64,000 bases of DNA from contig NZ_LR134331.1 in assembly GCF_900636965.1 (NCBI RefSeq), forward strand, positions 2,294,001-2,358,000, given 5' to 3'. The notes under the pieces were generated by a model. It saw only the letters and a program-made list of their open reading frames with translations, had not been told where the DNA came from and did no database searches. Source of the DNA: Lacticaseibacillus rhamnosus (GTDB lineage Bacteria > Bacillota > Bacilli > Lactobacillales > Lactobacillaceae). Position numbers and translations under genes: made by a program. Of the stretch, positions 1 to 64,000 are shown in pieces. The first letter of the stretch is position 1. Every line of letters starts with the position of its first letter.

Positions 1-152
1 CCACTTGCAGCAACCAGTTCGTCAATGGTCGGCAGCAATTGTTCGCTGTGCGTTCGCTTGTGATTAATCGTTGTTTGCGCCAATAATCGATCATTATCCA
101 ACACTGCAACCGACATCGCCTCATTTGAGGTATCAAGTGCTAATAATCGCAT
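1..152 (-). CDS. tsaB: tRNA threonylcarbamoyladenosine biosynthesis protein TsaB (N-terminal part)
   Basis: Only the first 50 codons lie in the window; the gene runs off the left edge. The start of the protein reads MRLLALDTSNEAMSVAV, the typical N-terminus of the TsaB/YeaZ actin-like ATPase-fold family, which scaffolds TsaD and TsaE in making the t6A37 modification of ANN-decoding tRNAs. ATG at 152 is preceded by a strong GGAGGGAG ribosome binding site about 10 bases upstream. The assignment rests on this N-terminal stretch alone. Confidence 0.8.
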   Translation of the reverse strand, partial: MRLLALDTSNEAMSVAVLDNDRLLAQTTINHKRTHSEQLLPTIDELVAAS

Positions 153-334
153 ATTTAAACCTCCCTCCGGCGATACAATCATGGCAATAGTTTATCACAA
201 ATAGCCTCGAAGCGTGAGCATGTATATGCAGAGCTTAGAATATAGGTGCGTACTTTTAGTGCTATGATTGAGCAACCAATTGACCGCAAAACCATCACTT
301 TTTGAAAGAGTAGCAGGGTTAGATTAAATCAACA

Positions 335-940
335 TTAAATCCACGCTTGACCAGGATCAGGCAAAGCACCGTTTAAAGCCGCCAGCAAAAGAAGCACGCC
401 ACCGACAATAAGCAGCACCTGTAACAAGATCTTAAGCCACAGACGTTGATGAATCACGCCTTCTGGAGTCCAATACAAGTCGGTTGCACTTTGAATTCCA
501 GTGGCTTCATTCTCCGCTAACAAGCGATCGTGTAACCACTTCGCCAACCAAATCCAGGCCAAGCCGGCAACTATAACACTGATCATCACGACCCACAATG
601 CCAGATCACGCGTCGTCAAATAATTCGTAGCCATCACATAAAGACGGCTAATAAACGGCAAATGGCGCAACTCGGTATAAAATTGGTTTCCAAGTGCCAC
701 GGCAAACGCCAGCCCGCTGATCCAACTACCAATCAACCCAACTCGGCGAACCAGACGCGCACTCGCATCTTCGCGATACAAGTTACGAATATAAGTCTTC
801 CGCCCGCTACGCACCTGATTCGGATACATCATTTTATGCGTTGTCAATTGCATCGCCACAATCTGCCGTTCCAACTGCAAGGCCCATAAACCGACTCCAG
901 CCAAAGCCAGTGCAGTCAAACCTATCAACAAAAGATACAT
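335..940 (-). CDS. Predicted multi-pass membrane protein, function unknown
   Basis: Encodes 201 aa. I place the start at ATG 940 (MYLLLIGLTALALAG), preceded by AGAAAGGG at a good distance; the longer upstream reading frame is only translated palindromic repeat. Four hydrophobic stretches are visible: residues ~2-22, ~70-90, ~115-140 and ~170-192. Between the first two is a basic soluble segment containing RKTYIRNLYRED. No catalytic motif or known family is recognised. It may be a small integral membrane protein restricted to lactobacilli. Its 5' leader contains two and a half copies of the palindromic repeat. Confidence 0.6.
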   Translation of the reverse strand: MYLLLIGLTALALAGVGLWALQLERQIVAMQLTTHKMMYPNQVRSGRKTYIRNLYREDASARLVRRVGLIGSWISGLAFAVALGNQFYTELRHLPFISRLYVMATNYLTTRDLALWVVMISVIVAGLAWIWLAKWLHDRLLAENEATGIQSATDLYWTPEGVIHQRLWLKILLQVLLIVGGVLLLLAALNGALPDPGQAWI

Positions 941-961
941 AACCGGCACCCTTTCTGTATG

Positions 962-1082
962 GTGAGCGTGAGCAGGAGCGCTTAGCAATCGGAGTGTAAG
1001 CGGCCTTGGGCGTGATGGCCGAACTTTGGCCATTGCGACCAAGGTCCTTACACGCAGATTGCTGCGACTGCGAACGCGTTAT
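962..1082 (-). repeat. Intergenic palindromic repeat, copy 1
   Basis: Imperfect ~120-bp palindrome. Arms AGCAATC/GATTGCT and CCTTGG/CCAAGG flank the conserved loop region around GGCC...GGCC. It is bounded by GTGAGCGTGAG at the gene-proximal end and AACGCGTTAT at the distal end. The proximal end is about 20 bp from the start codon of the membrane-protein gene at 940. Confidence 0.85.
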
Positions 1083-1083
1083 G

Positions 1084-1209
1084 GTGAGCTGAGCGCGAGC
1101 CGGCGCGTTTAGAAACCGGAGTGTAAGCGGCCTGAGACGTGATGGCCCGCTCCTGGCCATTGCGACTCAGGTCCTTACACGCAGGTTTCTGCGCCGGGGA
1201 GCGCGTTAT
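1084..1209 (-). repeat. Intergenic palindromic repeat, copy 2
   Basis: Tandem second copy in the same orientation. The arm sequences differ from copy 1 but remain complementary: AGAAACC with GGTTTCT, and CCTGAG with CTCAGG. These are compensatory changes relative to AGCAATC/GATTGCT and CCTTGG/CCAAGG. Confidence 0.85.
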
Positions 1210-1303
1210 GGGCGTAAAGGCGGACTTGTGGCCTCAGGCGTGATGGCCGGGCTTTGGCCATTGCGACCAAGGTCCTTACACCCAGCTTTCTGCGCCGAGT
1301 AAA
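1210..1303 (-). repeat. Intergenic palindromic repeat, degenerate copy 3
   Basis: A shortened copy retaining the central GGCCGGGCTTTGGCC hairpin and the GGTCCTTACA arm, but lacking the gene-proximal GTGAGCGCGAG end and part of one stem. Confidence 0.7.
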
Positions 1304-1387
1304 TCCCCCGCCTAAACCTTTGATTGTCTATTCTAACAATTAACGGCCCCACTGACCAGTCAACCGCTCAACCACCTGCTCAACATC

Positions 1388-1443
1388 AAAAAAGCACCGA
1401 CCTTCTGCCATCTAATCATGGCCAGAAAATCAGTGCTGTTTTT
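1388..1443 (-). terminator. Rho-independent terminator of folT
   Basis: On the minus strand AGCAC...TTCTG.CCA pairs with TGG.AGAA...GTGCT, followed by TTTTTT, just past the folT stop codon. The + strand reading also ends in a short T run, so it could be bidirectional. Confidence 0.75.
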
Positions 1444-1471
1444 AGCCGGTTTCAACAATCAACAATGTCAA

Positions 1472-1990
1472 TTAAAGATGTGGCCGAATCCGTTCAACAC
1501 TTTTTAGCGTTGCGTAGGACAGCGCCGTTTGAATTGGCAACATGACCACGTTTTTAATCGTGCGCGGCCAGATAATACCTTGCCATGGCGTGCCCATCAT
1601 GTTTAGCCACAGTGTCGTCAAAATAATATTACTAATCAACAACACTAAGCCAACCCCAAGCAATGTCCGAATAACCGAAACCTTCTTACCGTGGAAGAAC
1701 ATCCCGTAAATCATGGCTGCAATTGCTGCACTAAGCGTAAACCCAGGAAAGTTAGCGCCAGGATTAAAGATCATGATCGACAGCTGATCATTCAATGCTG
1801 CTGCGGCTGCTGCCATCCATGGTCCGAAATAATACCCCATTAAGATAGTGGCAAAAAAAGCAGGACTAATCTTCAACCACGGGGTGCCAAAAGAAAAACG
1901 GCTCAAAACAATCTGCATAGCCATCATCATGGCGAGATACACAATGTTTCGAGTGGAAAGCTTGGGACTACTAAACGATAAAACTTGCAT
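1472..1990 (-). CDS. folT: Folate ECF transporter substrate-binding (S) component FolT
   Basis: A protein of 172 aa from ATG 1990. An upstream in-frame TTG at 1999 is only one base from the AAAAAAGGAG ribosome binding site, so ATG is preferred. About six hydrophobic segments, with [18 protein letters not shown] and a later [21 protein letters not shown], fit the folate S-component family. Such proteins bind folates and work with a shared EcfA-A'-T energising module, not seen here. The assignment is strengthened by the tetrahydrofolate riboswitch directly upstream, which also predicts control by intracellular folate. It is monocistronic and followed by a terminator. Confidence 0.85.
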
Positions 1991-2010
1991 TAGCTGCAAT
2001 CTCCTTTTTT

Positions 2011-2122
2011 GCGGAGACGCCTAAACATCAGGCGAATGCGGAACCTGCACCGCGACATCTGTCTTCGTCTGCCGTTCACATTCCGTTCCGGCAGCACTTA
2101 ACGCGCAGGTTCCTACTCCTAG
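2011..2122 (-). promoter_or_regulatory. Tetrahydrofolate (THF) riboswitch in the folT leader
   Basis: The minus strand carries hallmarks of the Lactobacillales THF aptamer in order: GGAGUAGGAACC, GCGUUAAGUG, GGAAUGU, ACGAAGAC, CGCGGUGCAGG, GCAUUCGCC and a closing CUCCGC. The GGAACCUGC/GCAGGUUCC stem is perfectly paired. The 3' end of the aptamer is only a few bases from the AAAAAAGGAG ribosome binding site, which suggests control of translation initiation; no terminator is seen between aptamer and start codon. Confidence 0.85.
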
Positions 2123-2194
2123 ATTTTTGTAACGAGTCTTATCGTACACCGAAAATTATCTAAAGGGAACCCCTTAAATGTTCGCATTGCCGTT

Positions 2195-2234
2195 CAAAAA
2201 AGCCGTGGTGAAATTTATCTCACAACTTTCACGG
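2195..2234 (-). terminator. Terminator-like hairpin, minus strand
   Basis: The minus strand reads CCGTGAAA...TTTCACcaCGG followed by CTTTTTTG. No gene upstream on that strand is identified, so either it stops leftward transcription before the folT promoter or it ends an unrecognised small transcript. Confidence 0.5.
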
Positions 2235-2341
2235 TATTTTCTAGCGTGATACCAACGATGCTGCCAGACTCTTTTGCTAAAATATTGACTCGTAATCACA
2301 TCTTTCTGGTTGCTCTCATTCCCTCATGTAGGGATTCCCTT

Positions 2342-2368
2342 AACACTTCACTATCGAAGTGTTTTTTT
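2342..2368 (+). terminator. Terminator-like hairpin, plus strand
   Basis: AACACTTC-actatc-GAAGTGTT followed by TTTTTT. No coding gene precedes it on the plus strand. The rest of the 2123-2586 spacer holds no convincing ORF. Confidence 0.6.
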
Positions 2369-2546
2369 AATCTTTTATTTTATTAATCACTTTTCAAACA
2401 CCCGTGGCATCGCTCATCATCAGCTGCGCCACAGTATTTACAGCCAAACGGAAAAAAGTCCAGACTTATTTAGCAGCATTTCAAAACCGCTTACCAGTGG
2501 TTTTGACACGTGACCATTTTAACAGTCACGCCTGGAAAAAAAGCCG

Positions 2547-2552
2547 TATAAT
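2547..2552 (+). promoter_or_regulatory. Probable -10 element of the asparaginase promoter
   Basis: A perfect TATAAT lies 35 bp before the GTG start and ~17 bp before the GAAAGGAAG ribosome binding site. No clear -35 hexamer is seen at 16-18 bp. Confidence 0.5.
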
Positions 2553-2586
2553 GAATCTCGATAACGTGTGAAAGGAAGATCCAATC

Positions 2587-3561
2587 GTGACCAAACACAT
2601 TCTTGTTTTACATACTGGGGGCACCATCTCCATGACCGAAACTCGAGATGGCGATATTATGCCAAGTCAGCATAACCCCTTACTTGGTGCCGACAGCTTT
2701 GTTCCTGCCGGTGTTGAACTGACAAATGAAGAAATTTTTAACTTACCTTCACCGCATATGACGCCTGAACGGATGCTGACCTTGGTTAAGCGTATCCGCC
2801 GCGCCGAAAAGGAAGGGGCAGATGGTGTGGTTGTCACACACGGTACGGACACACTGGAAGAAACAGCCTATTTCCTTGATCTCACCCTTGATTCGGCAAT
2901 GCCCGTTGTTGTGACAGGTGCCATGCGATCGAGTAACGAAATTGGCAGTGATGGCCTGGAAAACCTCCAAAGTGCGATTAAAACAGCTGCCAGCGATGAA
3001 TCGCGGAACAAAGGGACTTTAGTGGTCATGAACGATGAGATCCACACCGCCCGTTTCGTGACCAAAACCCACACCACCAACGTCGCCACCTTCCGCACCC
3101 CGACATTTGGGCCAGTGGGATTGGTGACTAAAGATGGTGTGCGCTTCTTCCAGGAATTAATCAATCAAGAAGTCTGTGCGATTGATCATCTTGTTGATCG
3201 GGTTTTCTTAATCAAGGCTTATGCCGGAATGGACGGCACTTTATTTGATGCCTTACCGGATAATATCAACGGCCTTGCCATCGAAGCGCTTGGTGCCGGT
3301 AATCTTCCTCCCACAACACTGCCAGCCATTCAGCGCCTGTTAGACCGTCACGTTCCGATTGTGCTAGTTTCCCGTTGTTTCAATGGCGTCGCCCAGGCCG
3401 TTTACAATTACGAAGGCGGCGGGGTTCAGCTTAAAAAAATGGGCATCATCTTCTGCCAAGGTCTCAATGGACAAAAGGCACGCATTAAGCTGCAAGTGGG
3501 CCTAAGCGACGGCAAACGCGGCCAAGCATTGGCTGACTTTGTGGATAATGCTGTGAGTTAA
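2587..3561 (+). CDS. ansA: L-asparaginase, type I-like
   Basis: Encodes 324 aa with a GTG start at 2587 after GAAAGGAAG. It hydrolyses L-asparagine to aspartate and ammonia, probably in the cytoplasm because no signal peptide is seen. Both family signatures are present: HTGGTISM at residues ~9-16 with the nucleophilic threonine, and VVTHGTDTLEE at ~82-92 with the second Thr-Asp pair. Then come VTGAMRSSNEIGSDG and the C-terminal domain motif IVLVSRCFNGVA. Length is normal for the family. It stands alone between its own promoter and a terminator. Confidence 0.9.
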   Translation: MTKHILVLHTGGTISMTETRDGDIMPSQHNPLLGADSFVPAGVELTNEEIFNLPSPHMTPERMLTLVKRIRRAEKEGADGVVVTHGTDTLEETAYFLDLTLDSAMPVVVTGAMRSSNEIGSDGLENLQSAIKTAASDESRNKGTLVVMNDEIHTARFVTKTHTTNVATFRTPTFGPVGLVTKDGVRFFQELINQEVCAIDHLVDRVFLIKAYAGMDGTLFDALPDNINGLAIEALGAGNLPPTTLPAIQRLLDRHVPIVLVSRCFNGVAQAVYNYEGGGVQLKKMGIIFCQGLNGQKARIKLQVGLSDGKRGQALADFVDNAVS

Positions 3562-3572
3562 GTTTGGGCAAT

Positions 3573-3619
3573 TAAAAAAGCAGTCCTAAGTGATGAAAAT
3601 TGCTTAGAACTGCTTTTTA
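3573..3619. terminator. Bidirectional terminator between ansA and the thioesterase gene
   Basis: AAAAAAGCAGTcCTAAG...CTTAGaACTGCTTTTT. A-run and T-run flank both sides, so it can serve the convergent genes on each strand. Confidence 0.85.
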
Positions 3620-3649
3620 TTCCCAAACAAAAACTTTTCCCTGCGATGT

Positions 3650-4393
3650 TTAAGCACTGAAGTCATCCCAGATCATCTGTGCCTCGGCATTCACCTGGTC
3701 ATTGGTTACAACCCGATGCAAGGTGCGCATTGGATCATCAGGATCATGTTGAAATTGCGCGGTTGGCGTGGTGCCATATGCTACTTCACGTTCATATCGA
3801 ATATCTGCGCCCCGTAAAGTATGCGTGCTCAAGAAGTCATACCCTAGGCTGTTTTCCATCCATTCCAGATAATGAGCGTTATTCACATGACCATTGCTAT
3901 CAATGTCAAAATAACGAACATGAAAAGCTTCTTCACCATCCGGATCGGTCACCTTTTTAAACCGTGGGAACCGATTGATTTTACGATTTGAAACGGCTCC
4001 GACACGTTCAACCAGTTCAGGGATCACATCGACAATTTTACGGGTGCGCAAATCCATAATCACCCAATTGCTGCTCACTGAAACCAACCGATTGCCTTGC
4101 GCATCATCGATCCAGTAATCGCGGTAAGTAAAATACTTATTGTAAGTGGTGGCTTCCGTGCCGACACGTAACCGTTCTTCAATCTTTGGCATACGGTGGA
4201 TATCCATGTGATACTGGGTGATCACCCACCCGGCATGAAACTCACTGATCGCATCAATGCCGGCATGCAACTGCTCCAATTGGCGTTCCGACACTTCCAA
4301 CATGACATTCATCATGTTGGCCAATCCGGCGCGACCAAATCGATCTCCTAGAAAACCCGGAATTCGATAATCTTCTTCATAAACTGCTCCCAT
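3650..4393 (-). CDS. Acyl-ACP thioesterase
   Basis: Encodes 247 aa, ATG at 4393 after GAGAAGGGG. The family (PF01643) has two hotdog domains and releases fatty acids from acyl carrier protein. The first domain (residues ~1-130) contains GWVITQYHMDI and a YFTYRDYWI strand. The second (~150-247) holds the active-site segment DIDSNGHVNNAHYLEWM, with the Asn-His pattern found in FatA/FatB-type enzymes. It is monocistronic and shares its terminator with the convergent asparaginase gene. Confidence 0.85.
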   Translation of the reverse strand: MGAVYEEDYRIPGFLGDRFGRAGLANMMNVMLEVSERQLEQLHAGIDAISEFHAGWVITQYHMDIHRMPKIEERLRVGTEATTYNKYFTYRDYWIDDAQGNRLVSVSSNWVIMDLRTRKIVDVIPELVERVGAVSNRKINRFPRFKKVTDPDGEEAFHVRYFDIDSNGHVNNAHYLEWMENSLGYDFLSTHTLRGADIRYEREVAYGTTPTAQFQHDPDDPMRTLHRVVTNDQVNAEAQMIWDDFSA

Positions 4394-4456
4394 GAAAACC
4401 CCTTCTCTTTCAAGCTCGGTTTTGTCTCAGTCCTCAGATTCTAAAAATATATTCGT

Positions 4457-5314
4457 TTACTTATCCAATTCATGATAAGCATCATAAACCACTTGCTTAG
4501 CCACGCCATTTTGCTTGGCAACCAGCTTGATCGCAGCATTGGGCTTGGCACCGGTTGCCACAATCGCTGCCACCTGTTCTTTAAGCGGCAATTGACTGTT
4601 AACAGCCGGTTTGTCCGTCGCGCCGGCTACCATGATGACAAATTCGCCTTTTAATTCGTTAGCTGCATAGGTTTGTAATTCCGTTAACGATCCGCGAATA
4701 AAGGTTTCAAACTTTTTAGTCAACTCCCGCGCCAAAGCCGCCTGCCGATCGCCAAACACCGCTACCATCGCCGCAAGCGTTTTGCCTACTCGATGGGGAC
4801 TTTCATAGAATAGCAAGGTCGCCGGTTCGCTTGACAGCTTTTCTAACACGCGCTGCTTTTCTCCCGTTTTGCGCGGTAAAAAGCCGTAAAATAAAAATGG
4901 CTGCGGTGGCAACCCTGACGCAATCAATGCGGTAGTGGCCGCATTAGCACCCGGCAGTGGAACAACCGGTATGCCGGCTTCAATCGCCGCGTGTACCAAT
5001 TCTTTACCGGGGTCCGAAATAGACGGCATGCCAGCATCACTCACTTGTGCAATGGTGACACCGTTTTGCAGCTTTGCGAGCAGTTCGGGAATGCGCATTT
5101 GGGTATTATGCTCATGGAATGAAATCGTTTTGGTAGCAATCTCAAAATGGTTCAACAACATCTGGGTATGCCGGGTATCTTCAGCCGCAATAAGATCAAC
5201 CGTTTTCAAAAGCTCAACTGCGCGAATCGTCATGTCAGCTAAATTGCCAATCGGCGTCGGGACTAAATATAACGTACCGGTTGTATGGGTACCAAAGCTT
5301 CGTTGCTGCTCCAA
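4457..5314 (-). CDS. rsmI: 16S rRNA (cytidine(1402)-2'-O)-methyltransferase RsmI
   Basis: The SAM-dependent enzyme 2'-O-methylates C1402 in the ribosomal decoding centre. The motif TGTLYLVPTPIGNLADMTIRA at the N-terminus, followed by AAEDTRHTQMLL and VSDAGMPSISDPG, is diagnostic. I choose the TTG at 5314 as start (285 aa): GGGGAG lies 7 bases before it, and it begins one base after the yabA stop. Longer in-frame starts would run back through yabA. The spacing implies translational coupling with yabA. Confidence 0.88.
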   Translation of the reverse strand: MEQQRSFGTHTTGTLYLVPTPIGNLADMTIRAVELLKTVDLIAAEDTRHTQMLLNHFEIATKTISFHEHNTQMRIPELLAKLQNGVTIAQVSDAGMPSISDPGKELVHAAIEAGIPVVPLPGANAATTALIASGLPPQPFLFYGFLPRKTGEKQRVLEKLSSEPATLLFYESPHRVGKTLAAMVAVFGDRQAALARELTKKFETFIRGSLTELQTYAANELKGEFVIMVAGATDKPAVNSQLPLKEQVAAIVATGAKPNAAIKLVAKQNGVAKQVVYDAYHELDK

Positions 5315-5315
5315 A

Positions 5316-5654
5316 TCAATTCTCCCCATAAATAATATCAAGACAAAACGCACATGGCTCGTCATTGACCCGGCGCTGGCCATAAAACATTGGGCAAACA
5401 TGGAAGCCTTCATTATAGAGGCTTTCTAGGTTTTGCTTTGACTTTGATAGTTCAACGCCGCCGTCACTGGTTTTGTTGTCGTCTTTTTCCAGTTCAGCCA
5501 AGTGTTGACGCAGATGCTTATTCTCGATTTCAAGTTCCGCATTGCGTTCAAGCGTCTCCGCCATATCATCTTTCATCGCCGCAATTTCCTTGAGCATCTG
5601 CTGGGCGTGTTTCTCAAGGACTAGGAAACCATCGTACAGTTCTTTCTTTTCCAC
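5316..5654 (-). CDS. yabA: DNA replication initiation control protein YabA
   Basis: A 112-aa protein. An N-terminal leucine-zipper-like coiled coil (residues ~1-60) is followed by an acidic linker and a C-terminal zinc-binding domain with the ligand pattern HVC-x14-CAFC. YabA ties DnaA activity to the DnaN clamp and limits over-initiation in Firmicutes. It sits between holB and rsmI, as in Bacillus and other lactobacilli, in a tightly packed minus-strand operon. Confidence 0.92.
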
Positions 5655-5658
5655 AAGA

Positions 5659-6636
5659 TCACCCTTCTAAGAGTTTAAGCATTAACTGTTCTGTTGCCGA
5701 TTGAAACGTCACATTCTGCGTTAACCGCACCTGTGCTGTCAAAATAGCTTGTAAGGAAGCGGTTAACTGGCGGCTTGATAACTTAGCCAAAATGCCAATT
5801 GCAGGAATGTCCAGCTGCTGCGGGGCATTCACTTGAAAATGACGATTTAAGGCATCCGCATAAGCCAGTCCGATCAATGCCAAGACTTGTCGCTGTGCCT
5901 CGGCATCTTTGGCAACCGGCAGTAACTGGGTTTGCACGCGCACGAAACTTTCCGGATCATGATCAGCTAATCGGTCTAATAACTGAAAAACCCGATTAAC
6001 CCGATCCTGAAAATCATCAGACGCCAATAGTTCCTGCGCTTCACTGACATTACCGGTTAAGCGCCCTGCCACTCGCGCCAGCTGCGAATTGGCTCCGCCT
6101 TCTTCCAGCTTGGTAATCACAGCGTTACGATCCGGACTCTGAAAAGTAATCACCTGTGCCCGCGATAAAATTGTCGGCAATAACTGATTCTTAGCCGTCG
6201 CCGTTAAAATCACCGTCATCCCCGGAACCGGTTCTTCAAAAAATTTTAGCAGTGAATTGGCCGCTCCTGCCGTCATTTTATCAGCATCTTCCACAATAAA
6301 CACGCGCTGATTGCCTTCAACCCCGGTTTTGCTCATTTCCTGTTTCAAGTTGCGAATGTCATCCACCTTGATACTTTGCGTACTGGTTTTGAGCATCATC
6401 ACATCCGGATGATTATGGTTTAAGATGCGCTCGCACTCAGGACACTCGCCACAAGGAGCACCGTCTTGGACATGCTGGCAAAATAGGCGCAGCGCAATCC
6501 ACTCAGCCAGCGCTAACTTCCCTGCTCCTTTTGGCCCCACAAACAAATAGGACTGGGCCAATTGGTGCCGATCAATGACGCGGGCAAATTGGGCAACAAG
6601 CTTAGGCTGCAGCGTGTTAATCAGAAAATCAGCCAT
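5659..6636 (-). CDS. holB: DNA polymerase III subunit delta'
   Basis: Encodes 325 aa. The clamp-loader AAA+ module shows the Walker A-like FVGPKGAGK (residues ~32-40) and a four-cysteine zinc module within [17 protein letters not shown]. Further motifs are FIVEDADKM and SLLKFFEEP in the sensor/SRC region. A C-terminal helical collar completes it. The ATG overlaps the darA stop by one base (TAATG). Confidence 0.9.
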
Positions 6637-6965
6637 TAGAAGCGATGAAAGGCTTCAATCGGCAGCACGAAGACGGTAGCCCCACCGACTTGAACCTCAA
6701 CCGGATACGCAATCGAACTATCTGATGTCGCATCAAGATTAACTGGCGGCGTCATAAATTGTTGCCGCGTCTGGGAAGTCTCTTTAATAATCTTAAGCAC
6801 TTCATCAACCCGTTCGTCAGCGACACCGATAATAAAAGTGGTGTTGCCGGCTTTTAAAAATCCACCAGTCGTCGATAACTTGGTCGCTTGAATATTAGCA
6901 TCAATAAATTGGCTGCTTAACAGGTTACTATCTTTGTCTTGAACAATTGCAAGAATCAGCTTCAT
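6636..6965 (-). CDS. darA: Cyclic-di-AMP receptor DarA (PstA/YaaQ)
   Basis: A 109-aa PII-like protein beginning MKLILAIVQDKDSNLLSSQ, with STTGGFLKAGNTTFIIGV and the C-terminal GGATVFVLPIEAFHRF. This is the whole-length match expected of the c-di-AMP-binding PstA/DarA family. In Firmicutes the gene is found between tmk and holB, as here. Its molecular partner is not evident from the sequence. Confidence 0.9.
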   Translation of the reverse strand: MKLILAIVQDKDSNLLSSQFIDANIQATKLSTTGGFLKAGNTTFIIGVADERVDEVLKIIKETSQTRQQFMTPPVNLDATSDSSIAYPVEVQVGGATVFVLPIEAFHRF

Positions 6966-7021
6966 AATATCCTCCCTGCGCTAGTTAGCATTGTCGCACA
7001 CGACCTAGCGCATTCCATTCC

Positions 7022-7669
7022 TTACTTCGCAAATAACTCCGGGAACCGCTCTGTAATCGTCATAAACGCCGCAGTGACAACCGCCGCAAGTGGCTGAGTC
7101 GCATCAACGGTGACGATTCGCTTAGGATTATCGGCAACCAGTTTCATGTACGCAGCATGAACCCGCTCGTGAAAGGCCAGACTTTCCTGATCAAGGCGAT
7201 CATATTGACGTTCGCCTTGATGAGCCATGATCCGATCCAAGCCCACCTGTACAGGCACATCCAAATAAACGGTCAAATCCGGTTCCAGCCCCGCGGTCGC
7301 AAATTGGTTCATTTGTAACACCGCTTGCGTACCGATTTGCCGGCCGCCACCTTGATAAGCAACGGAACTGTCGACGAATCGATCACAAACAACGATGTCC
7401 CCGTGAGCAAGCGCCGGCTGAATCACTTCAACCAAGTGCTGGCGCCGTGACGCTGCGTATAGCAATGCTTCCGTGCGTGCATCCATGGCCGTATTCTTGG
7501 GATCAAGAATCACATCCCGAATCATCTCGGAAATTTTCGCGCCCCCGGGTTCACGGGTAAGATGCACAGAAGTAACCGAACACGCCTTTAATTTAGGAAT
7601 TAATGTATTCAAGACGCTGGTTTTCCCTGCGCCATCGGGACCTTCGAAGGTGATAAAAGTGCCTGTCAC
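7022..7669 (-). CDS. tmk: Thymidylate kinase
   Basis: It phosphorylates dTMP to dTDP. The P-loop FEGPDGAGKTS lies at residues ~7-17, the DR(F/Y/H) motif is in VVCDRFVDSSVAYQGGGR, and a LID region follows. I select GTG 7669 (215 aa), because AAAAAAGGAG is 9 bases upstream; the in-frame ATG 33 bases further up has no ribosome binding site. It heads the tmk-darA-holB-yabA-rsmI operon, after the terminator of the dnaX operon. Confidence 0.92.
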   Translation of the reverse strand: MTGTFITFEGPDGAGKTSVLNTLIPKLKACSVTSVHLTREPGGAKISEMIRDVILDPKNTAMDARTEALLYAASRRQHLVEVIQPALAHGDIVVCDRFVDSSVAYQGGGRQIGTQAVLQMNQFATAGLEPDLTVYLDVPVQVGLDRIMAHQGERQYDRLDQESLAFHERVHAAYMKLVADNPKRIVTVDATQPLAAVVTAAFMTITERFPELFAK

Positions 7670-7783
7670 GATATGCCGCTCCTTTTTTGGAATTAAGTCC
7701 ATTTTACTTGAAATGTTTCACAATTAAAAACTTATCTTTAAATCCGTTTCATAAAAGTCATGCACCAAGACTTACAGCGACAT

Positions 7784-7833
7784 AAAAACGGTAAATGCTT
7801 AGATCTGAAAAAGAGATCATCACCATTTACCGT
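7784..7833 (-). terminator. Terminator of the dnaX-ebfC-recR-yaaL operon
   Basis: On the minus strand CGGTAAATG...GATCT/AGATC...CATTTACCG is followed by TTTTTATG. A second hairpin, GTGCTTC/GAAGCAC, lies between it and the yaaL stop. No convincing gene lies in 7670-7915. Confidence 0.8.
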
Positions 7834-7915
7834 TAATGTGAAATATCGCGTGCTTCTAACATCACCGCGAAGCACTTGTCCCGACCAAAAGGAAACCGGT
7901 TCGAGCAGCTGACTG

Positions 7916-8179
7916 TTACTGATCCCGGAACTCCGCAATTTGTTCAGCCGCAACTTTGGCTACAATTTCACCCTTGATCTTGCGGGTGCGCGCCTCACGA
8001 TAGAGAAAATCGAATAAAGCTGCTTGCAGCGCGACTTGTGATTTTGTCTGGTCATCAACCTCACGGAAAGTTGCCACGAGCTTCCGTTGTGCCGCCATCT
8101 GATCACGAACTCGATAAACAAGCATCATGAGTTCTTCGTCTTTTTCTTCTTTGACCTTGATCTGCTTGCGTCCGAACAT
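7916..8179 (-). CDS. yaaL: YaaL family protein (DUF2508)
   Basis: An 87-aa, charged, mostly helical protein of unknown function, [17 protein letters not shown]... with a middle helix QVALQAALFDFLYREARTRKI. The ATG overlaps the recR stop by one base. Its place directly after recR is conserved in Bacilli and supports the assignment. No catalytic residues can be named. Confidence 0.8.
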   Translation of the reverse strand: MFGRKQIKVKEEKDEELMMLVYRVRDQMAAQRKLVATFREVDDQTKSQVALQAALFDFLYREARTRKIKGEIVAKVAAEQIAEFRDQ

Positions 8180-8778
8180 TACAGCTCAGTCCTTCCTTCA
8201 ACCGCCTTCATTAAGGTCATTTCATCGGCATACTCAATATCGCTGCCAACCGAAAGGCCATGAGCTAAACGCGTCACTTTAATCCCAGCCGGCTTGATAA
8301 GGCGCGCAAGGTATTGGGCTGTTGCTTCCCCTTCTGGCGTTGCATTGGTCGCAATAATGACTTCCTTGACGGCGGTATTCTTTTTCAGCCGCTTCAAAAG
8401 GCTTTCAATGTTAAGGTCTTCCGGGCCGCGACCCTCGATTGGCGATAGCACCCCATGCAACACATGATAAAGGCCATGGTAGTCTTGAGCCCGATCAATA
8501 CTCATGACGTCTTTGGGCTGTTCGACGACCAAGATGGTGCTTTGATCGCGATTTTTGTCACGACAAATTGCACACGGATCTTCATCGGTAATATTGCCGC
8601 AGATCGAACAATAATGCAGATCTTCTTTAGCCGCGACCAGACTTTTAGCAAATGCCGTAACATCGTCTTTGTTCATATCAATGGTATAAAAAGCCAGTCT
8701 AGTAGCTGTTTTAGCGCCAATGCCGGGTAAGCGCATATAACTATCAATTAACTTACTGATCGGTTCCGGATATTGCAT
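8179..8778 (-). CDS. recR: Recombination protein RecR
   Basis: Encodes 199 aa. An N-terminal helix-hairpin-helix region ([15 protein letters not shown]) is followed by a C4 zinc finger ([16 protein letters not shown], residues ~57-72) and a Toprim domain with [14 protein letters not shown]. The C-terminal part has [17 protein letters not shown]. With RecO and RecF it loads RecA at ssDNA gaps. It belongs to the dnaX-ebfC-recR-yaaL operon. Confidence 0.95.
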
Positions 8779-8905
8779 AGTAACCCCTCTTGCTAAAATC
8801 GTGATCGCTATCGTGCTAAATGACGAACAGCTTTATCATCTACATGATTCGACTAACCGCCATTAACCGCGGCGTCTTCGCTTACAGAATCCGCTTGATG
8901 GTGGG

Positions 8906-9214
8906 TTACATCGGAAGTCCGCGTGTATACTTGCCAAGTTTATCCTGCGTTTGCTTGTCAATGTCGGCCATTGCCTGATTGACTGCTTCAATGATCAGAT
9001 CCTGCAACATATCCGGATCATCCGGATCAATTGCTTCCGGTTTAATCTGAATATCTTTCATGACTTTCTCACCGCTGAATTTAACGGTCACCATGTCAGA
9101 AGCAGATTTACCTTCGAATTCTGTCGCGTATAGTTCTTTTTGCGCGGCCTGCATCTCTTTTTGCATTTTCTGCATCTGCCGCATCATACTTTGCATATTA
9201 CCCATTCCACGCAT
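8906..9214 (-). CDS. ebfC: YbaB/EbfC family nucleoid-associated protein
   Basis: A 102-aa protein starting [21 protein letters not shown], a Met/Gln-rich coiled coil, then the beta-strand core [17 protein letters not shown] and [19 protein letters not shown]. It binds DNA as a dimer. It sits 16 bp after dnaX and is followed by a 127-bp gap before recR in which I see nothing distinct. Confidence 0.92.
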
Positions 9215-9230
9215 ATTTGATCATCCTTTA

Positions 9231-10928
9231 CTAGTCATTTTTGATTGTCACATTAGGTGCATCTTTGCCAAAAAGTTCAGTCAGTTTACTGACAACCGGG
9301 GGCGTCTGTGGCTTAGTCTCTTTCGTTTCTGCCTTAGCTGCCGGTGCCTTGAGTTCCTGAATATATTCCTTGCGAATGGTCGGCCAGACATCGCTTTGTA
9401 CCAAAACAATCTTGGGCTGCTTGCCGGTCAACTTCTGCAATCCGGTTTCCAGTTCTGTCATTAAGGCCGCATCGTTCATGGCCCGTTCAACTAAAATATC
9501 ATAGTCGAAGCTGACAATCACGCCATCCGGACTGGCTGCTACCGGCTCACTGACTTTCATCATCGCACGTTTGGTAATACTCAGCATTCCCAAAAGGTCA
9601 GGCCAGACATCTTTTAAATTGGTTAAATCCTGCTTGGTTGCCGCGCCGAGAATCGGATAAATTGCCTTACGATTAACATGATTGGCTTTTTGTTTTTTGA
9701 CTCGGCGGGTACGCGGTGGCGGTGCAATCGTACCACCATTTGCTTCTACCCGCTTAAGTTGATCGCTCAACTGTTTGACTTTGGCCGATAGCTGCTCAAG
9801 TTGCGGCGTCACGGCGGGCTCAGGCGCAGCTTCGACAACCGGTTTAGCGGTCTCGCTTAGCCGAACCGTGGCAACTTCCAGATAAATTTCCGGGTGATTG
9901 GTCATCCGCAATTGTTGCTGCGTCGTATTTAACACGTCAATCATATGGTAAATCTGCGCCGGTTTGAAGTTTTCACTCAAAATCTTGAATTGATCGTCTA
10001 GCAGGCTTTTTTCTAACTCGCCTAATAACGCAGGTGCTTGTTGATTGACCAATAAATCACGCAGATACTCAATCAGGTCTTCAATGAGGCGACCGGCATC
10101 TTTACCGGCTGCCAGCAAGTCCTCGACCATTTTCAAAGCCTGCGCATGATCCTTAGCCAACACCGCCGCCAGATATTTGCCTAAAACGGCTGTGGTGACG
10201 CCACCGGTGACATCAAGCGCATCCTCAGTCGTCACGTGATTATCGCCAAAACTCAACACTTGATCCAGGATTGACAAGGCATCACGCATGCCGCCTTCAG
10301 CTGCTTTGGCAATGACCTTGAGTGCTGCATCATCATAGGTGATCTGCTTGTCATCAAGGATAAAGCGCATCCGCTTCACAATATCTTCTGGCGTAATCCG
10401 GCGAAAATCAAACCGCTGCGTCCGCGAAATAATCGTTGCCGGAATTTTATGCGGCTCGGTGGTTGCGAGAATGAAAACCACATGTGCTGGCGGTTCTTCT
10501 AACGTTTTTAATAACGCATTGAACGCACCGGTTGATAACATGTGTACTTCGTCAATGATATACACCTTAACGCGTGCTCGTGTCGGCGCATACTTGGCCT
10601 TGTCGCGAATGTCCCGAATTTCATCGACGCCATTATTGGATGCAGCATCGATTTCAATCACATCGGTCAGACTGCCATCGTTAATCGCCTGACAAATTTC
10701 ACAAGTATTGTCCGGCTCACCATCTTCAAGGTGTAGACAATTTAACGCTTTGGCCAAAATTTTTGCGACCGATGTTTTCCCGGTTCCCCTGGGGCCAGTA
10801 AAAAGATAGGCGTGACTCGTTTGTCCGGTGATCAACGCATTCTTCAGCGTCTTGGTAATCGCATCCTGCCCAATAACATCCTTAAATTGCTGCGGGCGCC
10901 AGACCCGATACAACGCTTGATAACTCAC
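9231..10928 (-). CDS. dnaX: DNA polymerase III subunits gamma/tau
   Basis: Encodes 565 aa, GTG start at 10928 behind GAGGGGGCG. The clamp-loader ATPase has Walker A TGPRGTGKTS at residues ~44-53, a zinc module (CLHLEDGEPDNTCEIC), Walker B YIIDEVHML and the SRC motif ISRTQRFDFR. A DnaX-type domain III and a lysine/proline-rich tau tail follow. No obvious A-rich slippery site for a shorter gamma product was noticed. It is first gene of the dnaX-ebfC-recR-yaaL operon. Confidence 0.95.
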   Translation of the reverse strand: MSYQALYRVWRPQQFKDVIGQDAITKTLKNALITGQTSHAYLFTGPRGTGKTSVAKILAKALNCLHLEDGEPDNTCEICQAINDGSLTDVIEIDAASNNGVDEIRDIRDKAKYAPTRARVKVYIIDEVHMLSTGAFNALLKTLEEPPAHVVFILATTEPHKIPATIISRTQRFDFRRITPEDIVKRMRFILDDKQITYDDAALKVIAKAAEGGMRDALSILDQVLSFGDNHVTTEDALDVTGGVTTAVLGKYLAAVLAKDHAQALKMVEDLLAAGKDAGRLIEDLIEYLRDLLVNQQAPALLGELEKSLLDDQFKILSENFKPAQIYHMIDVLNTTQQQLRMTNHPEIYLEVATVRLSETAKPVVEAAPEPAVTPQLEQLSAKVKQLSDQLKRVEANGGTIAPPPRTRRVKKQKANHVNRKAIYPILGAATKQDLTNLKDVWPDLLGMLSITKRAMMKVSEPVAASPDGVIVSFDYDILVERAMNDAALMTELETGLQKLTGKQPKIVLVQSDVWPTIRKEYIQELKAPAAKAETKETKPQTPPVVSKLTELFGKDAPNVTIKND

Positions 10929-11030
10929 CTTTTCGCCCCCTCATGAATGGCTTAACATTTCAATCGTTTAGCATAAAGCCTCGTTCTAGTTTACCATAGC
11001 CAAGCCAGAAGATGCCTTGTATTCTGACAA

Positions 11031-11062
11031 CAAAAACGGCCGCTTTATAACAAAGCGACCGG
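11031..11062 (-). terminator. Terminator of the SRP RNA gene
   Basis: Minus strand CCGGTCGCTTTGttaTAAAGCGGCCG followed by TTTTTG, directly downstream of the SRP RNA. Confidence 0.85.
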
Positions 11063-11075
11063 TCAATTTCTCAAT

Positions 11076-11166
11076 AACAAAAGGCACATGACGAACCTAC
11101 CTTAGTGCTGCTTCCTTCCGGACCTGACACAATTCGGAAAGCCATCATTGCCTTAAGGCCTTGCGG
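11076..11166 (-). ncRNA. ffs: Signal recognition particle RNA (small bacterial, 4.5S-like)
   Basis: The minus strand contains the invariant SRP domain IV core GUCAGGUCCGGAAGGAAGCAGCA (split here: GUCAGGUCCGG then AAGGAAGCAGCAC), enclosed by AAGGCA/UGCCUU and GGCUUUCCG-side pairing typical of the short hairpin form. A TATAAT box lies 9 bases upstream of the proposed 5' end and a strong terminator follows. Exact ends are estimated. It lies between tadA and dnaX, the conserved position in lactobacilli. Confidence 0.9.
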
Positions 11167-11174
11167 CAAAAACC

Positions 11175-11180
11175 ATTATA
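11175..11180 (-). promoter_or_regulatory. -10 element of the SRP RNA promoter
   Basis: TATAAT on the minus strand, overlapping the tadA stop codon, so the promoter lies inside the 3' end of tadA. Confidence 0.6.
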
Positions 11181-11688
11181 CCTGATTTTGATCCGTTTGA
11201 CCAGCCTGTTTGGCCGCTTTTCGTTTTGCCCGGATCGCACGGAAAAAATCTTGCAATAAGGCAGCACTTGCAGTGGCTTGAATCCCGGGAACAACAGCAA
11301 CTTGGTGATTGAATCGGGTATCTTCCAGCAAATTATAAAAAGTACCCGCTACCCCTGCTTTCGGATCAGTCGCACCAAAATAACAGGTAGCAATTCTTGC
11401 ATTAATCATTGCCCCTGCGCACATAGGACAAGGTTCTAATGTGACAAACAAACTGCAATCTTCTAAACGCCAGGTGCCAAGTTGACGGCAGGCTGCCTGA
11501 ATCGCCAATATTTCCGCATGCTGGGTTGCATCCTGCGTCGTCTCGCGCAAGTTATACCCACGACCTATGATTTGCTGGTCATGCACAACGACGGCTCCAA
11601 TTGGCACCTCGCCGATAGCCGCTGCTTTTTTTGCTTCGACCAGTGCCGCGATCATATATTGATTGATTTCCGAATCCGTCATTGCCAT
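11176..11688 (-). CDS. tadA: tRNA adenosine(34) deaminase TadA
   Basis: Encodes 170 aa. It deaminates A34 to inosine in tRNA-Arg(ACG). The zinc/catalytic motifs are THAEILAIQ (His and the proton-shuttling Glu, residues ~56-64) and PCPMCAGAM (two Cys, ~87-95). GGAGG lies 13 bases before the ATG, a slightly long distance, so the exact start is less certain than the identity. Confidence 0.92.
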   Translation of the reverse strand: MAMTDSEINQYMIAALVEAKKAAAIGEVPIGAVVVHDQQIIGRGYNLRETTQDATQHAEILAIQAACRQLGTWRLEDCSLFVTLEPCPMCAGAMINARIATCYFGATDPKAGVAGTFYNLLEDTRFNHQVAVVPGIQATASAALLQDFFRAIRAKRKAAKQAGQTDQNQV

Positions 11689-11795
11689 CGTGAAAAAGCG
11701 GCCTCCATTTTAGTGTGATTATCAGCACAAGCCTCCAGCGGGTTCATATACCGCCAAACTCGCCTCATACCGGTTCTTCTTATTGTAACCATTTA

Positions 11796-11840
11796 AAAGA
11801 ACCGCCCACAAGGAAATTTTCCCATGGCCGGTTCTTTTTA
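11796..11840. terminator. Hairpin terminator upstream of tadA
   Basis: AAAGAACCG...CGGTTCTTTTT. On the minus strand it follows the small membrane-protein gene that ends at 11873. Confidence 0.7.
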
Positions 11841-11872
11841 GATGCTTGATTCTTTAAAACTGTTTCAAACGC

Positions 11873-12199
11873 TCAACGACTCAATGCTGCTTTCAAGCGA
11901 TCAAATGCGGCCAGCCCTTGTTCGCGTGCTGATCCGGCATACTCACTGGCGCTGTCTTTGAGGCTGCGCAACTTATCACTGACCCGGAGCAGATTGGCCA
12001 CGTCATCATCGCTTAATTTGTCCAAAATGCTTTGAACCCGCTCATTGTCACCAAAAATCTTCTTGACGAAGCCTTCAACCTGTTTCCGCTGATGCCTGCG
12101 TTCAAAATATTCCGTTAAATTCTTGGCACAAACAAATGCGCCGGTTGCAATGACAGCAGCGGCAACCGCACCTGCTGCTAGGTACTTCGAATTTGCCAT
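11873..12199 (-). CDS. Small single-pass membrane protein, function unknown
   Basis: A 108-aa protein with an N-terminal hydrophobic segment (residues ~6-26, LAAGAVAAAVIATGAFVCAK) followed by a charged, helical soluble domain with KKIFGDNERVQSILDKLSDDDVANLL. GAAAGGAG precedes the ATG. It resembles the general plan of YtxH-like proteins, but I do not recognise a definite family. It is alone between two terminator regions. Confidence 0.6.
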   Translation of the reverse strand: MANSKYLAAGAVAAAVIATGAFVCAKNLTEYFERRHQRKQVEGFVKKIFGDNERVQSILDKLSDDDVANLLRVSDKLRSLKDSASEYAGSAREQGLAAFDRLKAALSR

Positions 12200-12255
12200 C
12201 TAAATCTGCTCCTTTCTATCCTAGTATGAGTGTACCACGTCACGTATTAAAACTG

Positions 12256-12852
12256 TTATTTACTCGCTTTGAGAATGTAATAACCGTGCTCTTTCTTAAT
12301 AACTTCCGCGTTGGCATAAGTGGCTTTCATTAACTTTAATGCAGAAGGCGCACCTTGCTTTTTTTGAATGACCGCATACAGCTGGCCGCCTGGCAAAAGA
12401 TGCGCGGCTGCTCCGGAAAGAATGCCGGAAACAATGGCTTTACCGGCACGAATCGGCGGATTGGTCACGACGACCGCAAACTGATCATCAATGCTGTCGT
12501 ACATAGAACTTTCGATGATCGAAACATTGGTGATGCCATTATCAGCCGCGTTTTGCTTTGCCAAGGCAAGTGCCCGTTCATTGACATCACTCATCGTCAC
12601 TTGCCGGTTCGGAAAATGCTTTGCCAGTGCCAACCCGATTGGCCCATAGCCAGCGCCAACATCAAGAATCGGCCCATCAGGCAAGGTTTCGGCCAAGACC
12701 GCTGCAATCAGTACGCGACTGCCGAAATCCACGGTATGCTTTGAAAAAACGCCGTTGTCCGTGGTGAAACGCAAACGATGACCGCCAAGTTCGAAATCAA
12801 AAGTGCGTTCATCGTGGGCAAGATCAGGATCGTTCGTATAATAATGCTGCAT
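12256..12852 (-). CDS. Class I SAM-dependent methyltransferase, RsmC-like
   Basis: Encodes 198 aa from ATG 12852, preceded by AAGGAGG at 5 bases; longer in-frame starts have no ribosome binding site. The N-terminus MQHYYTNDPDLAHDERTF is typical of the small Firmicute RsmC-like (YbxB) proteins. Motif I is ILDVGAGYGPIG and motif IV is VTNPPIRAGK, the N-P-P-[IF] signature of base N-methyltransferases. A role in 16S rRNA m2G1207 methylation is likely by family, but the substrate is not proven by sequence. Confidence 0.8.
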   Translation of the reverse strand: MQHYYTNDPDLAHDERTFDFELGGHRLRFTTDNGVFSKHTVDFGSRVLIAAVLAETLPDGPILDVGAGYGPIGLALAKHFPNRQVTMSDVNERALALAKQNAADNGITNVSIIESSMYDSIDDQFAVVVTNPPIRAGKAIVSGILSGAAAHLLPGGQLYAVIQKKQGAPSALKLMKATYANAEVIKKEHGYYILKASK

Positions 12853-12997
12853 AAAAACCTCCTTGAACATGAGCATGCGTGCAACTCGGCACAGGTAGAT
12901 CCGAGCAAACAATCGCGTTTAGATTTACTTTAACGACTATTTTACACTTTGTCTGCAAGCATGCGTACCTCACTAGCCCGCATCTACCACCGACTGC

Positions 12998-15607
12998 TTA
13001 TTTGTCAATTCCCTGGCCAAGACGGCTTACCCAAGCCAAACGCTTAGGCCACCACTTAACAGGCGATGCAATGGTCACTTTTTGATTAACCACCATCATA
13101 ATCTGCAACAACGTGAACAGTAAGGATGTCCGCTTACGATAAGCGACATATTTAGGAACCCACTCTGTTACGTATTTGTTTTTATATGAGCGTAATCCTT
13201 GGAAACCATAGAATCGATAGCCATATTCATAAACCAAATGGGCAATCTTTTCTTCGATGAAAGAATAGTCAGACGTTCCCACATTGGCAAGTGGCGCCAT
13301 GCCCATATTGAAATACTTAAAACCGCGCTGCTTGGCTAATTGGAACAGGTTGATAAACACCTCATCCATAATTCCTGACGGCGCATCAGCACTTGAACGC
13401 ATCAAGTCAATACTGGTAACTTCCTGATTACCACTTGGCATATCAGAAGCAAACGCAACGATCTTACCTTCCGGGCCGCGAACAACCGCAATCGGTGCCT
13501 GATTAAGATAATGGCGATCGAAAAAGCCGAGACTAAATCCTTTTTCGCTGCGCCCAGCCAACCACGAATCGGATACCGCTTTGAGTTCCTGCATTAACGC
13601 ATCGTCAAACGGTGGCTGCAGTAATTCAACCGTATACCCTTCCCGTTCGAATTTATGCATTAATGCGCGTTCGCCTTTGCGTTTTGATCCCGCCAAGGTA
13701 AAGGTCGTGACATCCACATAACCTTCTTCACCAAACTTCATAAAATCAAAACCAAACTCGTGCAGCTTCATCGTTAGGCTTTCATTGATTTCATAAAACA
13801 CCAGTGATAGATCCTGCTTATCGGCCTTTTTCATGAAATCACCAATTGCCGCAGCCATTTGGGTTTCATCCCCGATCGGTTCGCCCATGATAATCAGTTT
13901 GTCAGCTTTCTTTTTGAATAAGAAGAAAACTCGATCCTCACCGTCTACTTGGTAAAAGTGCAGCGACTTATCACGCATCAAAGCCAAATGACTGACTTCA
14001 TTGCCGCCATATTTTTCAACCACTGCCTTTAAGCGCTCCTCATCATAGGGATCCGCCAATGGTTTGGAAGGCGCCGACAAGTAACGGAAGATTAAGTACA
14101 CTGTTAACGCCGCCAGCATGACCCCGATTAAAGTCGTGAAAAACATGCGCTCGGACGGGAATAAGAAGACGTCCGGCACATGACGATGGTGAATCGCCGG
14201 GGCATTATAAAACGCGGCGAATGCATAAAAGATGAATGTCAGGCCAAAAACCGCCCCATCAATCAGCTTATTGCCCCACGATAAGGCCAGCCGTTCACGA
14301 GTCAGTTCCCGCCGCGTCAAAATCAAGGCCAGGACAACCAATACCAAAAAGACGATAAAACGCAGGTGATTGTCCTCGCGCAATGACGCAATCATGGCGA
14401 CGATCAAGACGATGACAGTCGGCCAATAAGCGCGTTTGACACGACTGGCAATACCACGCCCAAACCCCAGAATCAGGAATGCCACAACCACATTCGTCAC
14501 CCGATCCAAGAATAGGAATGTATACGGATATAGTCGTTGATAAAGCGTATTCCGAAACGCCAAGTCCGGTGCTACTCCGCGCAACAGCAACATGATCCCG
14601 GAAAAGTACAGGAAAATAACCAAAAAACCGAACGCAACTTTACGAATCAGCTGAACCGGCAAGCCTTCAAGATAGGCATTCAGACGTTTCCCTGCATCTT
14701 GAGCAAACAGACCGGCACCAATCAGAAATGGAATCACATAGTAAAACAATCGATAAAACAACAGCCACACAACAGCAACATTGCTATCCAGTCCCAACTG
14801 TCCGAGTTCAAAGATCATGAACACATCAAATGAACCCAGCCCACCTGGCACCATTGAAATAACCCCGATCACATTGGCTACCATAAATAGCGGCAACACT
14901 GACATCAACGGAATCCGGACCTCAAGAAAATAACCAATGAGCAGGAAGAAAGCTGCACACCCACCCCACTCCAGAAACGAGCCTAATGTTAAGCGCAACT
15001 GCCGCTTTAATGGCATATCCGCGAAGAACTCACTGTCGCGCACATGGGAAATGAACATCAACAATGGAAAATACGCTGCGCCCCCAACTAGCCAAATCCA
15101 ATAATTGGAAAATTCAGCGCCAATCCCGAAAACAAAGATAATCACAATCCCAATCATTGACCACAGCGACAAGCCTGCCAACAGGAACATAGCGATCTTA
15201 GAAATAGCAAATAAAACCTGCTTCTGCGTTGCCTTTTCATGATAGAAATTGGCCCGCAAACTGGCTCCCAGCAAGCCACCAAAACCGGCAATATTCGTAA
15301 ATGTATTAACAATCCAACCGGACTTAATAACATATCGGCGTGGATAGTCGCCCGGCAGTAATTCGGTAATAACAAAATCATACGTCAGCATCGGCGTCAC
15401 AGCAATCAAGCCCACGATTAGCAAAATGATCAGTGAACCGGGACTTTGCGTGGCTAGGCTCGCCCGCATTTGTTCGCCGCTGAGATCTTGACTAATACGG
15501 CCAACCTCGAAAATCACAAACACAAGGACTGCCAGCACAAATAGCACCTTTAACGTTGTGAGATGTTTTTTAAAAAACGTTCCGACTTTTCGAAAAAGTC
15601 TCTTCAT
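12998..15607 (-). CDS. mprF: Phosphatidylglycerol lysyltransferase MprF
   Basis: Encodes 869 aa from ATG 15607, with GGAGGG 9 bases upstream. The N-terminal ~500 residues form a polytopic flippase domain (UPF0104-like, with VPGGLGSFDVFMIFELG). The C-terminal ~330 residues are the cytosolic lysyl-PG synthase domain containing EPIGDETQM, a GNAT-like core and the conserved SYKNKYVTEWVPKYVAYR segment. It transfers lysine from Lys-tRNA to phosphatidylglycerol and flips the lipid outward, lowering surface negative charge and sensitivity to cationic peptides. Length is typical. Confidence 0.93.
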   Translation of the reverse strand: MKRLFRKVGTFFKKHLTTLKVLFVLAVLVFVIFEVGRISQDLSGEQMRASLATQSPGSLIILLIVGLIAVTPMLTYDFVITELLPGDYPRRYVIKSGWIVNTFTNIAGFGGLLGASLRANFYHEKATQKQVLFAISKIAMFLLAGLSLWSMIGIVIIFVFGIGAEFSNYWIWLVGGAAYFPLLMFISHVRDSEFFADMPLKRQLRLTLGSFLEWGGCAAFFLLIGYFLEVRIPLMSVLPLFMVANVIGVISMVPGGLGSFDVFMIFELGQLGLDSNVAVVWLLFYRLFYYVIPFLIGAGLFAQDAGKRLNAYLEGLPVQLIRKVAFGFLVIFLYFSGIMLLLRGVAPDLAFRNTLYQRLYPYTFLFLDRVTNVVVAFLILGFGRGIASRVKRAYWPTVIVLIVAMIASLREDNHLRFIVFLVLVVLALILTRRELTRERLALSWGNKLIDGAVFGLTFIFYAFAAFYNAPAIHHRHVPDVFLFPSERMFFTTLIGVMLAALTVYLIFRYLSAPSKPLADPYDEERLKAVVEKYGGNEVSHLALMRDKSLHFYQVDGEDRVFFLFKKKADKLIIMGEPIGDETQMAAAIGDFMKKADKQDLSLVFYEINESLTMKLHEFGFDFMKFGEEGYVDVTTFTLAGSKRKGERALMHKFEREGYTVELLQPPFDDALMQELKAVSDSWLAGRSEKGFSLGFFDRHYLNQAPIAVVRGPEGKIVAFASDMPSGNQEVTSIDLMRSSADAPSGIMDEVFINLFQLAKQRGFKYFNMGMAPLANVGTSDYSFIEEKIAHLVYEYGYRFYGFQGLRSYKNKYVTEWVPKYVAYRKRTSLLFTLLQIMMVVNQKVTIASPVKWWPKRLAWVSRLGQGIDK

Positions 15608-15713
15608 TATTTTGCGCCCTCCGTGTTTGTACTCCCATCCATTATATGGAAAACACGACCCGTCCGCACTCATTCTGACTTTTTTGTAAGACACTGTAAG
15701 TTTGCAGGACCTT

Positions 15714-15832
15714 AACGCGTTCACTGACACAGGGATCTACATGTAAGGACCTTGGTCACGAGGGGCAAAGAGCGATCATCACGCCCAAGGCCGCTGACAC
15801 TCCGCTCCCTAAGCGCGCCGGTTTTCGCGGTC
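15714..15832 (+). repeat. Intergenic palindromic repeat, diverged copy
   Basis: Recognisable AACGCGTTCAC end, TGTAAGGACCTTGGTCAC arm, ATCACGCCCAAGG arm and GCGCGCCGG end. The loop region is changed from GGCCAAAGCCCGGCC. It lies between mprF (leaving leftward) and the plus-strand promoter at 15868. Confidence 0.7.
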
Positions 15833-15867
15833 CATATAAAAAAGTGAAAATTTTAGTGTGAAAGCAC

Positions 15868-15898
15868 TTGACCTGTAACGCGTTACACAAATTACACT
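15868..15898 (+). promoter_or_regulatory. Promoter-like region with a perfect 14-bp palindromic operator
   Basis: TTGACC (15868-15873) is followed immediately by TGTAACGCGTTACA (15874-15887), a perfect inverted repeat, then TACACT at 15893, with a somewhat long 19-bp spacer. The palindrome lies exactly between -35 and -10, a classic repressor position. Downstream order is palindromic repeat, SD, IS607-type element, EIIA-like gene, so this was probably the promoter of the gene at 17950. Confidence 0.45.
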
Positions 15899-15965
15899 GT
15901 GTTTGCAGTTAGGAAATGGTTTTATTGGTTGCTAGAGAGACAGGTTAACGAAATTTGGTTGCGCT

Positions 15966-16093
15966 TATCATCACGCGCTCCCCAGCGCAGCAGTCTGCGT
16001 GTAAGGACCTCGAACGCAATGGCCAAAGCCCGGCCATCACGCCTGAGGCCACTTACACTCCGATTGCTAAGCGCTCCTGCTCACGCTCACTTT
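15966..16093 (+). repeat. Intergenic palindromic repeat upstream of the first IS607-type element
   Basis: A full copy, ACGCGCTCCCCAGCGCAG to CTCCTGCTCACGCTCAC, oriented towards the plus-strand gene. It ends 5 bases before TTAGGAGG, the left flank of the insertion element. Confidence 0.85.
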
Positions 16094-16186
16094 CATTAGG
16101 AGGTGATTAACAGCAGATAAATATATATAACAATGTAGCGTAATATGGTATGTTATGAGCACGATAATTAAGTGGAAGATGCTCAT

Positions 16187-16556
16187 ATGCTCAAACCAGA
16201 CAAAATGGCTAAACGCCTCGGTGTCACTGCAGAAGTGGGATAAGTCTAGAAAGTTCAAAGCCCACATAGCACCGACTAATCGATGTTATGACACAGAAGA
16301 TCAACACCTAGCCTGTATTGGTCATGCTGATGAGTCAAAGAAACATCGACCAGTTGCGTATGTTTTGGCTATGATTGGTTTGAGCGCCTAACCCCAAAAA
16401 TTCAACCCGCAGCTTGTGGGATTGAATCATCCTAATCTATCACCTCAAGAAGAGCTAACTGAAGACTTAATTAGTATCATTCACTTATTTTCGTGTCGGT
16501 TATCCGGCTTACGTAAATACAAGAAAAAGATTGAAGACGATCCGTCTTTGAAGTAA
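16187..16556 (+). pseudogene. tnpA: IS607-family serine recombinase tnpA, internally deleted relic
   Basis: Reading across frameshifts gives MLKPDKMAKRLGVTAE, a MerR-like helix-turn-helix start, then WDKSRKFKAH..PTNR.Y.TEDQ.LA.IG. The C-terminal end QEELTEDLISIIHLFSCRLSGLRKYKKKI (broken here as QEELTEDLISII and FSCRLSGLRKYKKK) is the usual IS607 resolvase C-terminus. The catalytic serine core expected after VAY is missing, and the relic is ~370 bp instead of ~600 bp. It cannot encode an active transposase. Confidence 0.75.
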
Positions 16557-16590
16557 GTCCTTTAGTTAACTTGAAGGGAGGTGAACACTT

Positions 16591-17772
16591 TTGATTAAAA
16601 CACATAAGATCAAGCTATATCCCAATGCAACCATGCGTAAAGAACTAGAAAAACTGTTTGATTATCGACGCTTCGTTTGGAACCAAGGGCTTGAGGTCTG
16701 GAATGACATGTATGATGCTTCTTTAGTCATGATGGATAAGTCGATACGGCCTAATGAGCGAAAAGTTCGTGATGAACTGGTTATGAACAAAGCAGATTGG
16801 CAATTTGAACGATCAGCACGCGTCTTACAGCTTGCTGTGAATGATTTAAGTAAGGCGTGGGCAAACTACTTCAATCCTAAAATGCCAAATCATGAAAAGC
16901 CTAAATGGAAGTCGAAAAAGCGCTCACGTAAAACTTTTAGAACGGATCGTGCCCAGATAGTTAATGGCAAGCTCCGTTTGGACAAACCACACGGCACAAG
17001 GGTATGATATGACATCAAAATGGCTGAACAGCCACGATGGCAAGGTGAAATCAAGCAGGTTTGCATCGTTCAAGACGCAGATGGCTACTATGCATCGTTG
17101 TCTATTGAAGCCACAGTCATGGTTGAAAAACGAACCATTCGCCGGGTTACTGCCGTTGACGTCAATGTGAGCAAGTTCGACTACAAAACCCCATCAGGTT
17201 ATGCCATTCAGCCAACACTACCCGCTTCTCTACCAGCACTTTACGCTCGTATCACTCACTATCAAAAACAATTAGCACGTAAGCGAACAACAAATCCAAA
17301 GCACTTTAATTCAGCGACCTATCGCGCAACGAGAACCAAGTTGAAGCGAAACTATCAACGCGTTGAACGGATACAAATGGACTTGTTAAACAAATTTACG
17401 ACCAAGCTAGTTGTTGATCACGATCTAATTGGGATAGAAGACTTGGATAATCAGCACATGCGCATGAATCATCGTCTCGCCAAAAAGCTGCATCGTTCAA
17501 TGTTTGGCAAATTCAAAATCATGATGCAATACAAAGCGGATTGGAACGGCAGTACTTTAATTCTTGCCGATCCAATGTTTCCGAGTACGCAACGGTGTTC
17601 AAAATGTGGTTATATCAAAACCGGTGAAGAGAAACTTACTTTGCACGGTAATGCCAAATACCACACTGGACATGATGATTACATTTGCTACCAATGCGGT
17701 GCTAGGATGCGACGTGATGAGAATGCAGTTGATAACCTGATCGATTATGCAAAATCAAAAGTACCGGGGTAG
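16591..17772 (+). pseudogene. tnpB: tnpB RNA-guided nuclease gene with one nonsense codon
   Basis: 393-codon frame identical in length to copy 2, with TTG start after GGGAGGTG. Codon 139 is TGA (17005-17007) where copy 2 has TGG (Trp), so translation would stop after 138 residues. The rest of the frame is undamaged and retains Asp190 (TAVDVNV), Glu283 (IGIEDL), the CxxC...CxxC zinc ribbon (residues 336-369) and Asp376 (DENAVDN). Six other residues differ from copy 2. Confidence 0.85.
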
Positions 17773-17941
17773 GCTATACCCTTAAAGTTCAAGAGGCGGT
17801 CACTGTCATGATGAATTATTTCAGAGTGGGAATACCGCTGTTAACGGGACTAAATGAAATGCTGAATGTCAATCAAGAAAGGAAATATATAGAACCTTTA
17901 TTGGTGTCAAAGAGACATTCTTCCACGTTTTATATAGCAGG
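17773..17941 (+). ncRNA. Right end of IS607-type copy 1; predicted omega-RNA scaffold region
   Basis: In TnpB elements the guide RNA is made from the 3' end of tnpB and the element's right end, with the guide taken from flanking DNA. This 169-bp stretch is non-coding and differs from copy 2 at only one position that I can see. Existence of the RNA is inferred from family knowledge, not shown by a motif. Confidence 0.35.
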
Positions 17942-17949
17942 TCATTTTC

Positions 17950-18363
17950 ATGTTAATGCAAACACATTTTTACTCTGAACTTCCCGTTTATCACCCTACA
18001 CAAATTGGGGCTTTGAAGGCGATTGCGTTAAAGCTGACCACTGACTATGACTTTGATTATCAAGAAGTTCTCAGTTCACTGTTAGCAAGCGCCGCAGAGG
18101 AGACACAATTGCTCAGTGATCGGATTGTTTTGACTTACGGGCACGTTAGCAAGCTATCCGCGCCAATGGTGATCGGATTCGACTTTGGCTCCCAATTACC
18201 GTGGGCGGCTGGACAGCAAATTAGCGGTGCAGTCGTGCTGCTAGTGCCAGTCTCAACTGATGATCAAACCATCCATGATTGGCTTGATGCGATTGCAACA
18301 AACAGCCGCGATCATCAAGATTTAGAGGCTGTAACTCAAATGGCAACTGCTGCTATTGCTTAA
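17950..18363 (+). CDS. Orphan PTS EIIA-like protein (tentative)
   Basis: Encodes 137 aa. The layout (RIVLTYGHVSKLSAPMVIGFDFGSQLPW, cited in parts: VLTYGHVSKLSAP, then IGFDFGSQLPW, then AVVLLVPV) resembles the fructose-type EIIA domain, with His at ~69 where the phosphorylated histidine would be. Similarity is weak and no other PTS genes are near. The start codon is now 9 bp after the IS607-type element, whose right-end AGG is the only remaining ribosome-binding sequence. Promoter and leader were probably separated from it by the insertion. A terminator follows. Confidence 0.4.
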   Translation: MLMQTHFYSELPVYHPTQIGALKAIALKLTTDYDFDYQEVLSSLLASAAEETQLLSDRIVLTYGHVSKLSAPMVIGFDFGSQLPWAAGQQISGAVVLLVPVSTDDQTIHDWLDAIATNSRDHQDLEAVTQMATAAIA

Positions 18364-18382
18364 AGCCCGCAGTCGCGTATCC

Positions 18383-18434
18383 AAGCCGATATGCGTGCAC
18401 GTTAAACGCGCTGCATGCCATATCGGCTTTTTCG
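18383..18434 (+). terminator. Terminator after the EIIA-like gene
   Basis: AAGCCGATATG...CATATCGGCTT followed by TTTC; an 11-bp perfect stem. Confidence 0.85.
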
Positions 18435-18476
18435 ACTGGGTGAATCGACTGGTATACTGTGTGTGGAGGTGCTTTC

Positions 18477-19412
18477 ATGGCGAATATTCACGACATTGCA
18501 CGCCTATCTGGTTACTCAACCGCAACGGTCTCGCGCGTGATTAATGGCCATCGTTATGTTTCGGCTGCTGCCCGCGCTAGAATTCTGACTGTTATGAAAC
18601 AGCTTGATTATGTGCCGAGCACGATGGCCCAGAATCTAAGCGCCGGTAAGACCCGGACAATCGGTGTCATTTTACCTCATACCGATCATCCCTATTTTGA
18701 ACAATTGGTAACGGGAATCTTAAACGCCGCTATGATCGGCAACTACCACGCCGTTATTTTACCCTCGCGTTACGATCAGGAACTTGAGCGCACTTATCTG
18801 GAAGCATTGCGCAGACAAGCCTATGATGGACTGATCTTCACATCCCACGGACTTGGTTTAAGCACTATTGCCAGTTACCAAAGATATGGTCCGATTGTTG
18901 TTTGCGAAGATCCGGGCCAGGTTAAACTTGCCGCTGCTTACGCTGATCGCACTCCCGCTTATCAAGCTGCATTTAACTGGATGAAGCGGCAAGGCCACAC
19001 TAGAATCGGTCTCTTGCTCAGTCGACCTTATGCGCAAAGTGCCACAAGCAAACTCACGATTAATAGTTATGTCGATGTTTTTGGTCACCGTCCCGAGCAA
19101 TCTTTGGTGGTTTATCAAATGCGTACTTTTCAAGATGGTTATCGCGCTGGAAAGATGCTTGCGGCGAAACAGCCTGATTTTATTTTGGGTAATGGTGACG
19201 ATATTACGGCAGGATTGCGGCAATATTTTGTTGATCAGCATCTCCCTATTCCGCCATTAATGGGTCAGGAAAATCAACTTTCCAGTCGGCTACTAAACAT
19301 GAGCACGATTGATCATCATGTAACCGCCATTGGTGCCGCAGCTTTAAAACTGGCCTTGCGTGCAGAAGTTGCTCAGACCGTAATTCAGTCCGATTTAATT
19401 CTTCGTGATTGA
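18477..19412 (+). CDS. LacI-family transcriptional regulator, CcpB-like
   Basis: Encodes 311 aa from ATG 18477, with GGAGG 7 bases before it. Residues 1-50 form the LacI helix-turn-helix (MANIHDIARLSGYSTATVSR VINGH). The hinge helix region LDYVPSTMAQNLSAGKT leads into a periplasmic-binding-like sensor domain with GVILPHTDHPYFEQLV. The length and N-terminal half resemble Bacillus CcpB, so a sugar-responsive repressor is likely. The effector is unknown. Whether it binds the TGTAACGCGTTACA palindrome at 15874 is an open question. Confidence 0.8.
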   Translation: MANIHDIARLSGYSTATVSRVINGHRYVSAAARARILTVMKQLDYVPSTMAQNLSAGKTRTIGVILPHTDHPYFEQLVTGILNAAMIGNYHAVILPSRYDQELERTYLEALRRQAYDGLIFTSHGLGLSTIASYQRYGPIVVCEDPGQVKLAAAYADRTPAYQAAFNWMKRQGHTRIGLLLSRPYAQSATSKLTINSYVDVFGHRPEQSLVVYQMRTFQDGYRAGKMLAAKQPDFILGNGDDITAGLRQYFVDQHLPIPPLMGQENQLSSRLLNMSTIDHHVTAIGAAALKLALRAEVAQTVIQSDLILRD

Positions 19413-19446
19413 TTTTTGTCTATTTTAACCAAAATTTAACCAAAAT

Positions 19447-19502
19447 AAAAACCGGCATTCAGCATGGCGTTTACACACCATATCTGTATGTCGGATTTTT
19501 TA
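19447..19502. terminator. Probable terminator between the LacI gene and the proteinase gene
   Basis: ACCGgCAT...ATGtCGG followed by ATTTTT on the plus strand, with an A-run on the other side. The stem is short and has a large loop. Confidence 0.45.
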
Positions 19503-19580
19503 AACCATAGATTCATAACCGAGCGTTACAACGCTTGACCGGTAGTCGATACTTGTAACGAATCGTTTTAAAGATAGTGA

Positions 19581-22500
19581 TTAGCTTTGCTTGCGTTTAC
19601 GCTTGATGCCAAGAAGACCTAGCCCACCCATGACTAAAGCTCCTAAGAAAGCAAGTGCGGGCCGTGGCGATTCATTTGTACTTGGCAGCGTATCTTTAGT
19701 GGACGCTTGACTGTTTGCACCATTACTATTGGCGTTTTCGGTCCCTGTTGGTTGTGCCGGCGTTTCTTGCGTCTGTTTCTTGTCGTCGCCGCCCTTAGGA
19801 TTGGTTGATGGTGTGTCTTTTGGTTGATTTCCCTTGTCAGTGCCAGAGCCTTTACCGGCATCTGAACCGCTTCCGGTGTCAGATCCTTTACCTGCTTCGG
19901 AACCACTTCCAGTGCCGGAACCTTTACCTGCTTCAGAACCGCTTCCGGTGCCGGAACCTTTACCTGCTTCAGAGCCACTTCCGCTGCCAGACCCTTTACC
20001 TGCTTCGGAACCACTTCCGGTGCCGGAACCTTTACCTGCTTCAGAGCCGCTTCCGGTGCCAGACCCTTTGCCAGTGTCAGAACCACTTCCGGATCCGCCT
20101 CCAGGTTGCTGTGGTGTCTTGGCAGCTGCCTCAACCGCTGCGGCAATTTTAGTCTTCAAACCAAACAAACCTTGCAATTGTGCAATCTTTTCAGTATCCG
20201 CTTTAGCTGCTGTACCTGCAGCAATGACAGCATCAACATCACCGTACCAGGTTTTACCGGTAGTGGTATCTTTGGCATTACCAACTTTGACAGGCGTTGC
20301 CGCTTTAATTGTTTTTGCCAATTGATTCAATGCAGCATCTAATACCTTATTGAAGTTGGTTTCAATTTGATCGGCGGTACTAGTTCCTGCTGTCGTTTGC
20401 GCAGCGACAGCGTCCAGTTCGGCATTTAGCGTTTTACCGGTGCTTGGATCGGTTTGGCCACCTAAATCAGTTCCAAACGCCTCTTTGGCAGATTGTATCT
20501 TGTTTAGTAGTGCAGCTTGTTGGTCTGCTGGCAGCTTATCAACCAACTGATTCACTGCGGTGGTCAGCTGCGTTGTTGCCGTTGTGAGTGTTTCAATTGT
20601 GGCATCAGCTTTAGCTAAAGCAGTCTGCGCCGATCCGATAGCGGTATTCAGAGCATCAGTTGTGGCGTCAGTATACTGAGCGCTCGCTGCTTTTGCCTTT
20701 GCTTGAGTAAGCAAATCCTGCAGCGTTGTTGTGGCCTTTTGTAACTGCGCCGGATCATCCGTCTTAATATTCTTAACCGCGTAATCTACTGCCGGCGATT
20801 CATTACCGTATAGATCAACAGCCTTAAATTTAAAGTCCGCGTTTGCCGATACACTCAGTCCCGTTGTCGGTAAATCTTGGTAAGTCTTGCCGCCATCAGT
20901 ACTGTATTGAACGGTCTCACCTGCTGCTGCCTTGGCTGTCAACGTCACTTCTTTAGCTGGATCAGTCGTATTTGGCGTAATTGTTGGCGCTGCGAGTGTC
21001 TTCTTAGGCTCATAATAAACCGTAATCTTTTTAGTTGTGACGTTACTGCCGCTATCTGTTGCCGCAACGGTTAAGACATTCTTGCCCTCTAATAGTTTCA
21101 CCGTCTGATCAATTGCCATATGACCCGGCTGCCCGCTGTTTAAGTTAATGTCCTCATATTGACTGGCAACCTGACTACCGTTAATTGCCAGTTCCAAATA
21201 ATTAACGTTATCTGTCGCTGTTCCGGTGATACGGAAATTCGGATCATTCGTATAGACAGGTTTGTCCGTCGAGCTATCGAGTGACAGTGTCGGGGCAATA
21301 GCATCTAAAATAAAGGTCAAGCTGTCTTGAACCGTTTTATCTTGCGTGGTATCACCAATTACAACGCCAAACGGTTTCTGACCGGCTGTCCCCAGATTCA
21401 ACTTAAAACTAAAGGTTAGATCATCATTAATCGGTACTTGTTTACCATCTACTTGCAAAGTCGTCGTCGGATGCTTGACTTTACCGGTAATCGTTGCAAT
21501 CCCGGTCTTAGGGTCATAGTACTTAGCATCTTTAACTTTCAGTTGATTTGCCCCGAAAGTGACGCCTTGGTCGAAGGTCACCGCATTTTTTAGGACATCG
21601 GCATCATAAGTTGAGTTTACCTTCTGCTGCTTGGTAACGGTATTGCCATCTTCATCTTCTGCCGTCACCGTAATGGTATTATCCCCATAGTTAACGGGTA
21701 CATCGCCACTAAAGTGATGTTTGGCATCCAAAGTAACCGGTGTTGTCGTGCCACCGTTAGTAACCGTTACCTTCTCAGTGTCGGCACTAGCTGTTCCGGT
21801 TACTTTAACGGTACTTTCGGACGTTTGATCTTGATTATCATTAACCCGCAAGTCACTAAAAGTAGGTGCCGCCAACCGGACATTCGTATCAAAATGTTTA
21901 ACTAACTGGGTATGTGCTTGGTCAGTATAAAGATCAACCTTCGTCGCATAGTCGCTGGCGTCAAGTGCCATAGTGGCTTTGAAACTATTGGCATCAGCGT
22001 CATAAGTGGTCGTCAAATCATGCTGCTTTCCTTGCGCATCGGTATAGGTACCATAAACAGCAGCCGGATACGTCCCGGTAAAGGTGTAAGTGCCACCTTG
22101 CTTCCCTGCTTGATAGTTAGCCGTTTGACTCGTGATTTTATCTGGTAAACCACCACCATTAATAATCAGATCATAAGCAGTTGATCCGGGCTTTTGTGCG
22201 GAAGCTGATTGATCCGTGGCGTTTGAGGCGTTATCGGTCAAATAAAGTTCAACATTATTATCGCCTTGACCCAAGGCTTGTGCCTGCTTATCCGTCAGTG
22301 GCGTTTCGAGTTTTGTGTAGCCATCAGCAGTTGTCCCTGTCGTCGTAAAGGTGCCATCAAGATTGGTGACTTGATTAACCGATGTTTTTGCACTCTTAGT
22401 GGCATCCAAACCGCTTCGATCGTCTTTTGCTTCAGCGGTGAGATAGTAAGTGGTTTTGCCTTTTTCCTGTCTAGACGTTAAAGCGACATGACGAACCGTT

Positions 22501-25500
22501 GGCGCCTTAGAGTCCAGCGTGAATGCTACATCGTATGTCTGCCGCTTGTCGCCGCCTTCAGGAACACCCGAAATACGGTACGTGTAGTTGCCATCAGCGG
22601 CTGTTTTGATATTGCCATCTCGTTGATCATAATACGTACCATCCCAAGCCGGTGCGCGATAGTAAGTATAGTTGCGACCAGTTGAATCATAATAAGTCTT
22701 AGTCTGGTTAGTCGTACTGCTGAGCGTTGTTACTTTGTTACCGTGATTATCCAGCACATCGACTTGCACATCGCTAATATTGCGTAACAGGTAGTATTGC
22801 ATGCTGATGTCATTATAAAGCGCGTTCTTATCGCTCGAAAAGGCCACTGCTTTATCATCAACCGTTTGCTTGCCACTTGCATCCGTGACTAAGCCACCGT
22901 AATACTGACTGCCGGTTTTCTTATTGGTGAGCACCGGAACAGTCCCATAATTGCCACCAGTTGGATCGTAAGTCACGCCATTCAGGCTATCCACGATCTT
23001 CCCGTCATTCCAATCACCAAAGAAGCCCATATATGGCAAGTTGAGATTCGAGCCATCATTTCCCTTGAAGTTCAAGAATCCTTCAACAAACTGTTGCTGA
23101 TCAAAAGTCTTAGGCAGTGAAAGCGTGAACGGTACCTTCACGGATTTTCCAGCCGGTACCACAATATCGGTATCCGGCTTGACTGCCGCATCAGTAATTT
23201 TCTTGTCATAGAGAACGCCTGAATTCGGATCGGTAGCCGAAGTATAAACCGCATTGGTGTCTTCATTGCTAGTCATTTGATACGTCAGCTGATGCTTGGT
23301 GCGGTTGGTAAACGTCAACTTAAACGTTTTGGTAGTGCTCGTGAAATCTTTCAATTCAACAGCAGGATAGCCGTTTTCCGAAACAACCGTTGATGGATTC
23401 TTCTCCAAAGCATCAATCGCGGCTTTGACATCCACCAACCCTGCTCCCTGTCGGCGTGGAGAGACGATGACATTATTATAGTTAATATCATTAATCGGTT
23501 TTGCAGTATTCATTTCAACTGTTTTGAGGAAATCGGTTAATGCTGTGCCTTTAAGTTGCTTATAGTCGGCATAGAACTCATTGTCTTTATTATTTAGCGC
23601 TTGTTTTAGAAGTGCCTGGGAGCCGGCGATAAATGGAGATGCCATTGAGGTCCCCGACATATTCGTATAACCATTGTTGTTTTGCGTTGACCAAATATTA
23701 CCACCCGGCGCTGTAATATCAGGCTTAAAGGAAAGATCAGATACAGGGCCATATGAAGTGAAACTTGACATCCGATCTGCTTTATAATTTTGATTTGGCA
23801 ACAACGCCAAGGCAATTTTTACGCCCAGACTGTCATTTGGATGCGCAGTTACCCAGTCAACCAGTTTTTGGCCAGTCGTATTGGAAAGACCAAAAGTAGG
23901 AAAAGTAGCCGTTAGAGAAATCGAAGTCAAAGGTGTGGATGTGCCATCATTATTAACAATGATTAAGCCTGCTGCACCAGCGGCCTCGGCATATTTCTGC
24001 TTGTCAGTGAAAGTCAGACTGCCACGTTTGACAATTGCAATTTTCCCTTTGGCATCCGCCGTATAGTCGCCAGCATCACCTGTACTTAACTTACCGCTTG
24101 CGTCTTTGACAACGTAGAATTTCTTCTGATCAAAACTGTCAACAAAGTCATTGCTTGAAAGCTGTACGGTTTCAGGCCCGAGTTTTAACCCGCTGCCGTC
24201 AGTAATCGTAACGGCTTGGTTGATGACATCTGTATTTTCGGCCGATGCGACAGTCGTTGCCCCGCGTGATGTCCCCGGTGTGCCAACCGTCTCATTATCC
24301 TGCAGGCCATAATAATCTTTGTTGACCCCTTCTGTACCTGACCCGGATGTACCCGAATTTCCTGCTGAAATAACCGCTGCGGTCCCGGATTCATTGGCGT
24401 TTTGAACGGCTGCAATTTCAGGATCTTCCAGTGTTTGATTGCCGGAAACAGACCCAAGGGACATATTCAAAACATCCGCGCCCAGTTTGGCCGAATCTTC
24501 AATCGCAGAAACAAGCGTTGACGAACCAGTCGTCGCCGATGTATCTGAATTGGTAAACACCTTCATCGCTAATAATTGTGATTCTGGCGCTACACCGACA
24601 ACTGACTTGGTTGGATCATCACCTGTACCGTTAGCCCCGATGATCCCGGAAACATGCATCCCATGCTGTTCATCAACCGTGTCGTCGGTAATCGTGTCAT
24701 TGTTATCTGCGTAATTAAAGCCATACGGAACCTTAGCCGTGAAATAACGCCCGTGTTTAGCAGTACTGGTGAATTTTTCAACATCTGTTCGGGTCAATTT
24801 GGCCTTTTTAGTATCACTAAGCCGCATGTCCTTATGGTTGGGGTCAATCCCAGTATCAATGACCGAGACAACCGTGCCTTCCCCTTTATACTTGTAATTA
24901 GACCAAACCGCCTGCACATTTGCCATTGAATTGGCCTTAGCATCGGTTGGGTAATAAACCTTGGCTAAAGTAACGGTTTTAACGCCGGGGATTTGTTTCA
25001 ACCGCGGAATATCAGCGACTTTGACTTTGGTTGTAAAGCCATTAACAACGTAACCATAGCTTTCTCCAGCTGTCTGATGCGTCACTTGTTCAACGGCTGA
25101 TTTAACACTGGCTTGAGCCGCGATGACCTGATTTGTTGCCTGCTGAATTTCGGCAGTACTGGAGTAATCGGGTTTGAGCGTGCCATTTTCGGAAGCCGGT
25201 GCCGCGCTCATCTGCACAATAACATCGACATAAGTATCCTGTTGCTGAACTTTATTTAACTTGTTGTAATCAATGCCTTTTGCGGCTAATTGGGTCGCAA
25301 TGGCTTGATTGGTCACCGCACTGGTCGTGTCTTTGGCAGTTCGTCCAGCTGAGGCAGTCTTGGCTTCCGCTAAATTTGTTCCTTTAGTTTGCTGCGAGAT
25401 TGCCGCTTTAGCTTGAACTTCACCAATTGGCAAAACAGAAAGTGCTCCTAATGCAACTGTGCTGGCTAAGAGAATTGATAGCCCTTTCCTTTTTGTTTGC

Positions 25501-25502
25501 AT
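19581..25502 (-). CDS. prtP: Cell-wall subtilisin-like proteinase (lactocepin, PrtP/PrtR type)
   Basis: 1973 aa from ATG 25502 behind GGAGGG. Signal peptide (~1-32) and propeptide (to ~185) precede an S8 domain with Asp216 (VIDTGID), His280 (HGMHVSG) and Ser619 (GTSMASP). These are within one residue of the positions I recall for lactococcal PrtP. A PA insert lies at ~440-560. Then come fn3-like A/B domains, a helical region (~1600-1790), a Gly/Ser wall spacer and a sorting signal. The sorting motif reads LPSTN instead of LPxTG, followed by a hydrophobic stretch and KRKRKQS. It cleaves casein outside the cell. The divergent foldase gene supports the assignment. Confidence 0.93.
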   Translation of the reverse strand: MQTKRKGLSILLASTVALGALSVLPIGEVQAKAAISQQTKGTNLAEAKTASAGRTAKDTTSAVTNQAIATQLAAKGIDYNKLNKVQQQDTYVDVIVQMSAAPASENGTLKPDYSSTAEIQQATNQVIAAQASVKSAVEQVTHQTAGESYGYVVNGFTTKVKVADIPRLKQIPGVKTVTLAKVYYPTDAKANSMANVQAVWSNYKYKGEGTVVSVIDTGIDPNHKDMRLSDTKKAKLTRTDVEKFTSTAKHGRYFTAKVPYGFNYADNNDTITDDTVDEQHGMHVSGIIGANGTGDDPTKSVVGVAPESQLLAMKVFTNSDTSATTGSSTLVSAIEDSAKLGADVLNMSLGSVSGNQTLEDPEIAAVQNANESGTAAVISAGNSGTSGSGTEGVNKDYYGLQDNETVGTPGTSRGATTVASAENTDVINQAVTITDGSGLKLGPETVQLSSNDFVDSFDQKKFYVVKDASGKLSTGDAGDYTADAKGKIAIVKRGSLTFTDKQKYAEAAGAAGLIIVNNDGTSTPLTSISLTATFPTFGLSNTTGQKLVDWVTAHPNDSLGVKIALALLPNQNYKADRMSSFTSYGPVSDLSFKPDITAPGGNIWSTQNNNGYTNMSGTSMASPFIAGSQALLKQALNNKDNEFYADYKQLKGTALTDFLKTVEMNTAKPINDINYNNVIVSPRRQGAGLVDVKAAIDALEKNPSTVVSENGYPAVELKDFTSTTKTFKLTFTNRTKHQLTYQMTSNEDTNAVYTSATDPNSGVLYDKKITDAAVKPDTDIVVPAGKSVKVPFTLSLPKTFDQQQFVEGFLNFKGNDGSNLNLPYMGFFGDWNDGKIVDSLNGVTYDPTGGNYGTVPVLTNKKTGSQYYGGLVTDASGKQTVDDKAVAFSSDKNALYNDISMQYYLLRNISDVQVDVLDNHGNKVTTLSSTTNQTKTYYDSTGRNYTYYRAPAWDGTYYDQRDGNIKTAADGNYTYRISGVPEGGDKRQTYDVAFTLDSKAPTVRHVALTSRQEKGKTTYYLTAEAKDDRSGLDATKSAKTSVNQVTNLDGTFTTTGTTADGYTKLETPLTDKQAQALGQGDNNVELYLTDNASNATDQSASAQKPGSTAYDLIINGGGLPDKITSQTANYQAGKQGGTYTFTGTYPAAVYGTYTDAQGKQHDLTTTYDADANSFKATMALDASDYATKVDLYTDQAHTQLVKHFDTNVRLAAPTFSDLRVNDNQDQTSESTVKVTGTASADTEKVTVTNGGTTTPVTLDAKHHFSGDVPVNYGDNTITVTAEDEDGNTVTKQQKVNSTYDADVLKNAVTFDQGVTFGANQLKVKDAKYYDPKTGIATITGKVKHPTTTLQVDGKQVPINDDLTFSFKLNLGTAGQKPFGVVIGDTTQDKTVQDSLTFILDAIAPTLSLDSSTDKPVYTNDPNFRITGTATDNVNYLELAINGSQVASQYEDINLNSGQPGHMAIDQTVKLLEGKNVLTVAATDSGSNVTTKKITVYYEPKKTLAAPTITPNTTDPAKEVTLTAKAAAGETVQYSTDGGKTYQDLPTTGLSVSANADFKFKAVDLYGNESPAVDYAVKNIKTDDPAQLQKATTTLQDLLTQAKAKAASAQYTDATTDALNTAIGSAQTALAKADATIETLTTATTQLTTAVNQLVDKLPADQQAALLNKIQSAKEAFGTDLGGQTDPSTGKTLNAELDAVAAQTTAGTSTADQIETNFNKVLDAALNQLAKTIKAATPVKVGNAKDTTTGKTWYGDVDAVIAAGTAAKADTEKIAQLQGLFGLKTKIAAAVEAAAKTPQQPGGGSGSGSDTGKGSGTGSGSEAGKGSGTGSGSEAGKGSGSGSGSEAGKGSGTGSGSEAGKGSGTGSGSEAGKGSDTGSGSDAGKGSGTDKGNQPKDTPSTNPKGGDDKKQTQETPAQPTGTENANSNGANSQASTKDTLPSTNESPRPALAFLGALVMGGLGLLGIKRKRKQS
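19840..20095 (-). repeat. 36-bp tandem repeats encoding the Gly/Ser wall spacer of the proteinase
   Basis: About seven units of the peptide GSGTGSGSEAGK (with GSD and GSGSGS variants) coded by near-identical 36-bp units. Such arrays often vary in number between strains. Confidence 0.85.
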
Positions 25503-25564
25503 CCTATACCCTCCGATTCCCAGTAATTTCAAAACTATTCAAACCTTGGCTTGATATAGTTAAG

Positions 25565-25592
25565 ATTATATACAGACACTCAGGAGTTTCAA
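25565..25592 (-). promoter_or_regulatory. Promoter of the proteinase gene
   Basis: Minus strand TTGAAA (25587-25592), 16-bp spacer, TATAAT (25565-25570), about 60 bp before the start codon. The 285-bp intergenic region must also hold the divergent foldase promoter, for which I see no clear match. Confidence 0.6.
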
Positions 25593-25787
25593 CATAATTT
25601 TTAATCTTTTATTAATTTTCTTATTTGTAAAAAAGCTCTCATGACTGTGATACTGGGCAATTCAGGTATGCTAAGGCGGAAAAATGTTTAAATTATGTGA
25701 TTATGAGGAATATGTTGAGTTTTTTAATATCCAACGTTAGAATGTAGCCACGATCTATTCCGCAATCTGTTAAAGGAGATTGATTTC

Positions 25788-26690
25788 ATGAAGAAAAAAC
25801 TGCGCGTTCCATTCTTAGCCGCAATGATGGCATCTTCAATCATGCTATTAAGCGGCTGCCAATCCAAACAAGCCGATAGTACAACGGTCGCTACATACTC
25901 CGGTGGTCAGGTCACACAAGCCAGTTTTTATAAAGAGCTCAAACAATCCCCGACCACCAAAACCGTTCTCGCTAACCTGCTTATCTATCGCGCACTCAAC
26001 AAAGCGTATGGAAAATCCGTCAGCGCCAAATCAGTGGACAATACTTATAACAGCTATAAAAATGAATATGGTGAAAACTTCACTTCTTTTTTGAGTCAAA
26101 ACGGCTTTAGTAAGAGCAGTTTTCGCCAAAGCATTCGAACCAACCTCTTAAGCGAAGTGGCACTAAAAAAGTTAAAGAAAGTCACCAACAGTCAACTTAA
26201 AGCCGCTTGGAAAACCTACCAACCCAAAGTGACCGTTCAGCATATTCTAACTAGCGATGAAAGTACAGCTAAACAAGTCATCAGTGATTTAGCAGCTGGC
26301 AAAGACTTCACGACGTTGGCAAAAACTTATTCAATCGATACCTCAACCAAGGATAAAGGTGGCAAAGTAAGCTTTGAATCGAACAGTAAAAGTCTTGATT
26401 CGACCTTTAAAGACGCCGCGTACAAGCTTAAAAATGGCGAGTATACACAATCACCGGTTAAAGTCACAAATGGGTATGAGGTCATTAAAATGATCAAGCA
26501 CCCGGCTAAAGGGACATTTTCAGACAGTAAGAAAGCCTTAACTGCTAGTGTCTATTCAAAATGGTCGCGTAATTCAAGTGTGATGCAACGTGTCATTAGT
26601 CAGGTACTGAAAGATCAACACGTCACCATCAAAGATAAAGATCTAGCGGATGCGCTTGACAGCTATAAACAAAGCGTCGCAGCCAATTAG
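25788..26690 (+). CDS. prsA: Foldase lipoprotein PrsA/PrtM (peptidyl-prolyl isomerase)
   Basis: Encodes 300 aa. A signal peptide ending in the lipobox LLSGC places Cys at residue ~24, so it is membrane-anchored outside the cell. The parvulin (rotamase) domain runs from ~145 to ~240 (VQHILTSDESTAKQVI through KVSFESNS to NGYEVIKMI). Divergent arrangement with a lactocepin gene is the classical prtP-prtM layout, and the length matches PrtM. It probably activates the secreted proteinase. An AAATAACAAC/GTTGTTATTT hairpin at 26728-26760 may end its transcript. Confidence 0.9.
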   Translation: MKKKLRVPFLAAMMASSIMLLSGCQSKQADSTTVATYSGGQVTQASFYKELKQSPTTKTVLANLLIYRALNKAYGKSVSAKSVDNTYNSYKNEYGENFTSFLSQNGFSKSSFRQSIRTNLLSEVALKKLKKVTNSQLKAAWKTYQPKVTVQHILTSDESTAKQVISDLAAGKDFTTLAKTYSIDTSTKDKGGKVSFESNSKSLDSTFKDAAYKLKNGEYTQSPVKVTNGYEVIKMIKHPAKGTFSDSKKALTASVYSKWSRNSSVMQRVISQVLKDQHVTIKDKDLADALDSYKQSVAAN

Positions 26691-26821
26691 TCCTTAGTTT
26701 GCTCACATGCCATGAATTTCTTCCTATTTAATAACAACTTTGTCATTGATGTTGTTATTTAAATCAATGACGGCATCGTGAGCTTGAGTTGTTATCTTCG
26801 GCAGTCTTTTAAAATTTATAC

Positions 26822-26875
26822 AAAAAAGCACCTCGCCTTTTGCGGTATTACCACGATTAAGCGAGGTGCTTTTGT
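26822..26875. terminator. Terminator of rplJ-rplL (probably bidirectional)
   Basis: AAAAAAGCACCTCGC...GCGAGGTGCTTTTGTTT. On the minus strand a 10-bp stem is followed by TTTTTT directly after rplL. Confidence 0.85.
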
Positions 26876-26892
26876 TTGAAAATGAAACTAGA

Positions 26893-27261
26893 TTATTTGA
26901 GGGTTACGGTTGCGCCGACTTCTTCAAGCTGTTCCTTGATCTTGTTAGCGTCGTCTTCGGACAAGCCTTCCTTGATAACCTTAGGAGCGGCATCAACGAG
27001 ACCCTTAGCATCCTTCAGACCTTGGCCAGTGATTTCACGAACTGCCTTGATAACCTTAACCTTTTCTTGGCCAGCTTCGGTCAATTCAACGTCATAGGAA
27101 TCCTTGGTAGCAGCAGCATCGCCACCAGCAGCAGCACCGGCAGCAACAGGAGCAGCTGCTTTAACACCGAATTCATCTTCGATCGACTTAACTAAGTCGT
27201 TTAGTTCCAAAATGGAAGCATCTTTAAGTTGTGCAATGATGCCATCTACATCTAAAGCCAT
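26893..27261 (-). CDS. rplL: 50S ribosomal protein L7/L12
   Basis: 122 aa: an N-terminal dimerisation domain ([27 protein letters not shown]), Ala/Gly-rich hinge, and the C-terminal factor-binding domain with [22 protein letters not shown]. It forms the stalk with L10 that recruits translation GTPases. It is separated from rplA by about 17 kb of accessory genes rather than following it. Confidence 0.97.
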
Positions 27262-27301
27262 GTTTGTTTCCTCCGTTTTTTAAATAGTTTGTAACGTAAA
27301 A

Positions 27302-27808
27302 TTATGCAGCAGGTTCTTCGTCTTTGGATTCTGCAATTGCCTTGACAACCAATGCAAAGTCGCGGACAGGTGCCTGCAAGACAGAAGCAAGTTGCGACAG
27401 CAGACCTTCGCGATCTGGCATCTTGGACATTTCCATAATGGTGTCCAATGAAGCAACCTTGTTTTCGATGATGCCACCCTTGATCTTCAATGCATCAAAT
27501 TGGTCAGCGTACTTGGCCATGATACGGGCAGGGGCAACAGGATCGTCATTGGAGAAGGCAACGGCTGTAGGGCCCTTGAAAACATCATCCAATGCTTCGT
27601 AACCGTTGGCATCAGCGGCCCGACGCAGGTAGGTGTTCTTCAAGACTTCCATCTTGACACCAGCCTCGCGCAGTTCCTTACGTAATGCGGTTACTTGCTC
27701 AACTGTTAAGCCCAGATAGTCGACAACGACAGCACTGGTAGCATTCTTGAATTGTTCAGAAATCGTCTTAACGAGTTCAGCTTTTTTTGCGATAGCTTGT
27801 TCACTCAT
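27302..27808 (-). CDS. rplJ: 50S ribosomal protein L10
   Basis: 168 aa from ATG 27808 ([16 protein letters not shown]), with GGAGGTG 7 bases before it; the upstream in-frame extension lies in the leader and is not used. It anchors L7/L12 dimers to the ribosome. With L12 it is expected to bind its own leader RNA and repress synthesis. Confidence 0.97.
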
Positions 27809-27848
27809 GTTTTTCACCTCCATTAGTTTGGTTGAAGTTTTTAGCAAT

Positions 27849-27960
27849 AAAAAAACTCCATGTCTACCAAGACATAGAGGTATCTACTGTTTCCGATACC
27901 ACCTCGGCAGGATGATTAAGGCTTGCGCCCCCTGAGTCTTAGGCAGAGTGACTAATCACA
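27849..27960 (-). promoter_or_regulatory. Ribosomal protein L10 leader with attenuator
   Basis: The minus strand shows the L10-leader-like core (GGGGGCGCAAGCCUUAAUC, CUGCCGAGGUGG) followed by CTCtATGTCT-tggt-AGACATgGAG and TTTTTTT. The terminator lies just before the rplJ SD region, as expected for L10(L12)4-mediated autoregulation. Confidence 0.85.
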
Positions 27961-28130
27961 ACGAGTAGAATACCATGGTCGGAGGTTGATGTCAAAGTGT
28001 TTCTGCAAAAATATATTTTGTGCGAATGCCGAGACTTCAACAATCGTAAACTGACACGTTGAATTGTAAGCACCCACAGATTGCGTTATATTAGTTAGGT
28101 AACTAATTTTTTGAAAGGAAGTTGGCGATC

Positions 28131-29198
28131 TTGCCAAGTAAACTTAAAAGTCTCGAGCCATGGCAGCAAAATTTAGCTGTCTTGTGGCTTGGCACCTTCA
28201 TCGCCGGCATGGGTTTTAGTGAGGTTTCGCCGTTTATCTCACTCTATGTCGACCAGCTCGGCGATTTTACCAAAGGCCAACTCAGTATCTACTCCGGTAT
28301 TACGTTTGGGGTCACCTTTATGGTAGTTGCGATTGTCAGTCCACTTTGGGGCCGACTGGCGGATCGTCGCGGCCGTAAACTGATGCTGCTGCGCTCCAGT
28401 TTCGGCATGGCCATCATTATTGGTGCGTGCGGGTTTGTGCATAATGTTTATGCGCTCATTGCATTACGCTTTTTACAGGGATTAGCAGCTGGTTACATTC
28501 CTAATGCCAGCGCTTTGATTGCCACCGAAACGCCGAAAGCAAAAAGCGGAACTGCCATTGGAATTCTGACAACCGGCTATGTTTCCGGTAATCTGATCGG
28601 ACCGATTCTAGGCGGGTTTTTGGCCCAGACATTTTCAATTCGGCTGACTTTCATTATTACCGGAGCCTTACTCATGATTGTCTTTGTGCTCAGCTTAACC
28701 ATGGTGCATGAACACTATACGCCTGATCCGCGCTTGCTGAACAAGCAAAAGCGTCCCGGATTGCTCACTCAAGTCGGCAATCCCAAGGCCATCATGGTGT
28801 TGTTGATTTCAACTGCCATCATTCAGCTCGGAAACATGTCTATTTACCCAATCATCAGTCTTTATGTCAAGGAATTAATGCATAACGTCGGGCCGATCAC
28901 AGTTGTCGCTGGTATTATTGCCGCATTACCAGGTATTTCAAATCTGATGGCTGCACCACGCTTGGGGCAGTTGGGCGATCGGATCGGATCCGGAAAAATC
29001 CTGGTCAGCGGATTGATTTTTGCCGTGATCATGTACATCCCTCAAGGTATTGTCGGCAGTATTTGGGCATTAGGCTTTCTTCGCCTCACGATTGCTTTTT
29101 CCTTGAATCCTCCAAGCTTTGAAAATTATTTGGCTTTTCACTCGCTACTTTTTGTTAACGCCACGATCCCTTCTTTACCTCAGACGTGCTTACTATGA
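28131..29198 (+). pseudogene. MFS drug-efflux-type transporter, 3'-truncated
   Basis: From TTG 28131 (9 bases after AAAGGAAG) the frame codes ~355 aa. The first ten or so helices look intact, with the motif A loop GRLADRRGRK and LQGLAAGYIPNASALI typical of DHA1 multidrug transporters. After GFLRLT (~residue 315) the sequence stops looking like a transporter (NPPSFENYLAFHS...), and the last two helices are missing. Normal members are ~400 aa. I infer loss of the 3' end by deletion or frameshift, so function is doubtful. Confidence 0.65.
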
Positions 29199-29207
29199 AA
29201 ATTTTCA

Positions 29208-29266
29208 TTGACAGACCCGCCTTTTTTTGGTGAAATAAGTAACATGTTTTGGGGTGTCAAGACACC
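29208..29266 (+). promoter_or_regulatory. niaP promoter with a downstream inverted-repeat operator
   Basis: TTGACA (29208-29213), 17-bp spacer, TGAAAT (29231-29236). Seventeen bases later lies GGTGTCAAGACACC (29253-29266), a perfect 6-bp inverted repeat with a 2-bp spacer, placed to block transcription. A niacin-responsive repressor such as NiaR is a reasonable but unproven candidate. Confidence 0.55.
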
Positions 29267-29299
29267 TAATTAATGTTGGATTTCTCAAGGGGGATAACG

Positions 29300-30523
29300 A
29301 TGTCAAAGAAAGCACCTAGCCATACGCGGTTAATTATCGGAATCGGCATTGCCTGGCTGTTTGATGCTATGGATGTCGGCATGCTGAGTTTTGTGATTGC
29401 CGCTTTACATAAAGAATGGCAGTTGAGTACGGTTGAAATGGGTTGGATCGGAAGTGTTAGTTCAATCGGAATGGCAGTTGGCGCCATCTTGTTTGGTATG
29501 ATGGCAGATCGCTTCGGGCGTAAAGCCATTCTCATCCTTACATTATTAGTCTTTTCGATTGGCAGTGGCATATCTGCTTTTGCCACGGGTTATGGTATTT
29601 TTCTTGTACTAAGGTTTATTATTGGCGCTGGTCTTGGCGGTGAACTACCTGTTGCTTCGACGTTGGTTTCCGAAAGCGTCCCGGTTGAAAAGCGCGGGCG
29701 CAGCGTCGTCTTGCTTGAAAGTTTCTGGGCTGCGGGGTGGCTACTGGCAGCGATCATTTCATACTTTGTCATGCCAATCTGGGGCTGGCGAGTCGCCATT
29801 TTTGCCACTGGATTAGCCGGGTTGTACGCATTTTACTTCCGTGAAGGCATCCATGAATCGCGCGCGTTCAAAAAAGTGGCGCGGCCGGGGTTAATCAAAA
29901 CCCTGACAACCCTCTGGCGGCCACCATATGTTCGTTCAACACTCATGTTATGGATTGTCTGGTTCATGGTAGTCTTTTCTTATTATGGCATGTTCCTGTG
30001 GTTGCCAAGTGTGATGGTGCTCAAAGGGTTCAGCCTCATCAATAGCTTCGGTTATGTGTTAATCATGACCCTTGCACAGTTACCGGGTTACTTTGTGGCT
30101 GCCTGGTTGATCGAAAAATGGGGTCGAAAAACTGTTTTAAGCCTTTTTCTTCTCGGCACTGCTGGTAGCGCGCTAGGCTTTGGCATGGCAGCCAGCTTAC
30201 CGATGCTTTTGACTGCCGGCATGCTACTTTCCTTCTTTAACCTCGGTGCGTGGGGCGCGTTGTATGCCTATTCGCCAGAACAATACCCAACCATTGTTCG
30301 TAGCAGCGGCTCTGGCATGGCTGCAGGTATCGGCCGAATCGGTGGCATTGTCGGTCCGTTATTAGTCGGTCACCTGCTAGGCGCTAACTGGTCCGTCACG
30401 GGTATTTTCGGAATCTTCACGGCGTCTATCCTCATTGCCATTATTGCGATTATTTTCCTTGGTAAAGAAACTATGGGCGTTAAGTTAGCTGACACCATTG
30501 AAACTTCAACAGCGAAACAGTAG
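29300..30523 (+). CDS. niaP: Niacin/nicotinamide transporter NiaP (MFS)
   Basis: 407 aa from ATG 29300, with AAGGGGG 6 bases upstream. Twelve helices are predicted. Long stretches match what I recall of Bacillus subtilis NiaP/YceI: WLFDAMDVGMLSF, IGSGISAFATGY, GLGGELPVASTLVSE, YYGMFLWLPSVM and LLSFFNLGAWGALYAYSPEQYPT (read in parts). It imports vitamin B3 for NAD synthesis. It is monocistronic, with the operator-bearing promoter above and a strong terminator below. Confidence 0.88.
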   Translation: MSKKAPSHTRLIIGIGIAWLFDAMDVGMLSFVIAALHKEWQLSTVEMGWIGSVSSIGMAVGAILFGMMADRFGRKAILILTLLVFSIGSGISAFATGYGIFLVLRFIIGAGLGGELPVASTLVSESVPVEKRGRSVVLLESFWAAGWLLAAIISYFVMPIWGWRVAIFATGLAGLYAFYFREGIHESRAFKKVARPGLIKTLTTLWRPPYVRSTLMLWIVWFMVVFSYYGMFLWLPSVMVLKGFSLINSFGYVLIMTLAQLPGYFVAAWLIEKWGRKTVLSLFLLGTAGSALGFGMAASLPMLLTAGMLLSFFNLGAWGALYAYSPEQYPTIVRSSGSGMAAGIGRIGGIVGPLLVGHLLGANWSVTGIFGIFTASILIAIIAIIFLGKETMGVKLADTIETSTAKQ

Positions 30524-30631
30524 CTGTCCTTGAAAGCTCAATTTCTTTATAGGAAAACGGTAGAGTATACTAAGATGGTTTTTCACTTAGTCATCAGGAT
30601 AGTTATTTAGAGACAGATTATAATAATCATA

Positions 30632-30667
30632 AATAAAGGCGTACTAAAAATAGTACGCCTTTATTTT
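30632..30667 (+). terminator. Terminator of niaP
   Basis: AATAAAGGCGTACTA-aaaa-TAGTACGCCTTTATTTT; 14-bp stem. The remainder of the 30524-30873 spacer contains only this and the next terminator. Confidence 0.9.
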
Positions 30668-30773
30668 GTGGTCATGGATTTTTTTTAGAGTGGCTAGATT
30701 ACCCGCAAAACCAATTTAACCACATCAATTTCAAACATTTGTCACACAGAATCCATAAAAAAACGTGCTTAAC

Positions 30774-30813
30774 AAAAAAGTGGTGCAAGAGAATAATCAT
30801 CTCTTACACCACT
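30774..30813 (-). terminator. Terminator of the SRRP adhesin gene
   Basis: Minus strand GTGGTGtAAGAGA...CTCTTgCACCAC followed by TTTTTT. Confidence 0.85.
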
Positions 30814-30873
30814 AGCTATTTCCATCAGATTTTGGTTTATCACCAGTGTATGGGCGACATTAGTGATCCAATA

Positions 30874-33800
30874 TTACTTTGATGGCTTATTTTCCTTCTG
30901 ATGTCTGGTTCCCGCAAGACCAAACAATCCCATCAGACTAACAATCAGCAAACCCAAAACAGAAGTACCGCTTTCAGCATCATCACCGGTCTGCGGTAGC
31001 ATATGCCTCCCTGCATGATCCGTTTGCGGTAATGAACCTATCTGGATTGTTTGACCGGCTTGTGTTGGCTTCGTTTGTGTTGGCTTCGTTTGTGTTGGCT
31101 TCGTTTGTGTTGGCTTCGTCTGCGTTGGCGTCTGACCCGATGGCATACTACCTGTCGTCTCTCCACCAGTACTTGGCAAAATATGGGAGCCAGCGGTTGA
31201 CCCTGCGGCACTCTGATCAGCCAAGGATGTGGCGGAACTAATGGCAGCAGTTGTCGCGCTGGATGCTACATCGGCGGCGCTACTTGCCTTAGCATCGTCA
31301 GACAAAGCGGCACTGGCAGCGCTAGAAGCTACCGAATCATCAGAAGCAGCAGCACTGGCGGCACTGCTTGCTTGGCTTTCAGCGCTCTTAGCACTGCTTG
31401 CAGCTGCACTTGCTGCATGAGAGTATATACCCGCAGCACTACTGTTACCAGCCTTTGCAGCACTGGATGCGGCACTGGCCGCGCTGGACGCGACACTCGC
31501 AGCACTGCTTGATACAACATCCTCACTGGAAGCAATACTTGCTTGTTCACTAGCATGACTTGCAGCCGACGATGCCGTCGAAGCCTCACTTTGTGCGGCA
31601 CTAGCGGCACTGGATGCAGTACTTGCTGCACTGGACGCAATACTTACATCTGACTGGACCCCACTATCACTTGGGTACCTGGACGCAGCACTGGATGCGG
31701 CACTTGCTTGACTTGTAGCACTACTTGCATGGCCAGTCGCTTCACTGGCGCTGGAGCCTGCCTGATGAGCATATGAACCGGCTTCACTGGCACTCGAACT
31801 TGCAGCACTAGCATACGCAGACGTTGCGGTCGATGCTCGACCCGCTTCGCTGGCACTGGAACTTGCGCCACTTCGTGTGCCTTGAGCTGCCGCTGAACTA
31901 GCAGCCGCGCTCGCGGCACTTGAAGCTGCGCCTTCCGCAGCGCTGGCAACTTTGTCAAAGCCTGCAGCCGCACTGGCGGCACTGGAAGCTACCGAGTCAT
32001 CGGATGCCGCGGCACTCGCCGCTCCGCTGGCAACTGCTTCTGCACGCTTGGCACTGCTTGCTGCGGCACTCGCCGCACTCGAGAATCCTGCTGCGGCTTT
32101 GCTATCACCCGCCTTGGTCGCACTGGCTGCGGCACTCGCATTACTGTTGGCCGTGCTGGCCGCACTGCTTGCCACCACATCGGCACTTGCAGCCGTCTTC
32201 GCCTGTTCACTTGCATCACTGGCAGCACTGGAACCAACCGCAGCGGCACTGGTTGCGGCACTCGCGTTACTGCTTGCCTTTGCTGCCTCGCTTGCAGCCT
32301 GACTGGCTAGTGACTGAATCCCACTATCCTTCGGATAGCTGGATGCCGCACTCGCAGCGGTGCTGGCATGTTGGGCTGCACTGCCGGACTGACCGGCAGC
32401 GTCACTGGCGCTGGAGCCTGCCTGATGAGCATATGAACCGGCTTCACTGGCACTCGAACTTGCAGCACTAGCATACGCAGATGTTGCGGTCGATGCTTGA
32501 CCCGCTTCGCTGGCACTGGAGCTTGCGCCACCTCGTGTGCCTTGAGCTGCCGCTGAACTAGCAGCCGCGCTCGCGGCACTTGAAGCTGCGCCTTCCGCAG
32601 CGCTGGCAGCTTTGTCAAAGCCTGCAGCCGCACTGGCGGCACTAGAAGCTACCGAGTCATCGGATGCCGCGGCACTCGCCGCTCCGCTGGCAACTGCTTC
32701 TGCACGCTTGGCACTGCTTGCTGCGGCACTCGCCGCACTCGAGAATCCTGCTGCGGCTTTGCTATCACCAGCCTTGGTCGCACTGGCTGCGGCACTCGCG
32801 TTACTGTTGGCCGTGCTGGCCGCACTGCTTGCCACCACATCGGCACTTGCAGCCGTCTTCGCCTGTTCACTTGCATCACTGGCAGCACTGGAACCAACCG
32901 CAGCAGCACTGGTTGCGGCACTCGCGTTACTGCTTGCCTTTGCTGCCTCGCTTGCAGCCTGACTGGCTAGTGACTGAATCCCACTATCCTTCGGATAGCT
33001 GGATGCCGCACTCGCAGCGGTGCTGGCATGTTGGGCTGCACTGCCGGACTGACCGGCAGCGTCACTGGCGCTGGAGCCTGCCTGATGAGCATATGAACCG
33101 GCTTCACTGGCACTCGAACTTGCAGCACTAGCATACGCAGATGTTGCGGTTGATGCTCGACCCGCTTCGCTGGCACTGGAACTTGCGCCACCTCGTGTGC
33201 CTTGAGCTGCCGCTGAACTAGCAGCCGCGCTCGCGGCACTTGAAGCTGCGCCTTCCGCAGCGCTGGCAACTTTGTCAAAGCCTGCAGCCGCACTGGCGGC
33301 ACTGGAAGCTACCGAGTCATCGGATGCCGCGGCACTCGCCGCTTCGCTGGCAACTGCTTCTGCACCCTTGGCACTGCTTGCTGCGGCACTCGCCGCACTC
33401 GAGAATCCTGCTGCGGCTTTGCTATCACCAGCCTTGGTCGCACTGGCTGCGGCACTCGCATTACTGTTGGCCGTGCTGGCCGCACTGCTTGCCACCACAT
33501 CGGCACTTGCAGCCGTCTTCGCCTGTTCACTTGCATCACTGGCAGCACTGGAACCAACGGCCGCGGCGCTGGTTGCGGCACTCGCGTTACTGCTTGCCTT
33601 TGCTGCCTCGCTTGCAGCCTGACTGGCTAGTGACTGAATCCCACTATCCTTCGGATAGCTGGATGCCGCACTCGCAGCGGTGCTGGCATGTTGGGCTGCA
33701 CTGCCGGACTGACCGGCAGCGTCACTGGCGCTGGAGCCTGCCTGATGAGCATATGAACCGGCTTCACTGGCACTCGAACTTGCAGCACTAGCATACGCAG

Positions 33801-36800
33801 ATGTTGCGGTCGATGCTTGACCCGCTTCGCTGGCACTGGAGCTTGCGCCACCTCGTGTGCCTTGAGCTGCCGCTGAACTAGCAGCCGCGCTCGCGGCACT
33901 TGAAGCTGCGCCTTCCGCAGCGCTGGCAGCTTTGTCAAAGCCTGCAGCCGCACTGGCGGCACTAGAAGCTACCGAGTCATCGGATGCCGCGGCACTCGCC
34001 GCTCCGCTGGCAACTGCTTCTGCACGCTTGGCACTGCTTGCTGCGGCACTCGCCGCACTCGAGAATCCTGCTGCGGCTTTGCTATCACCAGCCTTGGTCG
34101 CACTGGCTGCGGCACTCGCGTTACTGTTGGCCGTGCTGGCCGCACTGCTTGCCACCACATCGGCACTTGCAGCCGTCTTCGCCTGTTCACTTGCATCACT
34201 GGCAGCACTGGAACCAACCGCAGCAGCACTGGTTGCGGCACTCGCGTTACTGCTTGCCTTTGCTGCCTCGCTTGCAGCCTGACTGGCTAGTGACTGAATC
34301 CCACTATCCTTCGGATAGCTGGATGCCGCACTCGCAGCGGTGCTGGCATGTTGGGCTGCACTGCCGGACTGACCGGCAGCGTCACTGGCGCTGGAGCCTG
34401 CCTGATGAGCATATGAACCGGCTTCACTGGCACTCGAACTTGCAGCACTAGCATACGCAGATGTTGCGGTTGATGCTCGACCCGCTTCGCTGGCACTGGA
34501 ACTTGCGCCACCTCGTGTGCCTTGAGCTGCCGCTGAACTAGCAGCCGCGCTCGCGGCACTTGAAGCTGCGCCTTCCGCAGCGCTGGCAACTTTGTCAAAG
34601 CCTGCAGCCGCACTGGCGGCACTGGAAGCTACCGAGTCATCGGATGCCGCGGCACTCGCCGCTTCGCTGGCAACTGCTTCTGCACCCTTGGCACTGCTTG
34701 CTGCGGCACTCGCCGCACTCGAGAATCCTGCTGCGGCTTTGCTATCACCAGCCTTGGTCGCACTGGCTGCGGCACTCGCGTTACTGTTAGCCGTGCTGGC
34801 CGCACTGCTTGCCACCACATCGGCACTTGCAGCCGTCTTCGCCTGTTCACTTGCATCACTGGCAGCACTGGAACCAACCTCAGCGGCACTGGCTGCAGCA
34901 CTCGCGTTACTGCTTGCCTTTGCTGCCTCGCTTGCAGCCTGACTGGCTAGTGACTGAATCCCACTATCCTTCGGATAGCTGGATGCCGCACTCGCAGCGG
35001 TGCTGGCATGTTGGGCTGCACTGCCGGACTGACCGGCAGCGTCACTGGCGCTGGAACCTGCCTGATGAGCATATGAACCGGCTTCACTGGCACTCGAACT
35101 TGCAGCACTAGCATACGCAGATGTTGCGGTTGATGCTCGACCCGCTTCGCTGGCACTGGAACTTGCGCCACCTCGTGTGCCTTGAGCTGCCGCTGAACTA
35201 GCAGCCGCGCTCGCGGCACTTGAAGCTGCGCCTTCCGCAGCGCTGGCAGCTTTGTCAAAGCCTGCAGCCGCACTGGCGGCGCTAGAAGCTACCGAGTCAT
35301 CGGATGCCGCGGCACTCGCCGCTCCGCTGGCAACTGCTTCTGCACGCTTGGCACTGCTTGCTGCGGCACTCGCCGCACTCGAGAATCCTGCTGCGGCTTT
35401 GCTATCACCAGCCTTGGTCGCACTGGCTGCGGCACTCGCATTACTGTTGGCCGTGCTGGCTGCACTGCTTGCCACCACATCGGCACTTGCAGCCGTCTTC
35501 GCCTGTTCACTTGCATCACTGGCAGCACTGGAACCAACGGCCGCGGCGCTGGTTGCGGCACTCGCGTTACTGCTTGCCTTTGCTGCCTCGCTTGCAGCCT
35601 AACTGGCTAGTGACTGAATCCCACTATCCTTCGGATAGCTGGATGCCGCACTCGCAGCGGTGCTGGCATGTTGGGCTGCACTGCCGGACTGACCGGCAGC
35701 GTCACTGGCGCTGGAACCTGCCTGATGAGCATATGAACCGGCTTCACTGGCACTCGAACTTGCAGCACTAGCATACGCAGATGTTGCGGTTGATGCTTGA
35801 CCCGCTTCGCTGGCACTGGAACTTGCGCCACTTGCGTAATCAGTTAGAGACTTGATCTTATTCAAATCATCAAGTGCTTGACTTCTTGCTGTAGCTGCAG
35901 TCGCTTGGTTATTCTTGGAGTCGCTTTGAGCTGCACTAGCAACAGCAGCTGCACTACCCGCTGCTGCTGCATCACTCACTGCAACCTTGGCAGCAACTTG
36001 CGCTGTCGATAACGCTGCGCTCATGGCAGCCGCAGCGGAACTTGCTGCAGATGATGCAGTGGCATATCCCGAACTATCATTAGCAGCAGAAGCGGCACTG
36101 GCCTCAGAAGCGTAGGAATCATAAGCAGCGGCTGCAGAGTTTGCTGATGCATCAGCGTTACTTACGGCAGCAGCTGCAGATGACGCTTCACTAGCCGCGC
36201 TACTTGCCACGATTGCTGCGGACGCTGCCGCACTGGAACTAGCCGCAGCAGACTTGCTAGCTGCCAAAGCAATTTGCGATTGCTTCTCAGCATCACTGGC
36301 AAGAGACTTGACTTCCATATTATCAGCATGACTGCCAGCAATCGATTGCGCTTCACTTGCATAACTCGCCGCATCACTAGCAGCAGCACTTGTAGCCTTT
36401 GCCTGTGAAGCTGTGACATCAGCAGCACTATTGGCGTTGATTAAGCTGCCAGCTGCACTGGATGCCTGCTTTGGCGTTTCGGCATCGTTGATCACTACCG
36501 TCGCTGTTTTCACAATGAATCCAGCACTCGAAATAACTTCAAATGAAGCATTGGCAGGTAACGAAACCCCAGTCGGCAGTTCGTAACTCCAATTACCGCC
36601 CTTGTCCGCCTGTACCAAATATTTTGTACTATCATAGGAATTCGCAGTTAAGCTGCCTTCTGGAATCCCCTTTAAACCTGAAATCGTTACATAGGCTCCG
36701 GCAGTGGTTTTACCTGTAAGCGTTGTGGTTTCATCAGTAACTGGATTTACCTTAATAAAATTATCACTGGCACTGACGAACTCCAGGCTTTTATCAGTCG

Positions 36801-38844
36801 CAAACGTGTCGGCAAGTGCTTTCCCGGATTGTTCATCTTCTGCTGTCTCACCTTCAACCGTAGCGGTATCTGAAGAAGAGCCATTCCCTTTTAGTGTATA
36901 GATAGCGGACTTATATGGACCATAGGCATTCCCGTCATCCGGAATGATTTTCACATATTGACCTGTTAGCGTACCGGTACCACTGACTTTAAATAAACTG
37001 CTGTCTGCGTCATCGTTATCGGTAATCTTAAAAAGAACGGATTTCGGCATATAGATGTTAATGTTGGCATCGTCACCGACTTTCAACAAATGCGCTTCGC
37101 CCGTGCCACCGTCAATGGTTAAGTTGGCCGTAGCATCCTGTGCAAAACTCAGTTGACCGTCATTTGCTACATTAATTGCATTGACACTCTTTGTCCCTGT
37201 ACCCGTTACATTAAGATCCAAAGTGCTGCCACTTGCAACGAAGAAGCCTCCGGTACCTTTAATATTGATAAAGCCATAGCCAAGTTTAGGCGCACCATTT
37301 TGAGTGATCGTCATGTGCGATCCTTCGTTGAGGTTGACAGTTCCGGTACCGTCAATTCTTACCGGAATGTTTCCAGTTGCACCGGTAATGGATACCGTTG
37401 CATTCTTATCAACGGTTAGATTACCACCGTCTTCAATATAGATTGGTGCAAAGCCATCTTTCACAAGTGCATTTTTATTAAGGATAACGGTTGATCCATC
37501 CTTAAACTCAACATTACCTCCCTGTGTATCAATCAATGCATTCGTACCACGTTCATTCGATTTGCTTGCATCCGTGCGTTGTAAGTTAACGGTTGCTCCC
37601 TTGTCAACAATAAATGAACCGCCATCATATACTTCAACGTTAGTCCCACCAGTAGTTGTCCCCGTGTAAGTAGCGCCAGGCAAAACCTCTAAATAACTAA
37701 TTTGAAAGTTTTGCTGGTTGCCTAAGCCTTGGGTTGTCTGGGTTGATCCGTCCAGCGGGGAAACATAACTGCCCACTGACTGAATCTTTGTATTCCCCTT
37801 AATAAAGGCTTTTGTATAAATGCCATACATCAGTTGTGCACCTGTGTATGTGACATTATTGAACACTACCGAATGATCGATGCCGTCTTTCGGCTTACTA
37901 CCCTTGATAGTAACCGGGCCCCACCAACTGTAACCGTACATATTTAAATCGTTGATGGTAAACGATTCATTCTGACTACTTGTAGGATCAGCTTCGAAAT
38001 ACTTCTTTTGAAAATCAATTGTGTGGTTATTGCCATTAATAACTAAGTTTGGCCGATAAGCATACGATTGGCGATCACCACTAACATCCATAACAAAGTC
38101 GGACTGTACGTTGATGACACTTACCGTTGAATCGGCCATGGCTGCATCAAACTCTGACGCGGTGCTGACATCGGCGCTAGAAGCATCGTTTGATACCGCT
38201 TCATTAACTGGAGTTTGACCTTCAGATGTATTTGTTGCAGAGGCACTATTGGCGCTTGCACTTGTTACACTGGCGGCGCTGTTGCCTTCATTTGCCTGAC
38301 TCGTAGTATCTGAACTACCACTTGACGTGCCGCCAACACCCTGACTCGCACGACCATCGCTGGCATTAACTGCACTACTGCTTAGAGCGCTGGTCGCTTT
38401 TTCGCCGTTACTGCCAGCACTGGCTGAACTAGTGCTTTTGATCTGGCCACTACTTTCAACGCTAGCACTACTTTGAGACGCACTGGCCGCGTTGGCACTA
38501 CTTTGACTGCCGCCAATTTTACTATTAGTGGTCGTTGCCACATTTGCCGTGCTCGCTTTGGCTTGACCATCGCTCGCACTGCTGCTGGCTGTAGCTACAC
38601 TTGCACTTGCTGATTTTAGGCTATTTGTTCCATTTTGACCACTACTGGCTCCCGATGAAGGCGCTTCGATAAACTCTGAACTGTTGGGCGCTTGAGCATC
38701 AGCTTTAACCAAATTCGTCTGATAGGCGGTTCCCAAACCGATGCCGATGAAGAATAATGGAGCAATTAACCATTTCTTCTTTGCCTTAAACATCTTGAAA
38801 CGCTTTTTCTCCACCAAAACATTTGCTCTATTTATCTTTTTCAT
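30874..38844 (-). pseudogene. Serine/alanine-rich repeat adhesin (SRRP) with an internal amber codon
   Basis: 2657-codon frame from ATG 38844 (AGAGGA ribosome binding site). A long signal peptide bears KxFKxxKKW, a variant of the KxYKxGKxW signal. Then a Ser/Ala-rich region (~50-210), a beta-helix 'pectate-lyase-like adhesive' domain (~220-610, FVMDVSGDRQSYAYRP), an Ig-like domain (~690-780) and a huge A/S-rich stalk. A TKPTQ spacer and LPQTG sorting signal end it. Codon 1082 (35599-35601) is TAG where other repeat units have CAG, so the normal product would be a 1081-aa protein without wall anchor. Downstream frame is otherwise open to the anchor. Two glycosyltransferase genes lie just upstream. 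Confidence 0.85.
31680..35830 (-). repeat. 660-bp tandem repeats in the SRRP stalk
   Basis: The sequence recurs with an exact 660-bp period (compare 32341, 33001, 33661, 34321, 34981, 35641), giving about six 220-aa units. The copy nearest the anchor (31680-32339) is diverged, and the 5'-most copy (35640-35830) is partial. Many variant positions alternate ABABA, so the recent unit of duplication may be a 1320-bp dimer. Confidence 0.95.
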
Positions 38845-38993
38845 ACCCAAGATCCTCTCAATAAATAATGAGCAACCCACTTGATTTTTTACTTGTATTT
38901 AAAAATCCGGCTTAGAACTGTTTAAATAGTTTCTCGTGGTGCGATCATCCCCTTTCCTGAGTACTTGCAAGCAAAAGCGAACCGGGAGTCATC

Positions 38994-40490
38994 TCAAAAG
39001 AACGCTGATAATACTGACTTCCATGCACCGATGAAATCAGCTTCTGAATGTTGTTTTGCAGTATTTAAAGCACCAGCTTGTAATTTGTGATAAAGCCGAT
39101 TATCTTGTAACACGACCAAAATCGCCTTGCCTAACTCGCTAGGCGTCATATTAGCAACCGCCACCCCGTTTTGTCTGTTCACTAACAGGTTATGCTTCAA
39201 GAAGTGACATCCGTATGCAATCACTGGTATGCCATACGACATTGCCTCAAGACTATTCATACCGAAAGCTTCTGACTTCGCCGCAGAAACAAACAGCGTC
39301 GTCTTGTTCAAAATATCCTGATTGTCATTGCTATAGGCAACCAGATGAATCGCATCATCAAGTTTTTTCTTGTGGATTCTATCGCGGATCTCCCGGCGAT
39401 AGGCCTCGTCTGAAAAATAACCTTTGAGGAACAGTTCAGCATCCGGGCGTTCTCGGTGTACACGTTCAAACGCATCAACCAAATCCGTAATCTGTTTATC
39501 TGGAAAAAGACGCCCGATATACGCCAATCGTGGATGATCGGGTTGTATTTTCTTAGCTTTCGGCGTCTGTGCATAAGTATCCGGGGCAGCCTCAATGGTT
39601 AAGTACGGATATTGAGTCTCAATCGCTTTAACTTGATCATGCGTAGGAAAAATAACGGTACTAAACGGATGCTGCTCGCTTAGTACCTCGTTATAAATGA
39701 CATTAGGTACGCGCTTCTTCCCTTCTCCTTTCAAGAACAGGTCACCTTCATGAATAAAAGCGAGCTTAGCAGTTGCATGATTAACTTGCTTGACGGCAGC
39801 ATCGAGCGTTCTGCGATCTGAAATCATGATCCCCGGATTGCCTTTACTAATTTCATTCAGGAAAAAACGGAAAAGGTCATCTTCGGAATCAAATACATAA
39901 TCATGTCCTTGATAATGAACCAACTTCCACATTGTCGGTGCAAGCTGACCATTTTTATTCATGTGGATAATCTCCAAAACCACATGGCCTTTCTGATCCA
40001 AAAACTTCTGTGCAGCCACGGTTCCATCGGGATTATAATTTTGTTCCATAGACTTAAACCCGCGCCAATCCCAGAATTCGGTTAACTCTTTGTGATCAAA
40101 GCGATCATAATAATCAATACTTCCAACTAATCCGACCGTCTCTGGCATGACAGTAATCTTTGCAAGCGTTCGACCTAACAGATCGATAGTTGTCGTATTA
40201 TTGTCAATCCCAACGACATGATATTTCGTCAGGGGAATCGATTCCAGTAAGCGTAACTTTTGTTCTTTACGCTCAACCCCGACAACACCCTGAAAGTAAT
40301 CGTACATGTTGATATATGCATCTTTGTTAACTCCTGCACGCTCGGCATCCCGATACAAGAAGCGATTATAGTTCCGGAGTAGCAGTTTAGATTCAATGCC
40401 ATTTTGATTGAAGGCTTTCAGGCGTTGCAGCTGCGAGAACTCAGTGCCGGAATTAAATGTAAAAACATTTTCACCAACCATGTAAATCAT
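38994..40490 (-). CDS. GT4 glycosyltransferase, GtfA/TagE-like, probable SRRP glycosylation (second of pair)
   Basis: 498 aa. An N-terminal ~200-residue extended beta-sheet region (DUF1975 type, EFWDWRGFKSMEQNYNPDGT within it) is followed by a GT-B fold with YIGRLFPDKQITDLV and SEAFGMNSLEAMSYG, which keeps the E-x7-E catalytic pattern. Its ATG overlaps the stop of the preceding glycosyltransferase by 4 bases, and the adhesin gene starts 150 bp downstream. Pairs like this (GtfA/GtfB, TagE5/TagE6) O-glycosylate Ser/Thr-rich surface proteins. A teichoic-acid role is the alternative. Confidence 0.75.
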   Translation of the reverse strand: MIYMVGENVFTFNSGTEFSQLQRLKAFNQNGIESKLLLRNYNRFLYRDAERAGVNKDAYINMYDYFQGVVGVERKEQKLRLLESIPLTKYHVVGIDNNTTTIDLLGRTLAKITVMPETVGLVGSIDYYDRFDHKELTEFWDWRGFKSMEQNYNPDGTVAAQKFLDQKGHVVLEIIHMNKNGQLAPTMWKLVHYQGHDYVFDSEDDLFRFFLNEISKGNPGIMISDRRTLDAAVKQVNHATAKLAFIHEGDLFLKGEGKKRVPNVIYNEVLSEQHPFSTVIFPTHDQVKAIETQYPYLTIEAAPDTYAQTPKAKKIQPDHPRLAYIGRLFPDKQITDLVDAFERVHRERPDAELFLKGYFSDEAYRREIRDRIHKKKLDDAIHLVAYSNDNQDILNKTTLFVSAAKSEAFGMNSLEAMSYGIPVIAYGCHFLKHNLLVNRQNGVAVANMTPSELGKAILVVLQDNRLYHKLQAGALNTAKQHSEADFIGAWKSVLSAFF

Positions 40491-42040
40491 TTCGTCACCT
40501 TCCCCTCACTCTTTTGTGCATCCATTAAAACGTTGTGCCATTTCTTCCAAACATTTTCTTCAGAATATCTGTTAGCAGATTCGTATGCATTCGTACTCAT
40601 CTGCTGCATCTTGTCACGATCGGATAGCAATAACTGAATCTTCTCCGCTAAGGCATGAATATCGCCATACGGAGTGACATACCCATTGATGCCGTCTTGC
40701 ACGATTTCGTTTGGACCGTAGTTAACGTCATAGGTCACGCCGACAACACCATGCGAAATCGCCTCCAGTAATGAGAGATCAAAACCTTCCATGATAGAAG
40801 TTAAGCCAAAAATCTGGGCAGTATCATACGCACTTTCCAGATTTTCCGTGTAGCCTTTAAAAGCCACAACCCCTTCCAATGAAAGTTCTTGGATTGTTTT
40901 TTCGATTTTTCGTTTTTCAGCATAATGATTCGTTGCATCCGGGTAACCATACAAATCCAGCGTCACTTGCGGTATTTGTTTGTGGACGATGGCAATGGCT
41001 CGAACCAGATCATTCAGATTTTTTTCCGGTGCAATCCTAGCAACCGCGATGACTTTGCCGAATATTCGATTTTCCGACAGAATTCGCTGGCGGTGAAGCA
41101 CGTCATCCGATACCACGCCAACAGGAACATGGAAGGACTTTTTGATGTAAGGGAAGCGTCTTTGAACATCGGCTGCCTGCTTTTTAGTTGCAGAAACAAA
41201 TGCTGAATACTTCGCACCATTAACTAATGCAAATTCATAATTGTTATTCATAATCGAATCCATTGGCCGTTGCGCATCGCCAGCATGTGAATTATGTAGG
41301 TGCATAATCGTGTAAGCGGGTTTCTCTAGATGAATAAGCGCTTCATCCGCCAATAAAGACCGATCAAGGATAAAGACATTCTGGCCAGTTTCATTCATGT
41401 CATTAATAAAATGTTCAAAAAACGCATCAATCGTGTCAAACTGAAAAATTTTACCTTTGCGATCTGTCAGAATCCACCCAGTCTGCTTAAGCTTGCCATC
41501 TTCATTTTTCTTGTTAAATGCTCTGATTACCGGACGGCCATCCACCGTTAGCCATTCCTCGTTGCCAACCTTATTGTCTGGGGTATACCACTGAACCAAT
41601 GATTTAAATCCGCGAACATCATAAAATTCAACTTGGTATAGATTCTCAACTCCGTCAAACAATTCGACAGAAACCACCTGTCTAGTGCCGCGAACATAGT
41701 TGATCCGCGCAGCCAATCGCCCATCAGCTCGTGAAACCAACATACGATTGTGCTCGTAATCATCGGAATATTGAAGATCTTTAAGTCCCAGATCTACCTG
41801 CTCCGGTAACAACCGGACCACGTCAACATGGCAGGCGTGCTGATAGTAATCAAACATGTTAACGAGGTGATCATCCGTAATTCCTGCATTGGCAGTGTTA
41901 GTATGTAGATCCCGTTCCCAATCCCGTAGAAGAAATACGTAAGGTTCACCATGCTTATCAAATAGGCGCTTGCGCTTTATCTGCGCATGCTCAATACCCG
42001 ATTTGCTGGCAGGCATACCGAAATTGATGAAATAGTTCAC
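40487..42040 (-). CDS. GT4 glycosyltransferase, GtfA/TagE-like, probable SRRP glycosylation (first of pair)
   Basis: 517 aa from GTG 42040, 9 bases after AGGAG; the in-frame TTG two codons earlier is too close to it. Same architecture as its neighbour: an N-terminal DUF1975-like part (EFYDVRGFKSLVQWYTPDNK) and a GT-B domain with VARIAPEKNLNDLVRAI and SIMEGFDLSLLEAISHG, again keeping E-x7-E. Since both partners keep the motif, both could be catalytic, unlike accessory-Sec GtfB, which lacks it. No SecA2/SecY2 genes are in the window. Confidence 0.75.
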   Translation of the reverse strand: MNYFINFGMPASKSGIEHAQIKRKRLFDKHGEPYVFLLRDWERDLHTNTANAGITDDHLVNMFDYYQHACHVDVVRLLPEQVDLGLKDLQYSDDYEHNRMLVSRADGRLAARINYVRGTRQVVSVELFDGVENLYQVEFYDVRGFKSLVQWYTPDNKVGNEEWLTVDGRPVIRAFNKKNEDGKLKQTGWILTDRKGKIFQFDTIDAFFEHFINDMNETGQNVFILDRSLLADEALIHLEKPAYTIMHLHNSHAGDAQRPMDSIMNNNYEFALVNGAKYSAFVSATKKQAADVQRRFPYIKKSFHVPVGVVSDDVLHRQRILSENRIFGKVIAVARIAPEKNLNDLVRAIAIVHKQIPQVTLDLYGYPDATNHYAEKRKIEKTIQELSLEGVVAFKGYTENLESAYDTAQIFGLTSIMEGFDLSLLEAISHGVVGVTYDVNYGPNEIVQDGINGYVTPYGDIHALAEKIQLLLSDRDKMQQMSTNAYESANRYSEENVWKKWHNVLMDAQKSEGKVTK

Positions 42041-42589
42041 TAGCAATCACTCCTAGACTCAAAAATAAACTTATCGAGAAAAATTGTGTTAGTTATGAAA
42101 CGAACTCTGACTATTAATTAACCTTGTCTCCCGGAAGCATTATCTATCCAATATAGGCGCTAACACGTCGGCCACTCAGAACCGTCACTGGCTAGAATTT
42201 AACTCATACCCTACACTAATTTCTGACTACTTATACAATACTAGCATTAAAAAATTTGTTAATATATAAATACAATGAAATCGATTCCACTTTTGAATTT
42301 TTCTCGAGCATATTGCACCATCCCCCGTTATAATCAGCGCCATATCAGCCATCCACAGGTTAAAAATTTTTTTCGAAAATTATTTTTCAAAAACCAGATC
42401 ATCACCAAAAAAGCATGCCACCATAAGCTGTTCCTTGGTCTACAAATTTTTTCGCACCAAATTCCAGTTATTGACTCATGCTTCTGGCCATTAAAAAAGA
42501 CTTTATCACGGCAAATGCGCAACAAAGTCTTTTCAAAGTTTCGTTATGATACAAAGGCGGTTTTTCACTTGAAACTCGTGTGGGCTAGA
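42041..42589. other. 549-bp AT-rich spacer, promoter region for the glycosyltransferase-adhesin genes
   Basis: No convincing gene. The only sizeable open frame (42275-42646, plus strand) runs antisense into the dehydrogenase terminator and has no family features or ribosome binding site. The A/T content is visibly higher than in neighbouring genes between 42240 and 42560. A terminator occupies 42491-42537. Confidence 0.5.
42491..42537 (-). terminator. Terminator of the aldehyde dehydrogenase gene
   Basis: Minus strand AAAAGACTTTG...TAAAGTCTTTT followed by TTAATGG; both flanks are A/T runs. Confidence 0.75.
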
Positions 42590-43963
42590 TCACTGACGCA
42601 GCGCCCGGGTCACCGTTTGCTCATTGACAAACGTATACAGGCCTAAATCTCCCAGTTCACGACCATAGCCGGAGTTCTTGACCCCGCCAAATGGCAACTC
42701 AGCATTGTAGCTTTGACTCTGATTGGCACCGACCATCCCGGTTTCAATCTGGGCAGCGACTTCTGCCGCATGATTGGTATCACCGGCAAAGACTGCTCCG
42801 CCAAGGCCATAAGGAACATCATTGGCCAACGCAATCGCTTCTTCTTCGCTATGCACCTTATAAACGCAGGCGACCGGGCCGAATAATTCTGTCCGATACG
42901 CCGGATTGTCCTTGTCAATATCCGTTAAAATAGTCGGCCGGAAGAAGGCACCAGGCAAATCAACCGGTGTATTGCCGTAAACAACTTTGGCTCCGTGTTC
43001 AATGGCAGTATCAACCTGACCTTGCAGCTTATCTTTTGCCTTTTGACTGTTCAATGGACCCACATTGACTGATGGATCACTCGGATCGCCAATTTTGACG
43101 TTTTCAAAACCTTTCTTCAAGCCGGCAACAAAGTCATCGTAGTATTTATCTAACACAATAAACCGTTTGGAGCTGGTGCAAACCTGTCCGCAATTCATGA
43201 GGCGAGTTTTAATGGCTTCTGGAATCACGTGCTCAAGATCAGCCCCGTCCAAGACCAGAAAAGCATCCATACCGCCTAATTCCATCAGCGACTTCTTCAA
43301 ATACTTACCTGCCAACGCCGCCACATGCGAACCCGCACCTTCTGAACCCGTCAAGCAGACACCGGCAACGCGCGGATCTTTAATAAAGGTCTCGGTATCA
43401 TCATGCCCGATAAGTGCGATTTGGAAAGCACCTTTGTCAGCGCCGCCAGCCAGAACTGCTTTTTCAAATTCAAGGCCGCTAGCCGGAACATTGCTGGCAG
43501 GTTTAATGATCACCGCATTCCCCACCATAAAGTTTGGTGCGAAAACACGCATTAACTGGTAGTAAGGGAAGTTCCACGGTTCAACGCCAAACACAATACC
43601 ACTGGCAACGTGATTGACCACCGCAGCCCCTGCAGTACTGTTAAGCGGTTGCGGCTGCAGCAATGCCGGAGCCCGATCAGCGTACATATCCGCAATTTCA
43701 GCGCAAAGTTCAACTTCGCCTAACGCTTCTTCGGTCCGCTTGCCCATTTCTTTGGTAATAATTGCCGCCATTTCATCGGCATTGTCGCGGAAATAAGCAG
43801 CAACCGCATGTAATGTTGCACTACGCGTTGCAGGGTCAAGATTACGCTGCTGCTTGTAAAAAGCATGCCCCGCCGTCAACATCTCACTAATTTGTGCCGG
43901 TGTTGTGTTCGCATAAGTTTTCTCCAACGTGTTCGTGTTCGGATCAACGGTTTGATAAGCCAT
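42590..43963 (-). CDS. NAD(P)-dependent aldehyde dehydrogenase, succinate-semialdehyde type
   Basis: 457 aa, normal for the short GabD/YneI-type group. The cofactor domain has VEPWNFPYYQLMR and IIKPASNVPASG. The catalytic region has LELGGMDAF and the nucleophilic cysteine in NCGQVCTSSKR. The C-terminal ELPFGGVKNSGYGRELG is typical of succinate-semialdehyde dehydrogenases. The natural substrate cannot be fixed from sequence. It is monocistronic. Confidence 0.85.
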   Translation of the reverse strand: MAYQTVDPNTNTLEKTYANTTPAQISEMLTAGHAFYKQQRNLDPATRSATLHAVAAYFRDNADEMAAIITKEMGKRTEEALGEVELCAEIADMYADRAPALLQPQPLNSTAGAAVVNHVASGIVFGVEPWNFPYYQLMRVFAPNFMVGNAVIIKPASNVPASGLEFEKAVLAGGADKGAFQIALIGHDDTETFIKDPRVAGVCLTGSEGAGSHVAALAGKYLKKSLMELGGMDAFLVLDGADLEHVIPEAIKTRLMNCGQVCTSSKRFIVLDKYYDDFVAGLKKGFENVKIGDPSDPSVNVGPLNSQKAKDKLQGQVDTAIEHGAKVVYGNTPVDLPGAFFRPTILTDIDKDNPAYRTELFGPVACVYKVHSEEEAIALANDVPYGLGGAVFAGDTNHAAEVAAQIETGMVGANQSQSYNAELPFGGVKNSGYGRELGDLGLYTFVNEQTVTRALRQ

Positions 43964-44129
43964 TTTTGTAAACGCTCCCTTCGTGTCCTTACTTAATCAT
44001 AGCTTATTCAGAGGGTAGATGCCAACCGGATAAATTCCAAGACAGCGGATGAACCCTCGACGACAGATTGCCTGGCAAATTATCGTATCAACAAGCACCG
44101 AATAATCCGCTATCAACAAGTCGTCGGGC

Positions 44130-44675
44130 TCAAATACCCGTTGCAGCAGCTAACTGAATATGGTAAATGGCAAGCGATTCAGTGTTTTGTTCGGGCAAGA
44201 TTTCCTGTAAAACGCCGCCACTGGCCTCAATCGTCTTGCGGCTTGCCCAATTAGCCGCTTTTGCTGTCACAATGACATAAGGTTCCTGGCGTTGCTGATA
44301 ATAACCTAACGCAAATTTGAGCAAGTTTTTCGCATAACCGTGGCCGCGCTGAGACGGAGCCACATAATAGCCGATGTGCCCGCCGGTTCTGGCTAGCATC
44401 GGTGTCATTTCAGTCCGGCAGCGAACCCGCCCCAAGATGACGTTTTCCGAGTTAAACATGAAAAAAGCAAACTGCGGCACTAACTCGGGTTTTTCGGGAT
44501 TCTGATCGGCGGTTAGTACTGCCAACCTTGTCGTAAAGTCGGTTGCAGGCGTCAATTCGCGAACAATATTTTGACTGTGAGGATTTTGCTGATCGAAATT
44601 TAAAACATCGCGCCGAAACTCATTAAATGCATCCTCATCATTGGGTTGAAGCGACCGGATCGTGAATGATTCCAT
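44130..44675 (-). CDS. GNAT-family N-acetyltransferase
   Basis: 181 aa. The acetyl-CoA-binding motif A is in IGYYVAPSQRGHGYAKNLLKFAL (Q-R-G-H-G-Y), and motif B in ANWASRKTIEASGG. The short N-terminal region resembles other lactobacillar GNATs of unknown acceptor. It lies between the dehydrogenase and rplA without obvious operon partners. Confidence 0.82.
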   Translation of the reverse strand: MESFTIRSLQPNDEDAFNEFRRDVLNFDQQNPHSQNIVRELTPATDFTTRLAVLTADQNPEKPELVPQFAFFMFNSENVILGRVRCRTEMTPMLARTGGHIGYYVAPSQRGHGYAKNLLKFALGYYQQRQEPYVIVTAKAANWASRKTIEASGGVLQEILPEQNTESLAIYHIQLAAATGI

Positions 44676-44726
44676 AGTAAGACCTCTTTTCGTAACTTGA
44701 CGGTTCAGACTTAATTTACCGCAAAA

Positions 44727-44758
44727 GAAAAAGACCCGCTAATCATAGCGAGTCTTAA
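44727..44758 (-). terminator. Terminator of rplK-rplA
   Basis: Minus strand AAGACtcGCTA-tgat-TAGCggGTCTT followed by TTTCTTTT. Confidence 0.85.
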
Positions 44759-44775
44759 AATATTCAATGAATGTT

Positions 44776-45465
44776 TTAGAAGTCTGTTGGGTTAACCTTG
44801 ATGCCAGGTGCCATCGTTGAGGTCAACGTCAAACTCTTGATGTAAATACCTTTGGTGCTTGCTGGACGAGCCTTCAGCACAATATCATTCATTGCTTTGA
44901 AGTTTTCAAGCAGCTTGTCAGCATCGAAGCTCTTCTTACCGATTGGGGCATGGATGATACCAGCCTTGTCAACACGATAAGCAACTTGACCAGCCTTGAT
45001 GTCATTAACAGCCTTGGCCGTGTCCATCGTAACGGTACCGGTCTTCGGGTTTGGCATCAAGCCTTTCGGTCCAAGAATCCGGCCTAAACGTCCAACTTGG
45101 GCCATCATTGGTGGTGTTGCAACGGCAACATCAAAGTCCAACCAGCCGTCCTGGATCTTTTGCACAAGATCTTCGGCGCCAACAATATCAGCACCTGCAT
45201 CTTCAGCAGCCTTAGCCTGATCGCCTTGGGCAAAAACAATAACCTTCGACGTTTTACCAGTTCCGTTTGGTAGCACAACAGCGCCACGGATCTGCTGGTC
45301 AGCCTGCTTTGGATCAACATTCAATCGATATGCAACTTCAACGGTTTCGTCGAACTTTGCAAAGTCGATTTTCTTAAGCAGATTAACTGCTTCTTCAGGG
45401 GTATACTGCTTGGTCGCATCAACGGCCTTAGCAGCCTCTAAATACTTTTTACCTTTTTTAGCCAT
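44776..45465 (-). CDS. rplA: 50S ribosomal protein L1
   Basis: 229 aa from ATG 45465 ([16 protein letters not shown]), behind AAGGAGG; the in-frame extension upstream is leader sequence. The family signature [14 protein letters not shown] is present. L1 forms the ribosomal stalk that moves E-site tRNA and usually represses its own operon by binding the leader. It follows rplK after 96 bp that contain two small hairpins (GGGAG/CTCCC and CTCAG/CTGAG). Confidence 0.97.
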
Positions 45466-45561
45466 TCTGGGTTTTCCTCCTTGCAAATGTGGTCACTGGG
45501 AGCATTTTACTCCCTTCCACCTGATTGCCTCAGTTTTCACTGAGAATCCGAACAGTGCGGC

Positions 45562-45987
45562 CTAGTCTTCGACTTCGAAGCCCATGGAGCGAGCTGTTCC
45601 TTCAACCATGCGCATTGCCGCTTCAACATCGGCAGCGTTAAGGTCTTGCATCTTTGTTTCGGCGATTTCCTTAACCTGAGCTTTGGTTACCTTAGCAACC
45701 TTCTTCGTGTTCGGTTCGCCGGAACCATGTTCAACACCAGCAGCTTTCTTCAGTAGAATAGCAGCCGGCGGGGTCTTGGTTACGAAATCAAACGAACGAT
45801 CTTCATAAACCGTGATGACAACAGGGATAATCATGCCAGCCTGATCAGCTGTCCGTGCATTGAAATCCTTGGTGAACCCCATAATGTTGATACCGGCTTG
45901 CCCAAGTGCAGGGCCAACCGGAGGAGCTGGGGTTGCTTTCCCAGCAGGAATTTGGAGTTTGACAATGTTTGCTACTTTTTTAGCCAC
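45562..45987 (-). CDS. rplK: 50S ribosomal protein L11
   Basis: 141 aa, [30 protein letters not shown] start, with the [15 protein letters not shown] linker and C-terminal RNA-binding domain. It binds the GTPase-associated centre of 23S rRNA. The normal upstream neighbour nusG is 10.7 kb away on the same strand. Confidence 0.97.
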
Positions 45988-46145
45988 GAGACATACCTCC
46001 TTAAGTCCGTGATGTGGTTATGATGGCCAGAATTTTTGGCCTCCCACGCGTATGCTGAAAACATACTCGAATAGATTACCATGTTAGACGATAAAAGGCA
46101 AGAAGAACCGGCACATCCCTGCGTTTTATCTGTTCCCAAAAAACT

Positions 46146-48779
46146 TCATAACCACGGTCGTCCGCGCTTTAGGTAAATTCTTTTAACAGTTTCAACCAAT
46201 ATCAAATAGATAAGAATAATGACAGCAGCTCCAGGCCAGTAAGTGACTGGTAAAATACCGAAATCAAATGCCTGATGGAATGGCGATAGAATTATGAAAA
46301 GGCCAACTAACAAAGCCATCATGGTTGACAAGATGACAATAGCTGAGGCTGGTGACCGCCAAAATGGCGTTTGGCGGGTGCGTAAGACATGAACCACCAG
46401 TGATTGGGTAAATAGACCAACCACAAACCACCCCGCCTGAAATAGGTGCTGAGCCGGCACACTGGCAGCATGCGTCCCAACGCCAAGCCCGAACCATAAA
46501 AATAGGAAAGTCGTGATATCAAAAATCGAACTTAGCGGTCCAAAAGTCAATGTGTAGCGCAATAATCCCTTGGCTCGCCACGGTGTCGGTTGCGCTAAGG
46601 TTGCTTCATCCACATTGTCCCATGGAATCGTCATTTGCGAGGTATCATAAATCAGATTTTGAACCAGTAATTGAATGGCCAGCATCGGTAGGAAAGGTAA
46701 AAAGATACTCGCCACTAACACCGAAAAAGCATTACCGAAATTAGATGCAATGGTCATTTTAATGTATTTCATAGCGTTGGCATAAACGCGACGACCTTCT
46801 AGAATCCCATCTTCCAACACCAATAAGCTTTTTTCCAACAAAATAATGCCGCTTGCATCTTTGGTAATATCGGCAGCTGTATCCACGCTGATGCTGACAT
46901 CCGCTTCACGCAACGCAGCAGTATCATTGATGCCATCACCCATGTATCCGACTGTGTGACCGGCCGCACGCATGGTTTTAATGATTCTGGCTTTTTGCAT
47001 CGGACTTAGTTTCACAAACAAATCCGTGGTCTCAACTGCCTGTCGCAACGCGCTATCATCCATGGCATCAACGTCATTGCCGGTTGCAACAAGCTGATTG
47101 GCAATTCCTACTTCCTCAGCAACATGCTGCGTAATAATGGCGTTATCGCCGGTCAGAACCTTAACCCGGACACCATGCGCGCCTAACAACCCAATTGCTT
47201 CTTTTGCATCGGGTTTGGCCGGATCAAGGAAACCCAGAAAACCAGCCAAAACCATATGCTGTTCATCCGCTGGCGTATAAATTTCCTGTTGATGGACGTC
47301 TTGACGATATGCCACGACAATCATGCGCATACCTTGACCACTCATGGCCGCGTTAGTTTGCTCAAGTTTTCGGATCCGCTCAGGTGTCAGCGGCAGTACA
47401 TCACCATTGAGTTGCACTCGGTCACAAACCGCCAGCATTTCTTCGAAGGCGCCTTTTGTGATCATCCACTGATGCGCGTCGTTAGCAACGACAACCGTCA
47501 GTCGGCGGCGTTCAAAATCAAACGGAATCTCATCAATTTTGGTCAGCCCGCTTGGTAAATCGGTTAAAAGATGCTGATGCTCACGGGCATAATCCACCAC
47601 TGCAGTATCCATCAAGTTGTGCCACCCGGTTTGATAATTAGCATTCATATATGCCATCCGCAACACTGCCGGATCGGTTTCGCCCGTAGCATCAACATAG
47701 CGCATCACAACGACCCGGTCCTCAGTGATGGTCCCGGTTTTATCCGTGAAAAGCGTATCAATTGCGCCAAGATTTTGAATGGCGTGCAGTCGTTTCACAA
47801 TGACTTTCCGCTTCGACATCGCCAACGCCCCTTTTGCCAGGTTACTGTTGACAATCATCGGCAGCATTTCCGGTGTCAGTCCGACCGCCACCGCGATGGC
47901 AAAAAAGAATGCCTGGGACCAATCGTGCTTGGTAATACCGTTAATGACAAAGACCACCGGCACCAGCACCAACATCATGCTAATTAAAACCCGGCTAATG
48001 GCGCGCATCCCTTGCTCAAAACTGGTCGGCGCCGGCTTATCGCTAATTTGACTCGCCATGTCGCCAAAATAAGTCGCGTCTCCCGTTTTTAGAATAACGG
48101 CCGTCCCCGATCCGGAAATTACATCAGTTCCCATAAAAACGAGATTAGGAGCATCAAACAAGCTTTGTTTATCGCTTAAATTCGCCGCGCCTGCTTTCTT
48201 CTCTACCGGCATCGCTTCACCAGTAAACGACGACTGATTGACAAATAAATCATGAGTCGCAACTAAATAGGCATCAGCCGGGATCATATCACCGGTCGCC
48301 AGCTGAACAATGTCACCAGGCACCACTTCATCCATGGGGTGCTCTTTGGTTTCACCGGCACGCGTGATCGCCGTGGTATTGGCAATCAAGGCCGCCAATG
48401 CATGACTTTCCTTTTGAGAACGATATTCCTGCCAAAAATGAATGGACACCGATAAGATAATCATCAAGCCCATCATTCTGGCGCCGTCATAATCCGCAGT
48501 CATGGTTGAGACTGCACACAACAATAGCAATACCCAGACAAAGGGTTCGTTGAATGCAGCGAATAAAATTAAATACCACGGGCGCGGATGTTGGGTAACA
48601 ACCGTGTTGGGGCCGTCCTGTTCAAGCCGTTCTGCTGCCTCTTGTGAAGACAAACCCGCTTCTTGCGTCTTCAAAGCTGCAAAAATGGCTTGTGGTTCTT
48701 GCTGGCTGTACCGTGTCAGTGCAGCAGTTTTCTCCTGAGTCGAAGCATCGCGCCTCGATATGGTTTTATTGAACATCAT
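46146..48779 (-). CDS. mgtA: Magnesium-translocating P-type ATPase
   Basis: 877 aa, the usual length of MgtA/MgtB. The order is N-terminal cation-ATPase domain, actuator loop (SSFTGEAMPVEK), phosphorylation site FTDKTGTITED, nucleotide domain (KGAFEEM), hinge GYMGDGINDTAAL and C-terminal helices. SNFGNAFSVL and NLIYDTSQ in the membrane part are typical of the Mg2+ type. Its start region directly abuts a decayed IS607-type end, and no clear SD remains upstream of the ATG. No Mg2+ riboswitch was recognised upstream. Confidence 0.92.
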   Translation of the reverse strand: MMFNKTISRRDASTQEKTAALTRYSQQEPQAIFAALKTQEAGLSSQEAAERLEQDGPNTVVTQHPRPWYLILFAAFNEPFVWVLLLLCAVSTMTADYDGARMMGLMIILSVSIHFWQEYRSQKESHALAALIANTTAITRAGETKEHPMDEVVPGDIVQLATGDMIPADAYLVATHDLFVNQSSFTGEAMPVEKKAGAANLSDKQSLFDAPNLVFMGTDVISGSGTAVILKTGDATYFGDMASQISDKPAPTSFEQGMRAISRVLISMMLVLVPVVFVINGITKHDWSQAFFFAIAVAVGLTPEMLPMIVNSNLAKGALAMSKRKVIVKRLHAIQNLGAIDTLFTDKTGTITEDRVVVMRYVDATGETDPAVLRMAYMNANYQTGWHNLMDTAVVDYAREHQHLLTDLPSGLTKIDEIPFDFERRRLTVVVANDAHQWMITKGAFEEMLAVCDRVQLNGDVLPLTPERIRKLEQTNAAMSGQGMRMIVVAYRQDVHQQEIYTPADEQHMVLAGFLGFLDPAKPDAKEAIGLLGAHGVRVKVLTGDNAIITQHVAEEVGIANQLVATGNDVDAMDDSALRQAVETTDLFVKLSPMQKARIIKTMRAAGHTVGYMGDGINDTAALREADVSISVDTAADITKDASGIILLEKSLLVLEDGILEGRRVYANAMKYIKMTIASNFGNAFSVLVASIFLPFLPMLAIQLLVQNLIYDTSQMTIPWDNVDEATLAQPTPWRAKGLLRYTLTFGPLSSIFDITTFLFLWFGLGVGTHAASVPAQHLFQAGWFVVGLFTQSLVVHVLRTRQTPFWRSPASAIVILSTMMALLVGLFIILSPFHQAFDFGILPVTYWPGAAVIILIYLILVETVKRIYLKRGRPWL

Positions 48780-48782
48780 TAT

Positions 48783-49080
48783 TTGTTATATAAACTGTGG
48801 AAGCATGCCGCTATGACACGAATTAAAGCTTTATATCGTTCCTCCTCATAAATTTGACGTATGCATGTCGTCTCTAGCAAGCATCCGCGAGACACTTACT
48901 GGTTTCATCATACTTGGCAAGGTTTCAGAGCCTATGTTGCTTATTAACAGCTCATCAATACATTTCGCCATTGAGTTTGTTTTGACCACATGAGCACCTT
49001 CCACTTAATGATTGCACTCATGTCTGCGTGGGTGCCGCGTCGCTATTATCCATAAACTGCCATTGTTTCATCACTCCCTC
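48783..49080 (-). mobile_element. Decayed, non-coding IS607-type remnant upstream of mgtA
   Basis: The plus strand 48786-48845 (TATATAAACTGTGGAAGCATG, cited as TATATAAACTGTGG then AAGCATG) aligns with the right end of copy 2 at 61234-61292. The segment near 48985-49020, read on the minus strand, matches the left end (ATTAAGTGGAAGnTGCTCAT). The middle is unrelated. Total ~300 bp, tnpB missing. As with the full copies, the right end lies just before a start codon (mgtA). Confidence 0.6.
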
Positions 49081-49217
49081 GTTTTCATGCCTTAGCCGAA
49101 AAAATATAACGGGCTAAAACAATTAACTTTACTCAAAGCTTAACTTGACGGTAAGATGGTTGTCAAAGGTAACTAAAAATAACTGCTGTCAGGGAAACAA
49201 AAGGCGCTTGTTGGCAT

Positions 49218-49375
49218 GAGGTCTAACCGCGCCGGCTCGCGCTTCGACCATAACGCGCTCACCAGCCCAGAAACCTGCGTGTAAGGACCTTGGTCGCAAT
49301 GGCCAAAGCCCGGCCATCACGCCCGAGGCCGCTTACACTCCGGTTTCTAACCGGGCTGGTTCACGCTCACTTTCT
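49218..49375 (+). repeat. Intergenic palindromic repeat (fragment plus full copy) upstream of the amidase
   Basis: A 30-bp fragment of the gene-proximal end (TAACCGCGCCGGCTCGCG, 49223-49240) precedes a full copy from ~49250. Stems AAACC/GGTTT are intact. Confidence 0.8.
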
Positions 49376-49497
49376 ATAACGCGCTCACCAGCGCAGAAGT
49401 CTGCGTGTAAGGACCTTGGTCGCAATGGCCAAAGCCCGGCCATCACGCCCAAGGCCGCTTACACTCCGACTTCTAACCGCGCCGGCTCGCGCTCACT
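49376..49497 (+). repeat. Intergenic palindromic repeat adjoining the amidase SD sequence
   Basis: Full copy, stems AGAAGTC/GACTTCT. It ends in GCGCTCAC, followed by the sequence TATCTTTTTGGAGG, so the element stops ~6-10 bp before the ribosome binding site. The rest of 49081-49220 holds no gene and no clear promoter. Confidence 0.85.
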
Positions 49498-49516
49498 ATC
49501 TTTTTGGAGGCTAAAC

Positions 49517-50968
49517 ATGATTTCTTCAGCATTAGCTCAAGCCGCGGCTGTTCGTGCAGGTGCCGTGACGAGTGGTGACTTGATTGACATGACTGCAAAA
49601 AAATTAACCACGCGCAATCCGCAACTGAATGCGGTAACGTGGACGAGGTTTGATGCGGCAAAGCATGAAGCCGCGGCACTCACGGATACTGGTCAGCCTT
49701 TTTTCGGGGTTCCTTTGTTTTTGAAGGGACTCGGTCAAAGCCTCGCCGGCGCTCCGGAAACAGGCGGCAGCCGTCTTTTTAAAGATGCCAAGGCAACCCG
49801 TACGAATAACTTTGTTCAGGCCTTGCAAAGACTGGGTTTCATCATTGTCGGTCAAAGTAATGTGCCGGAATTCGGATTTAAAAACATTACCGATGCTGCA
49901 CTTTACGGACCGGCGCGTAATCCTTGGAATCTGGCCTACTCACCGGGTGGCTCTTCCGGTGGTGCTGCAGCGTTGGTTGCCGCAGGAATTAGCCCGCTCG
50001 CAGCCGGTTCTGACGGTGGCGGCTCTATCCGCATCCCCGCTTCATTTTCTGGATTGATCGGGTTAAAACCAACGCGTGGTCGTGTTCCCACCGGTCCCGG
50101 TGAATGGCGCGGCTGGCAAGGTGCCTCCATTAATTTTGCCTTGACCCGGACAATGGCAGATACCGAAGCGCTCTTACGCGGTTTAGCCACTACTCAATTA
50201 GCCGCACCGTTTATCGCCCCACCACTGCGGCTTGATCAAGTCAACGACACGCGACCGTTAAGAATTGCTTACACAACGCAATCTCCCGTGGGCACACCGG
50301 TCAGCAGCACCGCCATAACTGCCGTCGAAAAAGCTGTCGATGCGTTGCGCGCTGCAGGGCATACCGTGACCGAAGCTGCTCCGGATGTGGACGGTGTGGC
50401 ACTCATGCAGGCTTATTATCTGATGAATGGTGGCGAAACGGCTGCCATGTTCCAAGCCTACACCGATCAAACCGGTCGGACGGTTACGCCTAACGATATT
50501 GAGTTAATCACTTGGGCCATCTATCAAGCAGGGTTGCACACCACCGCCGCTGATTACAGCCGGTCGTTAGCCATCTGGGATCGAGCCGCTGAAGCTTACA
50601 GTCGGTTTCACGAAAGTTACGACTTGCTGTTAACCCCGACCACCGCCAAAACCGCCCCGCGCATTGATGCCGCGTTACAATCACCAGCGATCATTAAAAA
50701 AATGCACCACGCAGCCGAGCTTGACCCAAGCGAACAACAAACGCTGATCTGGGATTTATTCGAACCCAGTCTCACCTATTCACCATTCACGCAACAAGCG
50801 AACTTAACCGGCGCCCCAGCCATCAGCTTGCCGACCGCTATTTCAGATGAAGGCCTGCCACTAGGGATCCAATTTACCGCCGCCAAGGGTCGTGAAGATC
50901 AACTTCTACGGATCGGCTATTGGTTTGAACAACACCATCTTTTGAAAATGTTGCCTGTAGCGGAATAA
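49517..50968 (+). CDS. Amidase-signature family hydrolase
   Basis: 483 aa, ATG 49517 with GGAGG 7 bases upstream. The Ser-cisSer-Lys triad is visible: Lys70 in LFLKGLG, cis-Ser in PGGSSGGAAAL, nucleophile Ser in SDGGGSIRIP. It hydrolyses an amide bond, but the substrate is unknown. Not a GatA-type protein by context, as no gatB/gatC are nearby. A single-gene unit with two palindromic repeats in its leader and a terminator. Confidence 0.85.
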   Translation: MISSALAQAAAVRAGAVTSGDLIDMTAKKLTTRNPQLNAVTWTRFDAAKHEAAALTDTGQPFFGVPLFLKGLGQSLAGAPETGGSRLFKDAKATRTNNFVQALQRLGFIIVGQSNVPEFGFKNITDAALYGPARNPWNLAYSPGGSSGGAAALVAAGISPLAAGSDGGGSIRIPASFSGLIGLKPTRGRVPTGPGEWRGWQGASINFALTRTMADTEALLRGLATTQLAAPFIAPPLRLDQVNDTRPLRIAYTTQSPVGTPVSSTAITAVEKAVDALRAAGHTVTEAAPDVDGVALMQAYYLMNGGETAAMFQAYTDQTGRTVTPNDIELITWAIYQAGLHTTAADYSRSLAIWDRAAEAYSRFHESYDLLLTPTTAKTAPRIDAALQSPAIIKKMHHAAELDPSEQQTLIWDLFEPSLTYSPFTQQANLTGAPAISLPTAISDEGLPLGIQFTAAKGREDQLLRIGYWFEQHHLLKMLPVAE

Positions 50969-51046
50969 GATCGCCAGCCGCAAGCCAGCCTTCGTAAGCG
51001 ACAGAATAGCTTTTAGTTAAAAATGCGTTCCACTATCACAGTATGC

Positions 51047-51085
51047 AAAAAGCCTTGGTCCAATTTTTCGGATCAAGGCTTTTTA
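51047..51085. terminator. Terminator between the amidase and the convergent cobalamin operon
   Basis: AAAAAGCCTTGGTCC-aatttttc-GGATCAAGGCTTTTT, usable in both directions. Confidence 0.9.
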
Positions 51086-51124
51086 CTTGCGGGTCTTTCA
51101 AACTAACGATCACACTAACCTTGT

Positions 51125-51661
51125 TTACTTACTTTTCACCTCAGCAACGCCTGCTTTGAAGTTGACGTAGCGTGCCAACGCAAAAAGATAGTCAGATAGC
51201 CGGTTGCTATATTGCAATGTGACGGCGCTCAAAGTGTCATCTTTAGCAGCTAATTGATCCAATGACCGTTCTGCGCGCCGGGCCACTGCTCTGCCGTATT
51301 GTAACGCGGCTGCTAGCGGATGTCCGCCTGGCAAAACAAACGCTGTGATATGGGGAACGGCGGCCATCATTTGATCAATCGCATCTTCTAGTGCCTTCAC
51401 ATGTGCTTCTGTGATCGTTTGGTGCCGCGGAACCGCAATATCCGCCAGCAGCTCATATAATTCCCGCTGCCGTGCTTGCAACGCTTCTGTAAGCCAGGCA
51501 AATCCTGGCGTTGCCTGCGCTTGAGCAGCAACATAGCCGAGCCACGAATCGAGTTCATCAAGATCGCCTAGTGCCACAATCTGCGGATCGTATTTTGGCA
51601 CCTTCTTACCGTTAATCTGTTTGGTCGCACCGTGATCCCCGACTTTTGTGTATAGCTTCAT
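51125..51661 (-). CDS. pduO: ATP:cob(I)alamin adenosyltransferase, PduO type
   Basis: 178 aa. PduO-family motifs are YTKVGDHGAT (ATP-binding N-terminus), DELDSWLG, FVLPGGHPLAAALQYGRAVARRAER and YSNRLSDYLFALARYVN. It converts reduced cobalamin to adenosylcobalamin. It is last in the operon after the class II ribonucleotide reductase, DUF4430 lipoprotein and ECF S component, so its product would directly supply the reductase. Confidence 0.9.
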   Translation of the reverse strand: MKLYTKVGDHGATKQINGKKVPKYDPQIVALGDLDELDSWLGYVAAQAQATPGFAWLTEALQARQRELYELLADIAVPRHQTITEAHVKALEDAIDQMMAAVPHITAFVLPGGHPLAAALQYGRAVARRAERSLDQLAAKDDTLSAVTLQYSNRLSDYLFALARYVNFKAGVAEVKSK

Positions 51662-51676
51662 GACTGCCTCCTGTCT

Positions 51677-52219
51677 TCAACCCTGATGAGAAAAGCGTTT
51701 CAATCCCTGTTGCAAAACCAGCACCACAATCGGATAAAACACGAGATTTCCAATGACGTGATAAGTATCAAACAATAAACCACTTAAATAATAAGCCCAA
51801 AAGCCAAGACCATTCAAACTGCCAATGACGGCCATTCCTAAACTAACGATGAACCCGTATAAGTAGCCAAGCAGACCGGCTATCCCAATCTGAATCCAAA
51901 GTGTGAGCCGAATCAGCGGTATCAACGTTACGCTAACTTGAACCACGACTAGGCACATCGCATAAGCAACAATCTGCGGCAACGTCCACAAGCCAAATCC
52001 TAAAATCAGATTTGAAACCACCAAGGTACTCATGGTCAAAGCAATGCCCCACCGAAATCCCAGTAGCAGCGTTGTCACCATCAAAATATCCGTGACGGGC
52101 TGAACATTAGGAATCGGTACTTTAATAATGCGCAAAACCGTACACAAGGCGGTTAATAAACCAAGCAAAGCCACCGCCCGGACAGGCGATGGCTTTTTGG
52201 CTGCTACTGGCAGCTTCAT
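51677..52219 (-). CDS. ECF transporter S component, probably for cobalamin (CbrT-like)
   Basis: 180 aa with about six hydrophobic helices: LGLLTALCTVLRIIKVPIPNVQPVTDI, cited only as LLTALCTVLRIIKVPIPNVQ, then LGFRWGIALTMSTLVVSNLI and so on. This N-terminal pattern resembles vitamin S components. The ATG overlaps the DUF4430 stop by 4 bases. Cobalamin as substrate is inferred from the operon (B12-dependent reductase, adenosyltransferase). Sequence alone gives only the S-component class. Confidence 0.75.
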   Translation of the reverse strand: MKLPVAAKKPSPVRAVALLGLLTALCTVLRIIKVPIPNVQPVTDILMVTTLLLGFRWGIALTMSTLVVSNLILGFGLWTLPQIVAYAMCLVVVQVSVTLIPLIRLTLWIQIGIAGLLGYLYGFIVSLGMAVIGSLNGLGFWAYYLSGLLFDTYHVIGNLVFYPIVVLVLQQGLKRFSHQG

Positions 52220-52608
52220 TTAGTCACACTCAAGTCAAACACAACTTTATCATGGTTCTTAACCGGTTGCTGCGAGGCACCTTTTTTAGCCATCTTGCCA
52301 TTGATGGTGTACAGCCAGTATGTTTTCTTGGCAACATTTTGCTTCTTGCCAGCGATCTCAGTGATGAAGCCCTTGGAAGCCTTGACTTTCCAGCCCTTCT
52401 TCAAACCGGTCATAACAACAGATTTTTTAGGTTGCGTGATTTTCTTATTCGCAAATGCCTTACCGTTTTCCTTCAGTTGATACGTGACCACAATCTGATT
52501 GGGTTTGCTGCTGCTTTTGGCCGTACTGCTAGCACTGCTGCTGCACCCGGTAAGAACCAACATCGCAGTGAAGAAGACAACCAGTGACCGTAAAACTTTC
52601 TTTAACAT
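52216..52608 (-). CDS. DUF4430 (transcobalamin-like) lipoprotein
   Basis: 130 aa from ATG 52608. The signal peptide ends at the lipobox LVLTGC (Cys at ~21), so it is anchored to the outer face of the membrane. The body (YQLKENGKAFANKKITQPKK, KGFITEIAGKKQ, TYWLYTINGKMAKKGA) fits DUF4430, related to the transcobalamin C-terminal domain. It probably captures cobalamin for the adjoining S component. It lies between rtpR and the S-component gene, with a 4-bp overlap with the latter. Confidence 0.8.
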   Translation of the reverse strand: MLKKVLRSLVVFFTAMLVLTGCSSSASSTAKSSSKPNQIVVTYQLKENGKAFANKKITQPKKSVVMTGLKKGWKVKASKGFITEIAGKKQNVAKKTYWLYTINGKMAKKGASQQPVKNHDKVVFDLSVTK

Positions 52609-52630
52609 GAACCTACATCCTCCATATCGT

Positions 52631-54877
52631 TTATTTAATCGGGCAAGCACCGCCAGCACAATCGGTTTGATCCACTAATCCGAGATCTTTTTGATCATGA
52701 TCGGCATTTTGAGCCGCAAAAACCGCTGCAACCGAACCGTGAATCTGTTGGCATTTCTGCTTGTAAGTCTGGACGTCAATTGGTTCTTTTGGTGCTTGTT
52801 TAAAGCCTGCGCCAACGTATGGCAGCATTGACGTGGACTTGATGACATGCCGATATTGTGATAATAAGTCAGCAATCTGGTCAGCTTCTTCAGGCTGGAA
52901 GGTCACGGTGCAACTCACCGCATTATCAGACCAGTATGTTTGCAAGAACGCTTGGGTGGCAATTTGTTCGGCAATCGAAACCGTGCCTGCCGAAGCAAAT
53001 GCCGGATCATCCGCATGCGCTGCACGAATCGGAAATTCAACGACCATCGTATTTTTAGTGTAAACATCCGGTTCAATGTGATAGCCACATGCCTTCAGTG
53101 CCGGCAATAGCGGATCATTGGCCTGGAACCGAATCCGTTGAATCAAATAACCGGCATAATGGAAATGCATGCCTTCGGAAACACCCGCCAATTTAGCCAC
53201 AGTTCCGGATGGTTTAACGGTTGTGTGCTTGCGCGACGGTTCGCATCCCAAGGCTTCAGAATAAGCTTTATCTGCGTTGACCACCGTACGATAAAGTCCA
53301 TCAACCGCTTGTTTAATCTCAGGATCGTAAATCGGTTTCTCGACCATTTTTCCCGTATGCGGATCAACAACCGGTTCAAATCCGGAAACAACCCGATGAC
53401 CGAAATCATCCAGGAACCAGTCTTGAATACCGGACATCGAAATGCCGATTCGCCGGTTCTTCTTGATAATATCGCGTGAAACCTGCCAGTCGTAGTTGCT
53501 AAAGGTGACCCGTTTAGCATAACGCGCCGCCAACGTGAAGGCTTGTTTTAGCTTCCAACCTTGCTGCACGGCCACAACCGGGAATACTTCAAATAAATTG
53601 CAGGGCTCACCGTTGGCCAAAGAAATTTCGCCGCAAGGATTTGTCCCTTCGACATCCGGATCATTGGCGGCATTTTCGCCATCGACAATGCGTCCATAGT
53701 GCCGGGACAAGTCGAGATTGACAATACCTGGTTCGCCATTTTTGGCAATCGCCGTCGCAATCGGTGCGTAGGCTTCAAACTGGGTATCAATCGCAACACT
53801 GTTATTCGATGCCCAACGATGATGATACAGTTGCTTTTGATCCTGCTTCATGGTGATAAACGCATCATCATCAGCAGATCCTAACGACATTTCGGCAGAG
53901 CGGCGAACATTACCTGCGACAACGGTTTTACCAATCAGATTGCCAATATCGGTTGCATCAACCGCTGTCAAATGCTTGCCAACTCGCGCATTAAGCACGT
54001 TATTGATATCCTGCAACATTTCAACTAACGGCATGGGCCCTGAAGCCGTACCGCCAAAACCATGAATGCGCGCGCCTTTTGGTCGAATATTGGTAATGTC
54101 TAATACCAATTTCGTTTGGCCACTAGGATTAGTTGCGGCAAAATGGTGATCAATCACCTTGGCATTGGCCAAAACCCAGCCTTCGCGCGTATCCGGCAAA
54201 ACATACCGATCGTTGCGTTCGGTTGCATGGGCTTGTTCCCATGCTTGTCGATCAACCGCGCCCATCTTAAGTGAAGCTTCATAACTGGCGCTGCGCCGAT
54301 CAATGACAATCGTCAAATCAACCGCACTGGCTACTGGTGGCAACTTGGCGATATTGTCTTTGGTGACGGAAAAACCAACACCGCCGCCTTTCATCAATTC
54401 ATCAAACATGAAAGAATATGGCATCGAAACAGCAGGCTGATCAGCAGAAAAATCGGTTGGCACAATATGTGAATCGCCATATGGTTGGGGACGAATCGCA
54501 ATAAACCAGCAATTATTCAATGCATCGCCATTACGCTTTTGATAATCCGTTCCGGAAATCCAAAGGTTACGGCCAGATGGCGTGCCTGCCAACCCATAAA
54601 TAAGTTTGAAAAGATTGCGCGCCTCTTTTTGCAAGGCCGTTACTACTTTAGGATCCGGATCCGCAGTATGTAAACGCGGATCAAGGTTAATATTGCCTTC
54701 AACAACGCGCTTGACGGTTTCATCCCAATTCTCGGTTCGCTCTTCATTCGGCAGCCACCGCGCATAGGTCCGCTTGTAGGTTACCCAGCCAAGCTCCCCC
54801 CAGTGCGGCTTAATTTCTTTCTTAACCTCGGCAATGAATTCAGGCGCCAAGGTGATCGGTTTCATCATAACTTGCAT
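52631..54877 (-). CDS. rtpR: Adenosylcobalamin-dependent ribonucleoside-triphosphate reductase (class II)
   Basis: 748 aa from ATG 54877 with GGGAGGG 6 bases before it; the longer in-frame version reads into the promoter. Monomeric class II enzyme like that of L. leichmannii (739 aa). Visible features include NNCWFIAIRPQPYGD near the N-terminal cysteine, NPCGEISLANGEPCNLFEV with the radical-site and redox cysteines, and a C-terminal DCAGGACPIK CxxxxC relay pair. It makes dNTPs from NTPs without oxygen. Two NrdR-like boxes precede it, and its B12 supply genes follow. Confidence 0.95.
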   Translation of the reverse strand: MQVMMKPITLAPEFIAEVKKEIKPHWGELGWVTYKRTYARWLPNEERTENWDETVKRVVEGNINLDPRLHTADPDPKVVTALQKEARNLFKLIYGLAGTPSGRNLWISGTDYQKRNGDALNNCWFIAIRPQPYGDSHIVPTDFSADQPAVSMPYSFMFDELMKGGGVGFSVTKDNIAKLPPVASAVDLTIVIDRRSASYEASLKMGAVDRQAWEQAHATERNDRYVLPDTREGWVLANAKVIDHHFAATNPSGQTKLVLDITNIRPKGARIHGFGGTASGPMPLVEMLQDINNVLNARVGKHLTAVDATDIGNLIGKTVVAGNVRRSAEMSLGSADDDAFITMKQDQKQLYHHRWASNNSVAIDTQFEAYAPIATAIAKNGEPGIVNLDLSRHYGRIVDGENAANDPDVEGTNPCGEISLANGEPCNLFEVFPVVAVQQGWKLKQAFTLAARYAKRVTFSNYDWQVSRDIIKKNRRIGISMSGIQDWFLDDFGHRVVSGFEPVVDPHTGKMVEKPIYDPEIKQAVDGLYRTVVNADKAYSEALGCEPSRKHTTVKPSGTVAKLAGVSEGMHFHYAGYLIQRIRFQANDPLLPALKACGYHIEPDVYTKNTMVVEFPIRAAHADDPAFASAGTVSIAEQIATQAFLQTYWSDNAVSCTVTFQPEEADQIADLLSQYRHVIKSTSMLPYVGAGFKQAPKEPIDVQTYKQKCQQIHGSVAAVFAAQNADHDQKDLGLVDQTDCAGGACPIK

Positions 54878-54891
54878 ATCCGTCCCTCCCG

Positions 54892-54937
54892 TATACAAGA
54901 TATGGTATAGCCAAACGAATTCAATATCAAGATATAG
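54892..54937 (-). promoter_or_regulatory. Tandem NrdR-like boxes upstream of rtpR
   Basis: The minus strand has CCATATCTTG (54896-54905) and CTATATCTTG (54928-54937), 8-9 of 10 matches to the NrdR core CTATATATTG. They are 32 bp apart, about three helical turns, the spacing usual for paired NrdR boxes. No cobalamin riboswitch was recognised. Confidence 0.6.
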
Positions 54938-55018
54938 ATTAATCAATAACAATTCGTTAATGCTGACGATGACCGGTCAAACAGATAATGGCGGGCTTTT
55001 AAAAAATTCAGGATGACA

Positions 55019-55052
55019 TTAAAAAAGCCAGCGTTACATCACGCTAGCAAGT
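55019..55052 (-). terminator. Terminator of the deoxyribosyltransferase gene
   Basis: Minus strand GCTAGCGT-gatgta-ACGCTGGC followed by TTTTTT, beyond the repeat that follows the gene. Confidence 0.8.
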
Positions 55053-55067
55053 TTTCAGTTATCATCA

Positions 55068-55174
55068 TAACGCGCTCCGATGCAGAAACCTGCGTGTAAG
55101 GATCTTGGTCGCAATGGTCAAAGCCCGACAAGGCCACTTACACTCCGGTTTCTAAGCGGCCCTGTTCACGCTCA
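55068..55174 (+). repeat. Intergenic palindromic repeat at the 3' end of the deoxyribosyltransferase gene
   Basis: A shorter copy with AAACC/GGTTT arms and a deletion in one side of the inner stem (GACAAGGCC). It begins right at the gene's TAG stop codon. An exception: it is downstream of a gene, not in a leader. Confidence 0.75.
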
Positions 55175-55618
55175 CTAAAACACCGGTCCCACATAAGGAC
55201 GAACGAGCACATGATCTAAATCCAGTGTTTTCAGCTCGGCAATATCTGTTACAAAACAGGTAATGGAGCCGGCGAGCATCAGGTTCATTTTCATGTCCGT
55301 CAGTTGTAGCGCCACAATTGGCATGTGGTGCGCATACGCATAGCCGATCTCAAAGGCGGTTCCCGGATCAGGGTCTTCGCCAATATAATCCAAAATCGCG
55401 ACCATCACCGTTGCTTGGTGCAAGCCGCGAATATCTTCACCAAAAACCTGTCGCTGCCAAGCTGGTGAATTTTCCGTCAAACCTGCTTTGTTAGTATCAT
55501 CGCGTGGTGAAAAAATACCGCTAACGGACTCATTTTCATTTAAAGCCGCTAATACCTGATTCAACCGCTTTGTCTGCGCGGGATCAAAAAAAGGAGCGGC
55601 AAGATAGACTTGGGCCAT
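55175..55618 (-). CDS. ndt: Nucleoside 2-deoxyribosyltransferase
   Basis: 147 aa. Starts MAQVYLAAPFF and has the active-site region DPDPGTAFEIGYAYAHH, with the catalytic glutamate in FEIGYA and the preceding Asp. It swaps bases between deoxynucleosides in the purine/pyrimidine salvage route typical of lactobacilli. Downstream lies the palindromic repeat and terminator; the rtpR operon is next on the same strand. Confidence 0.88.
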   Translation of the reverse strand: MAQVYLAAPFFDPAQTKRLNQVLAALNENESVSGIFSPRDDTNKAGLTENSPAWQRQVFGEDIRGLHQATVMVAILDYIGEDPDPGTAFEIGYAYAHHMPIVALQLTDMKMNLMLAGSITCFVTDIAELKTLDLDHVLVRPYVGPVF

Positions 55619-55701
55619 ATTTTCCTCCTAGCAAGCATTGCGGCAACTTTATTGTCGCCAATGCCTTATTTCCGGTGACAGCAACTTGCGGGTAAAACAT
55701 A

Positions 55702-55732
55702 AGGAACCTTGGCCATCATGGTCAAGGTTCCT
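55702..55732. other. Strong hairpin between ndt and the hydrolase gene
   Basis: AGGAACCTTGgCC-atca-tGGtCAAGGTTCCT, a 13-15 bp stem, with TTATGTTTTA after it on the minus strand. It may be the terminator of the nusG-hydrolase transcript; the T run is imperfect. Confidence 0.55.
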
Positions 55733-55792
55733 AAGCAATGCCAAAAATAATGTGCCGTTGCTTATCGCGCAACCGATATCTTCTGACAATAG

Positions 55793-56638
55793 CTAAAAAT
55801 CGCGTTGCTGCTGCCATAAATATTCAACAATATCATGATCAACGAGGCGATTCTCATGGAGCAAACTGTGGGCTGCCCGCGGTCCGCGAATGACGACCTC
55901 CGTATAGTCCTTGATCCGATCCTTCACCAGATAACGCACCGCAAAACTGCTGTTAATCGCAACCTCGCCGTCATGGCGACCTCCAAGCATCAAGTCTCCG
56001 GCAATGTTCAGCCATCGCAAATCAGAAGGAAGATTGTCAATGGTGCGCTGAAATTGCTGATAAATTGGGGCTGTGTGTTCCGGTCCCTGACGCGTCAACG
56101 ACCAGTTTAGAATCGGTGAGCGCTGAGCAACTTCTAAGTCATTCATAGGCGCAGCAATAGTGACTAGGTTGGCGACTGGCACAGCTGGTTTGCTTAATAA
56201 ATACAACACTGCCGTCACGCCGCCCATTGAGTGTCCAATCAGATTAAGCTGACTGAAAGCTTGTTGCGCCTGTAAAGCCGTAATCACGTGATTTAGTCCC
56301 CGTAATTGCGCAGCTGGGCGCACGGTTTTATCGGTGAATAGCACTTGCACCGCAGCATGATGATTCAAGTTCAACCGACCACGCAAACGCACCCTGCCAT
56401 CAGGGGCAACAATCGCGACAACATCTTTACTCAAGCCATAACGACGCTGCATACGCCACAACATATGGCCGAATGAATACCGCGTACCTAAATGGCCGGG
56501 GATGAACAAAGTCGGCGTTGCATCCATGACTAATGGCACCGGCGCATATCCGGGACGACCCAGTAATATAAAGTCTGCTAAACCGCCCGCAATCACAACA
56601 GTGCCAACTGCAATCACGAGCCAAAACCAGCTGCTCAT
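55793..56638 (-). CDS. Alpha/beta hydrolase (DUF915-like), membrane-anchored
   Basis: 281 aa. A single N-terminal hydrophobic anchor (residues ~4-27) precedes an alpha/beta-hydrolase with nucleophile elbow GHSMGG (~138-143), probable acid Asp in GGRHDGEV and His in AAHSLLHEN. DUF915 proteins are typical of lactobacilli; substrate unknown. It follows nusG by 9 bp and is probably co-transcribed with it. Confidence 0.8.
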   Translation of the reverse strand: MSSWFWLVIAVGTVVIAGGLADFILLGRPGYAPVPLVMDATPTLFIPGHLGTRYSFGHMLWRMQRRYGLSKDVVAIVAPDGRVRLRGRLNLNHHAAVQVLFTDKTVRPAAQLRGLNHVITALQAQQAFSQLNLIGHSMGGVTAVLYLLSKPAVPVANLVTIAAPMNDLEVAQRSPILNWSLTRQGPEHTAPIYQQFQRTIDNLPSDLRWLNIAGDLMLGGRHDGEVAINSSFAVRYLVKDRIKDYTEVVIRGPRAAHSLLHENRLVDHDIVEYLWQQQRDF

Positions 56639-56647
56639 GAGCCTTGC

Positions 56648-57202
56648 CTACAGTTTGTCGACTTGATCAAAATCCAGTTCAGCAGTGACTTCGCGGTCAA
56701 ACATTTCGGTCACGACTTTGAGCTTCATCTTGTCTTTATCGACAGCGGTTACTTTACCATGCATCCCGGTAAAGGCCCCATCAATAATCGTAACGGGTTC
56801 GCCCACATCAAACTCAACATCCTGATGCCGTGTGCTCATGCCCATTGAATGCAAGACACTTGCAACTTCTTCAGGCAACAATGGCGCCGGCTTTGAACCT
56901 GCACCATGGGAACCCACGAAACCGGTAACGCCAGGCGTGTTCCGCACTACGAACCATGATTGATCCGTCATGACCATTTCGACTAACACATAACCCGGGA
57001 AGGTCTTCTTCATTTCGATCTTCTCTTTGCCGTTCTTTTGCTCGTGTTCTTCTTCTTCCGGAACAACTACCCGGAAAATATAATCATCCATATTCATACT
57101 GCTGGTCCGTTGTTCAAGGTTTGTCTTCACCTTATTTTCGTAACCAGAATAAGTGTGCAAGACATACCAACGTTTCTCTGCTGATGTAACTGTTTCAGCC
57201 AT
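56648..57202 (-). CDS. nusG: Transcription termination/antitermination protein NusG
   Basis: 184 aa. NGN domain (KRWYVLHTYSGYENKVKTNL, FPGYVLVEMVMTD, GVTGFVG) and KOW domain (FDVGEPVTIIDGAFTGMHGKV). It binds RNA polymerase and modulates pausing and Rho/ribosome coupling. It follows secE, with a terminator-like hairpin in the 101-bp gap. Confidence 0.96.
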   Translation of the reverse strand: MAETVTSAEKRWYVLHTYSGYENKVKTNLEQRTSSMNMDDYIFRVVVPEEEEHEQKNGKEKIEMKKTFPGYVLVEMVMTDQSWFVVRNTPGVTGFVGSHGAGSKPAPLLPEEVASVLHSMGMSTRHQDVEFDVGEPVTIIDGAFTGMHGKVTAVDKDKMKLKVVTEMFDREVTAELDFDQVDKL

Positions 57203-57228
57203 AATGTTCTCCTTTTAGTGTTTTGAGT

Positions 57229-57262
57229 CAAAATAAAAAACCGTCATCGAAGGCGGTTTTGC
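57229..57262 (-). terminator. Terminator-like hairpin between secE and nusG
   Basis: Minus strand AAAACCGCC-ttcgat-GACGGTTTTTTATTTT. It could set the ratio of secE to nusG transcripts. Confidence 0.6.
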
Positions 57263-57303
57263 GTTGCTCATAGTATAGCAAAAATAAAGCAGTTTGTCAG
57301 GTC

Positions 57304-57474
57304 TTAATATAAGAAGGCTTGGAAGACTGCATTGATAACCCAGTCCACACCCGCAAAATAGATCGCAAAAATAATGGAAGTCATGATGACGGTAAACGTA
57401 TCACGCCGCGTCTGCTGGGCAGTTGGCCAAGTGACAGCTTTCATTTCCGCGAAAACACTTTTGATAAATTTCAT
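57304..57474 (-). CDS. secE: Preprotein translocase subunit SecE
   Basis: 56 aa, found by direct reading. It begins MKFIKSVFAEMKAVTWPT, with the conserved WPT before one transmembrane helix (TFTVIMTSIIFAIYFAGVDW). There are two adjacent ATGs; the one at 57474 is 7 bases from AAGGAG and is preferred. It stabilises SecY in the translocon. It lies between rpmG and nusG, the standard order. Confidence 0.93.
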   Translation of the reverse strand: MKFIKSVFAEMKAVTWPTAQQTRRDTFTVIMTSIIFAIYFAGVDWVINAVFQAFLY

Positions 57475-57493
57475 CATTGCGCTCCTTCCATTA

Positions 57494-57643
57494 TTACTTG
57501 GTTTCTTGATGGACCGTCACGCGGCCACAATGTTTACAAAACTTTTTTAACGTTAACCGTTCTGTTCGTTTTGGGTTTTCGGGAACAAAATAATTCCGTT
57601 GCCCACAAACCGAACAAGCTAAAGCAACTTTCTTTACTGACAT
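57494..57643 (-). CDS. rpmG: 50S ribosomal protein L33 (zinc-binding form)
   Basis: 49 aa from ATG 57643 ([18 protein letters not shown]). Two CxxC pairs (CSVC and CKHC) make it the Zn-containing C+ paralogue. The longer in-frame extension is promoter sequence. Upstream TTGCTA (57692-57697), 17-bp spacer, TAAGAT (57669-57674) is a plausible promoter. Confidence 0.93.
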
Positions 57644-57767
57644 CTTGTTCCCTCCAGTCACGTCCAATATCTTACCAAGATTACAAACAGATAGCAAGCA
57701 GAGGTTCGCGCCGGTAAGTGTCAACTTTTTCTCGGTTCTACTCTAATTAAGTGATTTCCGTTACTCC

Positions 57768-57852
57768 GAGCTGGCTCCGCGGTGGCGAGGGCTGGCGACC
57801 GCGCAGCTAGAGTGGTGGGCACGACTGAGCCCGCCACCGCTCCGCCAGCTCT
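57768..57852. repeat. GC-rich 85-bp imperfect palindrome
   Basis: GAGCTGGctCCGCGGTGGCG...CGCCACCgctCCGCCAGCTC, with AGGGCT/AGCCC further in. It lacks a T run, so it is not a normal terminator, and its sequence is unlike the ~120-bp repeat family. The rest of 57698-57940 is otherwise featureless. Confidence 0.7.
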
Positions 57853-57940
57853 TGCTTTCTATCTTAATATTCTAACAAGGTGGACCCATCGCACTGCTAC
57901 CAACTACCATGATCGAGTCTGATATTTTGAACTCACACCC

Positions 57941-58900
57941 TCAGAAGAAAATACCAAGCCACAAGGTCAACAGTAAAGCACCGCCAACGATCATTAAAGA
58001 TTGAATCGTAAAAATAAAAGTTTTGTCTTTGCTTGGTGCTTTAGTGTACCGCCGCGTGTTTTTCTTCACCACCGGCCAAGTCAACATAACGAGTAAACTC
58101 CACCATGGCAAACTGCGGGTCAAAACACCTAGCAGTAACGCAACAAAGGTACAGAAGGGTATCAACCGGTACCAACGTAAAGCTCGGGTTCGGCCAAGGT
58201 AATATGGCAATGTAAAGCGCTGATTTTTGATATCCTGCGCCATATCAGCAATGTTATCGGCAAACATGACAGCAGCATTCAAAATGATCACCGGTAAAAC
58301 AGCGATCAACAGTTGTAACAGCCAGCCCAGATTAAGTGCAAATGTAAACGTGCGGCGGTCAAGCGTTAAGTCAAGCGGTCCCGGTAGTGTCATATTGATA
58401 AACACCGCGATCACGAAAGTCCCATAACCTTCCACAAACCCGGCCAACACCTCTCCCAGCGGCAATCGTGATAGAGGAACCGGCCCGAATGTATATAAAA
58501 TGGCCACACCGACCCCGACCGCGCCAATCACTAACAAGCTCAGGTTGGTGCGCATGACAAGAATAATGCCTAAAACCACGCTGATGAGCAAAATAAAGAT
58601 GGTAAGTGCCAACATGCCCCAAGGTGACAAATGCTCGCGGCCGATAATATTTTGCGACTGCTGATAACTGCGATCTTTGGCCTTAAAATAATCCTGAACA
58701 TTGTTGAATCCTGTCACAAATAAGGCAATAGCCAATTGAGCCGCAGCGTATATGAGACTATTGATCCAAGAAAACTGATGAAATGCCCAAGCAGCGTAAC
58801 TGATTCCCAACACCAGCGGCAACATACTGGCAGCCTTAGCCGGTAACCGAATAAATTCTAAAAATAGCGGCCACGTCAGCCGATGATAAGACTGGGTCAT
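57941..58900 (-). CDS. UbiA-family prenyltransferase (second of tandem pair)
   Basis: 319 aa, about nine membrane helices. The two Asp-rich prenyl-diphosphate motifs are FNNVQDYFKAKD (~residue 65-76) and DNIADMAQDIKNQRFTLP (~215-232), both intact. It attaches a prenyl chain to an aromatic ring, most likely a 1,4-dihydroxy-2-naphthoate-type acceptor for (demethyl)menaquinone. Its ATG overlaps the stop of the upstream paralogue by 4 bases. With apbE and pplA it fits a flavin-based EET cluster (dmkA-like). Confidence 0.8.
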   Translation of the reverse strand: MTQSYHRLTWPLFLEFIRLPAKAASMLPLVLGISYAAWAFHQFSWINSLIYAAAQLAIALFVTGFNNVQDYFKAKDRSYQQSQNIIGREHLSPWGMLALTIFILLISVVLGIILVMRTNLSLLVIGAVGVGVAILYTFGPVPLSRLPLGEVLAGFVEGYGTFVIAVFINMTLPGPLDLTLDRRTFTFALNLGWLLQLLIAVLPVIILNAAVMFADNIADMAQDIKNQRFTLPYYLGRTRALRWYRLIPFCTFVALLLGVLTRSLPWWSLLVMLTWPVVKKNTRRYTKAPSKDKTFIFTIQSLMIVGGALLLTLWLGIFF

Positions 58901-59835
58901 AGCACCACCCCCATTCCCAAACCCACAACCAGCAAACCGTTTTCCAAAACCAGGTTGATCACCGCGGTATGAAACGTTCGCTGTTTGCTGGGATCACGAA
59001 TGAACCGATGCACATTGCGAATCACCAACGGCCAGGCTAACTCCACCACCAATGTCCATATCGGTAGCGCGCCAAAAATGACGCCCAAGATCACCGCTAA
59101 GAAGCCGGCATAAGCTAACAACGCGTATACCCGTGGCGACCACCATTTGCCCAGATACATCGGCAACGTGTGGCGATGATTGCGCTGATCTTCTTCAATA
59201 TCAGACATATTATTAGCCAGCATAATATTGGCAATGGTTGCCATCGGGGTAATGCAGGCTAATCCTAATGCAACGATGGCGATAAAGTCACCACGTAAAA
59301 CAACTGTTGGCCACCCAAAATCCAAGGCAAGCAAGCGTCCCGGGGCAATATTGACATAGGTTGCAATAACCGGAATGCCTAATCCCATGACGATCCCGGA
59401 AAAAATTTCACCAAGCGGCAAACGAGAAAGCGGTAATGGCCCCCAAGTATACAAAATACCAATGGCAAAACAAGCCATCCCCATTAACAGCAACAGCCAA
59501 TCCGTCCGCACGACCAACACAACGCCCAGCAACGAAGCGACCACAAGCATTACCAGAATCAACTTGGCAACCATTCCCGGATCAAGCTGAGCCCGACCAA
59601 TGACATTCACTTCCTGCTGATAATGAGCATCTTTGGCTTTTTGATAATCCATCAAATTATTAAGCGCAGTTGTCATCATATCGAAAATCAACATTGCAGT
59701 AAAAAATAAAAGCGTATTGAGCCAATCAAAGGCGTGAAAATAAGTCACTGCAAACAAAGTGCCAATCGCAAATGGCAAAACACTTGCCAGTTTGGTGCGA
59801 ATTTCAACCAGTTCTAAAAATATCGGTAACGACAT
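58897..59835 (-). CDS. UbiA-family prenyltransferase (first of tandem pair)
   Basis: 312 aa, ATG at 59835 after GGGGAG. Paralogue of the next gene, sharing NNLMDYQKAKDAHYQQEVN (first Asp motif) and NNMSDIEEDQRNHRHTLP (second). Both motifs look functional, so the two enzymes may use different acceptors or act together. One or both probably make the quinone used by the extracellular electron transfer route. Two palindromic repeats lie directly upstream. Confidence 0.8.
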   Translation of the reverse strand: MSLPIFLELVEIRTKLASVLPFAIGTLFAVTYFHAFDWLNTLLFFTAMLIFDMMTTALNNLMDYQKAKDAHYQQEVNVIGRAQLDPGMVAKLILVMLVVASLLGVVLVVRTDWLLLLMGMACFAIGILYTWGPLPLSRLPLGEIFSGIVMGLGIPVIATYVNIAPGRLLALDFGWPTVVLRGDFIAIVALGLACITPMATIANIMLANNMSDIEEDQRNHRHTLPMYLGKWWSPRVYALLAYAGFLAVILGVIFGALPIWTLVVELAWPLVIRNVHRFIRDPSKQRTFHTAVINLVLENGLLVVGLGMGVVL

Positions 59836-59852
59836 CTACTCTCCCCTTTTGT

Positions 59853-59973
59853 AGTGAGCGCGAGCCAGCGCGGTTAGGGGCTGGAGTGTAAGTGGCCTTG
59901 GGCGTGATGACCCGCGCTTGGTCATTGCGACCAAGGTCCTTACACGCAAGCCCTGCGCTGGGGAGCGCGTTAT
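59853..59973 (-). repeat. Intergenic palindromic repeat next to the UbiA SD sequence
   Basis: Starts GTGAGCGCGAGCCAGCGCGG 8 bp upstream of the GGGGAG ribosome binding site. Arms GGGCT/AGCCC. Confidence 0.85.
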
Positions 59974-59974
59974 C

Positions 59975-60094
59975 GTGAGCGTGAACCGGCGCGCTTAGAA
60001 GTCGGAGTGTAAGTGGCCTCGAACGTGATGGCCCGCTCTTGGCCATTGCGTTCGTGGTCCTTACACGCAGACTTCTGCGCCGGTGAACGCGTTA
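59975..60094 (-). repeat. Intergenic palindromic repeat, tandem copy
   Basis: Stems AGAAGTC/GACTTCT and CTCGAAC/GTTCGtG; the latter differs from CCTTGG/CCAAGG in other copies but remains largely complementary. Confidence 0.85.
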
Positions 60095-60095
60095 T

Positions 60096-60127
60096 TGTGA
60101 GCGCGAGCCAGCGCGGTTAAAAGTCGG
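60096..60127 (-). repeat. Intergenic palindromic repeat, 32-bp fragment
   Basis: Only the gene-proximal end (GTGAGCGCGAGCCAGCGCGG) is present, cut off at AAGTCGG. Confidence 0.7.
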
Positions 60128-60157
60128 TCAAGCCTTTATTGTGAACCCTTAACCAAC

Positions 60158-61222
60158 TTACTTTAACTTCGCCAGCGTATACCCCGAGTCCTTCAACAAC
60201 TTAAACTTATCTTTCAACCCCGAGCTCACGTAAACTTTTTTATCTTTGGTAACAAAAATAGCATCAGCATAATTCAACTTTTCAATATAGGCCATCCCAT
60301 CAAATAGCCCCTTATCAAAAGTCGCTGTTGACAAAGCATCCCCATCCACACTCTTTTTGGTAATAATCGAAACACCCATTAATTCATTATCAAATGGATA
60401 GCCGGTTTTGGGATTCATCAGGTGCATATAAACCTTACCATCAACTTTAAGATAGCGTTCATAGATACCCGAGGTCACGATGGTTTTATTGCTGGCAGGT
60501 AAGGTCCCGATGGCCGTCCCACGAGGCTTCTTAGGATCCTGAATACCGACACTCCAGTCTTTTTTAGTGCTTTTAGGACTTTTGCCCATGACAAAAATAT
60601 TGCCGCCTAAGTCAATAATAGCAGTCGTTACATGCTGTTTCTTCAACGTTTTCACGACTTCATCGGTAATAAAGCCTTTAGCAATACCACCTAGATCAAT
60701 TGCCATGCCCTTTTTCTTAAGATATACCGTCTGTTGTTTCTTATTGAGAGCAACATCTTGATAGTGAACCAATGGCAGCTTGGCATCAATTTCACTTTGC
60801 GCCGGTTTGCGCGCATCGGCAAAACCAATATGCCACAAACTCGTAATCGGCCCAATTGCCAAGTCAAACGAACCGTTCGAATTTTCACTATAATGCTTGG
60901 CAGCTTCAATCACCCGATAAACACTCGGAGTGACATGTACGGGTTTCACCCCCGCATTCTTATTGACAGCATCGACTTCGGAGCCCTTCTGGTTAACCGT
61001 CAGTTCATCGGCCAACTGCTGAACACGGGCAAAAGCAGCATCTAGTGCTCCCTGCTTCCCCTTGTCATAAATCTTAATCATAACAACCGTCCCCATCAGA
61101 AACTGAGTATCCGAATAAGGATCGCCCGAAACCAATTCCCGTTTAGCTGTCGACTGACTCGAACAGCCCGTCGCCACCAGTGCCAAAAGCATCAGGATAA
61201 CGACAATCAATCGCTTTTTCAT
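60158..61222 (-). CDS. apbE: FMN transferase ApbE (flavinylating lipoprotein)
   Basis: 354 aa from ATG 61222. The lipobox ALVATGC (Cys ~20) indicates an outer-face lipoprotein. ApbE motifs are FLMGTVVMIKI, FDLAIGPITSLWHIG, AIDLGGIAKGFITDEV and NPKTGYPFDNE. It transfers FMN from FAD onto Ser/Thr in target motifs such as SGATHSS in the nearby PplA-like protein. The 3' tip of an IS607-type element lies 6 bp upstream, so the original SD is now split from the ATG and only AGG remains. Confidence 0.92.
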   Translation of the reverse strand: MKKRLIVVILMLLALVATGCSSQSTAKRELVSGDPYSDTQFLMGTVVMIKIYDKGKQGALDAAFARVQQLADELTVNQKGSEVDAVNKNAGVKPVHVTPSVYRVIEAAKHYSENSNGSFDLAIGPITSLWHIGFADARKPAQSEIDAKLPLVHYQDVALNKKQQTVYLKKKGMAIDLGGIAKGFITDEVVKTLKKQHVTTAIIDLGGNIFVMGKSPKSTKKDWSVGIQDPKKPRGTAIGTLPASNKTIVTSGIYERYLKVDGKVYMHLMNPKTGYPFDNELMGVSIITKKSVDGDALSTATFDKGLFDGMAYIEKLNYADAIFVTKDKKVYVSSGLKDKFKLLKDSGYTLAKLK

Positions 61223-61228
61223 GTACAA

Positions 61229-61397
61229 CCTGCTATATAAAATGTGGAAGAATGTCTCTTTGACACCAATAAAGGTTCTATATATTTCCTTTCTTGATTG
61301 ACATTCAGCATTTCATTTAGTCCCGTTAACAGCGGTATTCCCACTCTGAAATAATTCATCATGACAGTGACCGCCTCTTGAACTTTAAGGGTATAGC
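61229..61397 (-). ncRNA. Right end of IS607-type copy 2; predicted omega-RNA scaffold region
   Basis: 169 bp from the tnpB stop to the element edge, nearly identical to copy 1. By family knowledge it should form the omega-RNA scaffold with the guide taken from the following apbE start region. Not proven by sequence. Confidence 0.35.
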
Positions 61398-62579
61398 CTA
61401 CCCCGGTACTTTTGATTTTGCATAATCGATCAGGTTATCAACTGCATTCTCATCACGTCGCATCCTAGCACCGCATTGGTAGCAAATGTAATCATCATGT
61501 CCAGTGTGGTATTTGGCATTACCGTGCAAAGTAAGTTTCTCTTCACCGGTTTTGATATAACCACATTTTGAACACCGTTGCGTACTCGGAAACATTGGAT
61601 CGGCAAGAATTAAAGTACTGCCGTTCCAATCCGCTTTGTATTGCATCATGATTTTGAATTTGCCAAACATTGAACGATGCAGCTTTTTGGCGAGACGATG
61701 ATTCATGCGCATGTGCTGATTATCCAAGTCTTCTATCCCAATTAGATCGTGATCAACAACTAGCTTGGTCGTAAATTTGTTTAACAAGTCCATTTGTATC
61801 CGTTCAACGCGTTGATAGTTTCGCTTCAACTTGGTTCTCGTTGCGCGATAGGTCGCTGAATTAAAGTGCTTTGGATTTGTTGCTCGCTTACGTGCTAATT
61901 GTTTTTGATAGTGAGTGATACGAGCGTAAAGTGCTGGTAGAGAAGCGGGTAGTGTTGGCTGAATGGCATAACCTGATGGGGTTTTGTAGTCGAACTTGCC
62001 CACATTGACGTCAACGGCAGTAACCCGGCGAATGGTTCGTTTTTCAACCATGACTGTGGCTTCAATAGACAACGATGCATAGTAGCCATCTGCGTCTTGA
62101 ACGATGCAAACCTGCTTGATTTCACCTTGCCATCGTGGCTGTTCAGCCATTTTGATGTCATACCATACCCTTGTGCCATGTGGTTTGTCCAAACGGAGCT
62201 TGCCATTAACTATCTGGGCACGATCCGTTCTAAAAGTTTTACGTGAGCGCTTTTTCGACTTCCACTTAGGCTTGTCATGGTTGGGCATTTTAGGATTCAA
62301 ATAGTTTGCCCACGCCTTACTTAAATCATTCACGGCAAGCTGTAAAACGCGCGCCGATCGTTCAAACTGCCAATCTGCTTTGTTCGCAACCAGTTCATCA
62401 CGAACTTTTCGCTCATTAGGCCGTATCGACTTATCCATCATGACTAAAGAGGCGTCATACATGTCATTCCAGATTTCCAGCCCTTGGTTCCAAACGAAAC
62501 GGCGATAATCAAACAATTTTTCTAATTCTTTACGCATCGTTGCATTGGGATAAAGTTTGATCTTATGCGTTTTAATCAA
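61398..62579 (-). CDS. tnpB: TnpB RNA-guided endonuclease
   Basis: 393 aa, TTG start at 62579 after GGGAGGTG. An N-terminal OrfB helix-turn-helix region begins IKTHKIKLYPN. The RuvC-like nuclease retains Asp190 (TAVDVNV), Glu283 (IGIEDL) and Asp376 (DENAVDN), with a zinc ribbon CSKCG...CYQCG at 336-369. All catalytic residues are present, so it may be active with its omega-RNA. Codon 139 is Trp, the position of the nonsense codon in copy 1. Confidence 0.9.
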   Translation of the reverse strand: MIKTHKIKLYPNATMRKELEKLFDYRRFVWNQGLEIWNDMYDASLVMMDKSIRPNERKVRDELVANKADWQFERSARVLQLAVNDLSKAWANYLNPKMPNHDKPKWKSKKRSRKTFRTDRAQIVNGKLRLDKPHGTRVWYDIKMAEQPRWQGEIKQVCIVQDADGYYASLSIEATVMVEKRTIRRVTAVDVNVGKFDYKTPSGYAIQPTLPASLPALYARITHYQKQLARKRATNPKHFNSATYRATRTKLKRNYQRVERIQMDLLNKFTTKLVVDHDLIGIEDLDNQHMRMNHRLAKKLHRSMFGKFKIMMQYKADWNGSTLILADPMFPSTQRCSKCGYIKTGEEKLTLHGNAKYHTGHDDYICYQCGARMRRDENAVDNLIDYAKSKVPG

Positions 62580-62613
62580 AAGTGTTCACCTCCCTTCAAG
62601 TTAACTAAAGGAC

Positions 62614-62983
62614 TTACTTCAAAAATGGATCGTCTTCAAGCTTTCCTTGTATTGACGTAAGCCGGATAACCGACGCGAAAATACGTGAATCATACTAATT
62701 AAGTCTTCAGTTAGCTCTCCCTGAGGTGATAGACCAGGATGATTCAACCCCACAAGCTGTGTGGTTGAATCTTTGGGGTTTGGCGCTCAAACCAATCATA
62801 GCCAAAACGCACGCAACTCGTCGATGTTTCTTTAATTCATCAGCATGACCGATATAAGCCAAGTATTGATGCTCGGTATAATAACATCAATTAGGTGGTG
62901 TTCTGCGAGCTTTGAGCTTTCCAGACTTATCCCACTGTTGCAGTTGCACCGAGACATTTAGCCATTTCGTTTGGTCTGAGCAT
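62614..62983 (-). pseudogene. tnpA: IS607-family serine recombinase tnpA, internally deleted relic
   Basis: Same 370-bp remnant as in copy 1, about 10% different in sequence and with its own stop codons (MLRPNEMAKCLGATA..., TPPN*CYYTEHQYLAYIGHA). The catalytic core is missing in the same place. Confidence 0.75.
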
Positions 62984-63078
62984 ATGAGCATCTTCCACTT
63001 AATTATCGTGCTCATAACATACCATGTTACGCTACATTGTTACATATATTTGTCTGCTGTTAATCACCTCCAAAAAGT

Positions 63079-63199
63079 GTGAGCGCGAGCCGGCGCGCTT
63101 AGAAACCGGAGCATAAGTGGCCTTGGACGTGATGACCGGGCTTTGGTCATTGCGTCCAAGGTCCTTATGTGCAGGTTTCTGCGCCGGGGAGCGCGTTAT
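63079..63199 (-). repeat. Intergenic palindromic repeat upstream of IS607-type copy 2
   Basis: Stems AGAAACC/GGTTTCT and CCTTGGAC/GTCCAAGG. It ends 7 bp from GGAGG, the SD left half at the insertion site. Confidence 0.85.
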
Positions 63200-63200
63200 A

Positions 63201-63325
63201 GTGAGCTGAGCGTGAGCCAGCGCGCTTAGAGATCGGAGTGTAAGTGGCCTTGGACGTGATGGCCGGGCTTTGGCCATTGCGTCCAAGGCCCTTACACGCA
63301 GATCTCTGCGCTGGCGAACGCTTTA
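63201..63325 (-). repeat. Intergenic palindromic repeat, tandem copy
   Basis: Stems AGAGATC/GATCTCT and CCTTGGAC/GTCCAAGG; compensatory differences from its neighbour in the first stem. Confidence 0.85.
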
Positions 63326-63411
63326 TGCACCGGTGAGCATCTTGAACCGAAAGCAAGCCGACACACTAGCCAAGTGCCACATCGTTTACTGACTAAAACG
63401 GTTACAGCACC

Positions 63412-63417
63412 ATTATA
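63412..63417 (-). promoter_or_regulatory. Possible -10 of the original apbE promoter
   Basis: Minus-strand TATAAT downstream of the pplA terminator and upstream of the two repeats. No clear -35. Confidence 0.4.
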
Positions 63418-63436
63418 CCGGGCATTATGAGCATAA

Positions 63437-63483
63437 GAAAAGAACTCGCTCAGAAAAATTATTCCAAACAAGTTCTTGCTTAG
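63437..63483 (-). terminator. Terminator of the pplA-like gene
   Basis: Minus strand AAGAACTTG...CGAGTTCTTTTCTT just after the gene, so apbE is not simply co-transcribed with it. Confidence 0.7.
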
Positions 63484-63531
63484 TTAACCCGCGCTAATAA
63501 CGCACATTAACTTCTTTTCAAGATCACGCCA

Positions 63532-64000
63532 TTACTTGTAAACAATATTGTCGACTTCGATCTTGTTGGTATTACCATTTTGAGCAGCGTTAACTAACTG
63601 ATCAGCATACAAGATGAAGGTATCGGAACTGTGGGTTGCACCGGAAACCACATCAACCTTGGCTGGTGACTGCTTAGCAACCAGTGACTTGTTCAGTTCT
63701 GGGATGTATTCCTTCGGGCCAACCTTGTTCACTTTCTTCATGTTAGCTTCGTATTTCGTATCCTGAGTCTTGGACTTACCGTCTTTATTGACGTTGTCGT
63801 AGTTGCTTTCGGTAATCTTACCGTCTTTAACCGTGATGGAGAAGGTTACCCGATAGCCGTTGAAGTAGTTCTTTTCTTCAAGCGTGTAAGTACCATCTTT
63901 CATCTTGCCAGTGTTATTGACTTCAATTGGCTTGGTGTCCCCAGCCTGAGCCGCCTGAACTAATTGTTGGGCGTAATTCTTAAAGGTCATACTGGAATCG
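63532..64000 (-). CDS. pplA: Extracellular FMN-binding protein, PplA-like (C-terminal part)
   Basis: At least 156 aa, open to the right edge; the in-frame Met near the edge is not the start. It holds one complete FMN-binding domain (GTYTLEEKNYFNGYRVTFSI to the end) with the flavinylation motif SGATHSS. The segment before it (SSMTFKNYAQQLVQAAQAGD) repeats the domain's own C-terminal pattern (SSDTFILYADQLVNAAQNGN), so at least two FMN-binding domains exist, as in Listeria PplA. It would carry covalent FMN on the cell surface and pass electrons outward. ApbE, the enzyme that attaches FMN, is encoded downstream. Confidence 0.85.
   Translation of the reverse strand, partial: DSSMTFKNYAQQLVQAAQAGDTKPIEVNNTGKMKDGTYTLEEKNYFNGYRVTFSITVKDGKITESNYDNVNKDGKSKTQDTKYEANMKKVNKVGPKEYIPELNKSLVAKQSPAKVDVVSGATHSSDTFILYADQLVNAAQNGNTNKIEVDNIVYK

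Follow-up and report, generated by a model that had tools for sequence, protein, structure and literature searches.

Shine-Dalgarno (SD) sequences are the likely address of a lineage of IS607-type elements in Lacticaseibacillus and other Bacillota: the SD core (GGAG, or GAGG in one sister group of elements) would serve both as the insertion target and as the TAM of the element-encoded TnpB, and translation of the gene behind the element would be lowered, not lost. The element at issue lies in a window of 64,000 nucleotides (the whole stretch of DNA analysed) from a Lacticaseibacillus-type host genome of 2,988,387 bases in one contig. It occupies 1838 bp at positions 61230..63067 on the minus strand, with its left end at 63067, its right end at 61230, and the sense strand of tnpB on the minus strand. 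Behind it stands apbE, encoding FAD:protein FMN transferase (60158..61222, minus strand; Pfam ApbE, E 1.5e-83); its ATG at 61222, aligned with the starts in sister genomes, is found 7 nt beyond the right end of the element.

The ends of the element are identical to those of a 95%-identical copy elsewhere in the host genome. Its tnpB (61398..62579, minus strand; 393 aa, TTG start) is intact; the reading frame is open, the RuvC residues D190, E283, and D376 (assigned by motif) are present, and the product matched the NCBIfam model guided_TnpB (NF040570) with 208 bits against a cut-off of 100. The IS200_TnpB model scored higher (192.5) than the IS607_TnpB model (102), each under its own cut-off. 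Upstream of tnpB, the gene for the IS607 serine transposase has decayed to a remnant (62614..62983, minus strand) with deletions of 11 bp and 217 bp relative to the intact copy in the host genome. That copy is contained in a full element (L006) at 526.5-528.6 kb, the TnpA of which (L006:1116-1727) matched NF033518 transpos_IS607 with 215.5 bits (cut-off 110). The features by which the IS607 family is recognized were thus found as follows: tnpB downstream of tnpA with a product of the TnpB nuclease family (NF040570 above cut-off), and a TnpA with an N-terminal MerR-type domain and a serine recombinase (resolvase) domain in L006, the window copy keeping the deleted remnant. Between tnpB and the right end, a match to the Rfam family RF03014 ('Transposase-1' RNA; 61326..61380, minus strand; 48.6 bits, cut-off 42.8) is interpreted as belonging to the scaffold of the TnpB guide RNA. 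No group I intron was detected by Rfam in positions 60000-64000 of the window, where only RF03014 reached threshold. The right end itself, ...TTTTATATAGCAG (61230..61245, minus strand), terminates in AGCAG, which differs from the AGGAG core at a single base.

The left flank of the element reads ...CTTTTTGGAG and the right flank is GTTGTAC-ATG of apbE; the GGAG of the apbE SD (63068..63071, minus strand) forms the left flank of the insertion, with the crossover at AG, and is the predicted TnpB TAM. A sequence-only reading of the window had already placed an IS607-type element in the SD of apbE with these flanks and with the coding sequence untouched, and both statements are borne out: in three sister genomes (G005, G006, and G017) apbE has an intact SD with no element directly upstream (e.g., CACTTTTGGAGGAATATATAGATG). 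The base ahead of GGAG at apbE is T (site TGGAG), not A. The position of the crossover was read from pyrG, for which the empty sites in close relatives are AAAAAAGGAG|ACTGGCTATG and the occupied site in G028 is AAAAAGGAG-G... at the left and ...GCAG-ATTGGCTATG at the right; comparison of the two places the exchange at AG of GGAG. The last G of the left-end 'GGAGG' can therefore be the element's own, and the rejoined string at apbE is identical whether this G is assigned to element or flank. As in IS607, nothing is doubled between the empty and the occupied pyrG site except the common AG. The dinucleotide shared by the right end (GCAG|N) and the left flank (GGAG) is AG and not the GG of IS607, and the exchange is read as a variant of the IS607 rule, whose GG dinucleotide was defined on IS607 itself; GG is compatible with one of the sister groups described below (group 2, right end GTAACGG).

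Two further copies are present in the window. The second (16103..17940, plus strand; premature stop in tnpB) has the left flank ...CATTAGGAG and is followed by a gene with its ATG at 17950; among four relatives, AGGAGG precedes this gene in three, the fourth reading AAAGAGAGGGG. The third is decayed and internally deleted (about 291 bp; 48783..49073, minus strand) and ends 3 nt before the gene for a P-type cation ATPase (ATG at 48779). The 11-bp and 217-bp tnpA deletions are common to the two large copies, which are consequently sister copies from one defective ancestor; hence the 'two independent sites' of the earlier reading are indeed separate sites, but not independent elements. At least one of the two probably moved in trans.

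The survey of insertion-to-start distances that had been proposed was run across the genus. A whole-element DNA similarity search was positive in 13 of 30 genus genomes, and a search with the right-end pattern was positive in 12 of 397 family genomes, all of them within one of 40 genera. The same kind of pattern search of genome contigs gave 43 stretches from pantheris, zhaodongensis, baoqingensis, zeae, chiayiensis, jixianensis, hulanensis, suilingensis, manihotivorans, and daqingensis, together with one MAG. With copies that share the 22 nt beyond the right end counted only once, a total of 51 was obtained, and 49 after removal of L005, which is decayed, and L105, which has 26 nt of flank. 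With the strict criterion of an ATG or GTG located 3-13 nt past the right end and an ORF that has 60 or more codons or runs off the available sequence, a gene start follows the right end in 39 of the 49 (37 with ATG alone); under a looser ORF limit, a start lies within 10 nt in 43 of the 51. The distance is mostly 5-10 nt, with 7 nt the commonest. A lack of enrichment 5-12 bp before starts had been named as the outcome that would tell against target choice, and the opposite was seen.

Ten copies fail the strict criterion (L003, L012, L016, L027, L031, L035, L054, L065, L068, and L108). Three of these precede shorter ORFs, of 53, 49-51, and 59 codons; L054 sits at the gene for ribosomal protein L33, a site shared with L078. 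The seven copies (of 49) that are without even a 49-codon ORF starting 1-13 nt downstream are L003, L012, L027, L031, L035, L065, and L108, and L027 appears to be inserted close to the 5' end of a coding sequence.

Left ends were usable in 39 of the 51 copies; eleven of the other 12 end outside the sequence and one is decayed. Acceptance was based on the conserved element sequence that follows the flank, as GGAG alone would have been a circular criterion, and six copies with an unsettled left end were placed in the same way. All of these but L018 (AGAG) carry GGAG at the left flank (38 of 39), and in 28 of the 39 an A stands ahead of it. At the other end, every copy except the decayed one, which reads ACAA, has GCAG (50 of 51); AGCAG terminates all 50 undecayed copies of the pattern set, by construction of the pattern, as well as 29 distinct copies obtained by whole-element similarity. 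Among the 39 genus copies with both ends, four match the full copy in length (about 2065 bp) and the remaining 35 are shorter; judging from size, most of the latter would be without a full tnpA.

Sites with the motif often precede starts in the host genome, and so the motif itself explains part, but not all, of the signal. By the strict criterion, the share of sites before a start in 400 kb of the host is 254 of 1199 for GGAG (21%), 138 of 345 for AGGAG (40%), and 73 of 110 for AGGAGG (66%). A hexamer-matched test was applied to the 37 copies left after exclusion of L105, L005, L018 (AGAG), and copies without a left end; 30 were before starts compared to 14.7 expected, and none of 200,000 simulations reached 30. 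The most serious competing account, to which we would give about one chance in three, is that selection does the rest: AG or GGAG would suffice, insertion would occur anywhere, and insertions into coding sequence would be lost while those into SDs are tolerated. A simple home-made gene caller applied to 464 kb of the host (399 genes) placed 849 of 1389 GGAG sites in coding sequence (61%), 218 at starts (16%), and 322 elsewhere (23%), and loss of coding insertions surely accounts for part of the pattern; with a looser start criterion, 32 of the 37 copies qualify, and the expectation rises from 12.9 with all sites to 20.9 once coding sites are removed. Nevertheless, the observed 32 still exceeds 20.9 (P about 1.5e-5), a residue to be read with the caveats that the caller is crude and may miss small genes, and that the start criteria differ somewhat between copies and background. 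The motif and the loss of coding insertions together account for much, and the enrichment that remains beyond them is suggestive, given the crude caller.

Preference for SDs extends beyond the genus. Of 398 phylum genomes, 46 encode a relative of the IS607 TnpA (E 1e-20 or better), and 40 regions were taken from the listed TnpA matches, of which only readable right ends were used; the right-end patterns of the sister groups were built from a handful of copies, only part of which precede a start codon. A search of 189 genomes from a single order for group 1 (right end ...TAGTRGCAG) was positive in 23; with 32 of the 38 listed places covered, an ATG or GTG start stands behind 20 of its 32 distinct copies (23 counting TTG). 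Group 2 (right end ...GTAACGG), sought in 378 genomes, was present in six, with an ATG or GTG start behind 10 of 18 copies (12 counting TTG). The start-adjacent background around these copies is 11% (group 1) and 9% (group 2) for random positions, and 16% and 10%, respectively, for GGAG sites. Real target choice for SD sequences, as the earlier reading had suggested, is thus upheld by the genus survey, the motif-matched tests, and the other Bacillota.

The sister groups also bear on which protein chooses the site. RF03064 (RAGATH-18 RNA) scored above cut-off in four of five scanned sister loci (below it in L234), while the window element and L006 match RF03014 and not RF03064, the guide RNA of the RAGATH-18 group. 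Group 1 and Lacticaseibacillus TnpAs are 53-60% identical, but their TnpBs only about 22-28%; that TnpB and guide RNA differ while TnpA and target agree points to TnpA as the chooser, with TnpB fitted to it. A protein search of genome contigs with TnpB found no relative, the 192-bp right end had no match in plasmid and phage collections, and RF03014, searched with stricter filters in the 398 phylum genomes, was found only in the host genome, at three places, and is therefore no gauge of breadth. For the larger proposition, that a whole IS607/TnpB lineage across Bacillota uses the SD as its genomic address, both as transposase target and as nuclease TAM, the balance tips slightly in favour.

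Based on these observations, a sequence of events can be proposed. The target motif, the geometry, orientation, and breadth of the insertions, the genes that tolerate them, and the identity of TnpA are observed, whereas site choice by TnpA, action of TnpB on GGAG, retention, and the expression level are inferred. The serine transposase TnpA would swap strands at AG of GGAG, an exchange that would leave the element always co-oriented with the gene, in its mRNA leader, and 5-10 nt ahead of the start codon. TnpB with the right-end RNA would read GGAG as its TAM and the start region of the gene as its guide; by cutting the empty allele restored by excision, it would favour retention of the element. 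Following insertion, the SD of the gene is separated from it by the length of the element and the start codon stands behind AGCAG, such that the one base separating AGCAG from AGGAG would protect the occupied site against TnpB and also cost the gene its SD. Aligned by eye to PDB 8iaz, which we take to be the ISFba1 protein, the window TnpB does not conserve the residues with which ISFba1 TnpB is reported to read AGGAG; TAM recognition by the window TnpB is therefore read solely from the flanks. The predicted guide, the first 20 nt past the right end (61210..61229, minus strand), takes in the apbE start codon, its position being modelled on published TnpB systems (PMC11061315). A protective effect of the altered base in AGCAG is argued from ISFba1, in which single TAM changes abolish cleavage (PMC11061315).

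The consequences for the gene were approached by calculation. Predicted duplexes with the anti-SD are -10.6 kcal/mol (standard deviation 3.1) for rejoined leaders and -3.8 kcal/mol (standard deviation 2.3) for occupied ones (n=33), in agreement with the earlier statement that the SD offered by the right end is only weak; the anti-SD string used was an assumed one, a search for the 16S tail in the collected loci having been without match. Predicted leader structure is also weaker when the site is occupied (-3.7 vs. -5.7 kcal/mol, n=33), and an occupied gene would thus be translated by weak, SD-poor initiation from an A+T-rich, little-structured leader. Genes behind the element identified by NCBIfam above cut-off include pyrG, ileS, murI, rimM, lspA, uppP, rpmG, argS, ndk, rimO, and one for a menaquinone decarboxylase. 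A dnaX match is limited to a 187-aa ORF that may be broken, nifS-, galM-, mutS-, and polIV-like proteins scored below cut-off, some being truncated by the end of the locus, and two of 18 proteins had no family. Occupied genes such as pyrG and ileS are presumably of an essential type; each gave a single match in its genome (pyrG in G028, ileS in G005), the match being the occupied gene. With no second copy, expression must continue at some level. The claim that insertion 'cuts translation' therefore stands with respect to the fall in predicted anti-SD pairing, but not in the sense of loss; expression of occupied genes is probably lowered, not abolished.

Other explanations of what the insertion does, or of how expression persists, fare less well. 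A knock-down or knock-out switch (phase variation), in which scarless excision restores the SD, is improbable given that tnpA is non-functional in the window copy and that essential-type genes are among those occupied. What speaks for it is that the SD is re-formed exactly by a crossover at AG, and that serine transposases of the IS607 family excise via a circle (PMC4058570). Equally doubtful is a promoter in the right end that would give rise to a leaderless or short mRNA: TTTTATATAG resembles a -10 box, but no -35-like hexamer was seen by eye at 16-18 bp from it, and conservation of this stretch is not diagnostic because it also serves as RNA scaffold and transposase end. Translational coupling, by which a small ORF reading across the right end as far as the gene start would keep expression going, is less probable still and was dropped, for although in the window copy and L006 such an ORF (MMNYFRVG...) stops close to the start of the following gene, it is not kept among copies, having an early stop in L032 and one-base shifts in other subfamilies.

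If the favoured reading, in which the SD is both target and TAM, is correct, it would give the elements thousands of dispersed, conserved, and co-oriented sites without damage to coding sequence; the element would ride in the leaders of host transcripts and every guide would be a gene-start guide. The trade-off would be obligatory, in that the single base shielding the occupied site from TnpB also strips the gene of its SD. Mobile elements are known to use tRNA genes and attachment sites as safe havens; an address in the translation-initiation signal of ordinary genes would be of a new kind. Occupied genes, including those of essential type, would constitute natural experiments on translation without an SD, and gene-start guides would be a feature worth seeking in TnpB-derived regulators.

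Targeting of SDs by IS607/TnpB elements was not found in the literature searched, which mostly excluded subscription papers, nor was it met in the available portions of PMC3231932, PMC3120642, PMC12781874, PMC10711439, PMC4227781, and PMC13418256. As with Helicobacter pylori IS607, the Lacticaseibacillus elements exchange a dinucleotide without target duplication and encode a transposase with MerR-type and serine recombinase domains; unlike them, IS607 uses a GG dinucleotide, with (G)GG preferred, in place of AG within GGAG (PMC6188088; PMC4058570), and the text available on IS607 targets describes GG with no further sequence relation among them (PMC6188088). The IStrons are likewise mobile TnpB/TnpA elements that need the tolerance of a host gene, group B being found at GG-containing sites, but they carry a group I intron, whereas the Lacticaseibacillus element would be tolerated through its position before the start codon (PMC4227781). 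Among natural proteins of solved structure, the closest in sequence to the window TnpB is ISDra2 TnpB (PDB 8bf8, 8h1j; E 1e-28), which differs in belonging to the IS200/IS605 elements and in its T-rich TAM (PMC11061315). Closest in organization are the RAGATH-18 IS607 elements (ISFba1 and kin), which combine an IS607 TnpA with TnpB and a right-end guide RNA; 23 of their TnpBs, from 22 strains, cleave, with AGGAG as the TAM in 18 strains and GAGGG in four (PMC11061315). These TAMs are SD cores, and SD targeting would explain them; the terms 'start codon', 'ribosome', 'Shine', and 'RBS' are absent from the main text of that report (PMC11061315). The RAGATH-18 group is set apart by RF03064 in place of RF03014 and by the low identity of its TnpB noted above, yet its relatives detected in this analysis also precede start codons, as do the Lacticaseibacillus elements.

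The shorter derivatives of the element, of 318 bp at locus L032, 449 bp at L046 and about 450 bp at L070, retain its two ends and the guide-RNA scaffold with little or none of tnpA and tnpB; start codons follow these derivatives as well, and they are probably mobilised in trans. The sole copy in the host genome in which both tnpA and tnpB are intact is the full copy at locus L006 (contig C1 of genome G000, about 528.6 kb). No start codon directly follows it; an antitoxin-like gene begins about 65 nt downstream. Behind another copy, at locus L021, a single ORF of 485 aa (L021:2879-4333) joins glutamate racemase with XTP/dITP diphosphatase.

Several genes of the window are flanked by palindromic repeat units of approximately 110 bp (59860-60140, 63080-63330, 15740-16100 and 49230-49300), which read GTGAGCG...GGAGTGTAAGTGGCC...CTTACACGCAG...GCGCGTTA. 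Each of the element's three copies in the window has such repeats immediately next to it, and the GGAGTGTAAG within these units contributes to the CGGAGT background.

On the minus strand of the window (57941-63990), apbE is accompanied by a gene encoding an FMN-binding-domain protein on one side and two UbiA prenyltransferase genes on the other, an arrangement that we take to resemble a flavin-based extracellular electron transfer locus. Given this apparent identity, the element would separate a flavinylated protein from its flavin transferase.
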